Source: Brachybacterium tyrofermentans
Lineage (GTDB): Bacteria; Actinomycetota; Actinomycetes; Actinomycetales; Dermabacteraceae
Assembly (NCBI RefSeq): GCF_014897585.1
Contig: NZ_JABUXW010000019.1
Location: 1-64,000 of the forward strand
Reading direction: 5' to 3'
Length of the DNA stretch: 64,000 bases
Part shown: positions 1-64,000 of the stretch, piece by piece
Numbering within the stretch: the stretch's first letter is position 1
Layout: each line of letters opens with the position of its first letter
The notes under the pieces: model-generated
The model's database searches: none
The model's input: only the letters and a program-made list of their open reading frames with translations
What the model was told of the DNA's origin: nothing
Program-made: the position numbers and the translations under genes

Positions 1-179
1 CCTCGCCTCAAGCCCCCACCGACCGGGAGTGTTGCTTAGACGCTATGACACCACCCGAAGAACCCGGACGACGCCCCGAGTCAGCAGGAGTCGGCTCATG
101 ACAGGATGCTCGACACCGCCGCTCACGGACCTTCAGGATGGGCTTCGTCGCCGGGCGCTCGCCTCCGGACCTGGCGTCA

Positions 180-253
180 CGCTCCGTAGCTCAGCCCGGT
201 AGAGCAGCTCCCCCATAAGGAGGCGGTCGCAGGTTCGATTCCTGCCGGAGCGT
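180..253 (+). tRNA. tRNA with CAT anticodon (Met or Ile2)
   Basis: A full cloverleaf can be drawn: a 7-bp acceptor stem, a 4-bp D stem, a perfect 5-bp T stem (GCAGG/CCTGC around TTCGATT) and anticodon CAT at 214-216. Two things are odd. Position 33 is C instead of the near-universal T, and the first anticodon-stem pair is G-G. C1 pairs with G72, so it lacks the unpaired C1-A72 typical of bacterial initiators. It could be an elongator Met tRNA, an Ile tRNA with a modified CAT anticodon, or a decayed copy. Confidence 0.7.
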
Positions 254-269
254 CGTCGTCACTCGACAG

Positions 270-315
270 CCCGTCGGCGCCACCCGTCGGCGCCACCCGT
301 CGGCATCACCCGTCG
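270..315. repeat. 13-nt tandem repeat, three copies and a partial fourth
   Basis: The unit CCCGTCGGCGCCA occurs twice exactly and once as CCCGTCGGCATCA, followed by CCCGTCG. It lies in the 166-base gap between the tRNA and the next gene. No function is evident. Confidence 0.6.
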
Positions 316-419
316 TCGCAGCCCCACGTCGTCGCCCGTCAGCCCCGCCACGTAGTCTCGGAGTCGTCTCCCGCCACTGCAGTCCCGTCGCTGCAGGAGG
401 CCCCACCCCCGATCTCGAG

Positions 420-1094
420 GTGTCCCCCATCGCACGCCGGAATGCCACCACCAAGAAGCCTGTGCTGAGTCGACTCATCCTGCCCGACCTCGAGCCGGCG
501 GACGCCGATCAGCTCGAGGCTCACGACAGCCACGAAGGGCTCCGGCTCGAGGGGGCGGACCTCTCCGGGCTCGACCTCACCGGCGCCACCTTCACGGAGT
601 GCGAGCTGGTGGGCGTCACGGCGCACACGACCACGCTGACGCACGCACGGCTGATCGAGACGCGCCTGGAACGGCTGAACGCCCCGGTCCTGGACGCGAC
701 CCGCAGCACCTGGCGCGACGTCGAGCTGAGCGGGTCGCGGCTCGGCGCGCTGGACATCTACGACGCGGAGATCCGCTCCACCCGGATCGTGGGCAGCAAG
801 TTCGACTGGATCAATCTGCGCTCCTCGACGCTCGAGGACGTGCTCTTCGAGGACTGCACGATCGACGAGCTGGACCTCGCCGGCGTCACCGCCACGCGAG
901 TCGCCTTCGTGAACTGCCGCGCCAGCAGCGTCGCCCTCGCCCACGCCCGATTGAAGGACGTGGATCTGCGAGGGCTCGAGATGGGCGCGATCAGCAACCT
1001 CGAGGGCATGTCCGGCGCAACGCTCGACGCCCAGCAGGTCACCGAGATGGCGCCGGCGTTCGCGAGCCACCTGGGGATCCGCGTCGAAGGCTGA
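420..1094 (+). CDS. pentapeptide-repeat protein
   Basis: This 224-residue protein has runs of A(D/N)LXX-type pentapeptides, for example LRLEGADLSGLDLTGATF near residues 40-58 and further leucine or phenylalanine repeats to about residue 170. Such repeats fold as a right-handed quadrilateral beta helix. Members of the family include gyrase-protecting proteins, but many have no known role and nothing here points to one. No signal peptide or membrane segment is visible. The start is a GTG with little Shine-Dalgarno signal, so a later start is possible. It stands alone on the plus strand between the tRNA and a VOC gene. Confidence 0.8.
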   Translation: MSPIARRNATTKKPVLSRLILPDLEPADADQLEAHDSHEGLRLEGADLSGLDLTGATFTECELVGVTAHTTTLTHARLIETRLERLNAPVLDATRSTWRDVELSGSRLGALDIYDAEIRSTRIVGSKFDWINLRSSTLEDVLFEDCTIDELDLAGVTATRVAFVNCRASSVALAHARLKDVDLRGLEMGAISNLEGMSGATLDAQQVTEMAPAFASHLGIRVEG

Positions 1095-1186
1095 CCACGC
1101 CCTCTCCACTCCCGAGTCCCGGACGCCGACGCTCCTGGTGCACTACGGTGCGAGAACCGCTGGCACCCTGCCGAAGGAGCATCCCG

Positions 1187-1543
1187 ATGACCGGAATCCG
1201 CGCTCTCACCCTCGTCCTCGACGAACCGTCCTCGATCGCGAGCGCCCTGCGCGACGCGCTCGGCTGGACCATCGAATCCGATGTCGGCAGTTTCGCCTCG
1301 CTGACTGCGCCGGGCAGCATCCCGCTCTGGATCAACGCCCCGGCCCCGGGCGACGAGACGTCCCGCGGCGTCGTGATCCACATGCACTGCGACGACGTCG
1401 ACGAGGCGTTCCAGCAGGCGATCGAGCGCGGCGCGCTCGCGGTGCGGGAGCCGGTCGACATGGACTTCGGCGAGCGCTCCGCCTGCGTGCAGATCCCCGC
1501 CGCCCCCGGCGTCACGATCGACTTCTCGCGCCCGCTGGGTTGA
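1187..1543 (+). CDS. VOC (glyoxalase-fold) family protein
   Basis: This 118-residue protein has the size and pattern of a single VOC domain made of two beta-alpha-beta-beta-beta units. An N-terminal strand (IRALTLVL) is followed by a helix and strands, and the C-terminus has a typical ending (PGVTIDFSRP). The ATG is preceded by GAAGGAG at a good distance, which fixes the start although the frame is open much further upstream. VOC proteins include metal-dependent lyases, dioxygenases and antibiotic-binding proteins. The metal ligands are not clear enough here to choose, so substrate and reaction are unknown. Confidence 0.75.
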   Translation: MTGIRALTLVLDEPSSIASALRDALGWTIESDVGSFASLTAPGSIPLWINAPAPGDETSRGVVIHMHCDDVDEAFQQAIERGALAVREPVDMDFGERSACVQIPAAPGVTIDFSRPLG

Positions 1544-1612
1544 TGCCCACCCCGGTCAGCAGAACGCGGGCCGAGGTGATCCCCGACCCGCGCCTGACTT
1601 GCGAGCGTACGC

Positions 1613-2215
1613 TCAGCCGCGCCCGCTGAGGCGCTGTTTCCGCGAGGTGATCTCGCCCGTGTTGAACCCGGCCAGGTGCAGTCCGCCGTGGAAGCGGGCG
1701 TGCTCGATCTTCACGCAGCGGTCCATCACCACGTCGAGCCCGGCGGCCTCGGCGATCGCCGCGGCCTCCTCGTTCCACGAGCCCAGCTGCAGCCACAGCG
1801 CCTTCGCGCCGACGTCCACCGCCTCCTGGGCCACGCCCGGCAGGTCGGCGTCCTTGCGGAACACGTCCACCAGGTCCGGCACCACCGGGAGGTCGGCGAG
1901 CGAGGCATAGGCCGGCTGCCCGAGGATCGTGTCGGCCCGCGGGTTGACGAAGTACACGTCGTACGGCGAGCTCGAGCGCAGGTAGGTCGCCACGAAATAG
2001 CTGGCCCGCGAGGGGTTCGCCGAGGCGCCGACGATCGCGATGCTCTTCGCCCGACGCAGGATCGCCAAGCGATCTGGGGCCGACGGACCCTGCCAGGTGC
2101 GCAACGGGGCGCCTGCCTCGGTCGCCCCGGTCTGGCCTGACGGGCCCGACGGGGCTGAGGGAACTGGCGGGACGGCGCAGGCCGAGCCCGCACCCTCCAC
2201 ACTGATGCCGGTCAT
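1613..2215 (-). CDS. CoA-binding (Rossmann) domain protein, YccU-like
   Basis: This 200-residue protein begins with about 40 low-complexity residues. A CoA_binding Rossmann domain follows, with the nucleotide loop IAIVGASANPSRASYFV near residues 58-75 and later strands VDVFRKDADL and ALWLQLGSWNEEAAAIAE, resembling YccU and the ligand-binding part of succinyl-CoA synthetase alpha. Its ATG overlaps the metY stop by four bases (ATGA), so it is the last gene of the organosulfur operon and is probably translated by coupling. Binding of CoA or an acyl-CoA is inferred from the family. A link to the acetyl-CoA synthetase in the same operon is plausible but unproven. Confidence 0.8.
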   Translation of the reverse strand: MTGISVEGAGSACAVPPVPSAPSGPSGQTGATEAGAPLRTWQGPSAPDRLAILRRAKSIAIVGASANPSRASYFVATYLRSSSPYDVYFVNPRADTILGQPAYASLADLPVVPDLVDVFRKDADLPGVAQEAVDVGAKALWLQLGSWNEEAAAIAEAAGLDVVMDRCVKIEHARFHGGLHLAGFNTGEITSRKQRLSGRG

Positions 2216-3723
2216 CGTGCCTCCTCCGTCCGCTGGGCTTCCGTCCGCTGGGTTTCGGTCCGCGGGGTTCCTGTCGCCGTGGTGATCGCCTGGTCAAGGT
2301 CCCACAGGATGTCGTCGATGTCCTCCAGGCCGACCGAGATGCGGATCAGGTCCGCCTTGACGCCGCCTGCGGCGAGCTGCTCCGGGGAGAGCTGCTGATG
2401 GGTGGTCGAGGCGGGGTGGATCACGAGCGTGCGCGCGTCACCGATGTTCGCCAGGTGCGAGGCGAGCTGCAGGTTCGCGATGACCTCCTCGCCCGTCGCC
2501 CGGGCGGCAGCGGCTTCTTCCTCCTCGGTCCCGAACTCCCCCGTCGGCCGCACGCCGAAGGCGAAGACGGATCCCGGGCCGAGCGGCAGGTACTTCTGCG
2601 CCCGCGCATGGTGCGGATGGGACGGCAGCCCCGCCCAGGTCACGTACGAGATCCGCGGATCCTCCTCGAGCCACTGCGCGACGGCCGCGGCCCCCGCGAG
2701 GTGGGCGTCGATGCGCTGCGGGAGCGTCTCGACGCCCTGCAGCAGCTGGAAGGCGGACTGCGCGGGCAGCGATGGGCCGATGTCGCGCAGCTGCTCCGAG
2801 CGCAGCTTGGTGAGGAAGCCGTACTCGCCGAAGTTGTCCCACCACCTGATGCCGCCGTACGACGCGACCGGCTCTGTCATCTGCGGGAAGTTGCCGTTGC
2901 CCCAGTCGAAGCGGCCGGACTCCACGACCACGCCGCCCAGGGTCGTGCCGTGCCCGCCGAGGAACTTCGTGGCGGAGTGGATGACGATGTCGGCCCCGTG
3001 CTCGAGCGGACGCACCAGGTAGGGGGTCGCCAGCGTCGCGTCGACCACGAGCGGCACCCCGTGCTCATGGGCGAGGGCGGCGAGGCCCTCGAGGTCGGCG
3101 ATCTCGCCGGAGGGGTTGCCGACCATCTCGACGTAGAGCACCTTCGTCTCCGGCCGGAACGCCGCGCGGAAGTCCTCCGGGTCCGACGAGGGCACGAAGG
3201 TGGTCTCCACGCCGAAGCGGCGCAGGGTCACGTCGAGCTGGGTGACGGTGCCGCCGTACAGCTGCGCAGAGCTCACCACGTGGTCGCCCACGCCCACGAG
3301 CGCGGCGAAGGTGATGAACTCCGCGCTCATCCCCGAAGCCGTCGCGACCGCACCGATCCCGCCCTCGAGCGAGGCGATGCGCTCCTCGAAGGCCGCCACG
3401 GTGGGGTTGCCGATGCGGGAGTAGATGTTGCCGTACTTCTGCAGGGCGAAGAGGTTCGCCGCGTCGGCCGCATCGTCGAAGACGAACGAGGTGGTCTGGT
3501 AGATCGGGACCGCTCGCGCGCCGTGCTGGGCATCGGGCGTTCCGCCCGCGTGGAGGGCCCGGGTGCGGAACCCGAAGCTGCGCTCGGGGCTCGGCGCCGG
3601 TCCGACCGACGAGGTCTCCGCCGGGGCCGACGAGGACTGCGCCGCGGTCGCCGGGGACTCCGCCGAGGCCGACGGGGGCTGCTGCTCCTGCGCGTGCTGG
3701 GTCAGATCGGTCGGCTCGTTCAC
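2212..3723 (-). CDS. metY: O-acetylhomoserine sulfhydrylase (PLP enzyme)
   Basis: This 503-residue Cys/Met-metabolism PLP enzyme makes homocysteine from O-acetylhomoserine and sulfide, or methionine directly from methanethiol. The core starts near residue 50 (FRTRALHAG). Visible motifs are the substrate-phosphate region SRIGNPT (102-108), the cofactor aspartate in VVDAT, and the Schiff-base lysine K253 in HSATKFLGGHGT, which is characteristic of the MetY branch. The first 45 or so residues are a Gln/Ser/Ala-rich extension absent from most relatives. The GTG start overlaps the sfnG stop by four bases, and the gene end overlaps the CoA-binding gene likewise. Its place after a sulfone monooxygenase suggests it captures released reduced sulfur. 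Confidence 0.9.
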   Translation of the reverse strand: MNEPTDLTQHAQEQQPPSASAESPATAAQSSSAPAETSSVGPAPSPERSFGFRTRALHAGGTPDAQHGARAVPIYQTTSFVFDDAADAANLFALQKYGNIYSRIGNPTVAAFEERIASLEGGIGAVATASGMSAEFITFAALVGVGDHVVSSAQLYGGTVTQLDVTLRRFGVETTFVPSSDPEDFRAAFRPETKVLYVEMVGNPSGEIADLEGLAALAHEHGVPLVVDATLATPYLVRPLEHGADIVIHSATKFLGGHGTTLGGVVVESGRFDWGNGNFPQMTEPVASYGGIRWWDNFGEYGFLTKLRSEQLRDIGPSLPAQSAFQLLQGVETLPQRIDAHLAGAAAVAQWLEEDPRISYVTWAGLPSHPHHARAQKYLPLGPGSVFAFGVRPTGEFGTEEEEAAAARATGEEVIANLQLASHLANIGDARTLVIHPASTTHQQLSPEQLAAGGVKADLIRISVGLEDIDDILWDLDQAITTATGTPRTETQRTEAQRTEEAR

Positions 3724-4958
3724 GCAGACACCCCCACCGTCGACGGGTGGTCCTCGGGCAGCGTCTCGGCGGTCGCCGCGGCGGCCTCCTCGGCGCTCAC
3801 GCCGGGCACCACGGGCAGCAGGTCGGTGTTCAGCTCGGTCCCCTGGGCCCGGGCGAGGGCCTTCTCCTTCTCGCGCACGATCGGCATCACGTCGCGGCCG
3901 AAGGCGGCGGTCTCCTCCGTGAAGTGGAGGTAGCAGGTCAGCAGCAGGTTCACGCCCACCTTCTTGTACTCGATGATGCGGTCCGCGATCTCCTCGGGGG
4001 TGCCGATGAGCTGAGTCTTGAAGCCGTCGTTGTACTGCACGAGGTCCTCGAAGGAGGAGTCGGCCCACATGCCCTTGCCGTCCTTGGTGGAGGCGCCGGC
4101 CTCCTGCACGGACTGCCTGAAGCCCTCGACGGCGGGACGGTGCGCCTTGGCGACGATCTCGCGCAGGGTCTCCTCCGCCTCCTTCCGGGAGTCCCGCGCG
4201 ATGACGAAGCCGTTCAGGCCGAACTTCGGCGCACGACCGGCCTCCTGGGCGGATGCCAGCACGCCGGCGACGTTCTCCTGGTAGCCCTCGAGGGTGCGGC
4301 CGTTGGAGAAGTACCAGTCGGCGACGCGGCCCGCGGTGGCCTGTGCGGCGGTGGAGTTGCCGCCGAAGAAGATCTCCGGGTGCGGGCGACCGGGCACGTC
4401 GACGGGCTTGGGCGAGAGGGTGAAGTCGTCGATCGAGTAGTACGTCCCGTCCTGGGAGTAGCCGTTCTCGGTGAGCAGACCGCGCAGCGCGGAGATGAAC
4501 TCCTCGGTGCGCACGTAGCGCTCGTCGTGCTCGAGCCAGGGCAGCCCGAACTTCACGAACTCGTCCTTGAGCCAGCCGGAGACGATGTTCACCGCGGCGC
4601 GACCGCCGGAGAGGTGGTCCGCGGTGATCAGCCACTTGGCGAGCACCCCGGGGTGCCACATGCCGGGGTGGAAGGCGGCGATCACCTTCAGGCGCTCGGT
4701 CGCGCCGAGCAGGGCGAGGCTGAAGGCGGAGGCCTCGTGCTGCTTGTCCGCGCCGTAGCTCGCGGCGTAGCGGGTCTGGGTCAGCGCGTACTCGAAGCCG
4801 GAGTTCTCCGCGACCTGGGCGAGGCGCGAGTTGTAGGGCAGCTGCCAGTCGGTGCGCTGCTCGATGGTGGAGACGACGAGGCCTCCGGAGACGTTCGGCA
4901 CCCAGTACGCGAACTTCAGCGGCGTCTCGAAGGTCGAGGCGGGGACGGTGGTGGTCAT
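3720..4958 (-). CDS. sfnG: FMNH2-dependent dimethyl sulfone monooxygenase
   Basis: This 412-residue protein belongs to the bacterial luciferase-like (LLM) family. Its start, LKFAYWVPNVSGGLVVSTIEQRTDW, and the later LSGGRAAVNIVSGWLKDEF and LSPKPVD...HPEIFFGG segments match SfnG, which oxidises dimethyl sulfone to methanesulfinate and formaldehyde using reduced FMN. No flavin reductase partner is encoded nearby, so FMNH2 must come from elsewhere. A C-terminal tail of about 40 Ala/Glu-rich residues follows the barrel. It lies 56 bases downstream of acs and overlaps metY by four bases. A related alkanesulfonate monooxygenase activity is the main alternative. Confidence 0.88.
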   Translation of the reverse strand: MTTTVPASTFETPLKFAYWVPNVSGGLVVSTIEQRTDWQLPYNSRLAQVAENSGFEYALTQTRYAASYGADKQHEASAFSLALLGATERLKVIAAFHPGMWHPGVLAKWLITADHLSGGRAAVNIVSGWLKDEFVKFGLPWLEHDERYVRTEEFISALRGLLTENGYSQDGTYYSIDDFTLSPKPVDVPGRPHPEIFFGGNSTAAQATAGRVADWYFSNGRTLEGYQENVAGVLASAQEAGRAPKFGLNGFVIARDSRKEAEETLREIVAKAHRPAVEGFRQSVQEAGASTKDGKGMWADSSFEDLVQYNDGFKTQLIGTPEEIADRIIEYKKVGVNLLLTCYLHFTEETAAFGRDVMPIVREKEKALARAQGTELNTDLLPVVPGVSAEEAAAATAETLPEDHPSTVGVSA

Positions 4959-5014
4959 GGGTCCTCCAGGGTCGTGGGTGGGAATCGACGTCGGGGTCCG
5001 GGTCGGAGTCTGGG

Positions 5015-7102
5015 TCAGGGGTGCGGAGCGACGGCCGGGTCGTCCGCGGGGAGCTCGGCGAGCACCGCGGCCACGGCGTCGACCGCCTCCGGGTTCTGCA
5101 GGGACGTGACGTCCCCCAGCGGCTGCGGGGTGCGCCCCGCACGCCGGGCGCGCTCAGCATGGACCAGCTGGGCGAGCAGGCGCCGCATGATCTTGCCGGA
5201 GCGGGTCCGCGGCAGGTCCGGCACCTCGATCACGAAGCGGGGCTTGGCGATCGGCCCGATCTCCGTGGCGACCCGGGCGCGGAGAGCTCCCGGGTCCAGA
5301 GCTGCCGTGCCCGAGGGGATCACGAACACGGCCACGGCCTGCCCGGTGAGCGGGTCCTCGACGCCGGCGGCGCCGACCTCCTGCACCGACCGGTCCGCGA
5401 CCAGCGCGGATTCGATCTCGATGGTGGAGAGCCGATGTCCGGAGACGTTCACGACGTCGTCCAGGCGGCCGAGGATCCAGAAGCAGCCGTCGGCGTCGAC
5501 CGTGGCGGAGTCGCCGGCGACGTAGTAGCCGCCGTGCTCGCCCCGGCCGGCGTAGTCCGCCCAGTAGGAGTCGCGGTAGCGCTCGGGGTCGCCCCACACG
5601 GTGCGCGCCATCCCGGGCCAGGGCCGACGGGCCACGAGCGTGCCGGCCACACCCGTGGGCTGCTCGGCGCCCGCCGCGTCGACGACGGCCATGTCGATGC
5701 CGGGCAGCGGCACGGTCGCCGAGCCGGGCTTGAGGGTGGTCACACCGGGCAGGGGCACGAGCATCGAGGCGCCGGTCTCGGACTGCCACCAGGTGTCGAT
5801 GATCGGCAGCACGCCGCGGCCGAAGGTGCGGTGGAACCACACCCAGGCCTCGGGGTTGATCGCCTCGCCGACGGTGCCCAGCAGGCGCAGCGAGGACAGG
5901 TCGTGCCCGGCGGGCAGCTCGTCCCCGAACCAGCTCATGAAGGTGCGGATCAGGGTGGGCGCCGTGTAGTAGACGGTGACGCCGTAGCGCTCGATGATCT
6001 CCAGGTGCCGCTCGCGGGTCGGCTCGCCGGGGGTGCCCTCGTAGATGACCTGCGTGAGCCCGTTGGAGAGCGGACCGTAGATCTCGTAGGTGTGGGCGGT
6101 GACCCAGGCGAGGTCCGCGGTGCACCAGTGGACGTCGTCGCTCGTCGCGTCGAAGTGCGCCCAGTGCGACCACGAGGTGTGCGTGAGATAGCCGCCCGCG
6201 GTGTGCACGAGACCCTTGGGCTTCCCGGTGGTGCCGGAGGTGTAGATGATGAACAGCGGATGCTCGGCGTCGAAGCTGCGGGCCTCGTGCTGATCGCTCG
6301 CCGTGCCCACGCTCTCGTGCCACCACACGTCGCGGCCCGGGGTCCAGGCGATGTCCTGGCCCGTGCGGCGCACGACGAGCACGTGCTCGAGGTCGGGCAG
6401 GTCGCGGGCGGCGTCGTCGGCCTGGGACTTCACCTCGACGGCCGTCCCTCGGCGGTACTGGCCGTCGGAGGTGACCAGGAGCTTCGCCCCGGTGTCCTGC
6501 AGGCGGAAGCGCACCGCCTCGGCGCTGAACCCGCCGAAGACCAGGGAGTGCACGGCACCGATGCGGGCGCAGGCCAGCGCGATGACGACGGTCTCTACGA
6601 GCACCGGGAGGTACACGACCACGCGGTCGCCGGGCACGATGCCCAGATCCGTGAGGGCGTTGGCGGCCCGGCTCACGCGGCGCTGGAGGTCCTCGTAGGT
6701 GACGGACTCGCGATCCCCTCCCTCTCCCTCGAAGTGCAGGGCGACCTTCGTGCCCCTCCCGGCACGCACGTGGCGGTCCACGCAGTTCTCGGCGACGTTC
6801 AACCGTCCGCCGACGAACCAGCGGGCGGCGGGGACGCTCAGCACGCCGGTCGCGGGATCCGTCGTCGGCGGCTCCCACTCGTGGGCGGTGTGCCAGGGCT
6901 CGGCCCACTCCAGGCGGCGCGCGGCGGCCTCCCAGAAGGCGGTGGGATCCGCCGACGCCGTGGCGTAGATGCTCGCGTCCACGTTCCAGGTCCCCTCGAG
7001 CGCGGGGTCCGGCGCGAAGGCGCGGGTCTCGACCAGTCGGGTCTCGGTCGGTCGGCTCTCAGCCCGTCGAGTTGCGGTCTGTCGGTCCTCGGTGATGCTC
7101 AT
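5015..7102 (-). CDS. acs: acetyl-CoA synthetase (AMP-forming)
   Basis: This 695-residue enzyme activates acetate (or a related short acid) to acyl-CoA through an adenylate. Visible motifs are the ATP loop IIYTSGTTGKPKG, the adenylation motif TWWQSETG, the hinge region GRLDDVVNVSGHRLST, and the C-terminal RSGKIMRR whose lysine is acetylated to silence Acs enzymes. The length fits the Acs family (about 650) with a 45-residue Arg/Thr/Glu-rich N-terminal tail. Its ATG overlaps the ssuC stop by four bases. Acs inside a sulfonate operon is unusual; it may feed acetyl-CoA to homoserine acetylation for MetY or activate a sulfur-containing acid. Confidence 0.9.
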   Translation of the reverse strand: MSITEDRQTATRRAESRPTETRLVETRAFAPDPALEGTWNVDASIYATASADPTAFWEAAARRLEWAEPWHTAHEWEPPTTDPATGVLSVPAARWFVGGRLNVAENCVDRHVRAGRGTKVALHFEGEGGDRESVTYEDLQRRVSRAANALTDLGIVPGDRVVVYLPVLVETVVIALACARIGAVHSLVFGGFSAEAVRFRLQDTGAKLLVTSDGQYRRGTAVEVKSQADDAARDLPDLEHVLVVRRTGQDIAWTPGRDVWWHESVGTASDQHEARSFDAEHPLFIIYTSGTTGKPKGLVHTAGGYLTHTSWSHWAHFDATSDDVHWCTADLAWVTAHTYEIYGPLSNGLTQVIYEGTPGEPTRERHLEIIERYGVTVYYTAPTLIRTFMSWFGDELPAGHDLSSLRLLGTVGEAINPEAWVWFHRTFGRGVLPIIDTWWQSETGASMLVPLPGVTTLKPGSATVPLPGIDMAVVDAAGAEQPTGVAGTLVARRPWPGMARTVWGDPERYRDSYWADYAGRGEHGGYYVAGDSATVDADGCFWILGRLDDVVNVSGHRLSTIEIESALVADRSVQEVGAAGVEDPLTGQAVAVFVIPSGTAALDPGALRARVATEIGPIAKPRFVIEVPDLPRTRSGKIMRRLLAQLVHAERARRAGRTPQPLGDVTSLQNPEAVDAVAAVLAELPADDPAVAPHP

Positions 7103-8031
7103 GTCCACCTCCTCAGCAGCTTCTTCTCGGCGATCCCCAGCAGGGCGTTGGTCAGGCTGCCCAGCAGGGCGAGCAGCACGATGGCCAGCAGGATCCGGTC
7201 CACCCGGCCGGTCTGCTGGGAGTCGTTGAGGATGAATCCCAAGCCCATCGAGGAGGCGATCAGCTCGGCGGCGACCAGGAACAGCCAGGCCTGGGCGAGC
7301 GCGAGGCGCAGCCCGGAGACGACCGAGGGCACCACGGCGGGCAGCTGGATCGTGCGGAAGAGCGACCAGCCGCGCAGGCCGAAGCAGCGCCCGGCCTCGA
7401 CCAGATGGGGGTCGATGTGGCGCAGCGCGGCGGCGACGGTGGTGAACACCGGGAAGAAGGCACCGATCGCGATCAGCGTGATCTTCGATTCCTCCCCGAT
7501 CTGCAGCCACAGGATCAGCAGCGGCACCCAGGCCAGCGAGGGCACCGCGCGCAGGGCGGCGAGCGTCGGGTTCAGCAGCGCGTCCCCCGCGCGGGACAGG
7601 CCCACGACGGCGGCGACGGCGAGGCCCACGACGGAGCCGGCCGCGAAACCGATCAGCACACGCTGCACGGAGATCGCGATGTGCAGTCCCAGCTCGCCGC
7701 GCTCGAGGAGCTCGGCGCCGGCCTGCACGACGGCCCACGGACCGGGCAGGCGATAGGCGGGGACCAGCTCGGCGGCGGTCGTGAGCTGCCAGGCCAGCAG
7801 GATCAGCAGGGGCAGCACGGCGCCGGCGGCGAGGCGCACGCCGGTGCGGTCCCAGACGGTGCGGGGAGCGGACGGAGCATCCGCTCCGGCCCGGCCCGTG
7901 CCCCCGCCTGCGCTCCCGCCCGTGCTCCCGTCGGCGCGACGGGCGGCGTCCAGCGCCTCGGCCTCGGCGGTCCGCCCGGCGGCGCTCGCGGCGTCGACGA
8001 CGAGGGCGTCGCCGGATCCCGGCACGCTCAT
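7099..8031 (-). CDS. ssuC: sulfonate/taurine-type ABC transporter permease
   Basis: This 310-residue integral membrane protein of the binding-protein-dependent transport family has about six transmembrane segments after a roughly 65-residue Gly/Ala-rich cytoplasmic tail. The ABC-contacting EAA-type loop reads EAGRCFGLRGWSLFRTIQLPAVVPSVVSG. The LRAVPSLAWVPLLILW stretch and the MGLGFILNDS loop are typical of the SsuC/TauC group. The gene overlaps both ssuA and acs by four bases (ATGA). With SsuA and SsuB it would form an importer for alkanesulfonates, or here perhaps methanesulfonate or dimethyl sulfone. Confidence 0.88.
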   Translation of the reverse strand: MSVPGSGDALVVDAASAAGRTAEAEALDAARRADGSTGGSAGGGTGRAGADAPSAPRTVWDRTGVRLAAGAVLPLLILLAWQLTTAAELVPAYRLPGPWAVVQAGAELLERGELGLHIAISVQRVLIGFAAGSVVGLAVAAVVGLSRAGDALLNPTLAALRAVPSLAWVPLLILWLQIGEESKITLIAIGAFFPVFTTVAAALRHIDPHLVEAGRCFGLRGWSLFRTIQLPAVVPSVVSGLRLALAQAWLFLVAAELIASSMGLGFILNDSQQTGRVDRILLAIVLLALLGSLTNALLGIAEKKLLRRWT

Positions 8032-9068
8032 TGCTTCTCCACCGCGGCGGTCGCGAAGTCGGCGTGGAGGATCTCGCCGCGGGCCGTCTCCACGGCCTCG
8101 GCCCCGCCCTGGACGTCCCCGGAGTCGGAGAGCATCGGGGAGATCGCCTCGAGCACGGCGAGCTGATCCTCGCCGGGCACTCCGGAGACGTCGAGGTTCG
8201 AGCGCTCCTGGATCACGGTGGTGGCGACGGCGAGGTCGATGCTCGCCTCGTCGGCCAGCAGCTGCGCAGTCTCCTCGAGGTTCTCGAGCGCCCAGGTGCG
8301 GGCCTGCTCGTAGGCGTCCACGACCACCTGGGCGACGTCCGCGTGGTTGTCGATGAAATCCTCGGTGGCGTTGAGGAAGCCGTAGGTGTTGAAGTCGACG
8401 TTGCGATACACCAGCTGCGCACCGGACTCCTGCTCGGCGGCCGCCATGATCGGGTCCAGGCCGGACCACGCCTCGACGCTGCCGCCCTCGAGGGCGGAGC
8501 GTCCGTCGGCGTGCTGCAGGGGCTGGAGCTCCACCTCGTCGACGCCGAGGCCGGCCTCGGCGAGTGTCTGGACCAGGAAGAAGTAGGGGTCGGTGCCGGG
8601 GGTCGCGGCAACAGAGCGGCCCACGAGATCCGCGGGGCCGGTGATGTCGCTGTCCTCGCCGACCACGAGGGCGGACCACTCGGGCTGGCTGTAGATGTCG
8701 ATGACCTTGATCGGGGAGCCGTTGGCGCGCGCCAGCAGCGCGGCCGAGCCGGCCGTGGAGGCGACGTCGGCCGATCCGGAGCGCAGGAACTCGTTGGCCT
8801 TGTTGGAGCCGGCCGACTGCACCCACGTCACGGTCACGGCGCTGCCGAGAGCGTCCTCGATCAGCTTCTGGTCGCGCACCACGAGGCTGAGCGGGTTGTA
8901 GGTGGCCCAGTCGATGGTGAGGGTGCCGGTGCTCCACTCCCCCTCGCCGCCGCCTGCGCTCGCGGTGTTCTCGGACCCTTCGCCGGGCACGCAGGCGGCC
9001 AGGCCCATCCCGGCCATCGCCGAGAGGCCGAGGGCGGTGGCGGTGCGGCGGCTGATGCGAGGGGTCAT
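8028..9068 (-). CDS. ssuA: sulfonate ABC transporter substrate-binding lipoprotein
   Basis: This 346-residue secreted lipoprotein has a signal peptide ending in lipobox LAAC (Cys26), which would anchor it to the outer face of the membrane. An NMT1/SsuA-type two-lobe periplasmic-binding fold follows, with TLTIDWATYNPLSLVVRDQKLIED near the start and SNKANEFLRSGSADVASTAGSAALLARANG in lobe one. Tryptophans in the cleft region (EAWSGLDP) resemble sulfonate binders. The true ligand cannot be read from the sequence. Four-base overlaps connect it to ssuB upstream and ssuC downstream. Confidence 0.87.
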   Translation of the reverse strand: MTPRISRRTATALGLSAMAGMGLAACVPGEGSENTASAGGGEGEWSTGTLTIDWATYNPLSLVVRDQKLIEDALGSAVTVTWVQSAGSNKANEFLRSGSADVASTAGSAALLARANGSPIKVIDIYSQPEWSALVVGEDSDITGPADLVGRSVAATPGTDPYFFLVQTLAEAGLGVDEVELQPLQHADGRSALEGGSVEAWSGLDPIMAAAEQESGAQLVYRNVDFNTYGFLNATEDFIDNHADVAQVVVDAYEQARTWALENLEETAQLLADEASIDLAVATTVIQERSNLDVSGVPGEDQLAVLEAISPMLSDSGDVQGGAEAVETARGEILHADFATAAVEKQ

Positions 9069-9997
9069 GAGGAGATCTCCGTGGTGGTCTGGGCGGGCTG
9101 GATGGGCTGAGCGGGCTGAGCCGGCTGAACCGGCTGAGCGGGCTGAGCGGGTTGGGGCGAGTGGACGCCGAGACCGGCGAGCAGCTCGACGCGGAGCTCG
9201 GCCAGGGAACGGTCGGCGCGATCACGGGGGCGGGCGCCGGGCACCTCGAGGGTGCGGGCGATCGAGTCAGCGGCGGGGTCCTCGAGCAGCGAGCGCAGCA
9301 GCAGCACCCGGTCGGCCAGGTAGAGGGCCTCCTCGACGTCGTGGGTGACGACGAGGACGGTGGTGGGCTCGGCGGCGTGGATCTCGAGCAGCAGGTCCTG
9401 CATGCGCAAGCGGGTCAGCGCGTCGAGCGCCCCGAAGGGTTCATCGAGCAGGAGCACCTCGGGGCTGCGGGCGAGGGCCCGGGCCAGGGAGGCGCGCTGG
9501 GCCATGCCGCCGGAGACCTCGCGGGGACGCTGGGTCGCGGCGTGCTCGAGGCCCACGAGCTGGAGGAGCTCGCGCACGCGCTCGCGTCCTTCGCGCCGTC
9601 CGGTGCCGCGAGGCAGGCCGAGGGCGACGTTGTGCTCGAGGGTGCGCCAGGGCAGCAGGCGCGGCTCCTGGAAGGCGACGGCGGTGCGGGGATCGGTGCC
9701 GCGGATCGACGTGCCGCCGATGCGGATCAGGCCCTCGGTGGGGGAATCCAGGCCGGCGACCAGGCGCAGCAGGGTCGACTTCCCGCAGCCCGAGGGACCC
9801 ACCACGGCGAGGATCTCCCCGCTGGGCAGATCGAGGTCCAGACCGCGCAGCACGTCGCGGGCCCCTTGCGCGGACGGGAACGAACGGGCGATCGACTCGA
9901 GCCGCACCCCGCTGCGGGGCGTCGATGAACTCCCGTGACGTTCCGGGAGGCCGGAGCGCGCGACGGGTGCGGAGTCGACATGCACGGTGCTGGTCAT
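9065..9997 (-). CDS. ssuB: sulfonate ABC transporter ATP-binding protein
   Basis: This ABC ATPase of about 310 residues carries Walker A GPSGCGKST, a Q-loop in AFQEPRLLPW, the signature SGGMAQR and Walker B LLLDEPFGALD with the H-loop in VTHDVEEA. All residues needed for ATP hydrolysis are present. The last 25 residues are a tandem PAQ(P/A)-type repeat with no known role. I chose the ATG preceded by GCGAGG. A GTG 24 bases upstream (10021) would add eight residues but has no ribosome site. It is the first gene of the organosulfur operon. Confidence 0.87.
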   Translation of the reverse strand: MTSTVHVDSAPVARSGLPERHGSSSTPRSGVRLESIARSFPSAQGARDVLRGLDLDLPSGEILAVVGPSGCGKSTLLRLVAGLDSPTEGLIRIGGTSIRGTDPRTAVAFQEPRLLPWRTLEHNVALGLPRGTGRREGRERVRELLQLVGLEHAATQRPREVSGGMAQRASLARALARSPEVLLLDEPFGALDALTRLRMQDLLLEIHAAEPTTVLVVTHDVEEALYLADRVLLLRSLLEDPAADSIARTLEVPGARPRDRADRSLAELRVELLAGLGVHSPQPAQPAQPVQPAQPAQPIQPAQTTTEISS

Positions 9998-10537
9998 GCC
10001 TCGCATCATGGTGGCGGACACGCCGACGATGCCAGCGCGGCGTCATAAGACGAAACATTCAGGACGGGTAGCCCCGCTATGCACCGTCACCCTGGTTCAC
10101 GGACGAGACCTGGGACACAGCCCTCGCCGAGGGCACAGTTCTCGATCCGGACTCGGCCCACGCTCCGGACGATCCAGGCTGTACGCCGCACGTCGCACGA
10201 CGCATAGCGCCCGATGCGGGTCGAGTGTGACGTGCAGGGCGAGGCGTGTGGCGCGGGCCATGCTCCACTGCCATATCGCGCCATGTTCCGGCCACCTCGC
10301 GGGCCCGCGGGTCAATAGACGACAAATCCCGCGACCCGTCTCGTTCAAACCCCTCGATTCGGACGCGGTCCGCTCCTAGCGTTGAGGCCTCATCCCCCGG
10401 ATGCCCCGGCTGTGGGCACCGATCATTCGGGCACAGGCTCCCCGGGCACCATCGTCCGTCAGGACAGCACCGCTCCACCGAGCACCGCGTCGCGGGATGC
10501 GACAGACCACCAGCAGCACGCGAGAAGGATCAGACCC
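9998..10537. promoter_or_regulatory. divergent intergenic region between ssuB and the NlpC/P60 gene
   Basis: This stretch of about 540 bases has no convincing gene. It must hold the promoter of the organosulfur operon (leftward) and that of the NlpC/P60 gene (rightward). A leftward TATGAC-like element lies near 10045. I looked for a riboswitch (SAM or c-di-AMP types, both plausible by context) and could not recognise either. Short reading frames here look like composition artefacts. Confidence 0.4.
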
Positions 10538-11431
10538 ATGACGCACCAGAACACGCACCGCGCCCTCGGCCGCGCCGTCACGCCCCTCACCGCCAGCCGC
10601 CGCGCAGCTCACGTCTTCGGCGGAAGCGCCGTCCTCGGCACTGTCCTCGTCGGCACCGCCTTCGCCGGCGGCACCGCCGCGATGGCCAACGACGAGGCCC
10701 TCATGGGCTCCGACCAGCCCGCCACCACCCAGTCCGCGCCTGAGCAGACCGCGTCCGAGCAGTCCATCGAGACCCAGCCGGCCTCCGCCGAGACCTCCTC
10801 GCAGTCCTCCTCGGAGACGCTGCGCCAGGGCGATTCCGGCGCCGGCGTCGAGGAGCTGCAGGATGCGCTGAACGCGCAGGGCGCGGATCTTCCCGAGACG
10901 GGCTACTTCGGCTCCATGACCGCTGACGCGGTCGTCGAGTTCCAGGCCGCGAACGGCCTCCAGGTCGACGGCGTGGTGGGTGCGGACACCCACAGCGCGC
11001 TCGGCGGCGGCTCGGCAGAGTCCGCTCCGGCCGAGGCCACCCAGGCCAGCGCCCCCTCCGCGGGCGCCTCCGCGGTCCCGGCGAGCGCCAGCTCCGCGAG
11101 CGGCGACTCGATCATCGACGCCGCCCGCTCCGCCATCGGCACCCCGTACTCCTGGGGCGGCACCTCGCTGAGCGGCATGGACTGCTCCGGCCTGGTCGCC
11201 TACGCCTACGAGGCGGCCGGCATCGACGCGCCGCGCACCAGCAGCCAGCTCGCCAGCCAGGGCCGCAGCATCTCGCAGTCCGAGGCCCAGCCCGGCGACC
11301 TCGTGATCTGGCCCGGCCACGTCGCGATCTACGCGGGCGACGGCCAGATCATCGACGCCTCCGGCTCCCAGCAGGAGGTCGTCGAGCGCGGGATCTGGGG
11401 CAACCCGACCGGGTTCGTCACCTACCGCTGA
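10538..11431 (+). CDS. secreted NlpC/P60 peptidoglycan endopeptidase with peptidoglycan-binding domain
   Basis: This 297-residue exported protein has a signal peptide to about residue 50 (hydrophobic VLGTVLVGTAFAGG). A low-complexity Thr/Ser/Gln/Glu linker and a PG_binding_1 domain (about 95-155, LRQGDSGAGVEELQDALN) follow, then an Ala/Ser linker and a C-terminal NlpC/P60 domain (190-297). The catalytic Cys is C216 in MDCSGLV and the His is H261 in PGHVAIY. Such enzymes cut stem peptides in the wall, often for cell separation. The ATG with GAGAAGGA upstream was chosen; the frame is open further but that part is not protein-like. A strong terminator follows. Confidence 0.9.
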   Translation: MTHQNTHRALGRAVTPLTASRRAAHVFGGSAVLGTVLVGTAFAGGTAAMANDEALMGSDQPATTQSAPEQTASEQSIETQPASAETSSQSSSETLRQGDSGAGVEELQDALNAQGADLPETGYFGSMTADAVVEFQAANGLQVDGVVGADTHSALGGGSAESAPAEATQASAPSAGASAVPASASSASGDSIIDAARSAIGTPYSWGGTSLSGMDCSGLVAYAYEAAGIDAPRTSSQLASQGRSISQSEAQPGDLVIWPGHVAIYAGDGQIIDASGSQQEVVERGIWGNPTGFVTYR

Positions 11432-11463
11432 TCCGCCCCTGCGGCCTCAGCGCCGACAGATCG

Positions 11464-11496
11464 AGGCCCGGTCCCGCAGCATGCGGGGCCGGGCCT
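11464..11496 (+). terminator. Rho-independent-type hairpin after the NlpC/P60 gene
   Basis: A 14-bp stem (AGGCCCGGTCCCGC pairs with GCGGGGCCGGGCCT, one G-T pair) encloses the 5-base loop AGCAT. It follows the NlpC/P60 stop by about 30 bases. There is no long T run, as is common in high-GC actinobacteria. Confidence 0.75.
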
Positions 11497-11597
11497 TCGT
11501 CATGCCCGCCCGACCGACGGAGCCGTGGCTGAGCTCTGCAGAAAACAATCGACCAACGACCAACGACCGACGACCGACGACGAGAAGCGATCTGCGA

Positions 11598-12293
11598 TCA
11601 GCGGCGCAGACGGTGCTCCAGGGACGCCTTCACGCCGGTCCACTCGTCGGCGAGGATCGAATAGACCACGGTGTGGCGGATCGTGCCGTCGGGCATGATC
11701 CGGTGCGCACGCAGGATGCCGTCCTGCTGCGCGCCGAGGCGCTCGACGGCGCGGCGCGAGGCGATGTTCAGGTGGTGCACCCGGAACTCTACGCCGAGGC
11801 AGCCGAGCTCCTCGAAAGCATGGGTGAGCAGGGCGAGCTTCGTCGCCGCGTTCAGTCCCGTGCCGTGGGTCGAGCCGGCCATGTAGGTGGTGCCCAGCTC
11901 GAGGCGACGATCCCGGAGCGAGATGTTCAGGAAGGTCGTGTGGCCGATGACCCGCCCGCTGTCGCGCTCGAGCACGGCCCACGAGACCGTGCTGCCCGCC
12001 TCGTCGGAGGCGCACTGGGCGGCGACGCGCTCGGCGACCTGCTCCGGCGCCGGCACGTGGGGTGCATAGGGGATCCGCCAGATCTCCCCGTCGGCCACCA
12101 CGGCCCGGAGCCCCTCGACGTGCTGCGGGCCGATGGGCTCGAGGCGCACGCGCTCGTTCTCCAGGACGACGGGCTGCGGCCGGTCCATCGCAGAGGTCGG
12201 GACCGACGCCGTCGCCGTGAGCGCGGCGGCGCGGCCCGCGGGCGCTGGAGCAGCGGGCGGTGTGCCCGCCGGGGTGGTGGGGGTCGTGCTCAC
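11598..12293 (-). CDS. GNAT family N-acetyltransferase, RimJ/RimL-like
   Basis: This 231-residue protein has an Ala/Pro/Thr-rich leader of about 40 residues followed by an Acetyltransf_3-type GNAT domain. The domain has LENERVRLEPIGPQHVEGL at its start, the acetyl-CoA-binding region around RLELGTTYMAGSTHGTGLNAATKLALL, and VEFRVHHLNIASRRAVERLGAQQDG near the end. Relatives acetylate ribosomal or other protein N-termini or small amines; the substrate here is unknown. Its GTG start overlaps the stop of the upstream glycosyltransferase by four bases, so the two are probably translated together. Confidence 0.85.
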   Translation of the reverse strand: MSTTPTTPAGTPPAAPAPAGRAAALTATASVPTSAMDRPQPVVLENERVRLEPIGPQHVEGLRAVVADGEIWRIPYAPHVPAPEQVAERVAAQCASDEAGSTVSWAVLERDSGRVIGHTTFLNISLRDRRLELGTTYMAGSTHGTGLNAATKLALLTHAFEELGCLGVEFRVHHLNIASRRAVERLGAQQDGILRAHRIMPDGTIRHTVVYSILADEWTGVKASLEHRLRR

Positions 12294-13408
12294 CGGTGCT
12301 TCTCGATCGCCATCTCGTAGTAGTGCAGGAGATCGTCGGAGGCGTTCTCCCAGGAGAACTGCTCCGCCTCGGCGCGCGCGGCCGTGCGGATCCGTGCCCG
12401 CAGGGCGGGATCGGCGAGGCGGTCGAGCGCGGCATCCAGCGTCGCCTCGTCGCCCGAGTCGAAGAGCAGCCCGTTCTCCCCGTCGGTGACCTGCTCCATC
12501 GTCGGCCCCGAGCGGGCGGCGACCACCGGGAGCCCGGAGGCCATCCCCTCGAGGATCACCAGCCCGAGGGTCTCGGTGACCGAGGGGAACACGAAGGCGT
12601 CGGCGCTCGCGAAGGCGCTCGCGAGCTCCTCCCCCTCCATGAAGCCGGGGAACAGTGTCGCGGTGCCCTCGAACAGCGTCTCGAGCTCGCGGCGGTAGGG
12701 GCCGTCGCCCACGATCGCGAGAGCCACGTCGTCGCGTCGGCCCATCATCGACCGCAGCCGATGGATCTCCTTCTCCGCCGCGAGCCGGCCGACGAAGACC
12801 AGCAGCTTCATCTCCGGATGCCCCTGGGTGAGCCGCTCGCGCATCTCCGCGCTCGCGAAGCGGGGATCGAAGGTCCGCGTGTCCACGCCGCGGCGCACCA
12901 CGTGCAGGTTCTCGATCCCCTTCTCCGCCAGCTCGGCCATCATCGACTGCGAGGTCGCGATGTTGATGTCGGCCAGCGCATGGTTGCGCTTGATCTGCCA
13001 CCACACCGGACGCTTGCCCCAGCGGTAGGCCCGGTAGAGATCCAGGTAGCGCGGGATGTGCGTGTGATAGCTCGCCACCAGCGGGATGCGCTGCCGCTTG
13101 GCGGCATAGGCCCCGGAGGAGGCCAGCAGGATCGGCTGGGCGGCGTGGACGACGTCCGGATGGAAGCCGCGGATGATGCCGTCCACCGTGGGGTTGGGGA
13201 GGGTGAAGCGCCGGTGCTTGTAGAACGGCAGCGTCACCGGCTTGATGCCCACCACCCGGGCCCCGTGGTGCTCGGTGACGCCCAGGTCCGGGGCGATCAC
13301 CATGACCTCTTGACCCAGGTCGGTGAACCGTTCGACGGCGTGGCGCAGACGTGTCACCACGCCGTCGACCGACGGCAGAAACGTCTCCGTGACGATCGCG
13401 ATCTTCAC
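12290..13408 (-). CDS. GT4 glycosyltransferase, SqdX-like (probable sulfolipid synthase)
   Basis: This 372-residue GT-B enzyme begins MKIAIVTETFLPSVDGVVTRL, a start typical of GT4 lipid glycosyltransferases including SqdX, the enzyme that adds sulfoquinovose to diacylglycerol. The donor site motif VFPSVTETLGLVILEGMASGLPVVA and the phosphate-binding region FVGRLAAEKEI are present. It lies 10 bases downstream of an SqdB-like gene on the same strand, which is the main reason to favour sulfolipid synthesis. A phosphatidylinositol mannosyltransferase or other GT4 role remains possible. It overlaps the GNAT gene by four bases. Confidence 0.82.
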   Translation of the reverse strand: MKIAIVTETFLPSVDGVVTRLRHAVERFTDLGQEVMVIAPDLGVTEHHGARVVGIKPVTLPFYKHRRFTLPNPTVDGIIRGFHPDVVHAAQPILLASSGAYAAKRQRIPLVASYHTHIPRYLDLYRAYRWGKRPVWWQIKRNHALADINIATSQSMMAELAEKGIENLHVVRRGVDTRTFDPRFASAEMRERLTQGHPEMKLLVFVGRLAAEKEIHRLRSMMGRRDDVALAIVGDGPYRRELETLFEGTATLFPGFMEGEELASAFASADAFVFPSVTETLGLVILEGMASGLPVVAARSGPTMEQVTDGENGLLFDSGDEATLDAALDRLADPALRARIRTAARAEAEQFSWENASDDLLHYYEMAIEKHR

Positions 13409-13418
13409 GGAAGGATGC

Positions 13419-14678
<1,260 letters not shown>

Positions 14679-14721
14679 TCAAAGACGAGGAAAGCCCGCC
14701 TTAACAGCGGAGGAACGTGCC

Positions 14722-15765
14722 ATGACGAACGCGGACGACCGGGGTGTCGAGGGTTCGTCAGTGCGTTCCGACCCGGCAGAATCCACTGTATCCCGCACGC
14801 CTGAGGCATCGATGGGCGTCCCGCCGGTTGCCGCATCTGTCGCGACGGCGGGTACTCCTTGTGCCTCGGAGGCCAGCGTCGCGATCACCTCGGAGCCTGC
14901 AGAGCAGCTCGCCCCGCGGCCCCTCCCCGACACCCGTACCCGGGTGCTCGTGATGGGCATCGTCAACCGCACCCAGGACTCCTTCTTCGACGAGGGCCGC
15001 ACCTGGGGGCTCGATGCCGCGGTCCGGGCCGGGATCTCCGCCGCCGAGGCCGGGGCCGACCTCATCGACGTCGGCGGGGTGAAGTTCGCGCCCGGGGAGC
15101 CGCTGCCGGCGGCGGAGGAGATCGACCGCGTGGTCCCCGTGATCTCCGCGCTGCGCCGCGAGCTGCCCGCGCACGTGCTGCTGTCGGTGGACACCTTCCA
15201 CGCCGTCGTCGCCGAGGCGAGCATCGCGGCCGGCGCGGACCTGATTAACGACACGACCGGGCTGTCGGACCCACAGATGGCCGCGACGGTCGCGCGCACC
15301 GGGGCCTCCCTCGTGATCACCCATTCGGTGGCCGCGCCCCGGCAGGCCTACCCCCGACCGCAGTACGACGACGTCGCGGAGGAGGTGCGGGAGTTCCTCG
15401 CCGCCCGCCTCGAGCGGGCCCTGGAGGCCGGGATCGACCGCGAGCGGATCGTGCTGGACCCCGGGCCCGACCTCAACAAGAGCACGCTGCAGACCCTCGA
15501 GGTGCTGCGCGACTGGTCCGAGTACACCGCGTTCGGTCTGCCCGTGCTCGCGGCCCTGTCGCGCAAGGACGTCATCGGGGAGTCGCTGGGCCTGCCCAAG
15601 GAGGAACGTCTGGAAGGCTCGCTGGCCGCCGCCGCCTGGGCCGTGCACCAGGGTGCCCGGATCCTCCGCGTCCACGACGTGCAGGCCACGGCCCGCTTCG
15701 TGCAGATGCTCGAGGTGATGGCCGGCTGGCGCGACCCCGCCGGCCCCCTCGTCCACAACACCTGA
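14722..15765 (+). CDS. folP2: FolP2-type dihydropteroate synthase homologue
   Basis: This 347-residue TIM-barrel protein of the DHPS family follows a disordered leader of about 70 residues. Pterin and phosphate residues are largely kept: Asn in MGIVNRTQDSFF, Asp in LLSVDT, Asn in LINDT, Lys in ALSRKDVIGE and Arg/His in LRVHDV. The form MGIVNRTQDSFFDEG with ADLIDVGGVKFAPGE matches the actinobacterial paralogue FolP2 more closely than FolP1. Mycobacterial FolP2 is reported to lack DHPS activity, so a folate role is not assured. GGAGGAAC precedes the ATG. There is no neighbouring folate gene. Confidence 0.83.
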   Translation: MTNADDRGVEGSSVRSDPAESTVSRTPEASMGVPPVAASVATAGTPCASEASVAITSEPAEQLAPRPLPDTRTRVLVMGIVNRTQDSFFDEGRTWGLDAAVRAGISAAEAGADLIDVGGVKFAPGEPLPAAEEIDRVVPVISALRRELPAHVLLSVDTFHAVVAEASIAAGADLINDTTGLSDPQMAATVARTGASLVITHSVAAPRQAYPRPQYDDVAEEVREFLAARLERALEAGIDRERIVLDPGPDLNKSTLQTLEVLRDWSEYTAFGLPVLAALSRKDVIGESLGLPKEERLEGSLAAAAWAVHQGARILRVHDVQATARFVQMLEVMAGWRDPAGPLVHNT

Positions 15766-15786
15766 GAGCAGCTCTCTCCCTCAGGC

Positions 15787-18700
15787 TCAGCCGCGGCGGG
15801 TGATGCGCAGGGTCTTGATCTCGAAGGGGTGGAAGGTCAGCTCCACGTCTCCGGCCCCCGCGCCGTCGCCCAGCCATGCGCTCGCGGCACCGACCCGGCC
15901 GCCTGTGCTGTCTGAGCGGTCGGCGCCGTCCCCGGTGCGCTCGAGCGCGGAGCGGAAGGCCGGGGCATCCTCGGGGAAGGGTCGTTCGAGCAGGTCCACC
16001 ACGCTGACCTCTCCCCCGCCGAGCGCCGCGTCCAGCTGCACGCGTGTCGAGGCACGCGCACCGGCTGATTCGTAGAGCCGCACCACGAGGTCGCCCGAGC
16101 GGTCCTCGGCGAGCTTCACGGTCTCCACCAGCACGCTCGAGGCGTCCACGGTGACCAGCGGTGCCGAGGCCGTGGTCGCGACCGCGGCGCTCACCGCACG
16201 CTCGGGCAGGTTCAGCCGGTAGCCCTCCTCGATGGCCTCGGCGATGCCGGCGCCGGGGCGCACCGCGACGCGCAGCGTGTACCGACCGTGGTCCGCGCCG
16301 GGGTCGGGGAACTCCGGGGCACGCACCAGGGTCAGACGGGTGGTGGTCGTCGTGCCGCCGTCGGCCTCCCGGAGCGTGCGCAGCACGTCGTGCCCATAGG
16401 TGGAGTCGTTGGCGATCGCCACGCCGTAGCCGCCCTCGGCGAGGTGCACCCAGCGATGGGCGCAGGTCTCGAAGCGGGCGAAGTCCCAGCTGGTGTTCAC
16501 GGGGATCGGTCGGTCGATGTGCCCGAACTGGGTCTCGCTGCTCATGGTCGCCGCCCGCACGTCGAACCCGAAGGCGAGCTTCAGGGCCTTCTTCCGCTCG
16601 CGCCAGTCGATGTCATGGACGATCTCGAGGGACTTGTCCTCCGGGCGCAGCACATAGGTCTTCACGATCGTGGAGCCGGCGCCGGTGACCCCGGAGGTGT
16701 CCGTGCCCTCGGCGACGGCGGTGGAGCCGCTGGCAGCGGAACCACTGGAGGTGGAGTCGCTGGCAGCGGAGTCGCTGGAGGTGGAATAGGTGAAGGAGAC
16801 CCGCACGCCGGCGCCCTCCTCGGTGACCTCGACCCCGGTGGGCGCCTCGAGATCGCGCACCACACGGCGGTAGAACTCGTCGATGTCCCAGGCGTCCCAC
16901 GCGTTGGGGGTGTCGCGATGCAGCTGGAGCAGCGCGCCACGGGCTCCGGGGGCGATCGACTCGCGGCCCGTGGTCCGGTCCACGAGGGAAGAGATCGCGC
17001 CCGAGGAGTCGAGCACCGCGCGCAGCGCGGAGTTCTCCACGGAGATGGTGTCGCCCGCGCGGATCACGACCACGCCCTCCGAGTTGCTGCACACGGGGCC
17101 GACGCCATAGGCCGGGATGCCGCGGCGCGGCACCGGCGCGGTGTTCACCAGCAGCCGGGGCCCGTCGGCCCCGTCGGCCCCGGTGGAGCCGGTCCCGTCG
17201 ATCCCGTCGATCCCGACGGAGCCTGTCGCGCCGACCCCTGGCCCGTCCCCGAGCGCGGCGAGCGCCCCGGCGATGATCGCCTCGGCCCGCTCGGCGGTCG
17301 CGGCGTGCCCCTGCTCGGCCTCGCGATGCACCCAGGCGATCGAGGAGCCGGGAAGGATGTCGTGGAACTGGCCCAGCAGCGTGGCCTCCCACAGGTCCGC
17401 GAGCTCCTCGTAGGGGTACTCGACGCCGACCCGGATCGCGGCGAGGGAGGCGAGGAACTCGGCCTCGTGCAGGAGGTGCTCGCTGCGGCGGTTGCCCTGC
17501 TTGGTGCCGAGCTGCGCGGAGTAGGTGCCGCGGTGCAGCTCGAGGTAGAGCTCGCCGTTCCAGATCGGGGCATCGGGATACTCGGCCCGTGCCCGGTCGA
17601 AGAACTCCTGCGAGGTGCCGAACTCGACCTTCGGGGAGCCCTCGAGGTCCGCGGCGCGGCGCCCGGCGGCCATCATCTCGCGGGTGGGCCCGCCACCCCC
17701 GTCGCCCCAGCCGAAGAGGTCGATGCCGATGCGGGAGCGGCCCTTCTCCTTGAAGTTGCGCTCGAAATAGGCGAGCTCCTCGCCGGAGAGCATCCCGTTG
17801 TAGGTGTCCGCCGGCGGGAAGTGGGTGAACACGCTGGTCCCGTCGAGGCCCTCCCAGCGGAAGGTGTGGTGGGGGAAGGAGTTGACCTGGTTCCAGGAGA
17901 CCTTCTGGGTGAGGAAGTTGTCCTGCCCGGCGAGCGCAGCGATCTGCGGCAGCGCGGCGGAGTAGCCGAAGGAGTCCGGCAGCCAGGTCTCCCGTGTCTC
18001 GACCCCGAACTCCTCGAGGAAGAACCGCTTGCCGGCGACGAACTGGCGGGCCATGGCCTCGGAGCCGGGCATGTTCGTGTCCGACTCGACCCACATGCCG
18101 CCCACCGGCACGAAGCGCCCGGCGGCGACGTGGCCCCGGATGCGGGCGAACAGCTCCGGGTAGCGGTCCTTCAGCCAGGCGAACTGCTGGGCCGAGGAGG
18201 CGGAGAAGGTGAGGTCCGCATCGCTCTCCAGCAGTGCGCAGACGTTGGAGAAGGTGCGCGCCACCTTGCGGACGGTCTCCCGCACGGGCCACAGCCAGGC
18301 GGAGTCGATGTGGGCGTGGCCGGTGGCGAGAACGGTGAGCGCGGAGCCGTGCGCCGGGCTCTCGAGCACCGGTCGCAGCACGTCACGGGCGGCGTCGACG
18401 GTGCCGGGCAGGTCATCGGGATCGGCGGTGTCGCAGGCGGCCTCGAGCGCCCGCAGGATCTCGTGGCGCCGCTGGCCGGCCTCCGGCAGGGAGACCATGA
18501 GGCCGACGAGGGCGCGCACGTCCTCGGCGAGCTCCCAGATCCGCACGTCGCGGCGGGACAGCCGGAGCTCGCTGATCGTGTAGAGCTCCTCCTCGGGAAT
18601 CGTGGCGAGATCCCCGAGCGGGGTGGGCGCGAAGGTCCAGTCGCCGGGGACCATCGGGTTCGCGGCGCATTCGAGGTAGTAGTCCAGCTCCTCCCCCGGC

Positions 18701-19098
18701 GCCACCGGCAGATAGCGGTTAAAGGGGTTGATCGCCTTCACGGGCACGCCGTCGGGAGTGAAGACCAGCGCCTCTGCCTGGAAGCCGGGCTGGCCGGTGA
18801 AGGAGAGGTTGACGATCAGCTCGGGGGCGCTGGTCCCGTCGTCCGCCCAGTGCGCAGGGACCGTGCCGGTCACGTGCAGCCAGGTGGTGGACCAGGCCCG
18901 GCCGAGCGGGGCGCCGACCTCGATCGGGACGTACTGCGGGGCCTGCTCCGTGATCGCCTCGCGCGGAGGGATCGGTTCACCGGGGACGCGATACGCGGTG
19001 ATCGTCACCGGTGCGGTCTCCCGGGAGATCGCCGGCGCCAGGTGGTCCTGGCTGAAGCGGCGGATCCGGGCCTCGGTGAGTTCCCTGTCGTCGAACAT
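15787..19098 (-). CDS. GH38 alpha-mannosidase
   Basis: This 1103-residue cytoplasmic enzyme (no signal peptide) should release alpha-linked mannose. The catalytic GH38 domain lies in the first half: ATGHAHIDSAWLWPVRET carries the zinc-binding His/Asp pair, and GGMWVESDTNMPGSEAMARQF and ESFGYS-like DSFGYSAALPQI follow. The nucleophile region, helical bundle and C-terminal beta domains follow. Two low-complexity inserts stand out: a collagen-like Gly-Ile-Asp/Gly-Ala-Asp stretch and a Ser/Ala/Thr/Asp repeat within the beta domains. The start ATG with GAGGAG upstream was preferred over a frame open 129 bases further. It is probably a catabolic mannan or glycan enzyme. Confidence 0.9.
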   Translation of the reverse strand: MFDDRELTEARIRRFSQDHLAPAISRETAPVTITAYRVPGEPIPPREAITEQAPQYVPIEVGAPLGRAWSTTWLHVTGTVPAHWADDGTSAPELIVNLSFTGQPGFQAEALVFTPDGVPVKAINPFNRYLPVAPGEELDYYLECAANPMVPGDWTFAPTPLGDLATIPEEELYTISELRLSRRDVRIWELAEDVRALVGLMVSLPEAGQRRHEILRALEAACDTADPDDLPGTVDAARDVLRPVLESPAHGSALTVLATGHAHIDSAWLWPVRETVRKVARTFSNVCALLESDADLTFSASSAQQFAWLKDRYPELFARIRGHVAAGRFVPVGGMWVESDTNMPGSEAMARQFVAGKRFFLEEFGVETRETWLPDSFGYSAALPQIAALAGQDNFLTQKVSWNQVNSFPHHTFRWEGLDGTSVFTHFPPADTYNGMLSGEELAYFERNFKEKGRSRIGIDLFGWGDGGGGPTREMMAAGRRAADLEGSPKVEFGTSQEFFDRARAEYPDAPIWNGELYLELHRGTYSAQLGTKQGNRRSEHLLHEAEFLASLAAIRVGVEYPYEELADLWEATLLGQFHDILPGSSIAWVHREAEQGHAATAERAEAIIAGALAALGDGPGVGATGSVGIDGIDGTGSTGADGADGPRLLVNTAPVPRRGIPAYGVGPVCSNSEGVVVIRAGDTISVENSALRAVLDSSGAISSLVDRTTGRESIAPGARGALLQLHRDTPNAWDAWDIDEFYRRVVRDLEAPTGVEVTEEGAGVRVSFTYSTSSDSAASDSTSSGSAASGSTAVAEGTDTSGVTGAGSTIVKTYVLRPEDKSLEIVHDIDWRERKKALKLAFGFDVRAATMSSETQFGHIDRPIPVNTSWDFARFETCAHRWVHLAEGGYGVAIANDSTYGHDVLRTLREADGGTTTTTRLTLVRAPEFPDPGADHGRYTLRVAVRPGAGIAEAIEEGYRLNLPERAVSAAVATTASAPLVTVDASSVLVETVKLAEDRSGDLVVRLYESAGARASTRVQLDAALGGGEVSVVDLLERPFPEDAPAFRSALERTGDGADRSDSTGGRVGAASAWLGDGAGAGDVELTFHPFEIKTLRITRRG

Positions 19099-19260
19099 GC
19101 AGCTGCTCCTCGGGGCGCGCTCGGCGCCGAGCTCGTCGGGGCCGGACGCACCGGCCGTGGTTCGCGGCGCGGCCGGAGGGCCGCGGAGGATGCATCGACT
19201 GTATAGACCTCGCCCGGCAGGCGTCATCCCCGGGAGGACGGGTGGGGCGCCGCGGCCCGC

Positions 19261-20205
19261 TCAGCGCCCGAAACGCGCGAGGATCGCGTCGGTGAGCCCC
19301 GGCCAGATCCGCACGTGGGTCTGACCGAAGCGCTCCGCCCCGAGGAATGAGGCGGTCAGCCCTGCCGTCGGATCCACCCAGAGGAAGGAGCCGGACTGAC
19401 CGAAGTGCCCGAACGTCTCCGGGCTCGAGGCGGATCCCGTCCAGTGCGGGGACTTGCCGTCGCGGATCTCGACGCCCAGGCCCCAGTCGTTGGGCTTCTG
19501 CCGGCCGTAACCGGGGAGGATGCCGGCGAGGCCGGGGAACTGCACGGACGTCGCCTCGCGCCACAGATCTGGCGAGATCAAGGTGGGCTCGAGCAGCTCG
19601 CGGCCGAGTGCCAGGAGGTCGCGGATGCTCCCGCGGTATCCGGCGGCCGGCGACCCGGTGAGCTCGACGTCGCGCAGCCCGAGGCCCTGGACCACGGTCT
19701 GCTCCAACCAGTCGTCGAGGTCATGGCCGGTGGCCTCCTCGAGATGGGCGGCGAGCACCTCGAACCCGGTGTTGGAGTAGATGCGCCGGGCACCCACAGC
19801 GCCGACGACGTCCTCGCCGTCGAAGGCGTAGCCGGCGGTGTGGGCGAGCAGGTGACGCACCGTGGCGCCCTCGGGGCCGGCCGGGTCCTCGAGATCGACG
19901 AGGCCCCGGTCCACGGCGATCAGGGCGCCGAGCGCCGTGAGGGGCTTGGAGAGGCTGGCGAGCTCCCAGACCCGCTCGGGGTCGCCCTGGGTGTGCACCG
20001 TGCGCTGCGCGTCGGACACCCCGAGCGCGTGCTCGAAGTCGGCATCGACAGGGATCGCGGGGTCGGCAGGGATCTCGGGCTGGGTCTCGGGCTCCACGCC
20101 GTCAAATATGGCATATCCCCGATCGGTGCCCGCTCCGACCCCGGCATCAGGCTGTCCGGTTCGTCCGGTACGTCCCGGCGACCAGCGGAAATACAACCTA
20201 CGCAC
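19261..20205 (-). CDS. beta-lactamase-fold serine hydrolase
   Basis: This protein of about 314 residues belongs to the beta-lactamase/penicillin-binding family (class C, esterase-like). The active serine is in SLSK (SxxK motif, after VWELA), the tyrosine motif is YSN (RRIYSNTGFEVLA), and HFGQSG near the C-terminus replaces the KTG triad. No signal peptide is visible, suggesting a cytoplasmic esterase or peptidase in place of a secreted beta-lactamase. The GTG start is weakly supported; an internal GTG at about 20094 would remove a poorly conserved leader that overlaps promoter-like sequence. Confidence 0.8.
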   Translation of the reverse strand: MRRLYFRWSPGRTGRTGQPDAGVGAGTDRGYAIFDGVEPETQPEIPADPAIPVDADFEHALGVSDAQRTVHTQGDPERVWELASLSKPLTALGALIAVDRGLVDLEDPAGPEGATVRHLLAHTAGYAFDGEDVVGAVGARRIYSNTGFEVLAAHLEEATGHDLDDWLEQTVVQGLGLRDVELTGSPAAGYRGSIRDLLALGRELLEPTLISPDLWREATSVQFPGLAGILPGYGRQKPNDWGLGVEIRDGKSPHWTGSASSPETFGHFGQSGSFLWVDPTAGLTASFLGAERFGQTHVRIWPGLTDAILARFGR

Positions 20206-20343
20206 CAGTCACCCCACAACCTGCACATTTTGCCTCTTGTTTACTCAATCGCACCCAAGGCATGATGCACGTGGCGTCACGTCGTCGTGACGTCGGGGAA
20301 GGGCCCGCCGCGACCGCTCCGGGCCGAACGACAAGGGGGAACC

Positions 20344-21096
20344 ATGTCTGCACCGACCTCAGCCCGCACCGCCGAGAGACCGACCCCGCCCGGGTCACAG
20401 CTCCTGCCGATCGCGACGCCCTCGCGCCGCACCCTGCTGCTCGGGGTGGGAACCCTGGGCACCGGACTGGCCGTCGGCATCGGCCCGGCGAGCGCCGCGC
20501 CGACGCTGCGCAAGGGCTCCCGCGGCTCCGCCGTGACGAAGCTCCAGAAGGATCTGTGGCGACTGAAGTTCTGGTGCGGCACGGCCGACGGCAGCTTCGG
20601 CCACCTGACCCAGCAGGCCGTCTACGCCCTGCAGAAGGTCGCCGGCCTCAGCCGTGACGGCGTCGTCGGACCGAACACCTATGCGGCGATCCGCAATGGA
20701 GCCCGCCCCTCGCGCAGGATCACCTCCGGCGTCGGGTTCGAGGTGAACCTGAGCCGTCAGATCATCATCGCCACCACCGGAGGGAAGCTCTCCTACATCC
20801 TCAACACCTCCACCGGCAGCGGCAAGCGCTACTACTCCGGCGGCCGCTGGAAGACGGCGACCACCCCCAAGGGCAGCTTCCGGATGTACAGCCTCTACAG
20901 CCGTGGCTGGCAGAGCGGCCCGCTGGGCTCCCTGTACCGCCCCGGCTATTACGACAGGGGCTGGGCGATCCACGGATCGAACTCGATCCCGAGCTATCCG
21001 GCCTCCCATGGCTGCTCCCGCATCTCCACCGCGGCGAGCGACATGCTGTGGACCCGCAGCTGGTTCAAGTCCGGCCGGCGCGTGGTCGTCTACTGA
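20344..21096 (+). CDS. exported L,D-transpeptidase with peptidoglycan-binding domain
   Basis: This 250-residue protein has an N-terminal signal with twin arginine (PSRRTLLLGVGTLGTGLAVG, cleavage near AAPTL) and a PG_binding_1 domain at about residues 55-115. A YkuD L,D-transpeptidase domain follows, with H210 in AIHGS and the catalytic Cys224 in SHGCSR. Such enzymes form 3-3 cross-links between meso-diaminopimelate residues or attach proteins to the wall. The start ATG is supported by AAGGGGGAACC. It is followed by a hairpin and lies upstream of the cell-wall signalling operon on the same strand. Confidence 0.9.
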   Translation: MSAPTSARTAERPTPPGSQLLPIATPSRRTLLLGVGTLGTGLAVGIGPASAAPTLRKGSRGSAVTKLQKDLWRLKFWCGTADGSFGHLTQQAVYALQKVAGLSRDGVVGPNTYAAIRNGARPSRRITSGVGFEVNLSRQIIIATTGGKLSYILNTSTGSGKRYYSGGRWKTATTPKGSFRMYSLYSRGWQSGPLGSLYRPGYYDRGWAIHGSNSIPSYPASHGCSRISTAASDMLWTRSWFKSGRRVVVY

Positions 21097-21149
21097 TCAC
21101 ACCTGCACTCCACCCAGCTCGCTCGGCACCACCGAGCACACGAGCAGCT

Positions 21150-21236
21150 GTGCCCGACAGAGCCCGACAGAGCACAGCCGCGCACGAGCCCGACAGAGCG
21201 CAGCTGAGCACGAGCGAGCACCACAGAGCACGACGC
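21150..21236. repeat. degenerate CCCGACAGAGC/GAGCACGA repeats
   Basis: In the 336-base gap between the L,D-transpeptidase and fhaA, the word CCCGACAGAGC occurs three times and GAGCACGA-like words several times. They give a compositionally distinct patch just ahead of a hairpin. No protein-like frame is present. The function is unknown and it may simply be expanded low-complexity DNA. Confidence 0.5.
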
Positions 21237-21246
21237 AGCAGCCCGC

Positions 21247-21290
21247 GGGGCGGCGCGACAGGGACCTTCGGGACCCGCCTGCGCCGCCCC
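21247..21290 (+). terminator. hairpin after the L,D-transpeptidase gene
   Basis: A 10-bp perfect stem (GGGGCGGCGC with GCGCCGCCCC) encloses a 24-base loop that can itself fold around TTCG. GTCCTTTACG follows. It probably ends the L,D-transpeptidase transcript before the fhaA operon promoter. Confidence 0.65.
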
Positions 21291-21432
21291 GTCCTTTACG
21301 AGACCTGCACGAATCCCTTGCCGTCCCCCCGCCCCGTCAGCCCGTCGAGCGCCTGACCACGCGCTACGATCGAGGAGGCATACTGCCCCGTCTTCCGTCG
21401 GGGCGCAGGGACAGCGACAGCGAAGGACCACC

Positions 21433-22164
21433 GTGGGGATCTTGGATCGGATCGAGCGCGGGCTCGACCGCGGCGTGACGAGCATGTTCTCGCCCGGTCG
21501 CGGCCAGCTGAAACCTCTCGACCTCGCGCAGGGGCTCAAGCGCGAGTGCGATGACCAGATCCAGGTGCTCGACCGCACCCGGACCCTTGCCCCGAACGTG
21601 TACACGATCTACCTGCACCCTCAGGACTTCGAGCGCTTCGGGTCCTGGCAGGACACCCTGATCGACGAGCTCCAGCGCGTGCTCATGGAGCATGCCGAGA
21701 AGCAGCGCTATATGTTCGTCGGCGGCGTGAGCGTGGATCTGGCCGAGGACGAGGAGGTCCGGGCGGGCCGCTTCGAGACGGAGTCCCGCACGGAGCGCGG
21801 CAGCGTGGCGCCCGCGACCGGCGCCGCACAGGCCGAGACCGGCGGCAGCCCGATCATCGAGATCGACGGCCAGCAGTACCTCCTGACCGGCCCGGTGACC
21901 GTGATCGGCCGCGGCGGGGACTCGGACATCATCCTCGAGGACACCGGCGTCTCCCGCCATCACCTCGAGCTGCGGGCCGATCCGACGGGCGGGCCCAGCG
22001 GCACCGGCGAGCTCGTCGCGACCGACCTCGGCTCCACCAACGGCACCTTCGTCGACGGCGAGCGCATCCGCACCCCCGTCGCCCTCCAGGACCGCTCGCT
22101 GGTCAAGATCGGTCGCACCCGGCTGACCGTGCGGCTCCCCGCCGCCGGCCAGGTCAGCTGGTGA
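21433..22164 (+). CDS. fhaA: FHA domain protein FhaA (DUF3662 plus FHA)
   Basis: This 243-residue protein starts MGILDRIERGLDRGVTSMFSPGRGQLKP and has an N-terminal DUF3662 domain (to about 115). A C-terminal forkhead-associated domain follows (about 145-235) with the phosphothreonine-binding residues in VIGRGGDSDIILED, VSRHHLE and DLGSTNGTFV. FhaA orthologues bind phosphorylated pseudokinase MviN/MurJ and link PknB signalling to peptidoglycan precursor flipping. It is the first gene of the operon. The GTG start has AAGGACC upstream. Confidence 0.92.
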   Translation: MGILDRIERGLDRGVTSMFSPGRGQLKPLDLAQGLKRECDDQIQVLDRTRTLAPNVYTIYLHPQDFERFGSWQDTLIDELQRVLMEHAEKQRYMFVGGVSVDLAEDEEVRAGRFETESRTERGSVAPATGAAQAETGGSPIIEIDGQQYLLTGPVTVIGRGGDSDIILEDTGVSRHHLELRADPTGGPSGTGELVATDLGSTNGTFVDGERIRTPVALQDRSLVKIGRTRLTVRLPAAGQVSW

Positions 22165-22171
22165 GCGCCGC

Positions 22172-22695
22172 ATGAGCGAACTGACCCTGGTCGCCCTCCG
22201 TCTGGGCTTCGTCCTGGCGCTGTGGATCTTCGTGATCGTCGTGGTCCTGGTGCTGCGCAACGATCTGTTCGGGACCACCGTGGTCACCCGCTCCAGCCGC
22301 GACCCGCGTCGTGATCAACGCCCCGCCGCCGGACCGCCGGGAGGCGCGGCCGCCCCGGCCGGCGCCGACTCGGGCTCGGCGCGCACGGACCCCGAGGTCA
22401 CCGCGACGGCGATGGTCGTCACCGCCGGGCCGCTGCGCGGCACCTCGCTGACCCTCGGCTCCACGCCCATCCTCATCGGCCGGGCCCCCGAGTGCACCCT
22501 GGTGCTGGACGACGACTACGCCTCCAACCGCCACGCCCGCGTGTTCCAGCGTGAGGGCGAGTGGATGGTGGAGGATCTGGGATCGACCAACGGCACTCTG
22601 CTGTCGGGTCGTCGCATCGACGGGGCCGTGCCCTTCCGGCCCGGCGCCCAGGTGCGGATCGGCCGCACCGAGATCGAGCTGAGACGAGGTCCGCG

Positions 22696-22699
<4 letters not shown>
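22172..22699 (+). CDS. fhaB: membrane-anchored FHA domain protein FhaB
   Basis: This 175-residue protein has one N-terminal membrane helix (LGFVLALWIFVIVVVLVLR), a short Pro/Ala-rich linker and an FHA domain with LIGRAPECTLVLDDDYASNRHARVF and DLGSTNGTLLSGRR. Orthologues (FipA in mycobacteria) are phosphorylated by the operon's kinases and help division under stress. It starts seven bases after fhaA. Its stop overlaps the pstP start (ATGA), indicating coupled translation. Confidence 0.92.
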
Positions 22700-24086
<1,387 letters not shown>

Positions 24087-24087
<1 letters not shown>

Positions 24088-25478
24088 TGGCCACGATCGT
24101 GTCCTACACCGCTCGCCCGCGCCGGCTGACCCAGGCCCTGCTGCTGGCGTTCGCGGTGGTGATCGGAGTCGGCGCCTACGCGCTGGTCGGGCTGGGCCGC
24201 TTCGACGAGGTCCCCGCCGACCTGATGCAGGTCGGCGTCGGGTCGGCCGTGCTCGCCGCGGCCCTGCAGGTCGTCGTCATGTGGCGCACCCCGTATGCGG
24301 ACCCGGTGATCCTGCCGCTGGTCGTGCTGCTGAACCTGCTGGGCATCGCCATGATCAAGAGCGTGCACGCCGCGAACGAGATCTACGGCCTGCGCACCTC
24401 CGCGAGCGCTGATCGGCAGATGCTGTGGGGCATCGTCGGCGTCGTCCTGTGCCTCGTCGTGCTGGTGCTCCTGCGCGACCACCGGCGCCTGCGTCGCTAC
24501 ACCTGGATCAGCGCCGTCGTGGGCGGCGTGCTGCTCCTGCTGCCGCTCGTGCCGGTGATCGGCGACTCCCGCAACGGCTCGCGGATCTGGATCAACATCG
24601 CCGGCAACAGCTTCCAGCCCGCCGAGCTCGCCAAGATCGCCTTCGCGATCTTCTTCGCGGGCTACCTGGTCTCCCGCCGCGACACCCTGGCCCTGGCCGG
24701 GCCCAAGGTGCTCGGCATCCACCTGCCCCGCTGGTCCGACTTCGGCCCGATCCTGGTGGCCTGGGGCTTCGCCATGGCGGTGCTGGTGTTCGAGACCGAC
24801 CTGGGCACCTCGCTGATGTTCTTCGGGCTGTTCGTGGCGATGCTGTACGTCGCCACGGACCGGCTGAGCTGGCTCGTGATCGGCGCGGTCATGTTCCTGC
24901 CGCCGGCCGTGTTCGCCGCGACCCAGATGAGCCACGTGCGCACCCGCCTGACCTGCTGGCTGGACCCGCTCTCGAGCGACAACTACAGCAGCTGCGAGCA
25001 GATCAACCAGGGACTGTTCGGGCTCGCCAACGGCGGCATCACCGGGGCGGGCCTCGGCGAGGGGCGCCCCGACGTGGTCCCCCACGCCGAATCCGACTTC
25101 ATCTTCACCTCCTTCGCCGAGGAGCTCGGCATGGTCGGCGCGTTCGCGCTGCTGCTGCTCTACCTGCTCCTCGTCCAGCGGGCCATCCGCGCCGCCGTCG
25201 GCATCTCCGACGGCTTCGGCACCCTGCTCGCCGGCGGGCTCGGCTTCACGCTCGCCCTGCAGGTGTTCGTGGTCGTCGGCGGCGTCACCCGCGTGATCCC
25301 GCTGACCGGCCTCACCCTGCCGTTCCTCGCCGCGGGAGGCAGCTCCCTGGTGTGCAACTGGATCATCGTCGGCATCCTGGTGCGGCTCTCCGATGCCGCC
25401 CGTCGGCCCGCGGCCCGCCAGGTCGAGGGCCTCGACGCCCCTGCCGCCCCGCGCCCGGCCCCGGAGGTGGTGTCATGA
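24087..25478 (+). CDS. rodA: SEDS peptidoglycan glycosyltransferase RodA/FtsW family
   Basis: This 463-residue polytopic protein (about ten to twelve membrane helices) polymerises lipid II during cell elongation. Family motifs include WINIAGNSFQPAELAKIAF, the catalytic-loop region VFETDLGTSLMFFGLF, PHAESDFIFTSFAEELGMVGA and PLTGLTLPFLAAGGSSLVCNW. It directly precedes pbpA, its transpeptidase partner, with an ATGA overlap, as in other actinobacteria. Confidence 0.93.
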
Positions 25479-26920
25479 ACAAGCCCCTCCGTCATGTCTG
25501 GCTCGTGGTGGGCGTGCTCTTCGTGCTCCTGTTCACCTCGACCACCTACTTCCAGGTCATCGCCCAGAGCCGGTTGAACGCCAACGGGCAGAACCTCCGC
25601 ACCACCTACAACGAGTACGGACGCCATCGGGGCCCGATCGTGGTGGACGGCGAGGCGATCGCGAACTCGACCGCCTCCGGGGACACCTACGGGTACCTGC
25701 GCGGCTATGACCCCGGCGCCATGTACGCCCCGGTCACCGGTTACTACTCGGTGGTCTACGGGTTCTCCGGGATCGAGCGCTCGCTGAACGACACCCTCTC
25801 CGGGGAGGCCGATGCGCTGTTCTACCACCGCATCTCGGACATCCTCTCGGGCAAGCAGGGCCGCGGCGCGACCGTGGAGCTCACGCTCGACGCGAAGGCG
25901 CAGGAAGCCGCCTGGGACGCGCTGGACGGCCGTCGAGGCTCGGTGGTCGCCCTGGATCCGGAGACCGGCGCGGTGCTGGCGATGGTCTCGGCGCCCAGCT
26001 ACGACCCGAACCAGCTGGCCTCGCACGACACGGCGGCCGTCCAGGAGGCCTGGTCGCAGCTGAACGACGATCCGGATCGGCCGATGACCAACCGCGCTAT
26101 CGGCGGCGACCTCTACCCGCCCGGCTCGGCCTTCAAGCTGGTCGTAGCCTCCGCCGCCCTCGAGTCCGGCGACTACACCGCCGACTCGGTGATCCCGGGT
26201 CCCGGCACGTACACGCTGCCGAACTCCTCGTCGGTCATGAACAACTTCTCCGCCGGCCGCACCGATCCCTGCGGGCCCGACGACGAGTCGACCCTCGCCG
26301 AGGCGCTGCGTCAGTCCTGCAACACCTCCTTCGCCCAGCTCGGGGTCGCGGTCGGCGAGGACCAGCTGGCCACGACCGCCGAGGAGTTCGGCTTCGGCCA
26401 GCGCCTGGAGATCCCGCTGTCGGTGACGCCGTCGAGCATCGGCACCGATCTGGACGATGCCCAGCTGGCCACCACGTCGATCGGCCAGTACGAGGATCGG
26501 GTGACGCCGCTGCAGATGGCGATGGTGGCGGGCACCTTCGCCAACGACGGGGTGATCATGGAGCCGCAGCTGGTGCAGGCGGTGCGCACGAGCGATCTCT
26601 CGACGGTGGCGGAGCTGAGCCCGAAGGAGCTCGGCCAGCCGCTGAGCGCCTCGAACGCCTCGCAGATGCGCCAGATGATGGTGGGCGTGGTCGAGGACGG
26701 CACCGGCACGGCGGCCGCCATCGACGGCGTCGAGGTCGGTGGCAAGACCGGCACCGCGGAGTGGGGCGAGGATCGCGCCGCGCACTCCTGGTATGTCGGG
26801 TACGGACAGGTCGACGACCAGAAGATCGCTGTCGCGGTCGTGGTCGAGGAAGGCGGATACGGGTCGCGCACCGCGGCACCGATCGCCCGGGATGTGATGG
26901 AGGCGTTGATCAATCCATGA
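25475..26920 (+). CDS. pbpA: class B penicillin-binding protein PbpA
   Basis: This 481-residue protein has one N-terminal membrane helix (VWLVVGVLFVLLFTSTTYF), a dimerisation region and a transpeptidase domain. The nucleophile is in PPGSAFKLV (SxxK), the second motif is SCN in RQSCNTSF, and the third is KTG in VGGKTGTAEW. It cross-links new glycan strands with RodA at the pole or septum. ATGA overlaps join it to rodA and pknA. Length and motifs are complete. Confidence 0.94.
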   Translation: MNKPLRHVWLVVGVLFVLLFTSTTYFQVIAQSRLNANGQNLRTTYNEYGRHRGPIVVDGEAIANSTASGDTYGYLRGYDPGAMYAPVTGYYSVVYGFSGIERSLNDTLSGEADALFYHRISDILSGKQGRGATVELTLDAKAQEAAWDALDGRRGSVVALDPETGAVLAMVSAPSYDPNQLASHDTAAVQEAWSQLNDDPDRPMTNRAIGGDLYPPGSAFKLVVASAALESGDYTADSVIPGPGTYTLPNSSSVMNNFSAGRTDPCGPDDESTLAEALRQSCNTSFAQLGVAVGEDQLATTAEEFGFGQRLEIPLSVTPSSIGTDLDDAQLATTSIGQYEDRVTPLQMAMVAGTFANDGVIMEPQLVQAVRTSDLSTVAELSPKELGQPLSASNASQMRQMMVGVVEDGTGTAAAIDGVEVGGKTGTAEWGEDRAAHSWYVGYGQVDDQKIAVAVVVEEGGYGSRTAAPIARDVMEALINP

Positions 26921-28485
26921 GGACAGAGCCAGGGCTCGTGCTCGAGGGACGCTACGAGCTGACCTCGCTCATCGCCACCGGCGGCATGGGACAGGTCTGG
27001 AAGGGCCTGGACCAGGAGCTGGACCGCGATGTGGCGATCAAGGTGCTGCGCGAGGAGTACGCCGGGGACGACGGCTTCCTCAAGCGTTTCCGCGCCGAGG
27101 CGCGACATACTGCCGCGCTCTCGCATGACGCGATCGCCGCGCTGTACGACTACGGCGAGCTCGACGGTCGCGCCTACATCGTCATGGAGCTCTGCCCGGG
27201 GCGCCCGCTGTCGGACATCATCGAGGAGAACCCCGGCGGCCTGCCGGAGAAGCGGATCGTCGCGGTGCTCATCGAGCTCGCGCGCGCCCTGGACGCCGCC
27301 CACTCCAAGGGCGTCGTGCACCGCGACGTGAAGCCGGAGAACGTGCTGGTCGACGAGCAGGCCGACTGGTCCATGAAGATCACCGACTTCGGGATCGCCC
27401 GCAGCAAGGACCAGGCGCGGCTGACGAAGACCGGCCTCGTCATGGGCACCGCCCAGTACCTCTCCCCCGAGCAGGCGATGGGCAAGCAGGCCACCTCGCT
27501 GTCCGACATCTACGCGCTGGGGATCGTGGCCTACGAGATGCTCGTGGGGCACCGTCCCTTCACGGGCTCCAGCCAGGTCGAGATCGCGATGGCACAGGTC
27601 AAGCAGCAGCCGCCCGCGCTGCCGGAGGCGATCAACGCCGATCTGCGGCACCTGGTCATGATGACCCTCGCGAAGGCCCCGGCGAACCGCCCCCGCTCCG
27701 CGGCGGCCGTCTCCCGCATCCTCGAGGCGATCCAGCGCGGCGTGGAGCCGCACTTCACCACGGGCGCGATCCCGGTGACCCGCGTCGAGGACCATGACTG
27801 GACCGGGGAGAACGCGGTGCGCCCCGGGGGCTCGACCGGGGAGCATCCACGGCGGGCTCCGGGCACCTCGCCCACGGGCACCCGCACCGCGGCGATGCCT
27901 CTGCCGCTCTCGGGCCGGCGGGGCATCCGCCACCGCTCGGGAGGGTCCGCGGGCTCCGCGATGTCGGCGGTGTCTGCTGCCTCCGCGGCATCGGGGCCCT
28001 CCGCCTCCTCGGCGAGCTCCGTGCACTCCGCGGCCTCGGCCCGATCGGCCGCCTCCCCGGCTCCGGCACCGCGCTCGCTGCGCAGCGCGCCGGCAGACCG
28101 TGCCGCCACGGGCCGCTCGGCCCCCGGCGGGACGGCCGGGGGCCCGGGGACCGGCGCTGCCGCAGGATCCGGAGCTCGAGCGGGAGCGGGAGCTGCCCAG
28201 GGGCCCGTCGGGGCGCGTCCGCTGGGCGATGTGGACACTGCGGCCTCGTCGCGGACGGTGCGCGGGACCTCGACCGGTCGCCGCATCGGGCCGTTCTCGA
28301 TGCCGGGCCTGATCCTGGTGATCGTGCTGGTCGCGGTGATCGCCGTAGCGGTCGCTGGCGGCATGGGCTGGCTGCCCGTCGGGGCGATGGGCGTTGATCA
28401 CGTCGGCTCGGAGGAGACAGCGTCAGCACGTACGATGATCGGATCGGTCGGTGTCGGCCACGGCACGAGGACGGGTGTGGAGTGA
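26917..28485 (+). CDS. pknA: Ser/Thr protein kinase PknA
   Basis: This 522-residue kinase has a complete catalytic domain (residues 10-270): glycine loop ATGGMGQVW, VAIK lysine, HRDVKPEN catalytic loop, DFG and GTAQYLSPEQ. A long Ser/Ala/Gly/Pro-rich juxtamembrane linker of about 190 residues and a membrane helix near 470-495 (LILVIVLVAVIAVAVAGG) follow. Only a short outside tail of about 30 residues remains, as usual for PknA, which lacks PASTA domains. It overlaps pbpA by four bases (ATGA) and pknB by four bases (GTGA). Confidence 0.92.
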   Translation: MRTEPGLVLEGRYELTSLIATGGMGQVWKGLDQELDRDVAIKVLREEYAGDDGFLKRFRAEARHTAALSHDAIAALYDYGELDGRAYIVMELCPGRPLSDIIEENPGGLPEKRIVAVLIELARALDAAHSKGVVHRDVKPENVLVDEQADWSMKITDFGIARSKDQARLTKTGLVMGTAQYLSPEQAMGKQATSLSDIYALGIVAYEMLVGHRPFTGSSQVEIAMAQVKQQPPALPEAINADLRHLVMMTLAKAPANRPRSAAAVSRILEAIQRGVEPHFTTGAIPVTRVEDHDWTGENAVRPGGSTGEHPRRAPGTSPTGTRTAAMPLPLSGRRGIRHRSGGSAGSAMSAVSAASAASGPSASSASSVHSAASARSAASPAPAPRSLRSAPADRAATGRSAPGGTAGGPGTGAAAGSGARAGAGAAQGPVGARPLGDVDTAASSRTVRGTSTGRRIGPFSMPGLILVIVLVAVIAVAVAGGMGWLPVGAMGVDHVGSEETASARTMIGSVGVGHGTRTGVE

Positions 28486-30788
28486 GCGAAGAGAAGGTGG
28501 TCCTGGGGGGTCGCTACACCCTGGGAAAAATCCTCGGGACCGGCGGCATGGCCGAGGTGTTCCTCGCGGAGGACTCCCGCCTGCATCGCACCGTCGCCGT
28601 CAAGGTGCTGCGCTCCGACCTGGCCCGCGATGCGAACTTCCAGGAGCGGTTCCGCCGTGAGGCGCACAGCGCCGCCTCCCTGAACCACCCCTCGATCGTC
28701 GCCGTGTACGACACCGGCGAGGAGCATCAGCGCACCATCACCGGCGCGGACGTCACCATCCCGTACATCGTCATGGAGTACGTGCACGGCGACACCCTTC
28801 GCGCGTACATCGACCCTCAGGACCCGATGGACGCCCATCAGGCCGGCGAGATCATGGCGGCGCTGCTGAGCGCCCTGGAGTACTCGCACCGCGCCGGGAT
28901 CGTGCACCGCGACATCAAGCCGGGCAACGTCATGATCAACGACGCCGGCGCCGTGAAGGTCATGGACTTCGGGATCGCGCGCGCCATCGCCGACGCGACC
29001 AGTGCGATGACCGCCACCCAGGCCGTGATGGGCACCGCCCAGTACCTCTCCCCCGAGCAGGCTCGCGGCCAGCTGGTCGACGCCCGCTCCGACATCTACT
29101 CCGCCGCCTGCGTCATGTACGAGATGATGACGGGCCGCCCGCCGTTCACCGGCGACACCCCGGTCTCCATCGCCTACCAGCATGTGCGCGAGGAGCCGAC
29201 CCCGCCGTCGGCCTACAACCCGGCGATCACCCCGGCGCTGGACGCCGTGATCCTCACCGGCCTGGCCAAGGATCGCGAGGAGCGCTACCCGAGCGCGGTG
29301 GCCTTCTCGCGGGACATCGCCACCGTGGTCGGGGGGCGCGCTCCCGCACTGGTCGCCGGCGCCGTCCCGTCCGGGACCGATGCCGACGCCACGACCGTGC
29401 TGGGCCCCGTCGACGACGCGACCGAGGCCCTGCCGGCGATGGCCGGCGCCGGAGCGGTCGGCGCCGCCGGGGCGGGAGCCGCCGCGAACTGGAGCACCGA
29501 TCGGACGCCTGCCGTGACCGGCGGGCTCGCGGCGCACCAGGCCCAGGAGGTCGAGGAGGAGCCGAAGCGCAAGCGGCCCTGGTGGCTGATCATCCTGGTG
29601 ATCGTCGCTCTGCTGGCGCTGGTCGGCGCGGCTCTCGCCTACTACCAGCCCTGGAAGGACGACGGCCCCGAGATGGTGCCCGTCCCCGCCGTGGCCGGGC
29701 TCAGCGAGGACGAGGCGAGCGCGAAGCTCGCCGAGGTCGACCTCACCCCGGAGTTCGACCAGGTGCAGTCCTCGGATGTCGACGAGGGTCTGGTCATCGA
29801 GACGGAACCGGGCGAGGGCGAGGACGCGCCCGTCGGCTCCACCGTCGCCGTGAGCGTCTCCGCCGGCCCCGAGGCCGTCAAGGTCCCCGCGGACCTCGAG
29901 GGCATGACGCGCGACGAGGCCCAGCAGGCCATCGAGGATGCCGGCCTGGTGATGGTCGTCGGGGACGAGGAGGACGCCCCGCAGGAGCAGGGCACCGTCA
30001 CCCGCGCCAGTCCGCAGAGCGGCTCCACGGTGCCTGCCGGCACCGAGGTCGAGGTGCGTCTCGCCTCCGGCATGGTCGAGGTCCCCGATGTCACGGGCAC
30101 CCAGATCGAGAAGGCCACGGAGGTCCTCGAGGCCCGCGGCTTCGAGGTCCCCGAGCCCTCGGAGAAGGAGGACGCGGACGCCGATCCCGGCTCCGTGACC
30201 TCCCAGACCCCGACCGCAGAGGCCGGGACCCAGCCGTACGGCTCCAGCGTGGATCTCGTGATCGCCGCCGCCCCCGGCCCGGTGAAGGTCCCCAACGTGA
30301 CCGGCCAGACCCTCGAGGACGCCCAGGCGACCCTCAAGGAGGCCAGCTTCGGGACCACCCAGGAGAGCGAGAGCTCCGACAGCGTCCCGGAGGGGCAGGT
30401 CATCGGCACCGATCCCGAGGCCAACTCGTCGGTCGAGCGCGGGTCCACGGTGAACATCATCGTCTCCAGCGGTCCGGAGGAGACCACCCCGCCGACCCCG
30501 ACCGATACACCGACCACGGACCCGACCGAGGACCCCACCACGGAGCCGACCAAGGACCCGACCACGGAACCCACCGAGGACCCGACCACGGAGCCGACCA
30601 AGGACCCGACGACGGAGCCCACGGACGAGCCCAGCAAGCCGCCGGCCGATGAGGCCGCGGGGAACGGCAAGGGCACCGGGAACAGCAGCGTGAACAGGAA
30701 TGCGAACGCTGACGGCAGCGGGAACGGGAACGGGAACGGGAACGGGAACGGGAACGGGAACGATGGGAAGGGCAGCACCGGTGAGTGA
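28482..30788 (+). CDS. pknB: PASTA-domain Ser/Thr protein kinase PknB
   Basis: This 768-residue sensor kinase has kinase residues 8-280 (GTGGMAEVF, VAVK, HRDIKPGN, DFG), a linker and a membrane helix near 367-390. Four extracellular PASTA repeats follow (starts near VPVPAVAGLS, KVPADLEGMT, EVPDVTGTQI and KVPNVTGQTL), which bind muropeptides or lipid II. It then carries a Thr/Pro/Asp tail of PTTEPT(K/E)DPTT units and an Asn/Gly tail. Most PknB proteins end soon after the last PASTA domain, so this roughly 100-residue wall-like tail is extra. GTG start; overlaps pknA by four bases. Confidence 0.93.
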   Translation: MSEEKVVLGGRYTLGKILGTGGMAEVFLAEDSRLHRTVAVKVLRSDLARDANFQERFRREAHSAASLNHPSIVAVYDTGEEHQRTITGADVTIPYIVMEYVHGDTLRAYIDPQDPMDAHQAGEIMAALLSALEYSHRAGIVHRDIKPGNVMINDAGAVKVMDFGIARAIADATSAMTATQAVMGTAQYLSPEQARGQLVDARSDIYSAACVMYEMMTGRPPFTGDTPVSIAYQHVREEPTPPSAYNPAITPALDAVILTGLAKDREERYPSAVAFSRDIATVVGGRAPALVAGAVPSGTDADATTVLGPVDDATEALPAMAGAGAVGAAGAGAAANWSTDRTPAVTGGLAAHQAQEVEEEPKRKRPWWLIILVIVALLALVGAALAYYQPWKDDGPEMVPVPAVAGLSEDEASAKLAEVDLTPEFDQVQSSDVDEGLVIETEPGEGEDAPVGSTVAVSVSAGPEAVKVPADLEGMTRDEAQQAIEDAGLVMVVGDEEDAPQEQGTVTRASPQSGSTVPAGTEVEVRLASGMVEVPDVTGTQIEKATEVLEARGFEVPEPSEKEDADADPGSVTSQTPTAEAGTQPYGSSVDLVIAAAPGPVKVPNVTGQTLEDAQATLKEASFGTTQESESSDSVPEGQVIGTDPEANSSVERGSTVNIIVSSGPEETTPPTPTDTPTTDPTEDPTTEPTKDPTTEPTEDPTTEPTKDPTTEPTDEPSKPPADEAAGNGKGTGNSSVNRNANADGSGNGNGNGNGNGNGNDGKGSTGE
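30721..30762 (+). repeat. hexanucleotide microsatellite GGAACG x7 in pknB
   Basis: Seven perfect copies of GGAACG encode the Asn-Gly run near the PknB C-terminus. A six-base unit changes length without shifting frame, so copy number could vary between strains and alter tail length only. Confidence 0.9.
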
Positions 30789-31467
30789 GTCCGCGATCTC
30801 CGCAGCGAAGGAGCCGAGCAGCGAGGGCGCCCGCATCCTCGTGATCGACAACTACGACAGCTTCGTCTACACGATCGTGGGCTACCTGCAGCAGATGGGT
30901 GCCCGCACCCAGGTGGTGCGCAACGACGAGGTGCCCGCCGATGCCTCCGGCGCCGTGGATCTCACCGGCTTCGACGGGGTGATGGTCTCCCCCGGCCCCG
31001 GGAACCCCAGCACCGCCGGCCGCTCGCTCGACGTCATCGGGGCCTGCGCGCAGGGCTCCGTGCCGATGCTCGGCGTGTGCCTGGGCCACCAGGCCCTCGG
31101 GCAGTACTTCGGGGCCACGGTGGGTCATGCCCCGCAGCTCATGCATGGCCGCACCAGCCCCGTGACGCATGAGGGCCGCAGCGTGTTCGAGGGCGCGCCC
31201 TCCCCGATGACGGCGACCCGATACCACTCGCTCACGGTCGATCCGGCGACGGTCCCCGACTCGCTCGAGGTCACCGCCCGCACCGCCGACGGCATGATCA
31301 TGGGGCTCGTGCACCGCGAGCTGCCGCTGCATGGCGTGCAGTTCCATCCCGAGTCCGTGCTCACCGAGAACGGCCACCTGATGCTCGCGCGGTTCCTGCA
31401 GCTGTGCGACGGGATCGACGCCGTCGAGCGCTCCGCGGGGCTGCAGCCGCTCATGACCGCCGGCTGA
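30781..31467 (+). CDS. pabA: class I glutamine amidotransferase, anthranilate/aminodeoxychorismate synthase component II
   Basis: This 228-residue glutaminase begins with ILVIDNYDSFVYTIVGYLQQMGA. It has the nucleophile Cys in MLGVCLGHQALGQ and the His/Glu pair in VQFHPESVLTENG. It supplies ammonia to a TrpE- or PabB-type partner, making anthranilate or aminodeoxychorismate. The partner is not adjacent, and the gene sits in the same place after pknB in other actinobacteria, where it is annotated either trpG or pabA. The GTG start overlaps the pknB end by eight bases. It is the last gene before a terminator region. Confidence 0.88.
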   Translation: MSESAISAAKEPSSEGARILVIDNYDSFVYTIVGYLQQMGARTQVVRNDEVPADASGAVDLTGFDGVMVSPGPGNPSTAGRSLDVIGACAQGSVPMLGVCLGHQALGQYFGATVGHAPQLMHGRTSPVTHEGRSVFEGAPSPMTATRYHSLTVDPATVPDSLEVTARTADGMIMGLVHRELPLHGVQFHPESVLTENGHLMLARFLQLCDGIDAVERSAGLQPLMTAG

Positions 31468-31480
31468 CCAGACGACCTGC

Positions 31481-31519
31481 GCCGGGCGCCAAGCGCCGGC
31501 GGCCACCGGTCTCGCCGGT
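31481..31519. terminator. hairpins between convergent pabA and the 59-aa membrane protein gene
   Basis: Two hairpins lie in the gap: GCCGG-GCGCCAAGCGC-CGGC, with further G-C pairing, and ACCGG-TCTCG-CCGGT. Genes converge here, so the region probably terminates transcription from both sides. Confidence 0.6.
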
Positions 31520-31571
31520 CATCAGACTCGTCGGGCGCGCAGTCTTCGCCGCTCCAGGCCCGACCGACCTC

Positions 31572-31751
31572 TTAGTCGGCCGTCCCGGCCGTATCGGCTC
31601 CCACCAGCCCGTCGTTGAACGGCATATAGGGCGCGATCGCGGGGAACACCCAGCCGAAGAGCGCCACGACGATCAGCACGAGCAGCACCACGGTGAGCAG
31701 TATCCGCGCCCACAGCGGACCGGGCAGATGACGGAACATCCAGGCGTACAT
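31572..31751 (-). CDS. 59-aa single-pass membrane protein (conserved downstream of sortase)
   Basis: This small protein reads MYAWMFRHLPGPLWARIL, then a hydrophobic helix (LLTVVLLVLIVVALFGWVF), then PAIAPYMPFNDG. Similar 50-65 residue proteins with a W-x-x-LPGP start and a late PFND motif are familiar beside the sortase/pknB region of actinobacteria; their function is unknown. The stop of the sortase gene and this ATG share one base (TGATG), so it is likely translated by coupling. A longer reading frame on the same strand in this interval is a shadow. Confidence 0.85.
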   Translation of the reverse strand: MYAWMFRHLPGPLWARILLTVVLLVLIVVALFGWVFPAIAPYMPFNDGLVGADTAGTAD

Positions 31752-32494
31752 CAGGTCTCCTCCGTGGTGGCGAGGGCCTCGGGGATGCCGTCGGCGCGAT
31801 CGGTCCAGTAGGCGAACTCCGCGTGGACGATGTATCGCTCACGGGCCGAGTACATCGGATGGCAGGCGGTCAGCGTCATCATCTGCTCGGTCGGCTCCGC
31901 GTCGGGCTCCCCCGGGGCCGGGGCGATGACCTCCACCGCGGAGGGGTCCACGATCAGCGACTCGGTCACCTCGTACACGTAGAAGGCGTCGGCCGTCTCG
32001 ACGACGATCGGATCGCCGGGCTGCAGGCTCGCGATGTCCTCGAAGACCCGGCCGTAGGTGTTGCGGTGCCCGGCGACCGAGAAGTTCCCGACCTCGCCGG
32101 GGAGGGCCGTGTCCGGGTAGTGGCCGGCGCCCTTGACGTTGAGGACCTCCTCGAGGCTCACCCCTTCGGCGAGCGGGAAGGTGTCGCGGTCGAAGGTCGG
32201 CACGTGCATGGTGCCCCAGACCCGGTTCTCCCCCAGGGTGTCGGGACGCGGCGGCGGGCCGTCCTGGGCAGGGGCGATCGTCTCCTGGTCGACGCTCCCC
32301 CAGTCGTCCTGGAGACCGGCGATGATGCCGGACTGCTCCCGGTCCGCGACGACGTCGGTCCACCACAGCTGCCAGACCAGGAAGAGGAGGAGCAGGGCGC
32401 CGAGGGTGAGCAGCAGCTCGCCGACGATGCCGATGGCAGCGGCGAGAGGACCAGGTCCGTGCCGATGCGTGGGGGTGGAGCGTCTGGCCATCAT
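31751..32494 (-). CDS. class E sortase
   Basis: This 247-residue membrane-anchored transpeptidase has a helix at about residues 20-45 and a catalytic sortase domain from about 90. The active-site residues are H143 in SVAGHRNTYG, C211 in TLTACHPMYS and an arginine in ARERYIVHAEF. Class E sortases attach LAXTG-type surface proteins in high-GC actinobacteria; no such substrate is in this window. The start chosen (ATG, ATGA overlap with the DUF881 stop) trims an unlikely Arg-rich extension. Confidence 0.9.
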   Translation of the reverse strand: MMARRSTPTHRHGPGPLAAAIGIVGELLLTLGALLLLFLVWQLWWTDVVADREQSGIIAGLQDDWGSVDQETIAPAQDGPPPRPDTLGENRVWGTMHVPTFDRDTFPLAEGVSLEEVLNVKGAGHYPDTALPGEVGNFSVAGHRNTYGRVFEDIASLQPGDPIVVETADAFYVYEVTESLIVDPSAVEVIAPAPGEPDAEPTEQMMTLTACHPMYSARERYIVHAEFAYWTDRADGIPEALATTEET

Positions 32495-33273
32495 CCAGCT
32501 TTCGCGATGTCGAGGGTCAGGGATCCTTCGAAGGCGGGGAGGGTGGCGGCGTCCACGGTCTCGACACGTTCGCCGAGACCCACGTAGTCCACCCATTCAC
32601 GGTATACCTGCACCCCGGGTGTCGTGTCGAGCTCGGCCAGCATCTGATCGGTCGGGCCGATCACCGTGATGACGAACGGCGGCGAGTAGACCCGTCCCTC
32701 GAGCAGGAGGGTGTTGCCCGCGCAGCGGAAGGCGCTGCCGTTGACGACCCGCTGGTCCTGCAGCATCATCGCCTCGGCGCCCCCGGCCCAGAGCGCGTTG
32801 ATGTAGGACTCCATGTCCTGCTGGTGCACCACCAGATCATCCGGCTCGACATCGGGGATCGAGCCGAGCGTGCTGGTGGAGGCGTCGGTCAGGGTGATCT
32901 TCAGGGCCGGCCCGCTGACCTCGCTGAGCCCGATGGCATCGGCGACGACGGTGGTGCGCTCCTGGGTGATCGCGTCGCCGCTCCCGGCGGAGAGCTCCTC
33001 GACCTCGGCACGCTTCTCCGTCGCCTCGTCCGTGAGCTGCTCGATGGTGCGGCCCCGTTCGTGGAGCACGCCGACGACATCGCCGCTCTCATCACGGATC
33101 GAGCTCCCGCCGGAGATCCGAGCGGTGGTCGCGAACAGCACGCCACACAGGATCATCACCAGGGCGAGGCCGACGCGCTGCCGGGGACCGGGGGCTCGCC
33201 GTGGAGGGCGGCCCGACGAGGAGCTGGACGAGGACCCCTCGGAGCCCGACGGTGCAGCGGTATCCGCAACCAT
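32491..33273 (-). CDS. DUF881 family membrane protein
   Basis: This 260-residue protein has a Ser-rich cytoplasmic tail, one helix (RVGLALVMILCGVLFATTA), a coiled-coil segment (about 70-100, ERGRTIEQLTDEATEKRAEVEEL) and the DUF881 domain. Its typical features include GPALKITLTDAS, DLVVHQQDMESYINALWAGGAEAMMLQDQRV and GRVYSPPFVITVIGP. DUF881 proteins recur near crgA and sortases in actinobacterial division loci, but no biochemical role is established. It is first in a coupled three-gene set (DUF881, sortase, small membrane protein), divergent from crgA. Confidence 0.88.
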   Translation of the reverse strand: MVADTAAPSGSEGSSSSSSSGRPPRRAPGPRQRVGLALVMILCGVLFATTARISGGSSIRDESGDVVGVLHERGRTIEQLTDEATEKRAEVEELSAGSGDAITQERTTVVADAIGLSEVSGPALKITLTDASTSTLGSIPDVEPDDLVVHQQDMESYINALWAGGAEAMMLQDQRVVNGSAFRCAGNTLLLEGRVYSPPFVITVIGPTDQMLAELDTTPGVQVYREWVDYVGLGERVETVDAATLPAFEGSLTLDIAKAG

Positions 33274-33388
33274 GGCCCCTCCTCGCTTCGCACGCTCAGT
33301 CCACGCCCATTACCCTAGGCCAAGGTCCGCATCCGCGGACCCGTGCGGCACGCCCGCGCGACAGGCAGTCCCGAGGGAGCACCTTTTC

Positions 33389-34072
33389 ATGGCCAGGAGC
33401 AAGAAGACGTCGTCCGCACGGGCGGCATCGGCAGCGAAGGCCGGAGCCGTCGAGCCCGCGACGGACGATCTCGACGAGCTCACGACCGCCGCGGATCCCG
33501 CCCCGGACACGGCTGCGAAGGACTCGACGACGAAGGGCTCGACCGCGAAGGATTCGGCGAGCGCAGGGTCCGACGCCGATGATGCTGCCCCGGACGCCTC
33601 CCCCGCAGGTACCGGTGGAGCCGCCGCCAAGGATCCCGTGAAGCGCTCGCGCGCGACAGCGAAGAACGCGACAGCGAAGGACGCGAAGGACCCGGTGCCG
33701 GCCAAGGGCTCGCGCAAGGCGTCCGGAAAGTCTGCGCGCAAGAACGCCGAGAAGGGCTCCGACACGGACTCGGGGACGACCACCGGCAGCGAGGTCAGCG
33801 AGAAGGCGAAGGACGCCACCCGCTCCACCTCGCCGAAGAAGGCCGCCGCCGCGGAGACCGCGCGCACGGGCCGACGTCGCGTCGCCGCCGAGGCACCGAA
33901 CCCTGCGTGGCTGGCCCCGACGGCCGTCGCGTTCCTCCTCCTGGGGCTGGCATACCTCGTCACCTTCTACCTCTCCGGCGGCACCCTGCCCCTGCCCATC
34001 GGGGACTGGAACCTCGCGGCCGGCTTCGGCGTGATGCTGGTCGGCGGCGGCATGCTCATGTTCTGGAAGTAG
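33389..34072 (+). CDS. crgA: CrgA-family division protein with long N-terminal extension
   Basis: The last 75 residues match CrgA: NPAWLAPTAVAFLLLGLAYLVTFYLSGG, PLPIGDWNLAAGFGVMLVGGGMLMFWK, with two membrane helices. CrgA recruits or restrains division proteins at the septum. The usual length is 60-95 residues, but this one is 227: about 150 residues of Lys/Ala/Thr/Ser/Asp-rich, charged, unstructured sequence precede the helices. The ATG follows GAGGGAGC, and no later start with a ribosome site is evident, so the extension appears genuine. It is divergent from the DUF881 gene. Confidence 0.88.
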   Translation: MARSKKTSSARAASAAKAGAVEPATDDLDELTTAADPAPDTAAKDSTTKGSTAKDSASAGSDADDAAPDASPAGTGGAAAKDPVKRSRATAKNATAKDAKDPVPAKGSRKASGKSARKNAEKGSDTDSGTTTGSEVSEKAKDATRSTSPKKAAAAETARTGRRRVAAEAPNPAWLAPTAVAFLLLGLAYLVTFYLSGGTLPLPIGDWNLAAGFGVMLVGGGMLMFWK

Positions 34073-34103
34073 TCCTTCCACGCTGCAGTTCTCCGGTTGA
34101 TGC

Positions 34104-34129
34104 CGCGGTGGGGAGTCCTCCCCACCGCG
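34104..34129 (+). terminator. hairpin after crgA
   Basis: CGCGGTGGGGAG pairs with CTCCCCACCGCG around a two- to four-base loop, about 30 bases after the crgA stop. It is a very stable 11- to 12-bp stem without a T run. Confidence 0.75.
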
Positions 34130-34219
34130 CAGAGGATTCTGTCCAGGTATCCTGAATCTGATACAGCGCGCTATCAGCGCGCAGTGCTGACGATTCCAGC
34201 ATCACGCGACGGGGGAACC

Positions 34220-35272
34220 ATGAAAACCATCTCAGCTCGGCGACGGCTCTACGCCCTGCTCGTCCTACCGTTCGTGCTGCTCCTCGCGGGCTGCGGAAAG
34301 ATGCACGCGGAGTTCGAGGTCAAGGACGTCGACTCCATGCAGGTCTCCTTCGACATGGGGTTCAAGCCCTCCTTCGTCGAGAGCGAGTTCGACAACGCGC
34401 AGGCCATGTGCGACGACATCGAATCGGACGAGCCCATCGGCACGGTGTCGATCGAGTCCTATGAGGAGGACGGCCTCTGGGGCTGCCGCTTCTCCGGCCC
34501 CATGGAACGTTCCGAATTCGGTGACGGCATGGAGCTCGCGGAGTCCGATGGCGAATACCACCTGACCATGGACATGGGTTCCGAGGCGCTCACGCAGGAG
34601 GATCTCGACATGTTCGCGTCCATCTACGGCGCGGACGTCTCCGATTTCGATTTCAAGATGACCTTCACCTTCCCGGGCAAGGTCCTCGAGTCCCAGGGCG
34701 GCACGATCGACGGCAACACCGTCACGTACACGGACATCGTCGATTTCTACAGCGGCGTGGACATCACGGCGGAGTCGGGCGGATTCCCGTGGCTCATCGT
34801 GATCATCATCGTGGTGGTGCTCGGATTCCTGCTGCTGCTCGTGCTCGCAGCGATCATCTTCTTCGTGATCCGCGCACGCCGTAAGAAGACCTCGAACGGC
34901 GCTTCGGGCACAGGCGTCCCGGCGGCCTTCGGCGGCGCTGCTGCCGGCGCGGCCTCGATGCCCTCAGGCAACACCCCTCCCGCCACGCCTCAGAACGGGC
35001 AGCAGTGGGGCCAGGCGTCGCCTCCTCCCGCAGCACCCCAGGACGGCCAGCAGTGGGGCCAGGCATCACCGCCTCCCGCAGCACCCCAGGACGGCCAGCA
35101 GTGGGGCCAGGCATCACCGCCGGCCGCCGCACCCCAGGACGGCCAGCAGTGGGGCCAGGCATCACCGCCGGCCGCTCCGCCGAGCGATCAGGACCAGCCG
35201 TGGAACCAGCAGCGCCCGGACTCTGAGAACCCGCAGGGAGGGAACCAGCCCCCGCAGAATCCGGGCTGGTGA
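34220..35272 (+). CDS. LppM-like lipoprotein with C-terminal membrane helix and Gln/Trp/Pro repeats
   Basis: This 350-residue protein has a signal peptide with lipobox LLAGC (Cys near 27). An LppM-type (DUF3153) extracellular domain follows (about 30-185), then a membrane helix (WLIVIIIVVVLGFLLLLVLAAIIFFVI) and a cytoplasmic tail. The tail contains four 16-residue repeats of the form PQDGQQWGQASPPPAA. LppM-type proteins in mycobacteria affect phagosome handling; the role here is unknown. The ATG follows GGGGGAACC. The gene is less GC-extreme than its neighbours, and it is the last chromosomal protein gene before the tRNA-Arg. Confidence 0.82.
   Translation: MKTISARRRLYALLVLPFVLLLAGCGKMHAEFEVKDVDSMQVSFDMGFKPSFVESEFDNAQAMCDDIESDEPIGTVSIESYEEDGLWGCRFSGPMERSEFGDGMELAESDGEYHLTMDMGSEALTQEDLDMFASIYGADVSDFDFKMTFTFPGKVLESQGGTIDGNTVTYTDIVDFYSGVDITAESGGFPWLIVIIIVVVLGFLLLLVLAAIIFFVIRARRKKTSNGASGTGVPAAFGGAAAGAASMPSGNTPPATPQNGQQWGQASPPPAAPQDGQQWGQASPPPAAPQDGQQWGQASPPAAAPQDGQQWGQASPPAAPPSDQDQPWNQQRPDSENPQGGNQPPQNPGW
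34988..35179 (+). repeat. 48-bp tandem repeat, four copies, in the LppM-like gene
   Basis: Four in-frame 48-base units encode PQ(N/D)GQQWGQASPPxAA. Copies two to four are almost identical in sequence while the first has diverged, suggesting recent expansion. Copy number may vary between strains. Confidence 0.9.
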
Positions 35273-35290
35273 TCCCAGGTCCAACCGCCG

Positions 35291-35328
35291 ATCCTGGAGT
35301 CGTGTGAGGAGCGTCATGACTCCAGGAT
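35291..35328 (+). terminator. hairpin after the LppM-like gene
   Basis: An 11-bp perfect stem, ATCCTGGAGTC with GACTCCAGGAT, encloses a 16-base loop, 18 bases after the stop codon. Two further short palindromes (GTCAAC-TATT-GTTGAC and GTCAG-TTCAA-CTGAC) lie between it and the tRNA and may belong to the tRNA promoter. Confidence 0.65.
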
Positions 35329-35381
35329 TGGCGCGGATCGGAGCGGTCAACTATTGTTGACCAGGTCAGTTCAACTGACAA

Positions 35382-35454
35382 GCGCCCGTAGCTCAACGGA
35401 TAGAGCATCTGACTACGGATCAGAAGGTTGGGGGTTCGAATCCCTCCGGGCGCA
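35382..35454 (+). tRNA. tRNA-Arg (ACG), probable prophage attachment site
   Basis: A standard cloverleaf: acceptor GCGCCCG/CGGGCGC, anticodon stem TCTGA/TCAGA with loop CTACGGA (anticodon ACG), T loop TTCGAAT, discriminator A, CCA not encoded. Phage-like genes begin directly after it and none precede it. Since tRNA 3' halves are common integration targets, this gene is the likely left attachment site. A second copy of its 3' end is not present in the window, so the right site must lie beyond 64 kb. Confidence 0.95.
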
Positions 35455-35460
35455 CTTACG

Positions 35461-35506
35461 GAAACGCCCCTCACCAGCAGTTATGCACTGCGGTGGGGGG
35501 CGTTTC
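35461..35506 (+). terminator. strong hairpin directly after tRNA-Arg
   Basis: A 15-bp stem (GAAACGCCCCTCACC with GGTGGGGGGCGTTTC, one T-G pair) has a loop that contains a second small hairpin (GCAG/CTGC). It begins seven bases after the tRNA. It may be the tRNA terminator or belong to the prophage end. Confidence 0.85.
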
Positions 35507-35549
35507 TCGCGTGTTGACCACTATTTGAGCACATAGCTCCCCTCGGGTG

Positions 35550-35578
35550 TTGCTGCACTGCAATGGACGCTGTAGTGT
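35550..35578 (+). promoter_or_regulatory. prophage left promoter (TTGCTG-17-TAGTGT)
   Basis: The -35 TTGCTG (35550-35555) and -10 TAGTGT (35573-35578) are separated by exactly 17 bases and precede the first plus-strand prophage gene. The surrounding 75 bases are closely similar to the region upstream of the rightmost complete small gene on the opposite strand (63.8 kb), including the downstream AGTACAGCAACAGCAACGAG leader. Confidence 0.7.
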
Positions 35579-35616
35579 CTGACCCAGTACAGCAACAGCA
35601 ACGAGGGAGACCAGCC

Positions 35617-35880
35617 ATGACCGCCAGCATCACGCAGGACAGCCTGACCACCGCCGAGGACACCGGCACCTCGGACCTCCGCATCATCACCGACGGCGGC
35701 GACCTCGTGGACTACACCGCGTACGCCGACCCCGACGATGCCTTCCACGCCTTCCAGGCAGTCATCCCCCTGCTGCACGACGGCGAGATTGCCCAGCTGA
35801 TCGAGGCGGACCTGATCGCGTTCGAGCACAACCCCGAGTACCACGGCACCGCCGCCCACAACCTCGCGTACTACGCCTGA
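35617..35880 (+). CDS. small acidic prophage protein, unknown function
   Basis: This 87-residue acidic protein (MTASITQDSLTTAED...) has no recognised domain, cysteines or membrane segment. An Asp/Ala/Phe-rich middle (YADPDDAFHAFQAVIPLLHDGEIAQLIEADL) is probably helical. The start has CGAGGGAGACC upstream; the frame opens further left but that would run into the promoter. It is first of two plus-strand genes at the prophage edge. Confidence 0.7.
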   Translation: MTASITQDSLTTAEDTGTSDLRIITDGGDLVDYTAYADPDDAFHAFQAVIPLLHDGEIAQLIEADLIAFEHNPEYHGTAAHNLAYYA

Positions 35881-35938
35881 TCACCCCCACGGCGGGGGCC
35901 AGCCGGTCCCCGCCACCCCACCTGAGAGGATCCCGCCC

Positions 35939-36265
35939 ATGAACACCGCCACCGCCTACGCCCGCCGCGCCCGCGCAGCCCGCGACGCCGCCCGCACCAT
36001 CGCAGCCCAGACCCGGCACTTCACCCGCGCCGACGACCAGCGCGCCGCCCGCCTCGGGGACTACGCCACCCGCTGCGCCCAGCTCGCCTACGCTGCAGCA
36101 GGCACCGACTCCCGGCCCATGCGCCTCGCCGGAGACCACGAGGACGACACCTGGGCCGCATGGCAGATCATCCGCCACGACCGCCAGCGCCGCGCCGGAC
36201 TCCGAGGACTCCGCAGCGGCCAGATCCTCCCCACCGAGCAGCAGGTCCCGATGCACCTGCAGTGA
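35939..36265 (+). CDS. basic prophage protein, unknown function
   Basis: This 108-residue, Arg/Ala-rich helical protein (YARRARAARDAARTIAAQ...) has no recognised domain. The gap before it holds a hairpin (GGCGGGG/CCCCGCC at about 35893-35916) and a leader CCTGAGAGGATCCC that acts as its ribosome site. Almost the same leader word, CTGAGAGGACCCC, precedes two micro-genes near 63 kb on the other strand. It is followed by a two-way terminator. Confidence 0.65.
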   Translation: MNTATAYARRARAARDAARTIAAQTRHFTRADDQRAARLGDYATRCAQLAYAAAGTDSRPMRLAGDHEDDTWAAWQIIRHDRQRRAGLRGLRSGQILPTEQQVPMHLQ

Positions 36266-36275
36266 ACGCAGAAAA

Positions 36276-36308
36276 CCCCCCTCCCGGCCCGTAGGCCGAG
36301 AGGGGGGA
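36276..36308. terminator. bidirectional hairpin between convergent prophage operons
   Basis: A C-rich run (CCCCCCTC), then GGCC-CGTA-GGCC at the tip, then GAGAGGGGGG, forms an imperfect but strong stem. It is preceded by GAAAA on the left side, so T-rich on the minus strand. It lies between the plus-strand small genes and the minus-strand late operon. Confidence 0.75.
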
Positions 36309-36324
36309 TCTGTGCGCCAGCAGG

Positions 36325-36660
36325 TCAGCTGCGGCGGTGGGTGGCACCCTCACGAGACGGGAGCGCGTGCCCCATCACCGCGTACACGGCACGCGACATG
36401 ACAGCCACACCCGCGATGAACAGGACACCGGAGGACACCGCAGCGACCGCCGAGTCCGGCACGCCGACGGCCACGCCAGAGACGACGTAGGCCACGACAC
36501 CGAGGACGACGGAGGCCGCGACAGCGACCAGCTGCGTCCGGCCCTGCGGCCACCACGGCTGCTTCACCAGCTGCGTGAACACGGACGCGAGCACGCCCGC
36601 GATAAGCACCACCGCCGCCAGGGGCGACAGCTCGGACAGAGTAGAGACAGCCTCGTTCAT
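36325..36660 (-). CDS. probable holin, three membrane helices
   Basis: This 111-residue protein has three hydrophobic segments (LAAVVLIAGVLASVFTQLV, VAVAASVVLGVVAYVVSGVAVG and AVAAVSSGVLFIAGVAVM) and a short charged C-terminus (SREGATHRRS), the layout of a class I holin. It is last in the late operon, two genes after the endolysin, which supports a role in lysis. Its start overlaps the end of the upstream gene by four bases. Confidence 0.7.
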   Translation of the reverse strand: MNEAVSTLSELSPLAAVVLIAGVLASVFTQLVKQPWWPQGRTQLVAVAASVVLGVVAYVVSGVAVGVPDSAVAAVSSGVLFIAGVAVMSRAVYAVMGHALPSREGATHRRS

Positions 36661-37070
36661 TCGTTCGGATCCTTCCGTGGGATGGTCAGGTACGGTGCCA
36701 GCTCGCCCGGCACCGACGGGGGGTCAGAACCCGGCAGCTGCTGCGCGATCCACGCATACAGCAGGCGGGCCAGCTGGATTGCCTTCCAGCGGAGGGTGCG
36801 CTCGGTCTCGACCTCACGGCCAAGCTTCTCGGCGCGGAGCTTCTGCGACGACTCCGCGTCCTGCAGCCGGGAGACCTCGGACGCCAGGTGCTCCGTCAGC
36901 CGGTCGAAGCCGACCAGCGGGTCAGCCTGCGTTGCCGCCTCCTGCACATGCTTTTCCTTCACGCCAGCTCTGCGAGACTTCCGCATCTGGACCACCGCAG
37001 TGAACGCGCCAGCGCCGATGGTGCCGATGGTGCCGAGCAGCGCGACGAGGACAGCTGCGGTATCACTCAC
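36657..37070 (-). CDS. membrane protein with coiled coil, lysis region
   Basis: This 137-residue protein has an N-terminal membrane helix (AAVLVALLGTIGTIGAGAFTAVV), then a basic stretch and a long predicted coiled coil (LTEHLASEVSRLQDAESSQKLRAEKLGREVETERT). Proteins of this build are common beside actinophage holins, and a role as a second holin or spanin-like factor is an inference only. The GTG start overlaps the preceding gene by eight bases. Confidence 0.65.
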   Translation of the reverse strand: MSDTAAVLVALLGTIGTIGAGAFTAVVQMRKSRRAGVKEKHVQEAATQADPLVGFDRLTEHLASEVSRLQDAESSQKLRAEKLGREVETERTLRWKAIQLARLLYAWIAQQLPGSDPPSVPGELAPYLTIPRKDPNE

Positions 37071-37518
37071 TGCGAGCCACCTCCTGCACTGCACGCTCGA
37101 TCAGCACCCGCTTCCGGGCCTGCAGGTCGATCAGGGACAGCTGCACTGCCCTGCCGAGGGTGAGCCCAATCGCGTACGCGAACACGAGGACAGTGGGCAG
37201 AGAGGACAGCAGGGCTCCGGTGCCGAGCAGCCCGAGGAACGTCTGCACCAGGTAGACGCTCGTGCCCATCACGAGGAACCAGGTGCCCATCCACTCGAAC
37301 CGGTACCGGCCCCGCAGCACGCCGTACATGCACGCGAGCGCAGCCGGGAAGGTGAGACCGCCCCAGAGGCCGAGGACGAGGACGCCCTCGACCGGCTGCG
37401 GCAGGATGATCAGCAGCAGCAGCACGAGACCGCCCGCGAGTGCCATCGCCGCGTAGGCGAGCAGCATCACGAGCGACCAGGTGCGGGAGGGCGGAACCGG
37501 GTACGGGTCCGTCCGCAT
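37063..37518 (-). CDS. four-helix membrane protein, lysis region
   Basis: This 151-residue protein has about four hydrophobic segments (LVMLLAYAAMALAGGLVLLLLIIL, VLGLWGGLTFPAALACMYGV, WFLVMGTSVYLVQTFLGLL and SLPTVLVFAYAIGLTLG) and a basic C-terminus. Its ATG shares one base with the endolysin stop (TGATG), so it is coupled to lysin translation. It could be the holin in place of the gene two positions further; the sequence alone cannot decide. Confidence 0.65.
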   Translation of the reverse strand: MRTDPYPVPPSRTWSLVMLLAYAAMALAGGLVLLLLIILPQPVEGVLVLGLWGGLTFPAALACMYGVLRGRYRFEWMGTWFLVMGTSVYLVQTFLGLLGTGALLSSLPTVLVFAYAIGLTLGRAVQLSLIDLQARKRVLIERAVQEVARSE

Positions 37519-39236
37519 CACTTCACCGGCAGCAGCCACGCTGCGTACCAGGTGTCCGGCCCGATCTGCTGGTCCTGGGTGATGCCCGCGAGGCGCTGCA
37601 GGTTCTCAGCTGCAGCAGCAGACTCGTCGCCGTACCGCCCGTCCACGTCGAGGCTGTAGCCACGCTCGACCATCTGCGCCTGCCAGGTCCGCAGGCCTTC
37701 CGCGCCGTCGTCCACGATCTCGCCAGGGTGCAGGCTGTTCGGACTCTTGCCGGACACGGACTCGATAGGCCCGTCGGCGGGGCCGTAGTAGCAGACAGCT
37801 CCGGGAGTGCGGAGCAAAGGGAAGTCGGGAGCTGCGATGAGGGCCACGAGGGCGTCCTTTCCAGAGGGGAGCCCTGCAGGAGCGCTGCTGGGCGGCGTGA
37901 TGATCTGCGCCGGGGCACCGCCACGCGCCGCAGTGAGGATCGCGGCCACCGGCAGATCGCCGGGGTCGCCGTGGTCGTTCTCGGGGACGTGCTGGTGACC
38001 CAGCCACCCGCTGTAGCTGGTCCAGTCGTCGCCGGACAGTCGCTGTGTCGCCTGCTCCCCGTACGAGCCGGGGTAGGCCACCCAGGACACGGTGGAGGCG
38101 AGCGGGATGTCCAGAGACGCGGACACGGACGCGACGACAGCCGCGAGCGCGTCACGCGCCCAGGCCTGCTGCAGCAGATCCGGCAGGAACGGGTAACCGT
38201 GCTTCGAGGCAAACGCCCGGTCGCACGACCCGATCACCTCGATCTGGAACACGGACCAGTTGTTGGTCTCCACCCCGCCCGGCTTGTTGGCGAGGGCGCG
38301 GGAGGGCCGGTCGATGCGGAAGTGCTGCCGGGCCTCGATGCTCTTCCCCGCGAGGTCAAACCGCACCGTCATGTGCGGGGCGGAGGACCCGCCGCCGTAG
38401 CCCGGCCACGTGCCAGTCTCCGTGGAGTGCAGCAGCCCCTTCGGTGCGCCGCCCTTGTACTCCTGGCCCGGGTGCTTCGCGTCGAACGCCTGGGTGGTGG
38501 CGTCAGCCCACGGGAAGACTCCATCGACCGCGACACCGAGTGCGTCACCGGCAGGCTTCGCCGCCGACGGCGGGGTCACGACGACGGCCTCACCTTTTCC
38601 CTGCATCGCCGCCTTCGTGCCAGGGCCAACGATCCCGTCTGCCTCGAGGCCGTGCTCGGTCTGCCACGCCTTGATCAGCTTCACGGTGCCGACGCCGATC
38701 TTCCCATCGACCTCCGCGCCGACAACCTCCTGCACCCAGGCGTGATCGAGCCAGCCACGGGAGGCGTAACGATTCCCGCCGACGAACACGAAGTGCCAGG
38801 CTTCGCCCAGCTTCTGCCCCTCGTCCCAGGACCAGCCCCAGGCGCGTCCCTCACGCCGGAACACGTCCTGGATCGGGCCGGGGTGAATGTCCACCGCGAG
38901 GCCCGACCCATGCTTGGACCAGCGCGGCGAGGCCGTGGGCGGGCGACCAGCGCGCCGCTCCCAGGTGGACCCGTCCCAGCTGCGGTCGTCGTCCTTGTAC
39001 CTGGCACGCGACACGCGACGGTAGTTCCGCTGCAGCATCTCGATCTGCTCTTCGATCGGGCGCAGCGCGTCGTACAGCTGGAAGTTGCTGCCGGACTTCG
39101 CGACCGCGAGCGCGACGAGATGAGAGAGCGATTCTGCAGCTTCGCGCTGCAGCTGCTCGTGTCGGCCCTGGTTGGACCAGGAGCGGGGGAGATCTCGCAG
39201 TCGAGCGTCACCCCGAGAGAGTGTCAGCAGGGACAT
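37518..39236 (-). CDS. multidomain endolysin (M15 peptidase, PG-binding, amidase, PG-binding)
   Basis: This 572-residue lysin has an N-terminal VanY/M15-type peptidase domain (to about 155) with zinc and catalytic residues in KHGSGLAVDIHPG and EAWHFVF, then a PG_binding_1 domain (about 160-215). Residues 245-440 resemble an N-acetylmuramoyl-L-alanine amidase (GLLHSTETGTWPGYGG, APHMTVRFDLAG, VFQIEVIGSC, GHQHVPENDHGDPGDLP). A C-terminal second PG-binding domain follows (TWQAQMVERGYSLDVDGRYGDES). Two catalytic activities and two binding domains in one phage lysin is notable. The start ATG was chosen because the upstream open frame is arginine-rich and not protein-like. Confidence 0.88.
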   Translation of the reverse strand: MSLLTLSRGDARLRDLPRSWSNQGRHEQLQREAAESLSHLVALAVAKSGSNFQLYDALRPIEEQIEMLQRNYRRVSRARYKDDDRSWDGSTWERRAGRPPTASPRWSKHGSGLAVDIHPGPIQDVFRREGRAWGWSWDEGQKLGEAWHFVFVGGNRYASRGWLDHAWVQEVVGAEVDGKIGVGTVKLIKAWQTEHGLEADGIVGPGTKAAMQGKGEAVVVTPPSAAKPAGDALGVAVDGVFPWADATTQAFDAKHPGQEYKGGAPKGLLHSTETGTWPGYGGGSSAPHMTVRFDLAGKSIEARQHFRIDRPSRALANKPGGVETNNWSVFQIEVIGSCDRAFASKHGYPFLPDLLQQAWARDALAAVVASVSASLDIPLASTVSWVAYPGSYGEQATQRLSGDDWTSYSGWLGHQHVPENDHGDPGDLPVAAILTAARGGAPAQIITPPSSAPAGLPSGKDALVALIAAPDFPLLRTPGAVCYYGPADGPIESVSGKSPNSLHPGEIVDDGAEGLRTWQAQMVERGYSLDVDGRYGDESAAAAENLQRLAGITQDQQIGPDTWYAAWLLPVK

Positions 39237-39279
39237 GCCATGCCTCGTTTCTGCCCGTTCTGGGCGCGTTGATAGGCCC

Positions 39280-39298
39280 AGCGGGGGCTTCCCCCGTT
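39280..39298 (-). terminator. small hairpin upstream of endolysin
   Basis: On the minus strand AACGGGGG pairs with CCCCCGCT around AAG, in the 113-base gap between the beta-helix gene and the endolysin. It may reduce read-through into the lysis genes or act in mRNA processing. Confidence 0.45.
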
Positions 39299-39349
39299 GG
39301 GTGTGTGTTCGTGCCGTGCTGGCCCGGTTCTGAGCCGGTGGGGGTGGGG

Positions 39350-40900
39350 TCAGGTCAGGGACACGGAGGCGCTGATCGGGAAGTACCCGCCGCCGCTGCC
39401 TGGGTTGGACTCGAACAGCAGCTGCAGCTCGCCGGATGCCCGGAACCGGTACAGGCCCGTATTGTCCCCGCTCGACGCCCATGTGTAGCTCAGGTAACGG
39501 TCGTCGGTGGGCCGGTAGTCCTCCGGCAGGGTGCCGACCGTGTTTGTGCTGCCCGTGGTGGCGTTACCGTCTTTGTTCGGAGCCCCGCGGAGGTGGATCG
39601 CGTTGCCGTCCACCATGTACTGCAGGACATCGGGGCCGTCCTGCCAGCCCGGCGACCGCAGCGGGAGGTCGGTCCACGACACCTCGGGGTGGCTGTTCCC
39701 CGAGCAGCCGAACTGCTCACGGTCCACGTTCCAGACGTGCAGGGGGTTGTCGTAGCCGCGCACGGTGTTGCCGGTGATGGTGCCGGACGCCGGGGCACGG
39801 TTGTCATCCTGCGCGCCGTGGAACTTGATCGCGCCCTGGTCCTGCGGGTTGGACTGCACGAAGCTGATCGTGTTGCCGGTGACCACGCAGTCCTCGACCG
39901 GGATCCGCCGCGACGAGTTGCCGGACAGGACCGAGATGCCGGAGCCGCAGCGGTTCACGACATTGCTCGTGAAGTGGATGCGCCGCCCCGAGTGAGTGTC
40001 CAGCGCTTCCCACTCGACGTCGGTGACGATGTTGCTATCGACCAGCACGTCCTCGGAGCGGCCCGCGTTGTTGTTCGTCCGGTCCGTGACCGCGATGCCG
40101 TAGCACTGCGGCAGGGTGCCCTGGGTGATCCGCGCAATGCGGTTCCGGCTGGCCGTGCCACCCTTCGCTGACGCGACCATGACTGCCGCGTACACGACGT
40201 CCTCGATCACACAGTCGGTGACCTCGAAGTTGCGCACCCATTCCAGCCAGATCGCCGAGTAGAGCCCGCCCGTGAGGGTGCAGCGCCGGATCGTCACCTC
40301 ATCGAGCAGCGCCGAGTCGGTGCCGAGCGCGTAGATCAGCCGCTGGTCCGTGTTCTGCCCGTTCCCGGAGCCGGTGAGGGTCGCGTCCTCGACCGTCACT
40401 CCCCCGGACGTGATGTGCAGCCCGTACTGGTCGTCAGCCACCAGCCACTCACCGCCCCGGATGATGACGGGCTGCTGCACCCTAACGGGCGCGTCCAGCC
40501 GGTACTGATCCCCCTCGGGGCACTGCACGACCGCGCCCTCGGGGAGACCTGCGAGAAACGATTCCCAGGCCTCGGACTCGTCGCTCTGCCCGTCGCCGTC
40601 GATGCCGCCCTCGCGGGGACTGTGCGCCCCGCCGCCCGGCTGGGAGCCGCCGCCGAGGACGCCCAGGATCGTTGCCTGACCGCGAGACTTCGCCACCACC
40701 ACCCGATCACCGAGAGCGACGACTGCAGCTCGCCGGGGCGGGACCACCGAGGCGTCGTCCTCCCCGTCGTACGTGATCCGCACCGGGTCGGTCTGCGTGA
40801 CCGTCGCTGTCCGCAGCCGGACACCCTCACGCTGCAGCACATCGCGGGCGATGCCCCGCACCTGCTGCAGCACCTCACCGATCAGCGCATCCATGCTCAC
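39350..40900 (-). CDS. phage beta-helix protein (tail spike or fibre)
   Basis: This 516-residue protein has an N-terminal part (1-95) resembling a baseplate or adaptor segment, and a Gly-rich hinge (GGGSQPGGGAHSPREGG). A right-handed parallel beta-helix follows with many repeated strand-turn units (VTVEDATLTGSGNG, EVTIRRCTLTGGLYSAIWLEW, FEVTDCVIEDV, VLVDSNIVTDV), then a C-terminal beta domain. Such folds bind or cut surface glycans. It overlaps the upstream tail gene by four bases and is the most distal tail gene before lysis genes, so it probably contacts the host wall. Confidence 0.8.
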   Translation of the reverse strand: MSMDALIGEVLQQVRGIARDVLQREGVRLRTATVTQTDPVRITYDGEDDASVVPPRRAAVVALGDRVVVAKSRGQATILGVLGGGSQPGGGAHSPREGGIDGDGQSDESEAWESFLAGLPEGAVVQCPEGDQYRLDAPVRVQQPVIIRGGEWLVADDQYGLHITSGGVTVEDATLTGSGNGQNTDQRLIYALGTDSALLDEVTIRRCTLTGGLYSAIWLEWVRNFEVTDCVIEDVVYAAVMVASAKGGTASRNRIARITQGTLPQCYGIAVTDRTNNNAGRSEDVLVDSNIVTDVEWEALDTHSGRRIHFTSNVVNRCGSGISVLSGNSSRRIPVEDCVVTGNTISFVQSNPQDQGAIKFHGAQDDNRAPASGTITGNTVRGYDNPLHVWNVDREQFGCSGNSHPEVSWTDLPLRSPGWQDGPDVLQYMVDGNAIHLRGAPNKDGNATTGSTNTVGTLPEDYRPTDDRYLSYTWASSGDNTGLYRFRASGELQLLFESNPGSGGGYFPISASVSLT

Positions 40901-41943
40901 AGGTCCACCACCTTCCGCAGCTTGCTCTGCACCATGCCGTCGAACGCGAGCGTCCAGTCCTGGTTCTGCACCGTGTACAGGCCAGAGACGCCATGCTCCC
41001 GAGACTCGAAACTCACCACATCGTTCACGGTGAGCTGATACGGCGGATGCTCGATCTTGACCGTCTCCTGCGGAGAGGACAGCTCGATCAGCCGCCGCTC
41101 CGCATAGGCCTGCAGCGCGGCCTGCGAGGTCGTCTGCACGTCCGTCTCCACCTGGGTCCGCCAGTGCCCCAGGTGCTCGAACGAGAACTCGTTGCCAGCC
41201 TCGTTGCGCGCCTCCGCGACGAGCGCCGGCAGATCTTCCTCCGACTGGGAGACAGCCCGCACCCGGTTCGGCACCGCCCCGATATCACGGGTCACCGCGA
41301 ACTCGGGCAGGTACAGCCCCGTCAGCGACGCATTGACGCCGTCCACGAACTCCACGCTCACCGGACGCCGTGCAGGCTTGATGTACGGATCGGCCTGGAA
41401 GTTGCCGTGCCCGTCCGTGTGCAGCGAGAAGTACCCCGCCGCGTCGAGCAGCTGGTTCACGACCTGCAGCTTCGAATCGTCCGGCTCCGACTCCACGGAG
41501 GTGAGCAGCTGCTCGCCCTCGTCGTCAATGCCGGTTGCCAGCTCCCCCGTCGTCTCGATGATTTCGCGGATCGCCTGGGTGACGTTCGATCCCTTCTCGA
41601 TGCCGTAGCTGCGCCCGAACGCATCGCCCTGCAGAATCGTCGTCTTATCCAGCAGCGACACGTCCAGCTGCTGCTGCTGCCCGTAGGTCACCTCGGGCAC
41701 ATCCGGGAGGAACACGCCCAGCGGCCACTCGGTGCCGTTCACGTCCACGACGGGCCGGATGCGGACCTGCGTCCAGTCCTCGACCTGCCCAGTGTCCACA
41801 ATCGTCACGGAGGCCGAGGCCTTGACCGATGCGGCGGCGGACCGGGACACGCTGCCGGAGCCGGTGAGGACTCCCCGCAGCGTGCCCAGGTTCGCGCCGG
41901 AGCGGTCCAGCAGGTCGTACGTGTGCCGTACTCGGAACATCAC
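40897..41943 (-). CDS. minor tail/baseplate hub-like protein
   Basis: This 348-residue protein shows the beta-rich pattern of siphovirus tail-tip hub proteins: SASVTIVDTGQVEDWTQVRIRPVVDVNGTEWPLGVFLPDVPEV near the start and a central WLDAAGYF-like segment (LQVVNQLLDAAGYFSLHTDGHGNF). A C-terminal domain includes KIEHPPYQLTVNDVVSFESREHGVSGLYTVQNQ. The order after the tape measure and FN3-type protein fits the tail tip. It has four-base overlaps with both neighbours. Confidence 0.72.
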   Translation of the reverse strand: MMFRVRHTYDLLDRSGANLGTLRGVLTGSGSVSRSAAASVKASASVTIVDTGQVEDWTQVRIRPVVDVNGTEWPLGVFLPDVPEVTYGQQQQLDVSLLDKTTILQGDAFGRSYGIEKGSNVTQAIREIIETTGELATGIDDEGEQLLTSVESEPDDSKLQVVNQLLDAAGYFSLHTDGHGNFQADPYIKPARRPVSVEFVDGVNASLTGLYLPEFAVTRDIGAVPNRVRAVSQSEEDLPALVAEARNEAGNEFSFEHLGHWRTQVETDVQTTSQAALQAYAERRLIELSSPQETVKIEHPPYQLTVNDVVSFESREHGVSGLYTVQNQDWTLAFDGMVQSKLRKVVDL

Positions 41944-44900
41944 TCCCCCTGCCGCTGTTCAAGCTCCACGTCGGACACGCGGGCCGCGCCCTCGACGTAG
42001 TCCGCTTCCTGCACACCGATGTTGACCGTCTCCACGTTCCCGGTCTGCGCGAAGTCCACGGAGAGGACCCCGAACACCTTCCTGCCGGTGCAGTCGCGGA
42101 AACACACCAGCGACCGCTGCCGCAGCAGCGCCACCCAGTCAGCTCGGGAGCTGGTGGGCAGGTAGTAGTGCGGGAGGATCCGCCCGGTGAAGCTCGTCGT
42201 GTACTCCTGGCCGGGGCCGAAGAACGCCGTCGGCTTGCTCTGCCCAGCGAACCGGTGCAGCGCCTGATCGACGCCGTGCTCGTCCGTCGCCTCGTTTCCG
42301 CGTGCGAGGCACAGCTGGTCCATGCCCGCGCTGCCGTTGACGAACACCGGGTCTCGGTCATGCACCCACGACGCGGTGGCTGCAGGACCCTCCTGCTCCG
42401 TCGGGAGGACGGTGCGGGAGACGGCCCGGTATTCCACGTCCCCGATGTGGGGAGTGCGGTCCGTGATCGTGGAGCTGGTGCCGATGCCGGACGCGATGCG
42501 GAGCCACGACCCGTCGGGCTGTCGCCGCTCCACGTCGATAGCGTCCACGTCCGTGACACCGGGCGTGCTGCCGTCGAAGTAGTCGCCCGCCAGTACGGTC
42601 GCGGCGTCCTCCGTCGGTGCCGTGGTGACCGATACGTGATCGATCCACACCTGCGCGCCAGCGTCCAGCGCGCTCCGGTCCGTGTCCGAGTAGAGCCACA
42701 GATAGACCCTGGTCTCGCGAGTGCCCTCGGGGACCTCCGTCACCGTAGAAACGCGGGTGACCGCCTCGGGGTGCTCGGCGCGGTCCCAGTACGTCTGCGG
42801 CGCGCTGATGTACTCCCCGTCCGTGTCATAGAACTGTGTCTGGACCCGCACGTAGGTGATCCCGTCGTCCCACCCAATATCGGCGGCGAGGGCGAGCCAC
42901 GAACCCGGCACCAGATAGAACCTCGGCGCACCGATGTACCCGGTGCCGCCGCCGTCGGCGGTGACGAGGCCCTGCAGCCCGTCCGGCCCGTCGGCCTCTG
43001 CCGTCACCGCCACGCTCTTCGCGCTCGTGAACGGGTTTCCGCGCCCCATGTCGGGGTGGTCAACATGGTTCGTGGCGTGGACCTCGGTCGGGAGGTAGCG
43101 GCCCAGCGCCGCCTTCACCTCATCCTCCGTGTCGGCCTCGACCAGCAGGACTCCTGCGACCGTGAACGACTCCTCCGGGTTGCTGGGCCGGAACACCGGC
43201 CACACGTAACCGTCGCCCTCCACGGCCTGCCCGTAGCAGGACACGACGCCGCCGCCGGGCGGGAGGGTCTTGTCGGACGAGGCGCGGGTGTCGCCGCTCG
43301 TGAACTGCAGCCGGAGGTTCGCTTTCACGCCCGGCGCGATGTCCATCGTTGCCGCCAGCCCGTACCACTTCCCCGGCACCGCGACGGGCCGGTTCGCGGA
43401 CCCTGGCGACACGTACTTGCTGCCGCTGCCCGCGTAGTCCACCTGCAGCACCGTCTCGGTGATCCCGGCGAGCCAGGGGAACCGGGTCCCGCGAGGCTGG
43501 TCCGACAGGACGGCCCCGCCCGACCCGGACCACTCTGCGGTAGTCGGTTCAGGGTCCAGCAGGTTCCCCGGCACATCCGCGAGGATCATCTGCGACGTGG
43601 ACTCCCCCGGCGCGCCCGTCCACTGGTACGACGCCCGCAGCTCCTGCGACTCTCCGAAGCCGATGTTGACCGCGCCCGAGGCCTGGTCCCAGACCGGGAA
43701 CGCCTCGACTATCGCCGGGAGCGGGAAGTCCGTGGTGAACACCGACTGATCCGGCTCGGACCACAGCCCGTCACCGTTCCGCACCGACAGCTGCAGCACG
43801 TACTCGGTCTGGTTCGCCAGCCGCGTCTGCAGCTCCGCGCTGCTCGCCGTGGAACCCGCCTGGTTCTCCACCGCCGTGCCGGTGCCGTGCAGCGACAGGG
43901 TGGCGACCCACTCCGACTGCTGCAGCTGCGACTCCGGCCCGCCCGGCTCGTACGTCCAGTCCGCGAGCAGCCGCGAGGTTTCCAGCGGCTCCTGGTGCAC
44001 CGGGGCCTGCAGCAGCACCAGGGGGCGCGTGGACAGCAGCGGCCCGTTCGTAGAGGACCACGGCGACCAGTCGGGGTGCGCGCCCTTCGTGCGAACCCGC
44101 CACTCAAGCCTGGCCCGCGCCCCGGCAGGATTCGGCGTCACCTCGAAGCTGTCCTGCGCCCCAGAGATGACGGTCGTGTTCCAGTCCCCGCCCTCGATCC
44201 TCCACCAGACCTCAGCACTGGTCTGGGCCGTGGTATCGACCGCCAGGTGCTCCCACTGCAGCGCGAGAGTGTCCCCGATTTCCCAGGTGCCGCTGTCCGA
44301 CGGCCCCAGCCGTGCGGGTTGCTTCGGAGCCGCCTGCAGCTGCACCACGTTCGAGTGCGCCGAGTAGTTCGACGTGAGCGTGATCTGGGATCTGATCTGC
44401 GTGGCGACCTTGTACTGGTGCGTCACCGAGGGGTCAGCGTCCGTGTGAGTCCACGACTGCGCCGAGCCACCGATGGTGCCCACATCGACCCAGCCCGCGC
44501 CGTCCGGGTTGTCCGCGATGATGAACGTTCGCGTCCGGTTCGTGCCAGCGGCCTTGTCCGTCCAGCCGATCCTGACCGACTGCCCATCCTTGACCGCGTG
44601 CACGTTCGTGGGATACGAGGGCATCGTGCCCAGCGTGCCGCCAGAGACCCAGTCCGAGGTGCCGCCCGGCCCCTCAGCGCGGACCCGCCACTGGTGCTCG
44701 TCGTTGCTTGACAGCGACGTGTCCGTGTAGCTCGTCGCGGACCCGGACAGCAGCGCCCGGTGGTACCACTTGCCAGTGCTCCGCGCCCACCGCTGCACCC
44801 GCAGCTTGTCGTACCGGCCACGCGCCGAGGAACGCCTGTTCCACGACACCTTCACGGTGTCCGCCGACCGGTACGAAGTCGCGCCCCACGACGGAGCCTT

Positions 44901-45302
44901 CGGCGTCAGGTACAGCGGAGCCAGCGACCCGGTAATGGTGATCGAGCCACCATTGCCGAGCGCCGACGTGCCGGTGTCCGACAGCTTCCCGGTGATGCGG
45001 AACGACTTGCGCCCATCCGCATCGTGCGGGACGTTGAACTCCCAGTCCGCGAGGGTCCCCCAGGACCGAGGCCCGATGCGGAAGTTCACCTGGTCGCTGT
45101 GCGAGGCATCGCCAGACACTGCGACCGAGGCACCGTCACCCTGGTTGTACGTCGGGCTGTTCCTGCCGCCGTTGTACGCATAGATGCGGACCTTGACCCG
45201 CGTGTAGTTCCCCGACAGAGACTGCCGGACAACGTTCACCCGCACCCGCATCTTCGACCCGTACGAGCCGATGCTGGTGTCCTTCGACCATGAGGTTGCC
45301 AT
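41940..45302 (-). CDS. large tail protein with fibronectin type III-like domains
   Basis: This 1120-residue protein has an N-terminal beta domain (SIGSYGSKMRVRVNVVRQSLSGNYTRVKVRIYAYNGG). Several Fn3-like repeats follow (KAPSWGATSYRSADTVKVSWNR, TNVHAVKDGQSVRIGWTDKAAGTNRTRTFII), then carbohydrate-binding-type jelly-roll segments with Trp and Tyr rich strands, and a C-terminal tail domain. It follows the tape measure gene with a one-base overlap (TAATG), the position of the distal tail or central fibre protein. Its first Fn3 units may bind host surface sugars. Confidence 0.78.
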   Translation of the reverse strand: MATSWSKDTSIGSYGSKMRVRVNVVRQSLSGNYTRVKVRIYAYNGGRNSPTYNQGDGASVAVSGDASHSDQVNFRIGPRSWGTLADWEFNVPHDADGRKSFRITGKLSDTGTSALGNGGSITITGSLAPLYLTPKAPSWGATSYRSADTVKVSWNRRSSARGRYDKLRVQRWARSTGKWYHRALLSGSATSYTDTSLSSNDEHQWRVRAEGPGGTSDWVSGGTLGTMPSYPTNVHAVKDGQSVRIGWTDKAAGTNRTRTFIIADNPDGAGWVDVGTIGGSAQSWTHTDADPSVTHQYKVATQIRSQITLTSNYSAHSNVVQLQAAPKQPARLGPSDSGTWEIGDTLALQWEHLAVDTTAQTSAEVWWRIEGGDWNTTVISGAQDSFEVTPNPAGARARLEWRVRTKGAHPDWSPWSSTNGPLLSTRPLVLLQAPVHQEPLETSRLLADWTYEPGGPESQLQQSEWVATLSLHGTGTAVENQAGSTASSAELQTRLANQTEYVLQLSVRNGDGLWSEPDQSVFTTDFPLPAIVEAFPVWDQASGAVNIGFGESQELRASYQWTGAPGESTSQMILADVPGNLLDPEPTTAEWSGSGGAVLSDQPRGTRFPWLAGITETVLQVDYAGSGSKYVSPGSANRPVAVPGKWYGLAATMDIAPGVKANLRLQFTSGDTRASSDKTLPPGGGVVSCYGQAVEGDGYVWPVFRPSNPEESFTVAGVLLVEADTEDEVKAALGRYLPTEVHATNHVDHPDMGRGNPFTSAKSVAVTAEADGPDGLQGLVTADGGGTGYIGAPRFYLVPGSWLALAADIGWDDGITYVRVQTQFYDTDGEYISAPQTYWDRAEHPEAVTRVSTVTEVPEGTRETRVYLWLYSDTDRSALDAGAQVWIDHVSVTTAPTEDAATVLAGDYFDGSTPGVTDVDAIDVERRQPDGSWLRIASGIGTSSTITDRTPHIGDVEYRAVSRTVLPTEQEGPAATASWVHDRDPVFVNGSAGMDQLCLARGNEATDEHGVDQALHRFAGQSKPTAFFGPGQEYTTSFTGRILPHYYLPTSSRADWVALLRQRSLVCFRDCTGRKVFGVLSVDFAQTGNVETVNIGVQEADYVEGAARVSDVELEQRQGE

Positions 45303-48300
45303 TACAGGACTCCCATCCTTGCCTTCGTGCGGGTGCGAGACGCGCTGCCGGACAGCCCCGCCTCGACCCCCTCTCGGGAACCGGACCGGACCTGTTCAGC
45401 GACGATCTGCGCGAACCGCTCCATTTCGTCATCGGTCATGCCAGCGCCGAGAGCGCGAGCCGTGTTCTCCGTCGTGCGGACCTGCTCGCCACCGTTGAAC
45501 CGGACCATCTCGGGACCGGCCTCACCGACCATGTGCCAGCCGGGAGACGCGGACGTGGTGCCCTTCTCGTACCCGCTCACGTTGCCGTCGAGCGCGTCGA
45601 GGATCCCGCCGCGCTTATACGCGACGTGCACGTGGTTGTAGTGCATCCGCTTCGTCGCACCGGTGTTCGCGTACTGCCGCCCGCTGCGGTGCATGTTCGC
45701 GGCACCGAGCGGCGAGTACAGCAGCTCCGTCGGGTGTGATCCCTGCAGGACCGCCCGAGCGAACGCCATCATTTCCGAGGTCGGACCCGAGCTGTTCGAG
45801 AAGTCTCGAGCACGGTTCAGGCCGTGCATCGACGGGACGCCGGACGCGGTGCGAGCGCCGGGCCGGTAGCCCGAGGTCATCGTCAGCCCGTACTGCCGTG
45901 CCAGGTTCGCGGCCCACGTGAGCGAGCCGCCAGTGCCGACGTTGCCCGCAGCCGGAGCTGCCGGTGCCGTCTTGCCAGACATCCACTCACCGATTGCCGA
46001 GCCTGCGTTCTTGCCCGCCTGCACGGTCATCTCACGGACCATGCCGGAGCCGGGGATCAGGTCGGTCGCCTTGCCTGCCAGCTTCGAGATGATCCCGGCA
46101 GGATCCGCGACCGCCTCCGCGATGGTCGAGGCCTTGTCTTTCGCCCAGCCCCAGGCATCGCCTGCGGCACCCTTGATGCTGCCCCAGATGCCGCCACCGG
46201 CGAACTCCTGGTGCCCGGCACCGAGGAACGACTGCACGCCGGAGACGCCGCCGCCACGCGCTGCAGCGTTGATGCCATGCACCCAGTCAGATCCGAGAGC
46301 TCGGCCCGCCTCCGGTCGAAGGATCGGCTCACCACCGGACAGCGACAGCCGCCCACCGGTGGGAGACACGAACTCGTGCACGTCCCGGCCCGGTGTGTAG
46401 CCGGGCATGATGCCACCGGTGGCGAAGCCGACCGATGCTGCGGGCAGACGCCACTTGCTTTTCAGGTTCAGCTTGTCCGCGACGCCGTTGAACGTGGATC
46501 GCAGCGTGTCGTTGTACACGTCCTCGACCACGAACCGGACCGGTGCGCGAGCTGCGTCCTTCACCGCGTCCCACGCGGTCTGGATCCCGGCCTTCATCGT
46601 GTCGAACGCATCGCTGATCCGCTCCGTGACGCGGGACAGCTTCGGCTCGATGGTCTTCTCGAACCAGTCCGCGACCGGCTGGATCACGTTCTTACGGATG
46701 AACGACCAGACCTTGTCCAGACCGCGCTTGAACGACTCGAACTTGTCACCGATGAACCCGATCACCTTGCGGAACGTCGGCCACGCGGTGTTCTGGAACC
46801 AGTCAACGACGGGCTGGATCACGGAGTTACGGACGAACTTCCAGACGGCCTGCAGCAGCAGCTTCCAGCCCTCGAAGCTCTGCCCGATCCACCCGATGAC
46901 CTTGTCGATCAGCGGCCACACCGTGCCCTTGAACCAGGACACGACGGGCTGGATCACGCGGTCACGGACGAAGGACCAGGCCGCGCCGATCCCGTCCCGC
47001 ATCTTGACGAACGCGGCACCGATCCAATCGATCACCGAGGACAGCAGCGGCCAGGCCGTGTTCTTGAACCAGTCCACGACTGCGCCGATAGCCGACTTGA
47101 TGCCGTCCCAGACCGGCTGCATGACGTTGTGCCAGAGCCACATCGCAGCCGGGGCCAGCACGTTCTCGAAGTTCCAGACGATGAGGTCGATGTACAGCTG
47201 GATCGCGGTCACGACAATGGCGACCGCGAGCTTGATGCCCTCCCAGGCGGGCTGGAACACCGACTGCCAGAGCCACATCACGGCCCCGGCGACCGCGTCC
47301 CAGGCGGTCTGCAGAGCAGGCCACGCAGTCCCGGTCACCCAGTCCACGGTCGCGCTGATCGCGGTCTGTATCCCGTCCCAGGCGGGCTTGATCCCGTTCT
47401 CGTACAGCCACACCGCGCCCGCGCTGATCGCGTCCCAGGCGGCGAGCATTCCCGGCCACAGGGTGCCCTCGACCCAGCCCCAGACAGCTGCTGCTGCCGA
47501 CTTGATCGCGCCCCAGACCTTCTCCCAGATCGCCTGCCCGGCCTCGGTCTTGGTGAAGAACAGAACGAGGCCCGCGACGACCGCTGCGATCCCCGCGACG
47601 ATCCACGTAATCGGGCTCGCCAGCAGAGCGCTGTTCCACGCCCACTGCGCTGCAGTCGACACAGCCGTCGCCGCCTTCGTGACCGCCTGCCACGCGGCGT
47701 ATGCCTTCATGCCGAGGTTGACCGCGCCGATCACGGCAGCGAACCCGCCCAGAGCGAGCACTGCAGGCTTGACATACTTCACGAGGTTGTCAAGGCCACC
47801 GGACGCATCCCGCAGCCAGTCCACAGCATCGGTGAGCATGTCCACCAGCTCGATCTGCACCGAGCGTCCGAACGTTTCCAGAGCGTCCGAGAGCGTGTCG
47901 TTCGCCGTCTCCGACATGCCAGCCATTGCGCCGTCAACGTCTTCCAGACCGGCACCGGCACCGCCGAGCGCTTCCAGAAACTCCGGCAGATTTTCCTTGC
48001 CCAAGTTCCGCAGATCCTGGCCGAACAGCTTGCCCGCCATAGCGGCCTGCTCTGCCGGGTCCTCCACGGACAGCAGCGCCTCGGTGATCGTCTGCGTCGC
48101 CTCCTGCGCGCCCTCGCCACCTTCGAGCATCTGGTTCGCCAGATCCTGCCCTGACAGACCGAGATCCGTCAGCGTGTCCTGCGCGCCGGAGTTGTTAAGG
48201 TCCGTCACGCGGTCGCCCATGCGGCGCACGGACCGGCCCGCAGCGTCGATCCCCTTCTCGCCGTTCTTCGACGCAGCCGCGAGAATCCCCATCGTCTGCT

Positions 48301-48898
48301 CGCCGTTCAGGCCCATCTCCGCGAAGCGGGGACCGAACTTCTTCGTGGCGTCCAGGACGGGGTTGACCATGTCCGGGCCAGCCTCGGTGGCGGCGCGAGC
48401 CATGACGTCGAACCCGGCGTTGGCGTCCTCGACCATGCCCTCACGGAGCAGCGTCCCGACCGTCTTCGTGGCGTCCGAGACGGAGACGCCCATCGTGTCC
48501 GAAAAGTGATAGGCGTACGTGGACATCTGCTCAAGATCCTCTTGCGAGGCGTCCCGCATCCCGTCGATGTTGCCGATCACCGACGCGATAATGTCGTTGG
48601 TGTCCTCCATCGACTTGCCGATGTTCCCGGCGTACAGATCGCCTGCGGCCTTGCCCGCCTTCTCGGCTTCCTTCGAGGTGAGGTTCAGCTGCGCCGCGAC
48701 CTTTTTGTTCGCGGCCTGCATGTCCACTGCGCCCTTGAACCCGACCGCGAGCGCAGCTGCAGCTGTCGCACCTGCAGCTGCGCCCGCGACCTTCCAGTCC
48801 TTGCCCTTGAGAGCGCCGAGCGCTTCGCCCACACCCTGCTGGAACTTGGACGGGTCCAGGTTCAGGTAGCCGGTCAGCTCGCCAATGTCAAGCGCCAC
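45302..48898 (-). CDS. tape measure protein with C-terminal peptidase-like domain
   Basis: This 1198-residue protein has a start typical of tape measures (DIGELTGYLNLDPSKFQQGVGEALGALKG) and an Ala-rich helical region (to about 340). Membrane-active hydrophobic helices lie at about 375-440 (VLALGGFAAVIGAVNLGMKAY and WIVAGIAAVVAGLVLFF). A run of Trp-rich repeats follows (W-x-W...AW..I..G), roughly 450-800. Near the C-terminus lies a peptidase-like domain (MTSGYRPGA, SMHGLNRARDF and MHYNHVHVAYKRGG, with the His/Asp spacing of M15 enzymes), probably for wall entry. It has about the longest reading frame in the prophage, as expected. Confidence 0.88.
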   Translation of the reverse strand: MALDIGELTGYLNLDPSKFQQGVGEALGALKGKDWKVAGAAAGATAAAALAVGFKGAVDMQAANKKVAAQLNLTSKEAEKAGKAAGDLYAGNIGKSMEDTNDIIASVIGNIDGMRDASQEDLEQMSTYAYHFSDTMGVSVSDATKTVGTLLREGMVEDANAGFDVMARAATEAGPDMVNPVLDATKKFGPRFAEMGLNGEQTMGILAAASKNGEKGIDAAGRSVRRMGDRVTDLNNSGAQDTLTDLGLSGQDLANQMLEGGEGAQEATQTITEALLSVEDPAEQAAMAGKLFGQDLRNLGKENLPEFLEALGGAGAGLEDVDGAMAGMSETANDTLSDALETFGRSVQIELVDMLTDAVDWLRDASGGLDNLVKYVKPAVLALGGFAAVIGAVNLGMKAYAAWQAVTKAATAVSTAAQWAWNSALLASPITWIVAGIAAVVAGLVLFFTKTEAGQAIWEKVWGAIKSAAAAVWGWVEGTLWPGMLAAWDAISAGAVWLYENGIKPAWDGIQTAISATVDWVTGTAWPALQTAWDAVAGAVMWLWQSVFQPAWEGIKLAVAIVVTAIQLYIDLIVWNFENVLAPAAMWLWHNVMQPVWDGIKSAIGAVVDWFKNTAWPLLSSVIDWIGAAFVKMRDGIGAAWSFVRDRVIQPVVSWFKGTVWPLIDKVIGWIGQSFEGWKLLLQAVWKFVRNSVIQPVVDWFQNTAWPTFRKVIGFIGDKFESFKRGLDKVWSFIRKNVIQPVADWFEKTIEPKLSRVTERISDAFDTMKAGIQTAWDAVKDAARAPVRFVVEDVYNDTLRSTFNGVADKLNLKSKWRLPAASVGFATGGIMPGYTPGRDVHEFVSPTGGRLSLSGGEPILRPEAGRALGSDWVHGINAAARGGGVSGVQSFLGAGHQEFAGGGIWGSIKGAAGDAWGWAKDKASTIAEAVADPAGIISKLAGKATDLIPGSGMVREMTVQAGKNAGSAIGEWMSGKTAPAAPAAGNVGTGGSLTWAANLARQYGLTMTSGYRPGARTASGVPSMHGLNRARDFSNSSGPTSEMMAFARAVLQGSHPTELLYSPLGAANMHRSGRQYANTGATKRMHYNHVHVAYKRGGILDALDGNVSGYEKGTTSASPGWHMVGEAGPEMVRFNGGEQVRTTENTARALGAGMTDDEMERFAQIVAEQVRSGSREGVEAGLSGSASRTRTKARMGVL

Positions 48899-48902
48899 GC
48901 TG

Positions 48903-49615
48903 TTACCCCTTTCGGTTCTCCGGGTAGATAGCGCGGTGCAGCCGCGTCCCGGTGTCTGTCAGTAGTTGCAGGATGCGGACGGACAGCCACCGCCAGTTGC
49001 GATGCCAGAGGATGCCGGACGACAGATCGAGGCCGTACACGCTGTGCATGTCGGCCTCGATCAGTACCCAGTGCTTGAGCAGCTGGTGCCAGCTCAGCCC
49101 GCCGCCTTGCGCCCGCCGCCGCTCGTCTTCGCTCGGGTACTCGTACCATTCCCAGAGCCCGGTCGCTTCGTCGTACTCGCCCCGCCCGTACGGGTCGTCT
49201 TTGCCCGTCGCTGCTCCCGGTTGCGGGCCTGTGCTTTTCCCCCCGCAGCCCAGTAGTCCATCGCCGTGTCCTCGTCGTACACGGTCCAGAGCATCGCCGC
49301 CGTCGCCGCGAGCTTGAGCCTGATGTACGAAACGCCGTCGTCCAGCAGCTCCTGGTACTGCTCTCCGAGGACGTCGGGGTACAGGTCCATCTCTTCCGCG
49401 TCGGAGACGATCTGATCGTCAGCGCTGGGATCGTCAGCGCCTCGCGATGCGCGCTCTGCAGCAGAGATGAGCCGCTGCACGCGGAGACCAGTCATCGCGT
49501 CGAGCGGCTGGATCTCGTAGATCTTGCCCCGGTAGGGCAGCTGCAGCGTCTCGTCCTCTGCAGCGAAGTCGTCGTAGTCCTGCATGTCGTTCTTGTCGGT
49601 CATGGCGCGGGCCAT
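48903..49615 (-). CDS. tail assembly chaperone GT, made by -1 ribosomal frameshift
   Basis: This is the frameshift product of the G gene. Translation follows G for 127 codons and slips back one base at GGGAAAA (49241-49235), then continues 110 codons to TAA. The shifted part reads STGPQPGAATGKDDPYGRGE, then further with EYDEATGLWEWYEYPS and LSWHQLLKHWVLIEADMHSVYG, and ends TGTRLHRAIYPENRKG. It is clearly protein-like, has no start of its own, and ends just before the tape measure ATG. The GT fusion of lambda-like phages is needed for tail assembly and absent from the virion. The total is about 237 residues. Confidence 0.88.
49094..49615 (-). CDS. tail assembly chaperone G
   Basis: This 173-residue unshifted product has an acidic helical domain (DDFAAEDETLQLPYRGKIYEIQPLDAMTGLRVQRLISAAERAS, LDDGVSYIRLKLAATAAMLWTVYDEDTAMDYWAAGG) shared with the GT product. 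It then has a 46-residue Lys/Arg/Thr/Gly-rich tail that looks like read-through into a frame not selected for structure. It sits between the major tail and tape measure genes, the fixed place of G in siphoviruses. An ATG five codons in is an alternative start. Confidence 0.85.
   Translation of the reverse strand: MARAMTDKNDMQDYDDFAAEDETLQLPYRGKIYEIQPLDAMTGLRVQRLISAAERASRGADDPSADDQIVSDAEEMDLYPDVLGEQYQELLDDGVSYIRLKLAATAAMLWTVYDEDTAMDYWAAGGKAQARNREQRRAKTTRTGGASTTKRPGSGNGTSTRAKTSGGGRKAAG
49235..49241 (-). promoter_or_regulatory. programmed -1 frameshift slippery heptamer GGGAAAA
   Basis: In the G frame the codons read GCG GGG GGA AAA GCA, so G GGA AAA fits X XXY YYZ exactly. Re-pairing one base back gives GGG AAA and leads into the long open T frame. 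Two overlapping G runs upstream could also contribute. Confidence 0.85.
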
Positions 49616-49650
49616 TCCTTCCAGTCAGTGTGTGAGTGCGTGAGACAGCT

Positions 49651-49718
49651 ACGGCGGGGACGCTGTACGCCCCCGCCGCAGCTGCAGCCGCTACCGGATC
49701 AGTAGCTGGACCGGTAGC
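49651..49718 (-). terminator. two hairpins after the major tail protein gene
   Basis: The first (about 49690-49718) pairs GCTACCGG with CCGGTAGC and covers the 9-codon frame that follows the tail gene stop. The second (about 49653-49676) pairs GGCGGGG with CCCCGCC. Together they probably lower expression of downstream tail genes relative to the abundant tail tube, and the first may also act on translation. Confidence 0.65.
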
Positions 49719-49728
49719 GGTCCGTCAT
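49699..49728 (-). CDS. 9-codon mini reading frame overlapping the major tail gene stop
   Basis: The stop of the major tail gene is embedded in GGGGGAATGA. The ATG opens MTDRYRSSY followed by TGA. A matching frame (MTDLYQASY) follows the major capsid gene in the same context. Either it is translated by re-initiation, or it is a C-terminal extension reached by a -1 slip at the G run. See the finding. Confidence 0.5.
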   Translation of the reverse strand: MTDRYRSSY

Positions 49729-50216
49729 TCCCCCGGCGCTGCCTCCACCGGGTTGTCGATGCGCTCGCGGGCACCGTTGCCGGTCAGCGTGAGCGTCGCG
49801 GTCGACAGAGCAGTGGTGCTGCCGCCGTCATCCGCGAACCCGGCCATTGCTCGGCCCTGGTACGCCTCGTCGCCGCCGTTGCGGTTGTACCAGCGAACGT
49901 GGACGGTGCCGTCGATCCCGAACTGGTCCGAGGCGGCACGCACGATCTCCTGGCCGGGGTCGTACTCAAGCTCGCCCGCAGCGCCGGACTGCTTTCGAGC
50001 GACCTTGACCGAGAGGGACCACGACTGCCCGGTGCGGGTCTGCGAGGTCCAGCCGTCGCTGTCGTAGTCGGAGTCGTCCTCGAGGTTGTCGTCCTTGCCG
50101 GGGGTGAACTCCTGCACGCCCCGGATGGGGAGCCACGAGTCGGCGGTCGGGTCGTCCGCGCCGGGCAGAACCTCGACCTTGAACTTGCGTGCGAGGGTGC
50201 TGATCATGTCGTTCAT
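49725..50216 (-). CDS. major tail (tube) protein
   Basis: This 163-residue protein is beta-rich: ISTLARKFKVEVLPGADDPTADSWLPIRGVQEFTPGKDDNLEDDSDYDSDGW, then SWSLSVKVARKQ and TVHVRWYNRNGGDEAYQGRAMAGFADDGG, ending ATLTLTGNGARERIDNPVEAAPGE. This is the layout of tail tube proteins of actinophages and lies immediately before the tail chaperone genes. It polymerises as hexameric rings around the tape measure. The stop overlaps a mini reading frame, as for the capsid gene. Confidence 0.88.
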   Translation of the reverse strand: MNDMISTLARKFKVEVLPGADDPTADSWLPIRGVQEFTPGKDDNLEDDSDYDSDGWTSQTRTGQSWSLSVKVARKQSGAAGELEYDPGQEIVRAASDQFGIDGTVHVRWYNRNGGDEAYQGRAMAGFADDGGSTTALSTATLTLTGNGARERIDNPVEAAPGE

Positions 50217-50228
50217 CCGTTGTTCTCC

Positions 50229-50663
50229 TTAGAACGGTCGGTACTGCGTGGGGTGGTGGATCTGCAGTCGGTAGTTGTCCGTGCGCTCCCAGCGCCGGTT
50301 CTCGTCCATCCCGAGGCCTGCCCAGGACAGCCGGTGCGCCTCGATGACGGGCACACCGGCGAGAGTGAAGTGCTCCCGGCCCTGCAGCAGCCCGAACAGG
50401 GTGGCCGCGAGGTCGTTCGCATCGTCGGGGTGAGGTCCGGCCCGGAACCGCGCCTGCAGCAGCACGGCACTGTCCGCGAGCGCCGGGTCGTCCTCGGTGC
50501 CGTACACGGTCAGGGCGACCGCCACGTCGTAGCTCTGCGGGAGCAGGCCGACGGTGATGGGGACCTCGCCCGGCTGGTAGATGCCGTCGGGACGCCAGGC
50601 CCCGACGCCAGCTGCCTGCAGCAGCTCAGCGACACCGGCCACGACTGCGCGAGAGGGGTTCAC
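50229..50663 (-). CDS. tail terminator/minor capsid-type protein
   Basis: This 144-residue protein (VNPSRAVVAGVAELLQAAGVGAWRP...) has the pattern of tail terminator (lambda gpU-like) proteins in actinophages, with a central beta sheet (ITVGLLPQSYDVAVALTVYGTEDD). Its GTG start overlaps the upstream gp10-like gene by four bases and it directly precedes the tail tube gene, the normal place of the terminator. Confidence 0.78.
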   Translation of the reverse strand: MNPSRAVVAGVAELLQAAGVGAWRPDGIYQPGEVPITVGLLPQSYDVAVALTVYGTEDDPALADSAVLLQARFRAGPHPDDANDLAATLFGLLQGREHFTLAGVPVIEAHRLSWAGLGMDENRRWERTDNYRLQIHHPTQYRPF

Positions 50664-50998
50664 AGTGCCCCCCTGATCCCGTCCGCGATGATCTGCCGGA
50701 CCTGCTCTTTCTGCTCCTGCAGCGTCAGCTCTAGCCACTTCGCTCGACGACCCTCGTCATGCCGGGCCGTCAGATTCTCGTGCACCGGCACCGCGTAGGG
50801 GGTGTCGTAGGTGACTGCAGCCTGGGTGCCCTCGTCGTTGACGGAGGCGCGCCCGGAGCGCTGCAGCGTCCCTTCCTCGTGCGGGATGCTGCGGTTGGCC
50901 TGTTCGAGCACGTACTCGGCAGCGATAGCCAGCGCTCGGCCCGACGCCTCGCTGACGGCCTTGCCGGGGTCGGCCCCGGCGTTGAACTCGACTTCCAT
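50660..50998 (-). CDS. head-tail joining protein, HK97 gp10-like
   Basis: This 112-residue protein (MEVEFNAGADPGKAVSEASGRALAIAAEYVLEQANRSIPHEEGTLQRSGRASVNDEG) matches the gp10/minor capsid family that sits between connectors and the tail terminator. The pattern SIPHEEGTLQRS...VTYDTPYAVPVHE is typical. It is probably part of the neck. The gene overlaps the terminator gene. Confidence 0.83.
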   Translation of the reverse strand: MEVEFNAGADPGKAVSEASGRALAIAAEYVLEQANRSIPHEEGTLQRSGRASVNDEGTQAAVTYDTPYAVPVHENLTARHDEGRRAKWLELTLQEQKEQVRQIIADGIRGAL

Positions 50999-51011
50999 AG
51001 GGGTCCTCCTG

Positions 51012-51338
51012 TCAGGTCAGCGCGACCTCCGTGTGCGAGGGCAGATCGAGCGGGCGACCATCGCGGCGCGCCCTGCTGATCACGAGCGCGTCACGGTCTT
51101 CGAGGTGGACGATCGAGCCAGGCTTGAACGTCTCCCCGTCCTGCAGAGACACGAACACGGTGGCCTCCGAGGTGGTCTCGGTGCCGTTCTCGTCGCGGAC
51201 CAGCTTCCGGGTCTCGTCGAGGTAGCAGGGCAGTGAGTCGCTGGTGTCGGCGTACACGTCGCCATAGGCCCCGACGCCCACCCAGCTGTCGACCGTGACG
51301 GTGTGCATGAACAGCTCGTCGAGATCTTCGCCGCTCAT
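51012..51338 (-). CDS. head closure (stopper) protein
   Basis: This 108-residue protein (MSGEDLDELFMHTVTVDSWVGVGAYGDVYADTSDSLPCYLDETRKLV) is a small beta-barrel protein of the head-tail adaptor/stopper class. The TSDSLPCYLDETRKLVRDENGTE and DGETFKPGSIVHLEDRDALVIS segments are typical. Its ATG overlaps the upstream connector gene by four bases (ATGA). Confidence 0.8.
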   Translation of the reverse strand: MSGEDLDELFMHTVTVDSWVGVGAYGDVYADTSDSLPCYLDETRKLVRDENGTETTSEATVFVSLQDGETFKPGSIVHLEDRDALVISRARRDGRPLDLPSHTEVALT

Positions 51339-51760
51339 CCCGTCACCTCGATCCGCGTATTCGGCAGAGCGCCCCGCAGAATCGTGGTCGCGAGGTCGCA
51401 CAGCTCGGTGAGCGCTGCGACCAGATCCATCTCGGACCGCTCGGACACCTCGTATCCCAGCGATGCTGAGCCGATGCTCTTGGACGTCACCCGCGCCTGG
51501 CGAGTGAGCCCTGCGACGCCGAGGTCGGGGTCGATCCCGAGACGATGCCAGAGCGCCGCCTGGGCGCACGTAGCGTCGCGGAATGCCTGCCGCACCGTCG
51601 GGTCGAGCGGATAGCAGTCCTCGTCGACGCTGTAGAGCGCCGAGATGAGTGCATCGTCGACGCGATGCGAGGCAGCTCGCAGCAGACGCTCCGGGGACTC
51701 GATGGGCTTCTCCCACTGGTCCCACTCGTTCAGGTCCTCCGCTGTCGCGTAGACGCGCAC
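51335..51760 (-). CDS. head-tail connector (adaptor), gp6-like
   Basis: This 141-residue, mainly helical protein (VRVYATAEDLNEWDQWEKPIESPERLLRAASHRVDDALISALYSVDEDCYPLDPTVRQAFRDATCAQAALW) has the form of HK97 gp6/lambda gpW-like adaptor proteins that close the portal ring. The GTG start has AGGAGGTG upstream. The 149 bases between it and the collagen-like gene hold no other gene. Confidence 0.8.
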   Translation of the reverse strand: MRVYATAEDLNEWDQWEKPIESPERLLRAASHRVDDALISALYSVDEDCYPLDPTVRQAFRDATCAQAALWHRLGIDPDLGVAGLTRQARVTSKSIGSASLGYEVSERSEMDLVAALTELCDLATTILRGALPNTRIEVTG

Positions 51761-51909
51761 GAGGCACCTCCTGTCGTGAGTGTGTGCGGGCTGGGGGGGG
51801 TGACGAGGCGCGCTGCAGCCCATGACAGCCGGGGAAGGGATCACCCGACCGGTCTGCAGCTCACGAGGCCCGCAACTCGTGTTCACGCCCCGCCACCCAG
51901 ATCAGGGGG

Positions 51910-52236
51910 TCAGGCCTCGGGCTCGAGCGCCGTCACGCGGGCGACCAGGGCGTCCCAGTCCTCCTGCGAGGGCGCTCCGTCCTTGCCTGCGGGGCCGGTC
52001 GCGCCCTTGGCACCGTCCTTGCCCGCAGAGCCGGTCGCGCCCTTAGCGCCGTCCGCGCCAGCCGGACCCTCGGGACCCTCGGGACCCTCGGGACCCTCCG
52101 GGCCGGGCGTCAGCTCGACGCCGTCCACGTTGGTCCGTGCCTCGACGATCGCCGCCCGGATCTTGTTGTGATCCGCGACGTGCGTCTCTGCACCCTCGAC
52201 CGCCTCAGCGGGAAGGGGTGCCTTCCAGTCAGCCAT
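51910..52236 (-). CDS. collagen-like repeat protein behind the major capsid gene
   Basis: This 108-residue protein has a helical N-terminus (MADWKAPLPAEAVEGAETHVADHNKIRAAIVEARTNVDG) and about 14 collagen-type Gly-X-Y triplets (GPEGPEGPEG, GADGAKGATGSAGKDG, GATGPAGKDG), then a short helix. Such triplets trimerise and occur in tail fibres and capsid decoration proteins. Between the capsid and connector genes it is most likely a head decoration or head fibre protein, an inference from position. Confidence 0.75.
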   Translation of the reverse strand: MADWKAPLPAEAVEGAETHVADHNKIRAAIVEARTNVDGVELTPGPEGPEGPEGPEGPAGADGAKGATGSAGKDGAKGATGPAGKDGAPSQEDWDALVARVTALEPEA

Positions 52237-52283
52237 GCTTGGCCGTCCTTTCCTGTCGTGCTGTCAGAGGTGGAGCGCAGCCC

Positions 52284-52316
52284 CTACCAGGCGGGCGTCA
52301 GTAGCTCGCCTGGTAG
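52284..52316 (-). terminator. hairpin after the major capsid gene
   Basis: A 10-bp perfect stem CTACCAGGCG/CGCCTGGTAG encloses a 13-base loop. One arm lies inside the 9-codon frame that follows the capsid stop. Its counterpart after the tail tube gene has a different stem sequence with matching compensatory changes. Confidence 0.75.
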
Positions 52317-52327
52317 AGGTCTGTCAT
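52298..52327 (-). CDS. 9-codon mini reading frame overlapping the major capsid gene stop
   Basis: The capsid gene ends in TCGGGGGAATGA; the ATG inside the stop opens MTDLYQASY and TGA. Six of nine residues equal the frame after the tail tube gene (MTDRYRSSY). It is either a re-initiated micropeptide or a frameshift tail on the capsid protein. Confidence 0.5.
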   Translation of the reverse strand: MTDLYQASY

Positions 52328-53172
52328 TCCCCCGACGCATCTCCGAGGGTGCCGACCAGCACGCCCTTGTCGGACAGACGCTTCACCGCGTAGTGCATCG
52401 TGGTCACGACGTCGGTGGAGCGGGCGAGCGCGTGACGCTCGGTCTCGACCAGCGGGCGACGCTTGTACAGCAGCCCCAGCGCCTGGTTCTTGACGACCAG
52501 GAACTTGCCAGCCTCGACCCGGTTCGTGGTGAACACCGGCACGCCGCCGATGATGCCGATCTGACCGCGCCGGACCACGGACTCCGCGCCGAGCTTCGCA
52601 GCGTTGACGAACTGGTCATCACGGAACGCCTGCGCCTGCTGCGCGGCGTTGATGTACACGCCCGCGAAGTCCTCGGGCTCCCACTCGTCACCGAAGGTGG
52701 CGATGCCGTCGACCATCGCGTCCCAGCCGAACGCCTCGGACGTGGTGGTCGCGGACAGAGGCGAGCCGTTGCCGCCCCCGGTGGCCTGGGCTGCGGTGAT
52801 CAGATCCGCGTCGACCTTGCGAGCCGCGAGCAGCGCGAACTGCCGACGCGCCTCAGCCTCGGGATCACCGAGACCGACGAGACGGGAGCGGTCCGAGATG
52901 GACACGCCCTTACCGGCCTCCTTGATCTTCGCGGTGCTGTCCTTCGTGGTCAGCTTCTCCGGCGTGATCGCCGCGCCCTCGGTGAGATCGTCCAGCTCGC
53001 TGAGCGCGCCCCACTTCGGGAAGTGGATCGTGTCGCCGGGCTGGCCTTCGAGGGTGCTGTCCTCCTTCACAGCCGGGGAGCCCGCGACGCGAACCTTGCC
53101 CTCGAACTCGGCCTGGGCCATGTCCCCGTAGACCTCGGGGACGATCATGTCTGCGCTGGTGGTCTGTGCCAT
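52324..53172 (-). CDS. HK97-fold major capsid protein, N4 gp56-like family
   Basis: This 282-residue protein (MAQTTSADMIVPEVYGDMAQAEFEGKVRVAGSPAVKEDSTLEGQPGDTIHFPKWG...) has the P-domain and A-loop pattern of HK97-fold capsids of the N4-gp56 type. It has GVYINAAQQAQAFRDDQFVNAAKLGAES and GGVPVFTTNRVEAGKFLVVKNQALGLLYKR near the end. There is no prohead protease domain, consistent with a separate scaffold gene upstream. Its stop context and hairpin are shared with the tail tube gene. Confidence 0.9.
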   Translation of the reverse strand: MAQTTSADMIVPEVYGDMAQAEFEGKVRVAGSPAVKEDSTLEGQPGDTIHFPKWGALSELDDLTEGAAITPEKLTTKDSTAKIKEAGKGVSISDRSRLVGLGDPEAEARRQFALLAARKVDADLITAAQATGGGNGSPLSATTTSEAFGWDAMVDGIATFGDEWEPEDFAGVYINAAQQAQAFRDDQFVNAAKLGAESVVRRGQIGIIGGVPVFTTNRVEAGKFLVVKNQALGLLYKRRPLVETERHALARSTDVVTTMHYAVKRLSDKGVLVGTLGDASGE

Positions 53173-53184
53173 GTTGGCTTCTCC

Positions 53185-53937
53185 TTACTTGCTCGCCGCG
53201 AGGCGGCGGTACGTATCCGGGTCCGATGCGTACAGCTCATTTCGCTGCTGCATCGTCATGTCTCGGAACTTCTCCTGCGTGATCGCGCCGTCACCGTCAC
53301 CTCCGGTGAAGTCAGCGCTGCTGCGTGCCGCCGCCTGGGTGGACGCAAGATAGGGATTCGTCTTGACCTCATCCTCGATTGCCGCCGCCAGGGCGTCGCT
53401 GTCGGTGGGGTCAAGGCCCTTAACTCGCTCATGGAACGAGTTGGTATTGAGAAGGCGGGCCGGGTCGGCGTTCTTGCCGGGCGCTGCGCGGAACACGGCC
53501 AGCTCGACGCGAGCGGCGCGGGCGTCGGCCTCGGCCTGCTCGCGGGCTGCTGCAGCTGCCTGCACCGGGTCCTCGTTCGAGCCCTCGTCCGGCTCGATGC
53601 CTGCAGCCTTGAGGATCGCCTGGACGCGCTCGTCGGCCTCGGTCTTCGCGGCGTCGCGCTCGGAGCGGTAGCGGCCCGAGTCGTCCCGGCCACGGCGCAG
53701 CTCGCGCTGTGCCCAGTCGGGCAGCTCTTCGACGGTCTGCGCCTCGGTCACGCCAGAATCGCTCTGTGCGCGCTCGTGAACCTCTCGGGGCGTAGGAGTG
53801 CTGCCCTGCTCTCCCGATCGATCCTGGCCGCTGTTCTGTGCTTCCTGGCCGTCGTTCTGCTGCTGGCTGCTCTGCTGCTGCGCCTCAGCGCTCTGCTGCT
53901 GCTGGCCGTCCGTGCTCTGCGGGTCGTCGTTCGGCAT
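53185..53937 (-). CDS. capsid scaffolding protein
   Basis: This 250-residue, highly charged, Gln- and Ala-rich protein has an N-terminal Gln/Ser-rich stretch (GQQQQSAEAQQQSSQQQNDGQ) and a long helical coiled-coil centre (AQRELRRGRDDSGRYRSERDAAKTEADERVQAIL). The C-terminus is amphipathic and basic (ITQEKFRDMTMQQRNELYASDPDTYRRL), as in scaffolds that bind capsid. It directly precedes the capsid gene. The ATG with AGGGAACC was chosen. Confidence 0.88.
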   Translation of the reverse strand: MPNDDPQSTDGQQQQSAEAQQQSSQQQNDGQEAQNSGQDRSGEQGSTPTPREVHERAQSDSGVTEAQTVEELPDWAQRELRRGRDDSGRYRSERDAAKTEADERVQAILKAAGIEPDEGSNEDPVQAAAAAREQAEADARAARVELAVFRAAPGKNADPARLLNTNSFHERVKGLDPTDSDALAAAIEDEVKTNPYLASTQAAARSSADFTGGDGDGAITQEKFRDMTMQQRNELYASDPDTYRRLAASK

Positions 53938-53993
53938 TGCTGGTTCCCTCCTGGGGTTGTCATCCCCCCGACGCCTGGCCGGGGGTCCTGCCC

Positions 53994-55076
53994 TCACCGA
54001 GCGGTGAGGTTGGTCCTGTATCCGAGGTTCTTGCGATCGTTCGCGTCGCGCCACGCCTTGAACTCGGTCTGTCGCTGTCGCAGCCGCTGCCGCGTCTTGG
54101 TCGTCTGCGGGGCATCGGTGCCCAGCATCTGCTCGTCGAACAGCGCCGCCCGCTTCTGGCGGCGGATGCTGCGCTCGAAGCTGCGCTGCTGCTGCCGGGT
54201 CTTGTGCCCGTCCGGGTCACGAGTCGTCGTGTCCGCGCTGGTCCTGCCCGGCAGGTAGATCCCCACGGTGTGCGTGCAGTTCGGGTGCTGCAGCCCAGCA
54301 CTGCGGGCCTCCCCCACAGTGCCCGCCACCTCCACGCCGTCCGCGAGCTGCCCCGATGTGTCGCCACTGATCGAGAGCACTTCGCCCTCCCAGGGGCCGC
54401 ACAGATCGCACGACTCCGGCGATGACGAGACGATGACGAGATCCTGGCCGAGCGCCTGCAGCTGGTCGGTGTGACCCTCGATCGCAGCTCGCCCCGCTGT
54501 GGTGCGGGTCGCCATTTCGGCGTAGCTGCCCGCTTCCCACCGTCGCCCGCTGCTGTCCACGAATGGCTTCACCCCGTCGAGGGCGTAGCGGCGCACTGCA
54601 GCTCGTGCTGCCTCGCGTCTCGTCTGCGCACCAGTGAGCACCTGAGCGGTCGTCTCAGCAGTGACCTGCTGGTACACGTCCGACACTGTGCGGATCAGCC
54701 TGGGCCGCAGCCCTGACAGTGCCCGCACCGTGTCCTCAGCGAGCAGATCGACAGCCCGCGAGCCGCGAGCACCACCGATCGCGTCGATGCCCGCAGCTCG
54801 CAGCGCAGCCACTGCCTCGCTCTCGCCTGCCTGGTACGCCTCTGCGATGCTGCGGGTGATCAGCTCCGGCGCGGCCTCGTCGAGCCGTGCCAGGTGCGTG
54901 TCGACCACGCGCAGCACCGCCGAGAGATCCCCAGCCTTGCGATTCGCCCAGTCCGGGGAGTCGAGCCCCTTCCCGAGCGCCTTCACGATCCGTTCCAGGG
55001 TGACGTCCTCAGCGGTCTGGTAGAACGACCGCACCTGTCGAGCGACGCGCCGCGAGTAGTCGGGGCTGATCGTCAC
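53994..55076 (-). CDS. phage minor capsid protein (MuF-like)
   Basis: This 360-residue protein is mainly helical (AVARQVRSFYQTAEDVTLERIVKALGKG-type helices at the start). A minor-capsid-2 domain in the middle has conserved cysteines and histidines in SSSPESCDLCGPWEGEVLSISG and LQHPNCTHTVGIYLPG, and an Arg/Gln-rich C-terminus follows (RQQQRSFERSIRRQKR). Proteins of this family are packed in few copies with the portal and may be ejected. The gene lies six bases downstream of the portal gene. Confidence 0.85.
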   Translation of the reverse strand: MTISPDYSRRVARQVRSFYQTAEDVTLERIVKALGKGLDSPDWANRKAGDLSAVLRVVDTHLARLDEAAPELITRSIAEAYQAGESEAVAALRAAGIDAIGGARGSRAVDLLAEDTVRALSGLRPRLIRTVSDVYQQVTAETTAQVLTGAQTRREAARAAVRRYALDGVKPFVDSSGRRWEAGSYAEMATRTTAGRAAIEGHTDQLQALGQDLVIVSSSPESCDLCGPWEGEVLSISGDTSGQLADGVEVAGTVGEARSAGLQHPNCTHTVGIYLPGRTSADTTTRDPDGHKTRQQQRSFERSIRRQKRAALFDEQMLGTDAPQTTKTRQRLRQRQTEFKAWRDANDRKNLGYRTNLTAR

Positions 55077-55082
55077 GGCGCA

Positions 55083-56654
55083 TCACCCCTCCGAGTCGTC
55101 GTCTCCGCTGCTGCCGTAGTCGCCGCTGAGCCCGAACCCGCCGCGCCCGAGATCGTCCGGGTCCGGGGCCGGTTCTCCGAACTCGAGCCGGATCGCTGTC
55201 ACCTCGTCGTCGACGTCCTGCTCGGACCAGTCCGGGTGCATCATCTGCACGCGGATCTTGGTCGACGCTGCCTGCGCCTGGAACAGTGCCTGCGCCGTCG
55301 AAGCGAGCACTTCCTGCGAGTCCTGCACGGAGTCTCCGAAGTCGACCGTGACCGTCTCGTCGAGCTTCCCGCCGCCACGGAACACGGCCTGATCGATCGC
55401 CAGTGCCTTACCCGCGAGCTGCGCGAGAGCGGGACGCCATGCCCGGATCTTGCGCTTGCGAGTGGTGAACGATCGAGCCTCGCGTGCCCGCACCTCCGTA
55501 GCCGTGAGCGCTGCCCCGTCGCTGTCGGCCCCGAACGTCTGCGCCGAGTAGCCCGCGCTCTGCAGCACCTGCTGCAGCAGAGCCTCAGCAGTCTGCTGGT
55601 GCTCGGCCACGCGGATCTTGAACTGGATCTGGGTGATCGGGAGCCCCTCAGCGCCAGCTGCAGACGAGGGGGGAGTGTTGACCGCCTCGTAGACCTCGCG
55701 GTCGAGATCGAGGGTCGCGCCCTTGCCGGGTCCGTGATCGTTCAGCGCCGACTGTGCAGCGACGATCCGGGCCTTGCCCAGACGAATGTCGCGCATCCAG
55801 CTCGACCAGGTTTCGTCGAGCGCGTCCAGCAGTGGCTCGATCCCGTCGAGATCGGAGCGTCCGAGGTTCGCGCCCAGCGGGTGATCTCGCCAGGCTCGGT
55901 TCGGGGACTGGTTCGGGACGTACACGACGTCGAGGCCGGGCGTGAGCGTCGAGACGATCCCGTCAGCGTCCACGACAGCCGCGAAGCCGCGAGTCGCTGA
56001 GTGCTGGTCCAGCGGGAGACGCCGCCCGAGATGCGCTGCGGTGCCCTTGTACAGCCCATGCTCGATGATGCCGATGCCGTCGCGCTGCTCGTGTCGTTCG
56101 AGGTGCCGCCACACGGAGCCGTCGGCATCTTCGACGATGCGCCAGAAGGTGACGGCTGCGAGCCTGCCCCACCGGAACTCTGGCAGCGCCCGATCGGCGT
56201 CCACGCGGGTGAGGAACGGGTGCGAGGCGAGATCCTGGTCCCATGCCACGCGCATGAACGTACCGCCGAGCGCTGCACCGACCTCAGCTGCCGAGGCGAG
56301 CTGGTCGTGAGCGTCTGCCCCGATGATCAGGTCGAGCCGGGCCTGGGTCTTGTCGTCCGCGACGGTGAGAGTCGGGGGAGTGGCGAACAGCAGATCCGCG
56401 CTCGCCTGGCAGATATCTGCAGCGATGGGGAGGTGCAGTTTCTTCGACGGGGTATCGCCGCCGCTGGCACCCCAAAAGAATCGACGCACCGCGCCGACGA
56501 GGCCGGACTGCTCGAACGCGGGCCGGGTCTGCTGCGCGTAGATCTGCGCGAGTCGGTCGGTGCGGTTCGCGTACCACGCATCCCAGCCGCGCATCGCGGG
56601 GAGGATCACGTCAAGCTGCGTGGGAGGCCAGGTCATCGTCGCCGGGAGAGGCAT
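55083..56654 (-). CDS. portal protein
   Basis: This 523-residue protein has the portal pattern: a basic N-terminal region (WDAWYANRTDRLAQIYAQQ), ADICQASADLLFATPPTLTV, and a stem and wing with FWRIVEDADGSVWRHLERHEQRDGIGIIEHGLYKGT. The SALNDHGPGKGATLDLDREVYEAVNTP clip region and a long C-terminal helix follow. Twelve copies form the DNA entry ring. It overlaps the terminase gene end by 44 bases; the ATG preceded by GAAAGGA was chosen, with a second ATG 18 bases on. Confidence 0.9.
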   Translation of the reverse strand: MPLPATMTWPPTQLDVILPAMRGWDAWYANRTDRLAQIYAQQTRPAFEQSGLVGAVRRFFWGASGGDTPSKKLHLPIAADICQASADLLFATPPTLTVADDKTQARLDLIIGADAHDQLASAAEVGAALGGTFMRVAWDQDLASHPFLTRVDADRALPEFRWGRLAAVTFWRIVEDADGSVWRHLERHEQRDGIGIIEHGLYKGTAAHLGRRLPLDQHSATRGFAAVVDADGIVSTLTPGLDVVYVPNQSPNRAWRDHPLGANLGRSDLDGIEPLLDALDETWSSWMRDIRLGKARIVAAQSALNDHGPGKGATLDLDREVYEAVNTPPSSAAGAEGLPITQIQFKIRVAEHQQTAEALLQQVLQSAGYSAQTFGADSDGAALTATEVRAREARSFTTRKRKIRAWRPALAQLAGKALAIDQAVFRGGGKLDETVTVDFGDSVQDSQEVLASTAQALFQAQAASTKIRVQMMHPDWSEQDVDDEVTAIRLEFGEPAPDPDDLGRGGFGLSGDYGSSGDDDSEG

Positions 56655-57909
56655 CGTCGTGGTCCTTTCGGTTGCGCCAGTCGTCCACCCAGGGACGCCA
56701 GATCGTTTCGGTCGTCGCGATGACGTAGCGCATGGCGTCGAGGCTGTGGTCTGCGGTCTTGAGGGGCTTGTCCTCGCCCTTCTCGGTGGCTTTCGGGTCC
56801 CAGGCATAGCTGGGGGCCTCGTCGATCACGCCAGTGCAGCGGTCGCTGATCTGCAGCGCGCCGAGAGCGAGCAGGGATGCTGTGGTGCGGATGCCGTACC
56901 CGACCGCGTTGTCTGCGTCGGTGACGCGCTGCTCGCCGTCCTCGTGCAGCTGCACCTTGAGGGACGCTGCAGCGGGGTCGATGAACAGCCACTCGGGCTG
57001 CAGGTCGCTCGGGTAGGGCAGGTGCGGTTCGTCGAGCCATTCCCGTAGCTCGGTCGACAGCTGCGCGTCGGTGAGGCGGCGCTGCGAGGTCGCTGGGTCG
57101 TGCCGCCATTCGTCGACGAGCACGAGCGTGCCGTCATCGGTGAGACCGAGCAGCACGGCGCTGGATGGGTTCGTGGTGCCGTAGTCGAGGCCGACGCCCA
57201 GCAGCCGCCGCATGGGTGGCAGCTCGTCCCAGGGGATGACGTGGACGTCGGGGTCCCAGGCGTCATAGATCGCGCCCTCAGCGGACACCCATTCCCCGAG
57301 GATGAACCGGCGATACCACAGCCCGGTGAACTCTCGTCGCTTGCTGGCGATGTACTCGGGGTCCAGCGAGGGGTTGTCGGCCATGGTGAAGTGGAACGTG
57401 CGCCAGTCGGGGAGCTCCCGCAGCCGGGAGAGGTAGCGGCGTCGCATCCAGTGCGACTGCGAATCTGGGTTCGTGGTCCAGAACATCTTCGCGCCGGTCA
57501 CGGAGAGACGACCCAGCAGCTGCACGAACGTGCCCTCGGGCATGAGCGTCGCCTCGTCGACGTACGCGCCCGCCAGCGTGAGCCCTCGGATCACGGCCTC
57601 GGAGCGCTTGTCCGAGAATCCGACGAGCTGCACCTCGCGGCCCATGATCCAGGCGACGTTGCTGCCGCGTGTGTGCCGGACGATGCTGGGGTGCAGGTTG
57701 ATCAGAGGATCGAGGACGTTCCGCTGGATCGTGGTGAGGGTCCAGCCGAGGATCGCGAGGTGCCCCTCCGGCGCTGCGGTCGCGTACTCGGCCCAGCGGA
57801 TCAGGGAGGCGATGGTCTTCCCGGACCGGATGGATCCTTCCCAGCCGTTGACCGCCCCGGTCGATTCGAGGATCGAGGTCCGCTGCGCGGGAGACAGACC
57901 GACTGGCAT
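56611..57909 (-). CDS. terminase large subunit (packaging ATPase-nuclease)
   Basis: This 432-residue motor protein has Walker A in EGSIRSGKTIASL and Walker B in LAGAYVDEATLMP. The ATPase coupling TTNPDS motif follows, then a C-terminal RNaseH-like nuclease domain with metal aspartates in VGLDYGTTNPS, EWLFIDPAAAS and TADHSLDAMRY. It belongs to the PBSX/Terminase_3 type, usually linked to headful or cohesive-end packaging; which applies cannot be told here. Unlike most phages, the small subunit is separated from it by three genes. Confidence 0.93.
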   Translation of the reverse strand: MPVGLSPAQRTSILESTGAVNGWEGSIRSGKTIASLIRWAEYATAAPEGHLAILGWTLTTIQRNVLDPLINLHPSIVRHTRGSNVAWIMGREVQLVGFSDKRSEAVIRGLTLAGAYVDEATLMPEGTFVQLLGRLSVTGAKMFWTTNPDSQSHWMRRRYLSRLRELPDWRTFHFTMADNPSLDPEYIASKRREFTGLWYRRFILGEWVSAEGAIYDAWDPDVHVIPWDELPPMRRLLGVGLDYGTTNPSSAVLLGLTDDGTLVLVDEWRHDPATSQRRLTDAQLSTELREWLDEPHLPYPSDLQPEWLFIDPAAASLKVQLHEDGEQRVTDADNAVGYGIRTTASLLALGALQISDRCTGVIDEAPSYAWDPKATEKGEDKPLKTADHSLDAMRYVIATTETIWRPWVDDWRNRKDHDDASPGDDDLASHAA

Positions 57910-57933
57910 CCGTCCCCCTGTCGTTGTGTGCCG

Positions 57934-58932
57934 TCAGGACGCGGCGCGGAGCTTCGCTGCGGCCTCCCGGACCTTGATGCGGTTGTTGTGCTTCTCAAGG
58001 GCGTGGAAGTCGATGTGCGCGGCCTGCAGCGAGTCAGCTGCGCGCTGGATCAGCTCGGGATCCTTGACGCGGACCGGGTTGCGGATCGCGCCCGAGGTCA
58101 TCGTGTGGAAGACACGCGGGCCACCCATGCCGTTGCTCTTCGACTTGCGGACACCGACCTTCGCGCCCTGCGGGAGCAGTCGCTGCAGCTGCTGCGAGCG
58201 CGTGTGGTCGTACTTCGCACGCATGCCGGTGTTGCTCTTGCCCTCTTTCGCGTACGTGATGCGCGGGAGGACAGCAGCGGTCGCGCCGTCGGCCCGGTCG
58301 CCGTACTGGAAGCTGTGCGTAATGTCGTCCTCGTACGGTCCCCACCACGGTTCGCGGCCCTCCCCCACCTGCTCGATGAACACCGAGTATGGGAAGCCGG
58401 GGCGTGCGAGACGCGGCGCGGTCTTGTCCACCACGGACATGAGCTGCGGGCCAGCGGTGCGGGCGTTGGTGCCGAGGATGACGGCTGCGGAGAGGTCAGC
58501 GAACCAGCCGAGACCGCCGTAGTCCTTCACGACTGCAGCAGAGGACCGGGAGGACAGGGAGAGCGCGAGGCGGATCACGTTGTCGTCGAGCTGCAGAACG
58601 CCCCAGTAGCCGCGCCGCTCGGCCTCGAGGCACGCGGCCTCGCGCCCGGTGAACGCGCCCAGGAACGCGCCCTCGTTGACCGGCTCGGGACGCATCCAGT
58701 GGTCGCGTGCGTAGTCCACGGCCCACTCGCGGGAGTAGGGCACCAGCTCGTGCTCGTCCCGCTCGTAGGTTGCGGCCTCGTGGTCCGAGACCATCCAGCA
58801 GATATCTCCGAGGCCAGCGGCCTGCAGCTGGGGCAGGAACCGGCGCGTGGGGCGATCCTTGAGTGCCGGCCTGCCACCGGTGATCACGGCGACCATGATC
58901 CCGGCGCGCTGTTCAGCGCTTGTCGCGTACAT
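57934..58932 (-). CDS. phage glycosyltransferase-like protein (TET-associated GT type)
   Basis: This 332-residue protein has a start (AVITGGRPALKDRPTRRFLPQL) and a later hydrophobic strand with acidic residues (WGVLQLDDNVIRLALS, D116-D117-N118) that fit a GT-A nucleotide-sugar site. A second acidic cluster lies at E201-D202-D203 (GPYEDDITHSF). The spacing resembles phage glycosyltransferases predicted to decorate modified DNA bases (TET/JBP-associated family). No dioxygenase or base-hydroxylating enzyme lies in the window, so the acceptor is unknown. The start overlaps the upstream ParB-like gene by 20 bases; the next ATG (58896) would avoid that. Confidence 0.6.
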   Translation of the reverse strand: MYATSAEQRAGIMVAVITGGRPALKDRPTRRFLPQLQAAGLGDICWMVSDHEAATYERDEHELVPYSREWAVDYARDHWMRPEPVNEGAFLGAFTGREAACLEAERRGYWGVLQLDDNVIRLALSLSSRSSAAVVKDYGGLGWFADLSAAVILGTNARTAGPQLMSVVDKTAPRLARPGFPYSVFIEQVGEGREPWWGPYEDDITHSFQYGDRADGATAAVLPRITYAKEGKSNTGMRAKYDHTRSQQLQRLLPQGAKVGVRKSKSNGMGGPRVFHTMTSGAIRNPVRVKDPELIQRAADSLQAAHIDFHALEKHNNRIKVREAAAKLRAAS

Positions 58933-59512
58933 CGGCCACCCCGTCCATGTCCATGATCGTGACCATGCCGTCAGCCTTCGCTGCAGCTGTCTCGAACGCG
59001 ACCGTGACCTGGTGTGCGGAGGTGAGGTAGCCCAGCTCGGCGTCGGGGAGGTCGAGGCCGATGCCGTTGTTCGCCTTCGTGCCGTCGTCCTGCGCCGTGT
59101 CGAAGTCGGACATGACGGCGTCCCAGTCTGCGAGGCCGAGCACGTCCGAGAAGTCGTCCGCGAGGGAGTCGAGCTGGTTGGTGAGCGCCTGGAAGTCCCA
59201 CGAGGAGTAGTCACTGGTGCGGTTGTCCGCGATGCGGTACGCCTGCACCTGCTCCGGTGTGAGGCCGTCAGCGATGACGACGGGGACCTGCCGCAGCTTG
59301 AGCTGCTGCGCGGCCTGCAGGCGCGTGTGCCCCGCGATGAGGACACCGTCAGCGTCCACGACGAGGGGCTGCTGCCAGCCGAACTCGGTCAGGGAGCGGG
59401 CGACCATCTCGACGGCCTGCTCGGAGATGATGCGGGGATTGTCCGGCGCGGGGCGCACGTCTGCGATGGGGTACTGCTGCACGTTGCCGAGGGCGGGGAC
59501 CTTGTCGGTCAT
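58913..59512 (-). CDS. ParB-fold N-terminal domain protein (first copy)
   Basis: This 199-residue protein has the ParB/Srx-like domain with AGHTRLQAAQQL (box II, GHxR), preceded by VRPAPDNPRIISEQAVEMVARSLTEFGWQQPLVV. It then has IPVVIADGLTPEQVQAYRIADNRTSDYSSWD, a form frequent in phage and methyltransferase-linked ParB proteins. The rest (about 120-199) is unrelated to chromosome-partition ParB, and there is no ParA. It overlaps the second ParB-like gene by four bases. It may be a CTP-dependent clamp, a nuclease or a DNA-modification partner. Confidence 0.82.
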   Translation of the reverse strand: MTDKVPALGNVQQYPIADVRPAPDNPRIISEQAVEMVARSLTEFGWQQPLVVDADGVLIAGHTRLQAAQQLKLRQVPVVIADGLTPEQVQAYRIADNRTSDYSSWDFQALTNQLDSLADDFSDVLGLADWDAVMSDFDTAQDDGTKANNGIGLDLPDAELGYLTSAHQVTVAFETAAAKADGMVTIMDMDGVADVRDKR

Positions 59513-60006
59513 GGCTGCTCGTCTCCGTTCAGGTCGTGGCCGCAGGCGGGGCAGAGGCGCGGCTCGGGTGCTGCTGCAGGCTCGGGCGGCTCGGGGATGA
59601 CGGGGTCTGCCAGCAGCTGGTCGAGGTCGTCTCCGTCGTAGCCGGTGCCGAGCAGATCCGGGAGCTGCTGCAGCATGAGCGCGAGCGCGTCCGTGTCCTG
59701 GGTGGCGAGGTCGCTGGTGCGGTTGTCCGCGAGGGCGAGGCGGGCTGCAGCCTCGTCGGTCAGGTCGAGGATGATCGCGGGGATCGTCTCGTGGCCGAGC
59801 TGCTGCGCGGCCTGGGCGCGGTGGTTGCCCGCGATGACTTCGAGGGGCCTGCCGGTGAGGGTGCCCTCGTTGACGATGATCGGCTGGTAGACGCCGTTGA
59901 CGCGCATGGATTCCGCGACTGCGCCGATATCGCCCTCGCGTGGGTTGCCGGGGAGCAGTGCGAGGGACGCGACGGGGACCTGCTGCACGGTGAGGTCGTG
60001 GCTCAC
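59509..60006 (-). CDS. ParB-fold protein (second copy) with zinc-ribbon tail
   Basis: This 165-residue protein has ParB box residues in VIAGNHRAQAAQQL and the same IADNRTSD-type stretch (RLALADNRTSDLATQ) seen in the neighbouring copy, but the two differ over most of their length. The C-terminus has a lone zinc-knuckle pair (CPACGHDLNGDEQP) after a Pro/Glu-rich hinge. It overlaps both neighbours by four bases. Two different ParB-like proteins side by side beside a glycosyltransferase is unusual. Confidence 0.8.
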   Translation of the reverse strand: MSHDLTVQQVPVASLALLPGNPREGDIGAVAESMRVNGVYQPIIVNEGTLTGRPLEVIAGNHRAQAAQQLGHETIPAIILDLTDEAAARLALADNRTSDLATQDTDALALMLQQLPDLLGTGYDGDDLDQLLADPVIPEPPEPAAAPEPRLCPACGHDLNGDEQP

Positions 60007-60386
60007 GAGGGGTCCCTCCCGATCAGCTGCGCGAGCATCGACGCGGCCTCTGCGGTGCCTGCGCCCTGCTGCGGGGTGTAGAGGCCGAGCAGCTTCGCCT
60101 GCTGCTCGTTGACCTTGAGGACGACCTCGGCAGAGCGGGTGTCTCCGATCTTCGCCATGTGCTTGCGGACGATGAGCTGTCCGCGCTGCATGATCATGTC
60201 TCGGGCGAGGCGTAGGTTCTCGTCCTTGTGCTGCTCTGCCTGCACGGTGATGATCTGGCCGACGCGGGCTTTCGAGAGGGACACCTCGGGGTGGTGCGCT
60301 ATCTCTGCGTAGGACATGCCGGAGGCGGCGAGCTGGTAGATGCGCTGGTCTCGTGCCTCGCGGGCGATGCTGCGGCGGGTTGCCAT
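60003..60386 (-). CDS. probable terminase small subunit (HTH protein)
   Basis: This 127-residue protein has an N-terminal helix-turn-helix (RIYQLAASGMSYAEIAHHPEVSLSKARVGQII) and a helical oligomerisation part (LRLARDMIMQRGQLIVRKHMAKIGDTRSAEVVLKVNEQQAKLLG), a typical TerS layout. It should bind the packaging site and recruit the large subunit. It is the first gene after a terminator and so probably first in the late operon. A plain HTH regulator is the main alternative. Confidence 0.72.
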   Translation of the reverse strand: MATRRSIAREARDQRIYQLAASGMSYAEIAHHPEVSLSKARVGQIITVQAEQHKDENLRLARDMIMQRGQLIVRKHMAKIGDTRSAEVVLKVNEQQAKLLGLYTPQQGAGTAEAASMLAQLIGRDPS

Positions 60387-60413
60387 AGGTCTCGGGGTCC
60401 TGTTCTACGAGAA

Positions 60414-60445
60414 CACCCCCCGGACCGCCAGGGTCTCGGGGGGTG
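60414..60445 (-). terminator. hairpin between the right-hand small genes and the late operon
   Basis: CACCCCCCG pairs with CGGGGGGTG around a 14-base loop, with the gene to its right ending 34 bases away. It probably separates transcription of the small-gene array from the late genes and may be the anti-termination point for late expression. Confidence 0.72.
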
Positions 60446-60478
60446 CGTGCAGCTCCGGGCTGCTCTCGTGTGCGGTGA

Positions 60479-60757
60479 TCAGTCGGTGGCTGCGGCGAGC
60501 ACGACGCTGGCGCGCTCGATGTACGGGGCGCGGAGGCCTCGTGACGCGGCGTTCCAGGCGTCGATGAGCTTCTGCCCGGTGAGGTGCCTCGCGTAGCCGT
60601 ACAGGGCCATGCCGCCTCGTTCAGAGGGGGACGGGGCTGCTGCCGGTCGCTTCGGAGAGCTGGTCTGCAGGGTCTCCGGCTGCTGCGAACGCTGCGTAGT
60701 TTCGTCCTCGGACGGTGACTCCACCGTCTCGGAACGCGGGCCGGGTCGCTTCGTCAT
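60479..60757 (-). CDS. small prophage protein overlapping a lipoprotein gene out of frame
   Basis: The C-terminal half (MALYGYARHLTGQKLIDAWNAASRGLRAPYIERASVVLAAATD) is clearly protein-like and helical. The first 49 residues (MTKRPGPRSETVESPSEDE...) are charged and low in complexity and lie inside the lipoprotein gene in another frame. GAAGGGA precedes the long start. A shorter start at 60610, with GAGG upstream, would give 43 residues and no overlap. No domain is recognised. Confidence 0.6.
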   Translation of the reverse strand: MTKRPGPRSETVESPSEDETTQRSQQPETLQTSSPKRPAAAPSPSERGGMALYGYARHLTGQKLIDAWNAASRGLRAPYIERASVVLAAATD

Positions 60758-61007
60758 GCTCGTTGATCCCTTCCTGGTCGGGGTGCTTCGGGTCGGACAC
60801 GATGAGCACGAACCGCTCACCGCAGCTGGCGATGGTGATCGTCTCGCGCTTGTCGAGGTCCCAGTCGCAGTCGGCCCCGGCTTTGTGCAGCTCGTTCTGC
60901 AGGTGAGCGGTGCCGTCCTGGGCGGGTGGATCGAAGGTGCAGGCACCGAGGGTGAGGATCGTGGCGGCTGCGGCGGCGGTGGAGAGGATCGTGCGGCGGA
61001 TGCTCAT
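60621..61007 (-). CDS. prophage lipoprotein
   Basis: This 128-residue protein has a signal peptide (MSIRRTILSTAAAAATILTLGAC) and a lipobox LGAC that gives a membrane-anchored lipoprotein. Two further cysteines (CDWDLDK and CGERF) may pair outside. No family was recognised. In temperate phages such lipoproteins are sometimes superinfection-exclusion or morons, which would fit its own promoter just upstream; this is inference. Its 3' part overlaps the next gene by 137 bases in another frame. Confidence 0.72.
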   Translation of the reverse strand: MSIRRTILSTAAAAATILTLGACTFDPPAQDGTAHLQNELHKAGADCDWDLDKRETITIASCGERFVLIVSDPKHPDQEGINEHDEATRPAFRDGGVTVRGRNYAAFAAAGDPADQLSEATGSSPVPL

Positions 61008-61138
61008 GGCGGTGTGTCCTATCTGAGGGGGTGGTCCGCCGACGGGGAGAGGAGACAAGAACCCGTCGGCGGACCGGGCTGGGTCGGGAACTTGATACCG
61101 CCAGGATCTGCTCGACCGACTTTCAACCAGCAGACCAC

Positions 61139-61167
61139 AATCTAGCGGTGATGATGCGTCTACGCAA
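61139..61167 (-). promoter_or_regulatory. promoter TTGCGT-17-TAGATT ahead of the lipoprotein gene
   Basis: On the minus strand, -35 TTGCGT (61167-61162) and -10 TAGATT (61144-61139) are separated by 17 bases. A nearby TGTTGCTGTACTGCA (61184-61198) word is shared with the rightmost promoter region. The 228-base gap that contains it (61008-61235) has no gene and holds this element, then the lipoprotein leader. Confidence 0.6.
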
Positions 61168-61235
61168 CATAGCAGGCTTGCCGTGTTGCTGTACTGCATC
61201 GTCTAGGCGCATTGCGTCCAGCGCCCTGCAGTCGT

Positions 61236-61487
61236 CTACGGGTGGTGGTGGTCCCGGTAGTTGCGGGTCTCCTGCGCCATGAGTCGGAGTCCCTGCCGGA
61301 TCGGCTCGGGGGTTCCTGGCAGTGCAGCGTCGTCCTCGTGGCGGTCCGCGAGGCCGGTGAGGGCTTCTCGTGCTGCAGCGGTGAGTGCCTGGGCCTCGTG
61401 TTCGGAGGGCTGCAGTGGGCCGACGGTGGCGGTGGTGTCGTCCCAGCGGATGATCTCTTCGACCAGCGCCTCGGTCTCGTCGTTCAT
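61236..61487 (-). CDS. small acidic prophage protein
   Basis: This 83-residue acidic helical protein (MNDETEALVEEIIRWDDTTATVGPLQPSEHEAQALTAAAREALTGLADRHEDD) ends in a His run (DHHHP). No domain is recognised. The start overlaps the upstream gene by four bases (ATGA), which supports real expression. Confidence 0.65.
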   Translation of the reverse strand: MNDETEALVEEIIRWDDTTATVGPLQPSEHEAQALTAAAREALTGLADRHEDDAALPGTPEPIRQGLRLMAQETRNYRDHHHP

Positions 61488-61669
61488 GTCTGCTCCTTCG
61501 GGTCGGTGTAGCGGGCGGTGATCAGGTGCCGAGCTGCAGCCACGGCGACGGGGCCGAGAGTGCGGGTCATGGCGACCAGTACGGGAGCAGCAGCGCCGGT
61601 CAGAGCGCGAGCTGCAGCAGCAGCGTCGTGGGCCTTCATGCGGACGGTGTAGCGAGGGCGAACGGTCAC
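61484..61669 (-). CDS. 61-aa Ala/Arg-rich prophage protein
   Basis: This protein (VTVRPRYTVRMKAHDAAAAARALTGAAAPVLVAMTRTLGPVAVAAARHLITARYTDPKEQT) is probably helical with a basic face. The GTG start overlaps the upstream stop by four bases and its end overlaps the next ATG by four bases. Chain coupling is the main support for it being a gene. Function unknown. Confidence 0.55.
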   Translation of the reverse strand: MTVRPRYTVRMKAHDAAAAARALTGAAAPVLVAMTRTLGPVAVAAARHLITARYTDPKEQT

Positions 61670-62007
61670 TGCTCCCCCGTCTCGGTCAGCTCCCAGATCG
61701 CCTCGCGGCGTCCGGTCGGCGGGTCGGTGTATCCAGCGTGGGCGATGTGGCCCTTGCGTTGCAGCTCGCGGACTGCGGAGCGGACGCGGGACTCGGACAG
61801 CCTCGGCAGTGCGTCCTGCTGCTGCTCGTCCTCGTGGTGCCGGGACACCTGCTGGTAGGTGGCGACGGCTCCGGCCTGCGTGAAGTAGTCCCCCAGGTAC
61901 TGGTGGGCGAGCTGCAGCACGGCGGTCTGGGAGCGGTTGGTGTCCACGGTGGCTGCTGCCTCGTGGCTGGTGATCGGGTCGGCGTGGCGGGCGTGTGCGG
62001 TGCTCAC
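61666..62007 (-). CDS. winged-helix-like DNA-binding protein
   Basis: This 113-residue protein has an N-terminal region rich in His/Ala (HARHADPITSHEAAATVDTNRSQTAVLQLAHQYLGDYFTQAGAVATYQQV) and a C-terminal segment (LPRLSESRVRSAVRELQRKGHIAHAGYTDPPTGRREAIWELTETGE). The latter reads as a winged-helix recognition helix and wing. The pattern SHEAA...Q.vl is shared with small actinophage DNA-binding proteins. AGGAGGACTC precedes the GTG start. Confidence 0.65.
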   Translation of the reverse strand: MSTAHARHADPITSHEAAATVDTNRSQTAVLQLAHQYLGDYFTQAGAVATYQQVSRHHEDEQQQDALPRLSESRVRSAVRELQRKGHIAHAGYTDPPTGRREAIWELTETGEQ

Positions 62008-62159
62008 GAGTCCTCCTGGTGTGCGGTGCGGATGCGGGCGCGGTGTGGGTCGCGGGCGGGACCTGCACGGGTGGTGCAGCGCTCCCCTGCGTTGGCGTGG
62101 CAGGCGGGGCACTGGACGGTGCGGGCCGTGGCGCGGATCTGCGGCGTGGTGTCGGTCAT
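62004..62159 (-). CDS. 51-aa zinc-finger protein
   Basis: This small protein has CPACHANAGERCTTRAGPARDPHRAR. The two Cys pairs and a His fit a zinc finger of the CPxC...GxxC...H type common in actinobacterial phages. It overlaps both neighbours by four bases. It is probably DNA- or protein-binding. Confidence 0.7.
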   Translation of the reverse strand: MTDTTPQIRATARTVQCPACHANAGERCTTRAGPARDPHRARIRTAHQEDS

Positions 62160-62494
62160 GCGGGGATCAGCTCTGCGCGGGTGAGGAACTGGGCCAGCTC
62201 CTGGCAGGTGTCGGCGCAGTCGTCGCAGCTGTCGTACTCGCCCGGCTCGTGGACGCCGAGTAGGCACGTCCAGCCCTCGGCGTTGAGAGTCCGTGCGAGG
62301 TCGTCCACCGCGACGGCTTCGATGTGCTCCTGCAGTGCCTCGTCGGGGGTGCCAGCAGTGCCGGCGCTGCCCTCGATGTGCTCCCACAGCTCGACGCCGC
62401 AGCCGCAGGTGAAGGTGACCTCGGCGGGCGTGGGCCGGTCCCCGTGCGTGCCGTCGTAAGCGTGGCGGATCAGGTAGTGGTCTCTGGTGGTCAT
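62156..62494 (-). CDS. cysteine-rich prophage protein
   Basis: This 112-residue protein has two cysteine groups (TFTCGCGVELWEH near the start and YDSCDDCADTC near the end). An acidic helical centre (DEALQEHIEAVAVDDLARTLNAEGW) lies between them. It could bind zinc at both ends. No family was recognised. It is coupled to both neighbours by ATGA overlaps. Confidence 0.65.
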   Translation of the reverse strand: MTTRDHYLIRHAYDGTHGDRPTPAEVTFTCGCGVELWEHIEGSAGTAGTPDEALQEHIEAVAVDDLARTLNAEGWTCLLGVHEPGEYDSCDDCADTCQELAQFLTRAELIPA

Positions 62495-62865
62495 GCTGCA
62501 GCGCTCCTGGGTAGCTCGTAGGCGAGGATGTCGGCGGCGACCTCGCGGCGGCAGGTGGGCCTGGCGGCGCGGCTGATCGCGTAGATCGAGGCGGTGGAGT
62601 GGCCGAGGCGTTCCGCGACGAGACGGATCGGGATGCCTCGTGCGGCGAGCTGCTGCAGCCGGGCGCGGGCGGGGCCGACGGGGACGAAGGTGGGGAGTCC
62701 TGCTGCGCGGCGCTGCTGCAGCTGCCGGAGATAGCCGAGGTACGCCTGGCGGCAGGCGTCGCAGCCGCAGTGGTGGACCTGGTAGCCGTGCTGGGTGCCG
62801 TGTGGGCGGGTGAAGCTGCTGCAGTCGCAGTCGTGAGCCTCGGTGCGGGTTCGGGGCGCGGCCAT
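62491..62865 (-). CDS. Cys/His-rich HTH protein of actinophage type
   Basis: This 124-residue protein has an N-terminal zinc-binding part (HDCDCSSFTRPHGTQHGYQVHHCGCDACRQAYLGY) and a helix-turn-helix (ARLQQLAARGIPIRLVAERLGHSTASIYAISR). This combination (HG...GCxxCRxA plus HTH) is frequent among actinophage regulators. The ATG overlaps a GAAAGGAG ribosome site from the micro-gene before it. It is a likely transcription regulator of the early region. Confidence 0.72.
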   Translation of the reverse strand: MAAPRTRTEAHDCDCSSFTRPHGTQHGYQVHHCGCDACRQAYLGYLRQLQQRRAAGLPTFVPVGPARARLQQLAARGIPIRLVAERLGHSTASIYAISRAARPTCRREVAADILAYELPRSAAA

Positions 62866-62867
62866 GA

Positions 62868-62957
62868 TCAGCGCTCCTTTCGGTGGGTGGGCGATGGGGT
62901 GTTGGCGAGGGCGCGGAGCAGGTCCTCGAGCCATGGGCGGGGGTGGGCGCGGCGCAT
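62868..62957 (-). CDS. 29-aa micro-gene (MRRAHPRPWLEDLLRALANT...)
   Basis: This short frame reads MRRAHPRPWLEDLLRALANT and then PSPTHRKER. It has CTGAGAGGACCCC as ribosome site, the same word used by other micro-genes here, and its end contains the Shine-Dalgarno of the next gene (GAAAGGAG), so it may serve as a translational leader. Confidence 0.5.
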   Translation of the reverse strand: MRRAHPRPWLEDLLRALANTPSPTHRKER

Positions 62958-62966
62958 GGGGTCCTC

Positions 62967-63164
62967 TCAGGGTTCGATGGTGTTGTGCAGGCGGATGACG
63001 GTCGCGGAGTGCTGCTGTCCGTCGGTGGAGTCCTTCGTGTGGGTGGCACCTCGGGAGCCGGTGACGCGGGCGGCGGTAACCGCGTCGTGGGCCTGCTCGG
63101 TGCAGTAGGGGCAGTCGATGTGGGTCTGTTCGGTGATGCCGAAGCGGTTGGTGAGGGCGTGCAT
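62967..63164 (-). CDS. 65-aa small zinc-knuckle prophage protein
   Basis: This small protein (MHALTNRFGITEQTHIDCPYCTEQAHDAVTAARVTGSRGATHTKDSTDGQQHSATVIRLHNTIEP) has a CPYC pair and several His residues that could bind zinc. No domain is recognised. It follows a strong hairpin and has GAGAAGGGAACC as ribosome site. Confidence 0.65.
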   Translation of the reverse strand: MHALTNRFGITEQTHIDCPYCTEQAHDAVTAARVTGSRGATHTKDSTDGQQHSATVIRLHNTIEP

Positions 63165-63186
63165 GGCGGTTCCCTTCTCGGGTGGC

Positions 63187-63212
63187 GGGGAGGGGCTGCG
63201 GTGCCCCTCCCC
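63187..63212 (-). terminator. hairpin between two small genes of the right-hand array
   Basis: A perfect 10-bp stem GGGGAGGGGC/GCCCCTCCCC encloses a 6-base loop. It lies 12 bases after the stop of the 24-residue micro-gene and 22 bases before the next start. Because the next gene has no promoter of its own, it may act as an attenuator. Confidence 0.75.
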
Positions 63213-63224
63213 TGGGTGGCTGGG

Positions 63225-63299
63225 TCAGTAGTGGAGGTCCACGGCGACGATCTGCTCGCGTCCGTCGAGGCCGAGGGTGATGTGCTGCAGGTTGCGCAT
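63225..63299 (-). CDS. 24-aa micro-gene (MRNLQHITLGLDGREQIVAV...)
   Basis: This short frame reads MRNLQHITLGLDGREQIVAV then DLHY. It has the CTGAGAGGACCCC leader and lies between the large small-gene and the hairpin. Its composition is protein-like; I include it with modest confidence. Confidence 0.5.
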   Translation of the reverse strand: MRNLQHITLGLDGREQIVAVDLHY

Positions 63300-63323
63300 G
63301 ATGCGGGGTCCTCTCAGGGCGGA

Positions 63324-63758
63324 TCAGTAGGTGGGGAGGTCGGCGGGGGCCTTGACGATGCGGGTGCCGTCGAGTCGGAGGGCGGCGCGCATGGCGTGGA
63401 AGTCGGTGCCGTGTGCGCGCTTGACGAACACGAGGCCGTACTGGTCGGAGCGGGCGGGGGTCCAGGTGACCCACTGGCCTCGGTCGCTCTTGTAGTAGTA
63501 GGCGAAGGTGGCGGTGTGGCAGGCGCCGACGGTGAGGGGGGAGTCGAACTCGGTGCAGATATCGCGGGTGGCGTTGGCTGCGTCCTGCATTGCGGCCCAG
63601 ATCCGGTCGGCCTCGTCGTAGTCGCCTCGGTAGAGCGAGGCATCGGTGCGCTCGGTGCGCAGCTGCTCCTGCAGGGCGTGGAGGGTGAGGAACGCTTCGG
63701 CGGGGTCCTGCTGCAGTGCGGTGCCGATCTGGGCGGTGGTGGCGGTGTTGCTGGTCAT
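63324..63758 (-). CDS. small prophage protein, first complete gene of the right-hand array
   Basis: This 144-residue protein (MTSNTATTAQIGTALQQDPAEAFLTLHALQEQLRTERTDASLYRGDYDEADRIWAAMQDAANATRDICTEFDSP) is helical at the N-terminus and beta-rich and aromatic near the end (TFAYYYKSDRGQWVTWTPARSDQYGLVFV). The second half resembles a small enzyme-like or substrate-binding fold but no family is recognised. It is driven by a promoter nearly identical to the one at the left edge of the prophage. Confidence 0.7.
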   Translation of the reverse strand: MTSNTATTAQIGTALQQDPAEAFLTLHALQEQLRTERTDASLYRGDYDEADRIWAAMQDAANATRDICTEFDSPLTVGACHTATFAYYYKSDRGQWVTWTPARSDQYGLVFVKRAHGTDFHAMRAALRLDGTRIVKAPADLPTY

Positions 63759-63796
63759 GGCGGTGACTCCTCGTTGCTGTTGCTGTACTGCAGTAC

Positions 63797-63825
63797 ACAC
63801 TACAGCGTGCATTGCAGCGCTGCAA
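63797..63825 (-). promoter_or_regulatory. prophage right-hand promoter (TTGCAG-17-TAGTGT) with two palindromes
   Basis: On the minus strand, -35 TTGCAG (63825-63820) and -10 TAGTGT (63802-63797) are separated by 17 bases. Two perfect 14-bp palindromes adjoin: TTGCAGCGCTGCAA overlapping the -35 and TGTACTGCAGTACA just downstream of the -10. They could be operators. The left-edge promoter is similar but keeps only remnants of both palindromes. Confidence 0.75.
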
Positions 63826-63840
63826 CATCGCGGGCATGGA

Positions 63841-64000
63841 TCAGTCGTCCTGCTGCTGCAGCGCCCGGTCCAGGTAGGCGATCCTCTGCCGGGCGAACTC
63901 ATGCCCGAGCAGGGTGTCCTCGGCGGCGCGGTCCGGCCCCTGCAGCCGCTGCACGTACTCGGCGCGGGCGTCCTGCAGGTACTCGCGCTCGGAGGGCGTC
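63841..64000 (-). CDS. partial coding region at the right edge
   Basis: The minus strand stays open to the edge, with the product ending PSEREYLQDARAEYVQRLQG and then PDRAAEDTLLGHEFARQRIAYLDRALQQQDD. It is charged and helical, probably the C-terminus of a small phage protein. Its start is outside the window. Confidence 0.65.
   Translation of the reverse strand, partial: TPSEREYLQDARAEYVQRLQGPDRAAEDTLLGHEFARQRIAYLDRALQQQDD

Follow-up and report, generated by a model that had tools for sequence, protein, structure and literature searches.

In the window analysed here (the whole 64,000-nt stretch of Brachybacterium tyrofermentans DNA), the major capsid gene and the major tail tube gene both terminate in GGGGGAATGAC, after which the -1 frame encodes a nine-residue peptide (MTDLYQASY* and MTDRYRSSY* respectively). 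We consider it likely, on comparative grounds, that programmed -1 frameshifting adds this peptide as a tag to a minority of surface subunits, where it would probably act as a docking handle for a fibre; fibre docking by itself, in which the tag would be the handle by which the adjoining small fibre attaches to both head and tail, seems to us about evenly balanced. Support for the frameshift reading comes from conservation of both slip motif and hairpin, the -1 register, a peptide common to proteins of several families, a linked fibre gene, and a second tag class that also has an in-frame version; that slippage occurs, and at what frequency, is what we infer from these sequence features.

Both sites are on the minus strand. 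The capsid gene (52324–53172; phrog_544, major head protein, E 4.8e-62) is an ORF whose zero-frame product ends in GDASGE and whose stop codon lies at 52324–52326, within the slip site and stop GGGGGAATGACAGA (52320–52333, exact match; G_GGG_GAA, TGA, C). Its -1 frame tag and the TGA of that tag occupy 52298–52327, and a hairpin of 18 pairs (approximately 52278–52323; z -4.7 in a 62-nt region) spans tag codons 2–8, with its 3' arm past the tag stop. The tail gene (49725–50216; phrog_3884, major tail protein, E 4.5e-45; zero-frame product ending in EAAPGE, stop codon 49725–49727) has its slip site and stop GGGGGAATGACGGA at 49721–49734 (exact match), the tag with its TGA at 49699–49728, and a hairpin of 15 pairs over the tag codons, again with the 3' arm past the tag stop (approximately 49685–49724; z -2.3 in the 62-nt region). 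Against shuffles, the 71-nt regions of the capsid and tail sites gave z -4.6 and -3.5 respectively. These results agree with an earlier, sequence-only reading of the window, which had described both -1 frames, the GGGGGAATGA overlap, the stems, the identities of the two genes, and the six of nine tag residues common to the two copies. It had also confined the cassette to these two genes, and the exact-match search indeed returned two copies only; a longer cassette pattern found no further copy in the 4.6-Mb genome. Downstream of the capsid tag, 61 nt 3' of its stop, is a gene for a MADW collagen-like fibre (51910–52236, minus strand; Collagen PF01391 and family alignments). Neither this linked gene nor the spread of the cassette to other phages had been part of the earlier reading.

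The cassette, here referred to as class A, is present in 18 distinct copies in 11 phages (the window's included), and therefore is not a local chance arrangement. Its carriers are six capsids, two head decoration proteins and ten tail tubes, which belong to head families phrog_544, 10, 777 and 283 (544 and 283 being detectably related), decoration family 122, and tail families phrog_3884, 117, 792, 2491 and 476 (117 and 476 being detectably related). The peptide, [MI]Txx[YV]xxx[YVI], is in the -1 register to the structural gene in 18/18 copies, and many of the upstream zero-frame proteins have Gly/Ser-rich ends. GGGGGAATGAC is identical in 17 of the 18 cassettes, despite GGG and GAA being minority codons in the window's late genes (23% of 385 Gly codons and 17% of 237 Glu codons). 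The 18th copy, on the capsid of the L068/L090 phage, reads TCG GGA AAA TAA C, with a canonical G_GGA_AAA heptamer and the -1 frame ITARVKATI*; its hairpin has z -3.3, and the tail gene of the same phage carries MTARVSATV*. The nine-codon length and the tyrosines at positions 5 and 9 were imposed by the search patterns for 16/18 copies, only the V/V and V/I copies having come by other routes. Relaxing the G run to purines recovered the same 11 contig stretches, and a filter requiring neither slip motif nor tyrosine (ORF of at least 90 aa, a stop followed by C, nine -1 codons, threonine second), applied to 15 stretches, returned the cassettes present in them and only two others, both folding weaker than most cassettes. 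Duplicates (L001–L004, L054–L058, L069–L072, L074, L075) and region copies (L087, L088, L090, L091, L093, L094) were merged before counting.

The sequence-only reading had proposed a search of related prophages for the nonapeptide frame. In the host order, with one mismatch allowed, only this genome among 396 had a match (a reversed control pattern had none), and in the host family the cassette was seen in its own genome only (1/47). The L087 and L089 capsids lack the tag. That reading would have been contradicted by absence of the frame from close relatives together with absence of an extended or micropeptide product from virions: GGGGGAATGA was found in 0/42 capsid relatives (anywhere on the capsid strand of the retrieved stretch), a result that goes half way to such a contradiction. 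Four matches came from a loose nine-codon filter applied to the plus strand of these 42 relatives for folds below -18; one of them (LTPGRRRRR, in L010) lies where a capsid gene ends, and none is tag-like. Three of four stretches from one scan (L051–L053) look like chance, their folds being weaker and the frames upstream of them 10, 70 and 5 codons long.

A second tag, class B (xPGxxx[FYI]PGxxx[FYL]P, 17–20 codons), occurs in the -1 frame of tail genes, and of some capsid genes, in isolated phages of Brevibacterium, Mycobacterium and Gordonia, adjoining a fibre unlike the class-A one. Capsid and tail are both tagged in Rousseau and Dumbo, all at -1, while tails are tagged at -1 in Madeline, Sidious, Ohgeesy, Zirinka, Trax, Kumao and Dori, as is Forza gp89 (a phrog_792 tail protein; fold z -0.4). 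The capsid pentamer protein of Dori has the tag in frame at its end, and the same peptide was matched under the pentamer-protein gene in Mask, Mao1 and Sejanus, as a match regardless of frame. The tag is missing from the capsids of Teaspoon, Madeline, Zirinka, Sidious, Ohgeesy, Trax and Kumao, from the hexamer genes of Dori and Forza, and from PhorbesPhlower, a 66% relative of the Rousseau capsid. With the Dumbo tail tag as tblastn query and E values up to 10 allowed, 122 records, duplicates included, were matched at 187 places. A conserved -1 frame product is thus found both for class A, within the search-imposed constraints on 16/18 copies, and for the class-B motif on capsid and tail; at 9 residues and 17–20 codons, these extensions are not folded domains of the Ig-like or FN3 kind.

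Bases able to re-pair precede the zero-frame stop, as G_GGG_GAA at 17/18 class-A sites, G_GGA_AAA at one, and C_CCU at the tail-gene ends of Dumbo, Madeline, Sidious, Kumao and Dori. Of these, G_GGG_GAA does not conform to the canonical X_XXZ_ZZN heptamer pattern. In PMC4066793, a G_GG.G signal in E. coli is ascribed to a Shine-Dalgarno-like effect rather than to slippage, and C_CCU is a tested -1 tetramer in E. coli with a pseudoknot after it.

The hairpin is present at 18/18 class-A sites, where its stem starts a few bases past the slip site and its sequence varies while pairing is kept; fold z ranges from -2.3 to -8.3 across the first 17 regions. In these 17 cassettes, two or more Watson-Crick pair types occur at 19 of the 21 columns in the 5' arm; most of the partner bases lie past the tag stop. 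Native arms outpair every cross-family swap in 10/17; in four cassettes (L063, L064) pairing by the post-stop arms does not exceed that of the average swap, and in three more some swaps beat the post-stop pairing. Class-B folds reach z <= -2.0 at 9/10 sites, and among eight untagged control ends one, that of the Teaspoon capsid, also folds strongly (z -4.7). Strong hairpins between genes would also suit an RNA element acting only in termination, processing or stability, with the reading frame incidental. This we regard as scarcely credible, given that no terminator-like site and no Rfam family above threshold was found in 49000–53200, that the -1 register holds in 18/18, and that a different slip motif leaves the peptide in place. 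A sub-threshold Rfam match to CcsR1 (49646–49718; 20.3 vs 65.3 bits) was taken as chance.

The sequence-only reading had left two routes to the peptide, a -1 slip and a reinitiated micropeptide. For the latter, ribosomes would stop at TGA, restart at the overlapping ATG, and release a free 9-residue peptide; an ATGA overlap is present at 17/18 class-A sites, where GAATGA forces an ATG and reinitiation is consequently also permitted. However, the L090 capsid copy keeps the peptide with an ATA junction (GGGAAAATAAC) and so has no start codon, and five of the ten class-B sites (Rousseau tail, Dumbo capsid, Kumao, Dori and Forza) lack ATG, GTG and TTG in the -1 frame. The tag fused in frame in Dori and the Gly/Ser-rich upstream ends, which suit fusion, also argue against release of a free peptide, and reinitiation appears very unlikely. 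The comparative evidence, including the -1 register, the stem just past the slip site, the startless copies and the in-frame Dori tag, favours a -1 slip that adds a shared tail.

The cassette is linked to a fibre gene. A small fibre-like gene lies 26–62 nt 3' of one cassette copy in 9/11 phages, no fibre being seen in records L059 and L060 (possibly fragments, at 6 and 16.7 kb). A search that started from the fibre N-terminus, its profile built from fibres adjoining cassettes, found 12 contigs (7 phage types) with a cassette just upstream in 12/12; the earlier cassette patterns had not picked up four of them, all of a single phage type, and none is a contig of the 42 capsid relatives. The N-domain monomer is modelled as extended to residue 19 and helical over 20–42 (mean pLDDT 79). 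The MADW N-terminus had no match at E 0.01 among 50,697 records of isolated phages, and a longer Brevibacterium fibre as query gave only a weak match, in Rhodococcus phage Weasels2. Comparison of the class-A and class-B fibre N-domains did not establish homology, with no significant similarity (probability 1.7%, E 0.029).

This arrangement beside a fibre gene, common to other viruses, suggests that the tag is a fibre-attachment handle. The peptide could alternatively be a hitchhiker of a mobile fibre gene cassette inserting 3' of structural genes, as the tag end, ribosome-binding site and fibre start common to Rousseau and Madeline as one block might indicate; yet fibreless second copies keep the motif (the window tail, L090 capsid, Rousseau tail, Dumbo capsid and the L063/L064 decoration genes), and we find hitchhiking highly improbable. 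The frameshifted tag may also be real and, instead of docking fibres, be glycosylated or attach weakly to the host surface. Some mycobacteriophages carry glycans on the C-termini of capsid and tail-tube subunits, the late region of Forza has two glycosyltransferase-type genes, and Ig-like extensions are proposed as carbohydrate binders. Against this, a search for Glycos_transf_2 (PF00535), the one family searched, placed all 17 matches on contigs other than the window's, the neighbour is a fibre gene, and the tag class shifts with fibre type; such a role is, in our estimate, rather unlikely.

In the favoured frameshift reading, each site would be a programmed -1 signal ending a high-copy, surface-exposed virion gene. 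Most ribosomes would terminate at the zero-frame stop, UGAC being a weak stop, while a minority, held there with the hairpin just ahead, would shift back by one base at G_GGG_GAA or G_GGA_AAA and append the nonapeptide. With minority slippage at both genes, a few subunits of the capsid, and likewise of the tail tube, would end in one shared short peptide, in many cases joined through a Gly/Ser-rich linker, and the neighbouring small fibre would probably dock on this peptide at head and tail. More tentatively, and with slightly less than even confidence, we propose a general tag-and-adaptor system of actinobacterial siphophages, in which slippage at the stop codon would tag some of the capsid (or decoration) and tail-tube subunits, and a single small fibre would dock on the tag at both head and tail. 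At least two cognate pairs (the nonapeptide with the MADW domain, and xPGxxxFPGxxxFP with the GGTPITAAELN domain) would be swapped among phages, and the tag would simply be in frame where the capsid subunit is naturally scarce, as in the Dori pentamer protein.

The frameshifted proteins of Lactobacillus phage A2 are likewise its capsid and tail proteins, and the shift in phage T7 gene 10 is also -1. Ig-like domains, which Fraser reportedly described in 2006 on phage structural proteins, resemble the present tags as promiscuous C-terminal add-ons to diverse virion proteins, but are folded and joined in any frame, whereas here a short peptide is joined at -1 with a stem-loop. A review describes C-terminally different second products through -1 or +1 slippage in Listeria phages A118, A500 and PSA and Lactobacillus phage A2, a likeness to the second capsid and tail products proposed here. 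The analogy to PSA in the sequence-only reading is a fair one, and the review also cites two -1 cases, the major virion proteins of A2. The Listeria and A2 extensions named there are mostly Ig-like and vary in frame; the present ones are 9 or 17–20 codons, always at -1, and, unlike those, alike on both proteins and across phages and linked to a fibre gene. SPP1 similarly has a minority frameshifted tail subunit (gp17.1 and gp17.1*, 3:1) and a collagen-like protein, gp12, a trimer on the capsid. However, gp17.1* arises by a +1 shift that adds 87 residues containing an FN3 domain, gp12 binds capsid-surface sites, and no shared tag is named there. T7 gene 10 is also a capsid gene subject to frameshifting, with an extension of a kind other than Ig-like; it is a single gene, and the review mentions no tail counterpart.

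A full-text literature search, with subscription papers outside it, found no report of a shared -1 tag. If the reading is correct, capsid and tail frameshifting would have a common purpose, the dosing of a shared attachment handle. The C-termini of major virion proteins may have been missed in up to 122 phage records (13 such phages examined), and a test would be cheap because routinely grown mycobacteriophages are among them. The tags might also lend themselves to peptide display on phage heads and tails, as short handles.

The late genes on the window's minus strand belong to a siphophage-like prophage with a major capsid (phrog_544) and a major tail (phrog_3884) gene, both of which end in GGGGGAA TGA C and are followed in the -1 frame by MTDLYQASY (capsid) or MTDRYRSSY (tail) and a stop. 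Each -1 frame is enclosed by a hairpin whose 3' arm lies past the tag's own stop. The sequence-only reading had described these nine-codon frames and hairpins at the two gene ends, and its description was accurate when frames, gene ends and hairpins were sought again on the minus strand. We refer to the slip site, zero-frame stop, nine-codon -1 tag and hairpin together as a class-A cassette. In the same operon, the tail assembly chaperone gene (49094-49615, minus strand) has a GGGGGGAAAAG run at 49234-49244, from which the -1 frame continues into a long open end (..WHQLLKHWVLIEADMHSVYGLDLSSGILWHRNWRW..RKG, then stop); this site is of the classic gpG/gpGT frameshift type. The window capsid has the C-terminus GDASGE, while its 42 IMG/VR relatives (37-69% identity) have other endings, and the slip/tag motif was not found in them.

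In IMG/VR, 11 contig stretches matched in a pattern scan, and every copy in them has a hairpin and closes an ORF of 116 codons or more. Among four stretches from a scan of species genomes, one was genuine (Brevibacterium sp. 68QC2CO, whose capsid and tail genes each have the cassette), and the other three look like chance. With one further phage type from a fibre-protein search, and duplicates merged, there are 18 distinct copies in 11 phages. Major head proteins (phrog_544, 10, 777, 283) carry six of these copies, head decoration proteins (phrog_122) two, and major tail proteins (phrog_3884, 117, 792, 2491, 476) the remaining ten. Relatedness among these families is detectable between 544 and 283 and between 117 and 476. 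Head and tail are both tagged in seven phages, the head copy being on the capsid in the window, Brevibacterium and contigs L065, L066 and L090, and on the decoration protein in L063 and L064. A capsid copy was seen in L067, whose contig stops within the tail gene; L073 and L060 have a tail copy, and neither shifted frame at their capsid genes (phrog_10 and phrog_283) contains a tag. L059 is represented by a short fragment.

The slip site with its stop, GGGGGAATGAC, is invariant in 17 of the 18 copies, the sole exception being a canonical heptamer, GGGAAAA, followed by TAAC, and a pattern that allowed any purine in the G run but still required the tyrosine codons gave no new copies. GGG (23% of 385 Gly) and GAA (17% of 237 Glu) are minority codons in the window late genes. 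Although the search patterns left the upstream-gene frame free, the tag is always at -1, because the upstream gene always terminates at this stop. Nine-codon length and tyrosines at positions 5 and 9 were imposed by the patterns for 16 copies; the two not so bound have V/V and V/I at unchanged length. A filter using neither slip motif nor tyrosines, applied to 15 stretches, recovered their cassettes plus two unrelated weak matches. Many upstream proteins have Gly/Ser-rich C-termini (e.g., GGGSGE, GGDGSGE, GGDEGGATGE), as expected of a linker ahead of the tag.

UGAC is a weak stop, and the stem begins a few bases past the slip site, which is where a stimulator is expected. Fold z-scores are -2.3 to -8.3 for the first 17 class-A regions and -3.3 for the eighteenth, the L090 capsid. 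Across the 21 columns that make up the 5' arm, 19 show at least two Watson-Crick pair types, with pairs read from each sequence's own fold; therefore, arms were also swapped between families. Native arms were better than all cross-family swaps in 10/17 cases, some swaps beat those of the window, Brevibacterium and L065 tail genes, and in L063 and L064 all four hairpins, which are short, reached only average level. In E. coli, C_CCU is a slippery tetramer tested with a pseudoknot, and G_GG.G is not counted slippery among the sites treated there (PMC4066793), so most class-A sites may rely on stop context and hairpin.

One copy lies 26-62 nt upstream of a small fibre gene, with a product beginning MA[DET]W, in 9/11 phages; the L059 and L060 records (6 and 16.7 kb) contain no fibre. 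The fibre N-terminus is extended and helical in the predicted model, and the fibres of the window, L063 and L068 (the same phage as L090) contain a collagen-like repeat. Searching IMG/VR for this family confirmed 12 contigs of seven phage types among 105 candidate stretches, and the cassette was directly upstream of the fibre in 12/12, a test only partly independent because eight contigs were known beforehand and the profile was made from fibres adjoining cassettes; the four new contigs represent one phage. The 12 contigs and the 42 with capsid relatives do not overlap. Past position 6763 of L064, the end of the fibre gene itself (SGE) is followed by CGGCGAATGATAGACCCC; a long inverted repeat accompanies it, and the -1 frame opens with MIDPYAGW, so this may be a third, degenerate cassette.

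A second tag type (class B, xPGxxx[FYI]PGxxx[FYL]P) came to light through a weak DNA match to Brevibacterium phage Rousseau, described as an isolated siphophage (PMC9331655). Its capsid gene ends GGGGGAATGAC with MTDPGNATFPGLTTYPGGN in the -1 frame, and its tail gene (phrog_117) ends GGGGGAATAAC with ITGPGVNFFPGPDSFPV, each before a stop. This tail gene (OV696622.1, 7333-7920) lacks annotation in the record, which places ROUS_13 on the opposite strand across part of it. The gene 3' of the capsid is also collagen-like, with a different N-terminus (W-x-NG-x-x-GGTPITAAELNRIE) for which 68 Mycobacterium and 52 Gordonia records gave matches (E up to 1), most over 27 residues. In 13/13 matching phages examined (Madeline, Sidious, Ohgeesy, Zirinka, Trax, Dumbo, DrDrey, Thresher, Teaspoon, Terminus, Kumao, Dori and Forza, gp89), the fibre follows a tail gene tagged at -1. 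Dumbo, DrDrey, Thresher and Terminus have identical tags on the capsid; the other nine have no capsid tag at -1. Teaspoon (L105, 2007), a Dumbo relative, keeps the tail tag and has an untagged capsid gene, the end of which forms a strong hairpin. With the Dumbo tail tag as query, tblastn (E up to 10) matched 187 places in 122 records; among the 60 matches listed, 57 overlap an annotated major tail protein or subunit gene, and the other three fall on a hypothetical gene in Forza and in two phages similar to it. In the records examined, tagged genes are annotated to the zero-frame stop only. Forza also has glycosyltransferase and N-acetylglucosaminyltransferase genes (L109, 12401-14334) in the late region near its tagged gene.

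The tag peptide could be produced by restart rather than frameshift, but the L068/L090 capsid copy (TCG GGA AAA TAA C, -1 frame ITARVKATI) has ATA at the junction and no start codon there, where the tail gene of the same phage reads MTARVSATV; five of ten class-B sites (Rousseau tail, Dumbo capsid, Kumao, Dori and Forza) contain none of the codons ATG, GTG and TTG in the -1 frame; and all ten are at -1. Further, the Dori capsid pentamer protein bears the tag fused in frame at its end, FPGETNFPGSSNFPSGG, and the same peptide was matched under the capsid pentamer protein gene of Mask, Mao1 and Sejanus (frame not checked). No notable hairpin forms in the RNA of the in-frame Dori copy (z -1.2 and -0.2), but z is -2.0 or lower at 9/10 class-B -1 sites (the exception is Forza, -0.4) and at one of eight untagged control gene ends (Teaspoon capsid, -4.7). 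Frameshift is thus the best reading of these sequences, and the in-frame copy on a scarce Dori subunit would fit a tag wanted on a minority of subunits only.

Frameshift extensions of capsid and tail proteins are already known in A118, A500, PSA and A2, and SPP1 gp17.1* and T7 gene 10 also have known frameshift products, while our full-text literature search found no report of a short tag common to capsid and tail across different phages. A role in glycosylation or direct host binding is the less probable alternative. Our best guess is that the tag is a docking handle for the adjoining fibre, because the tagged subunits are external and high-copy, often with a linker before the tag, because a fibre gene accompanies it, and because the tag differs where the fibre N-terminus differs (no homology was detected between the class-A and class-B N-domains).
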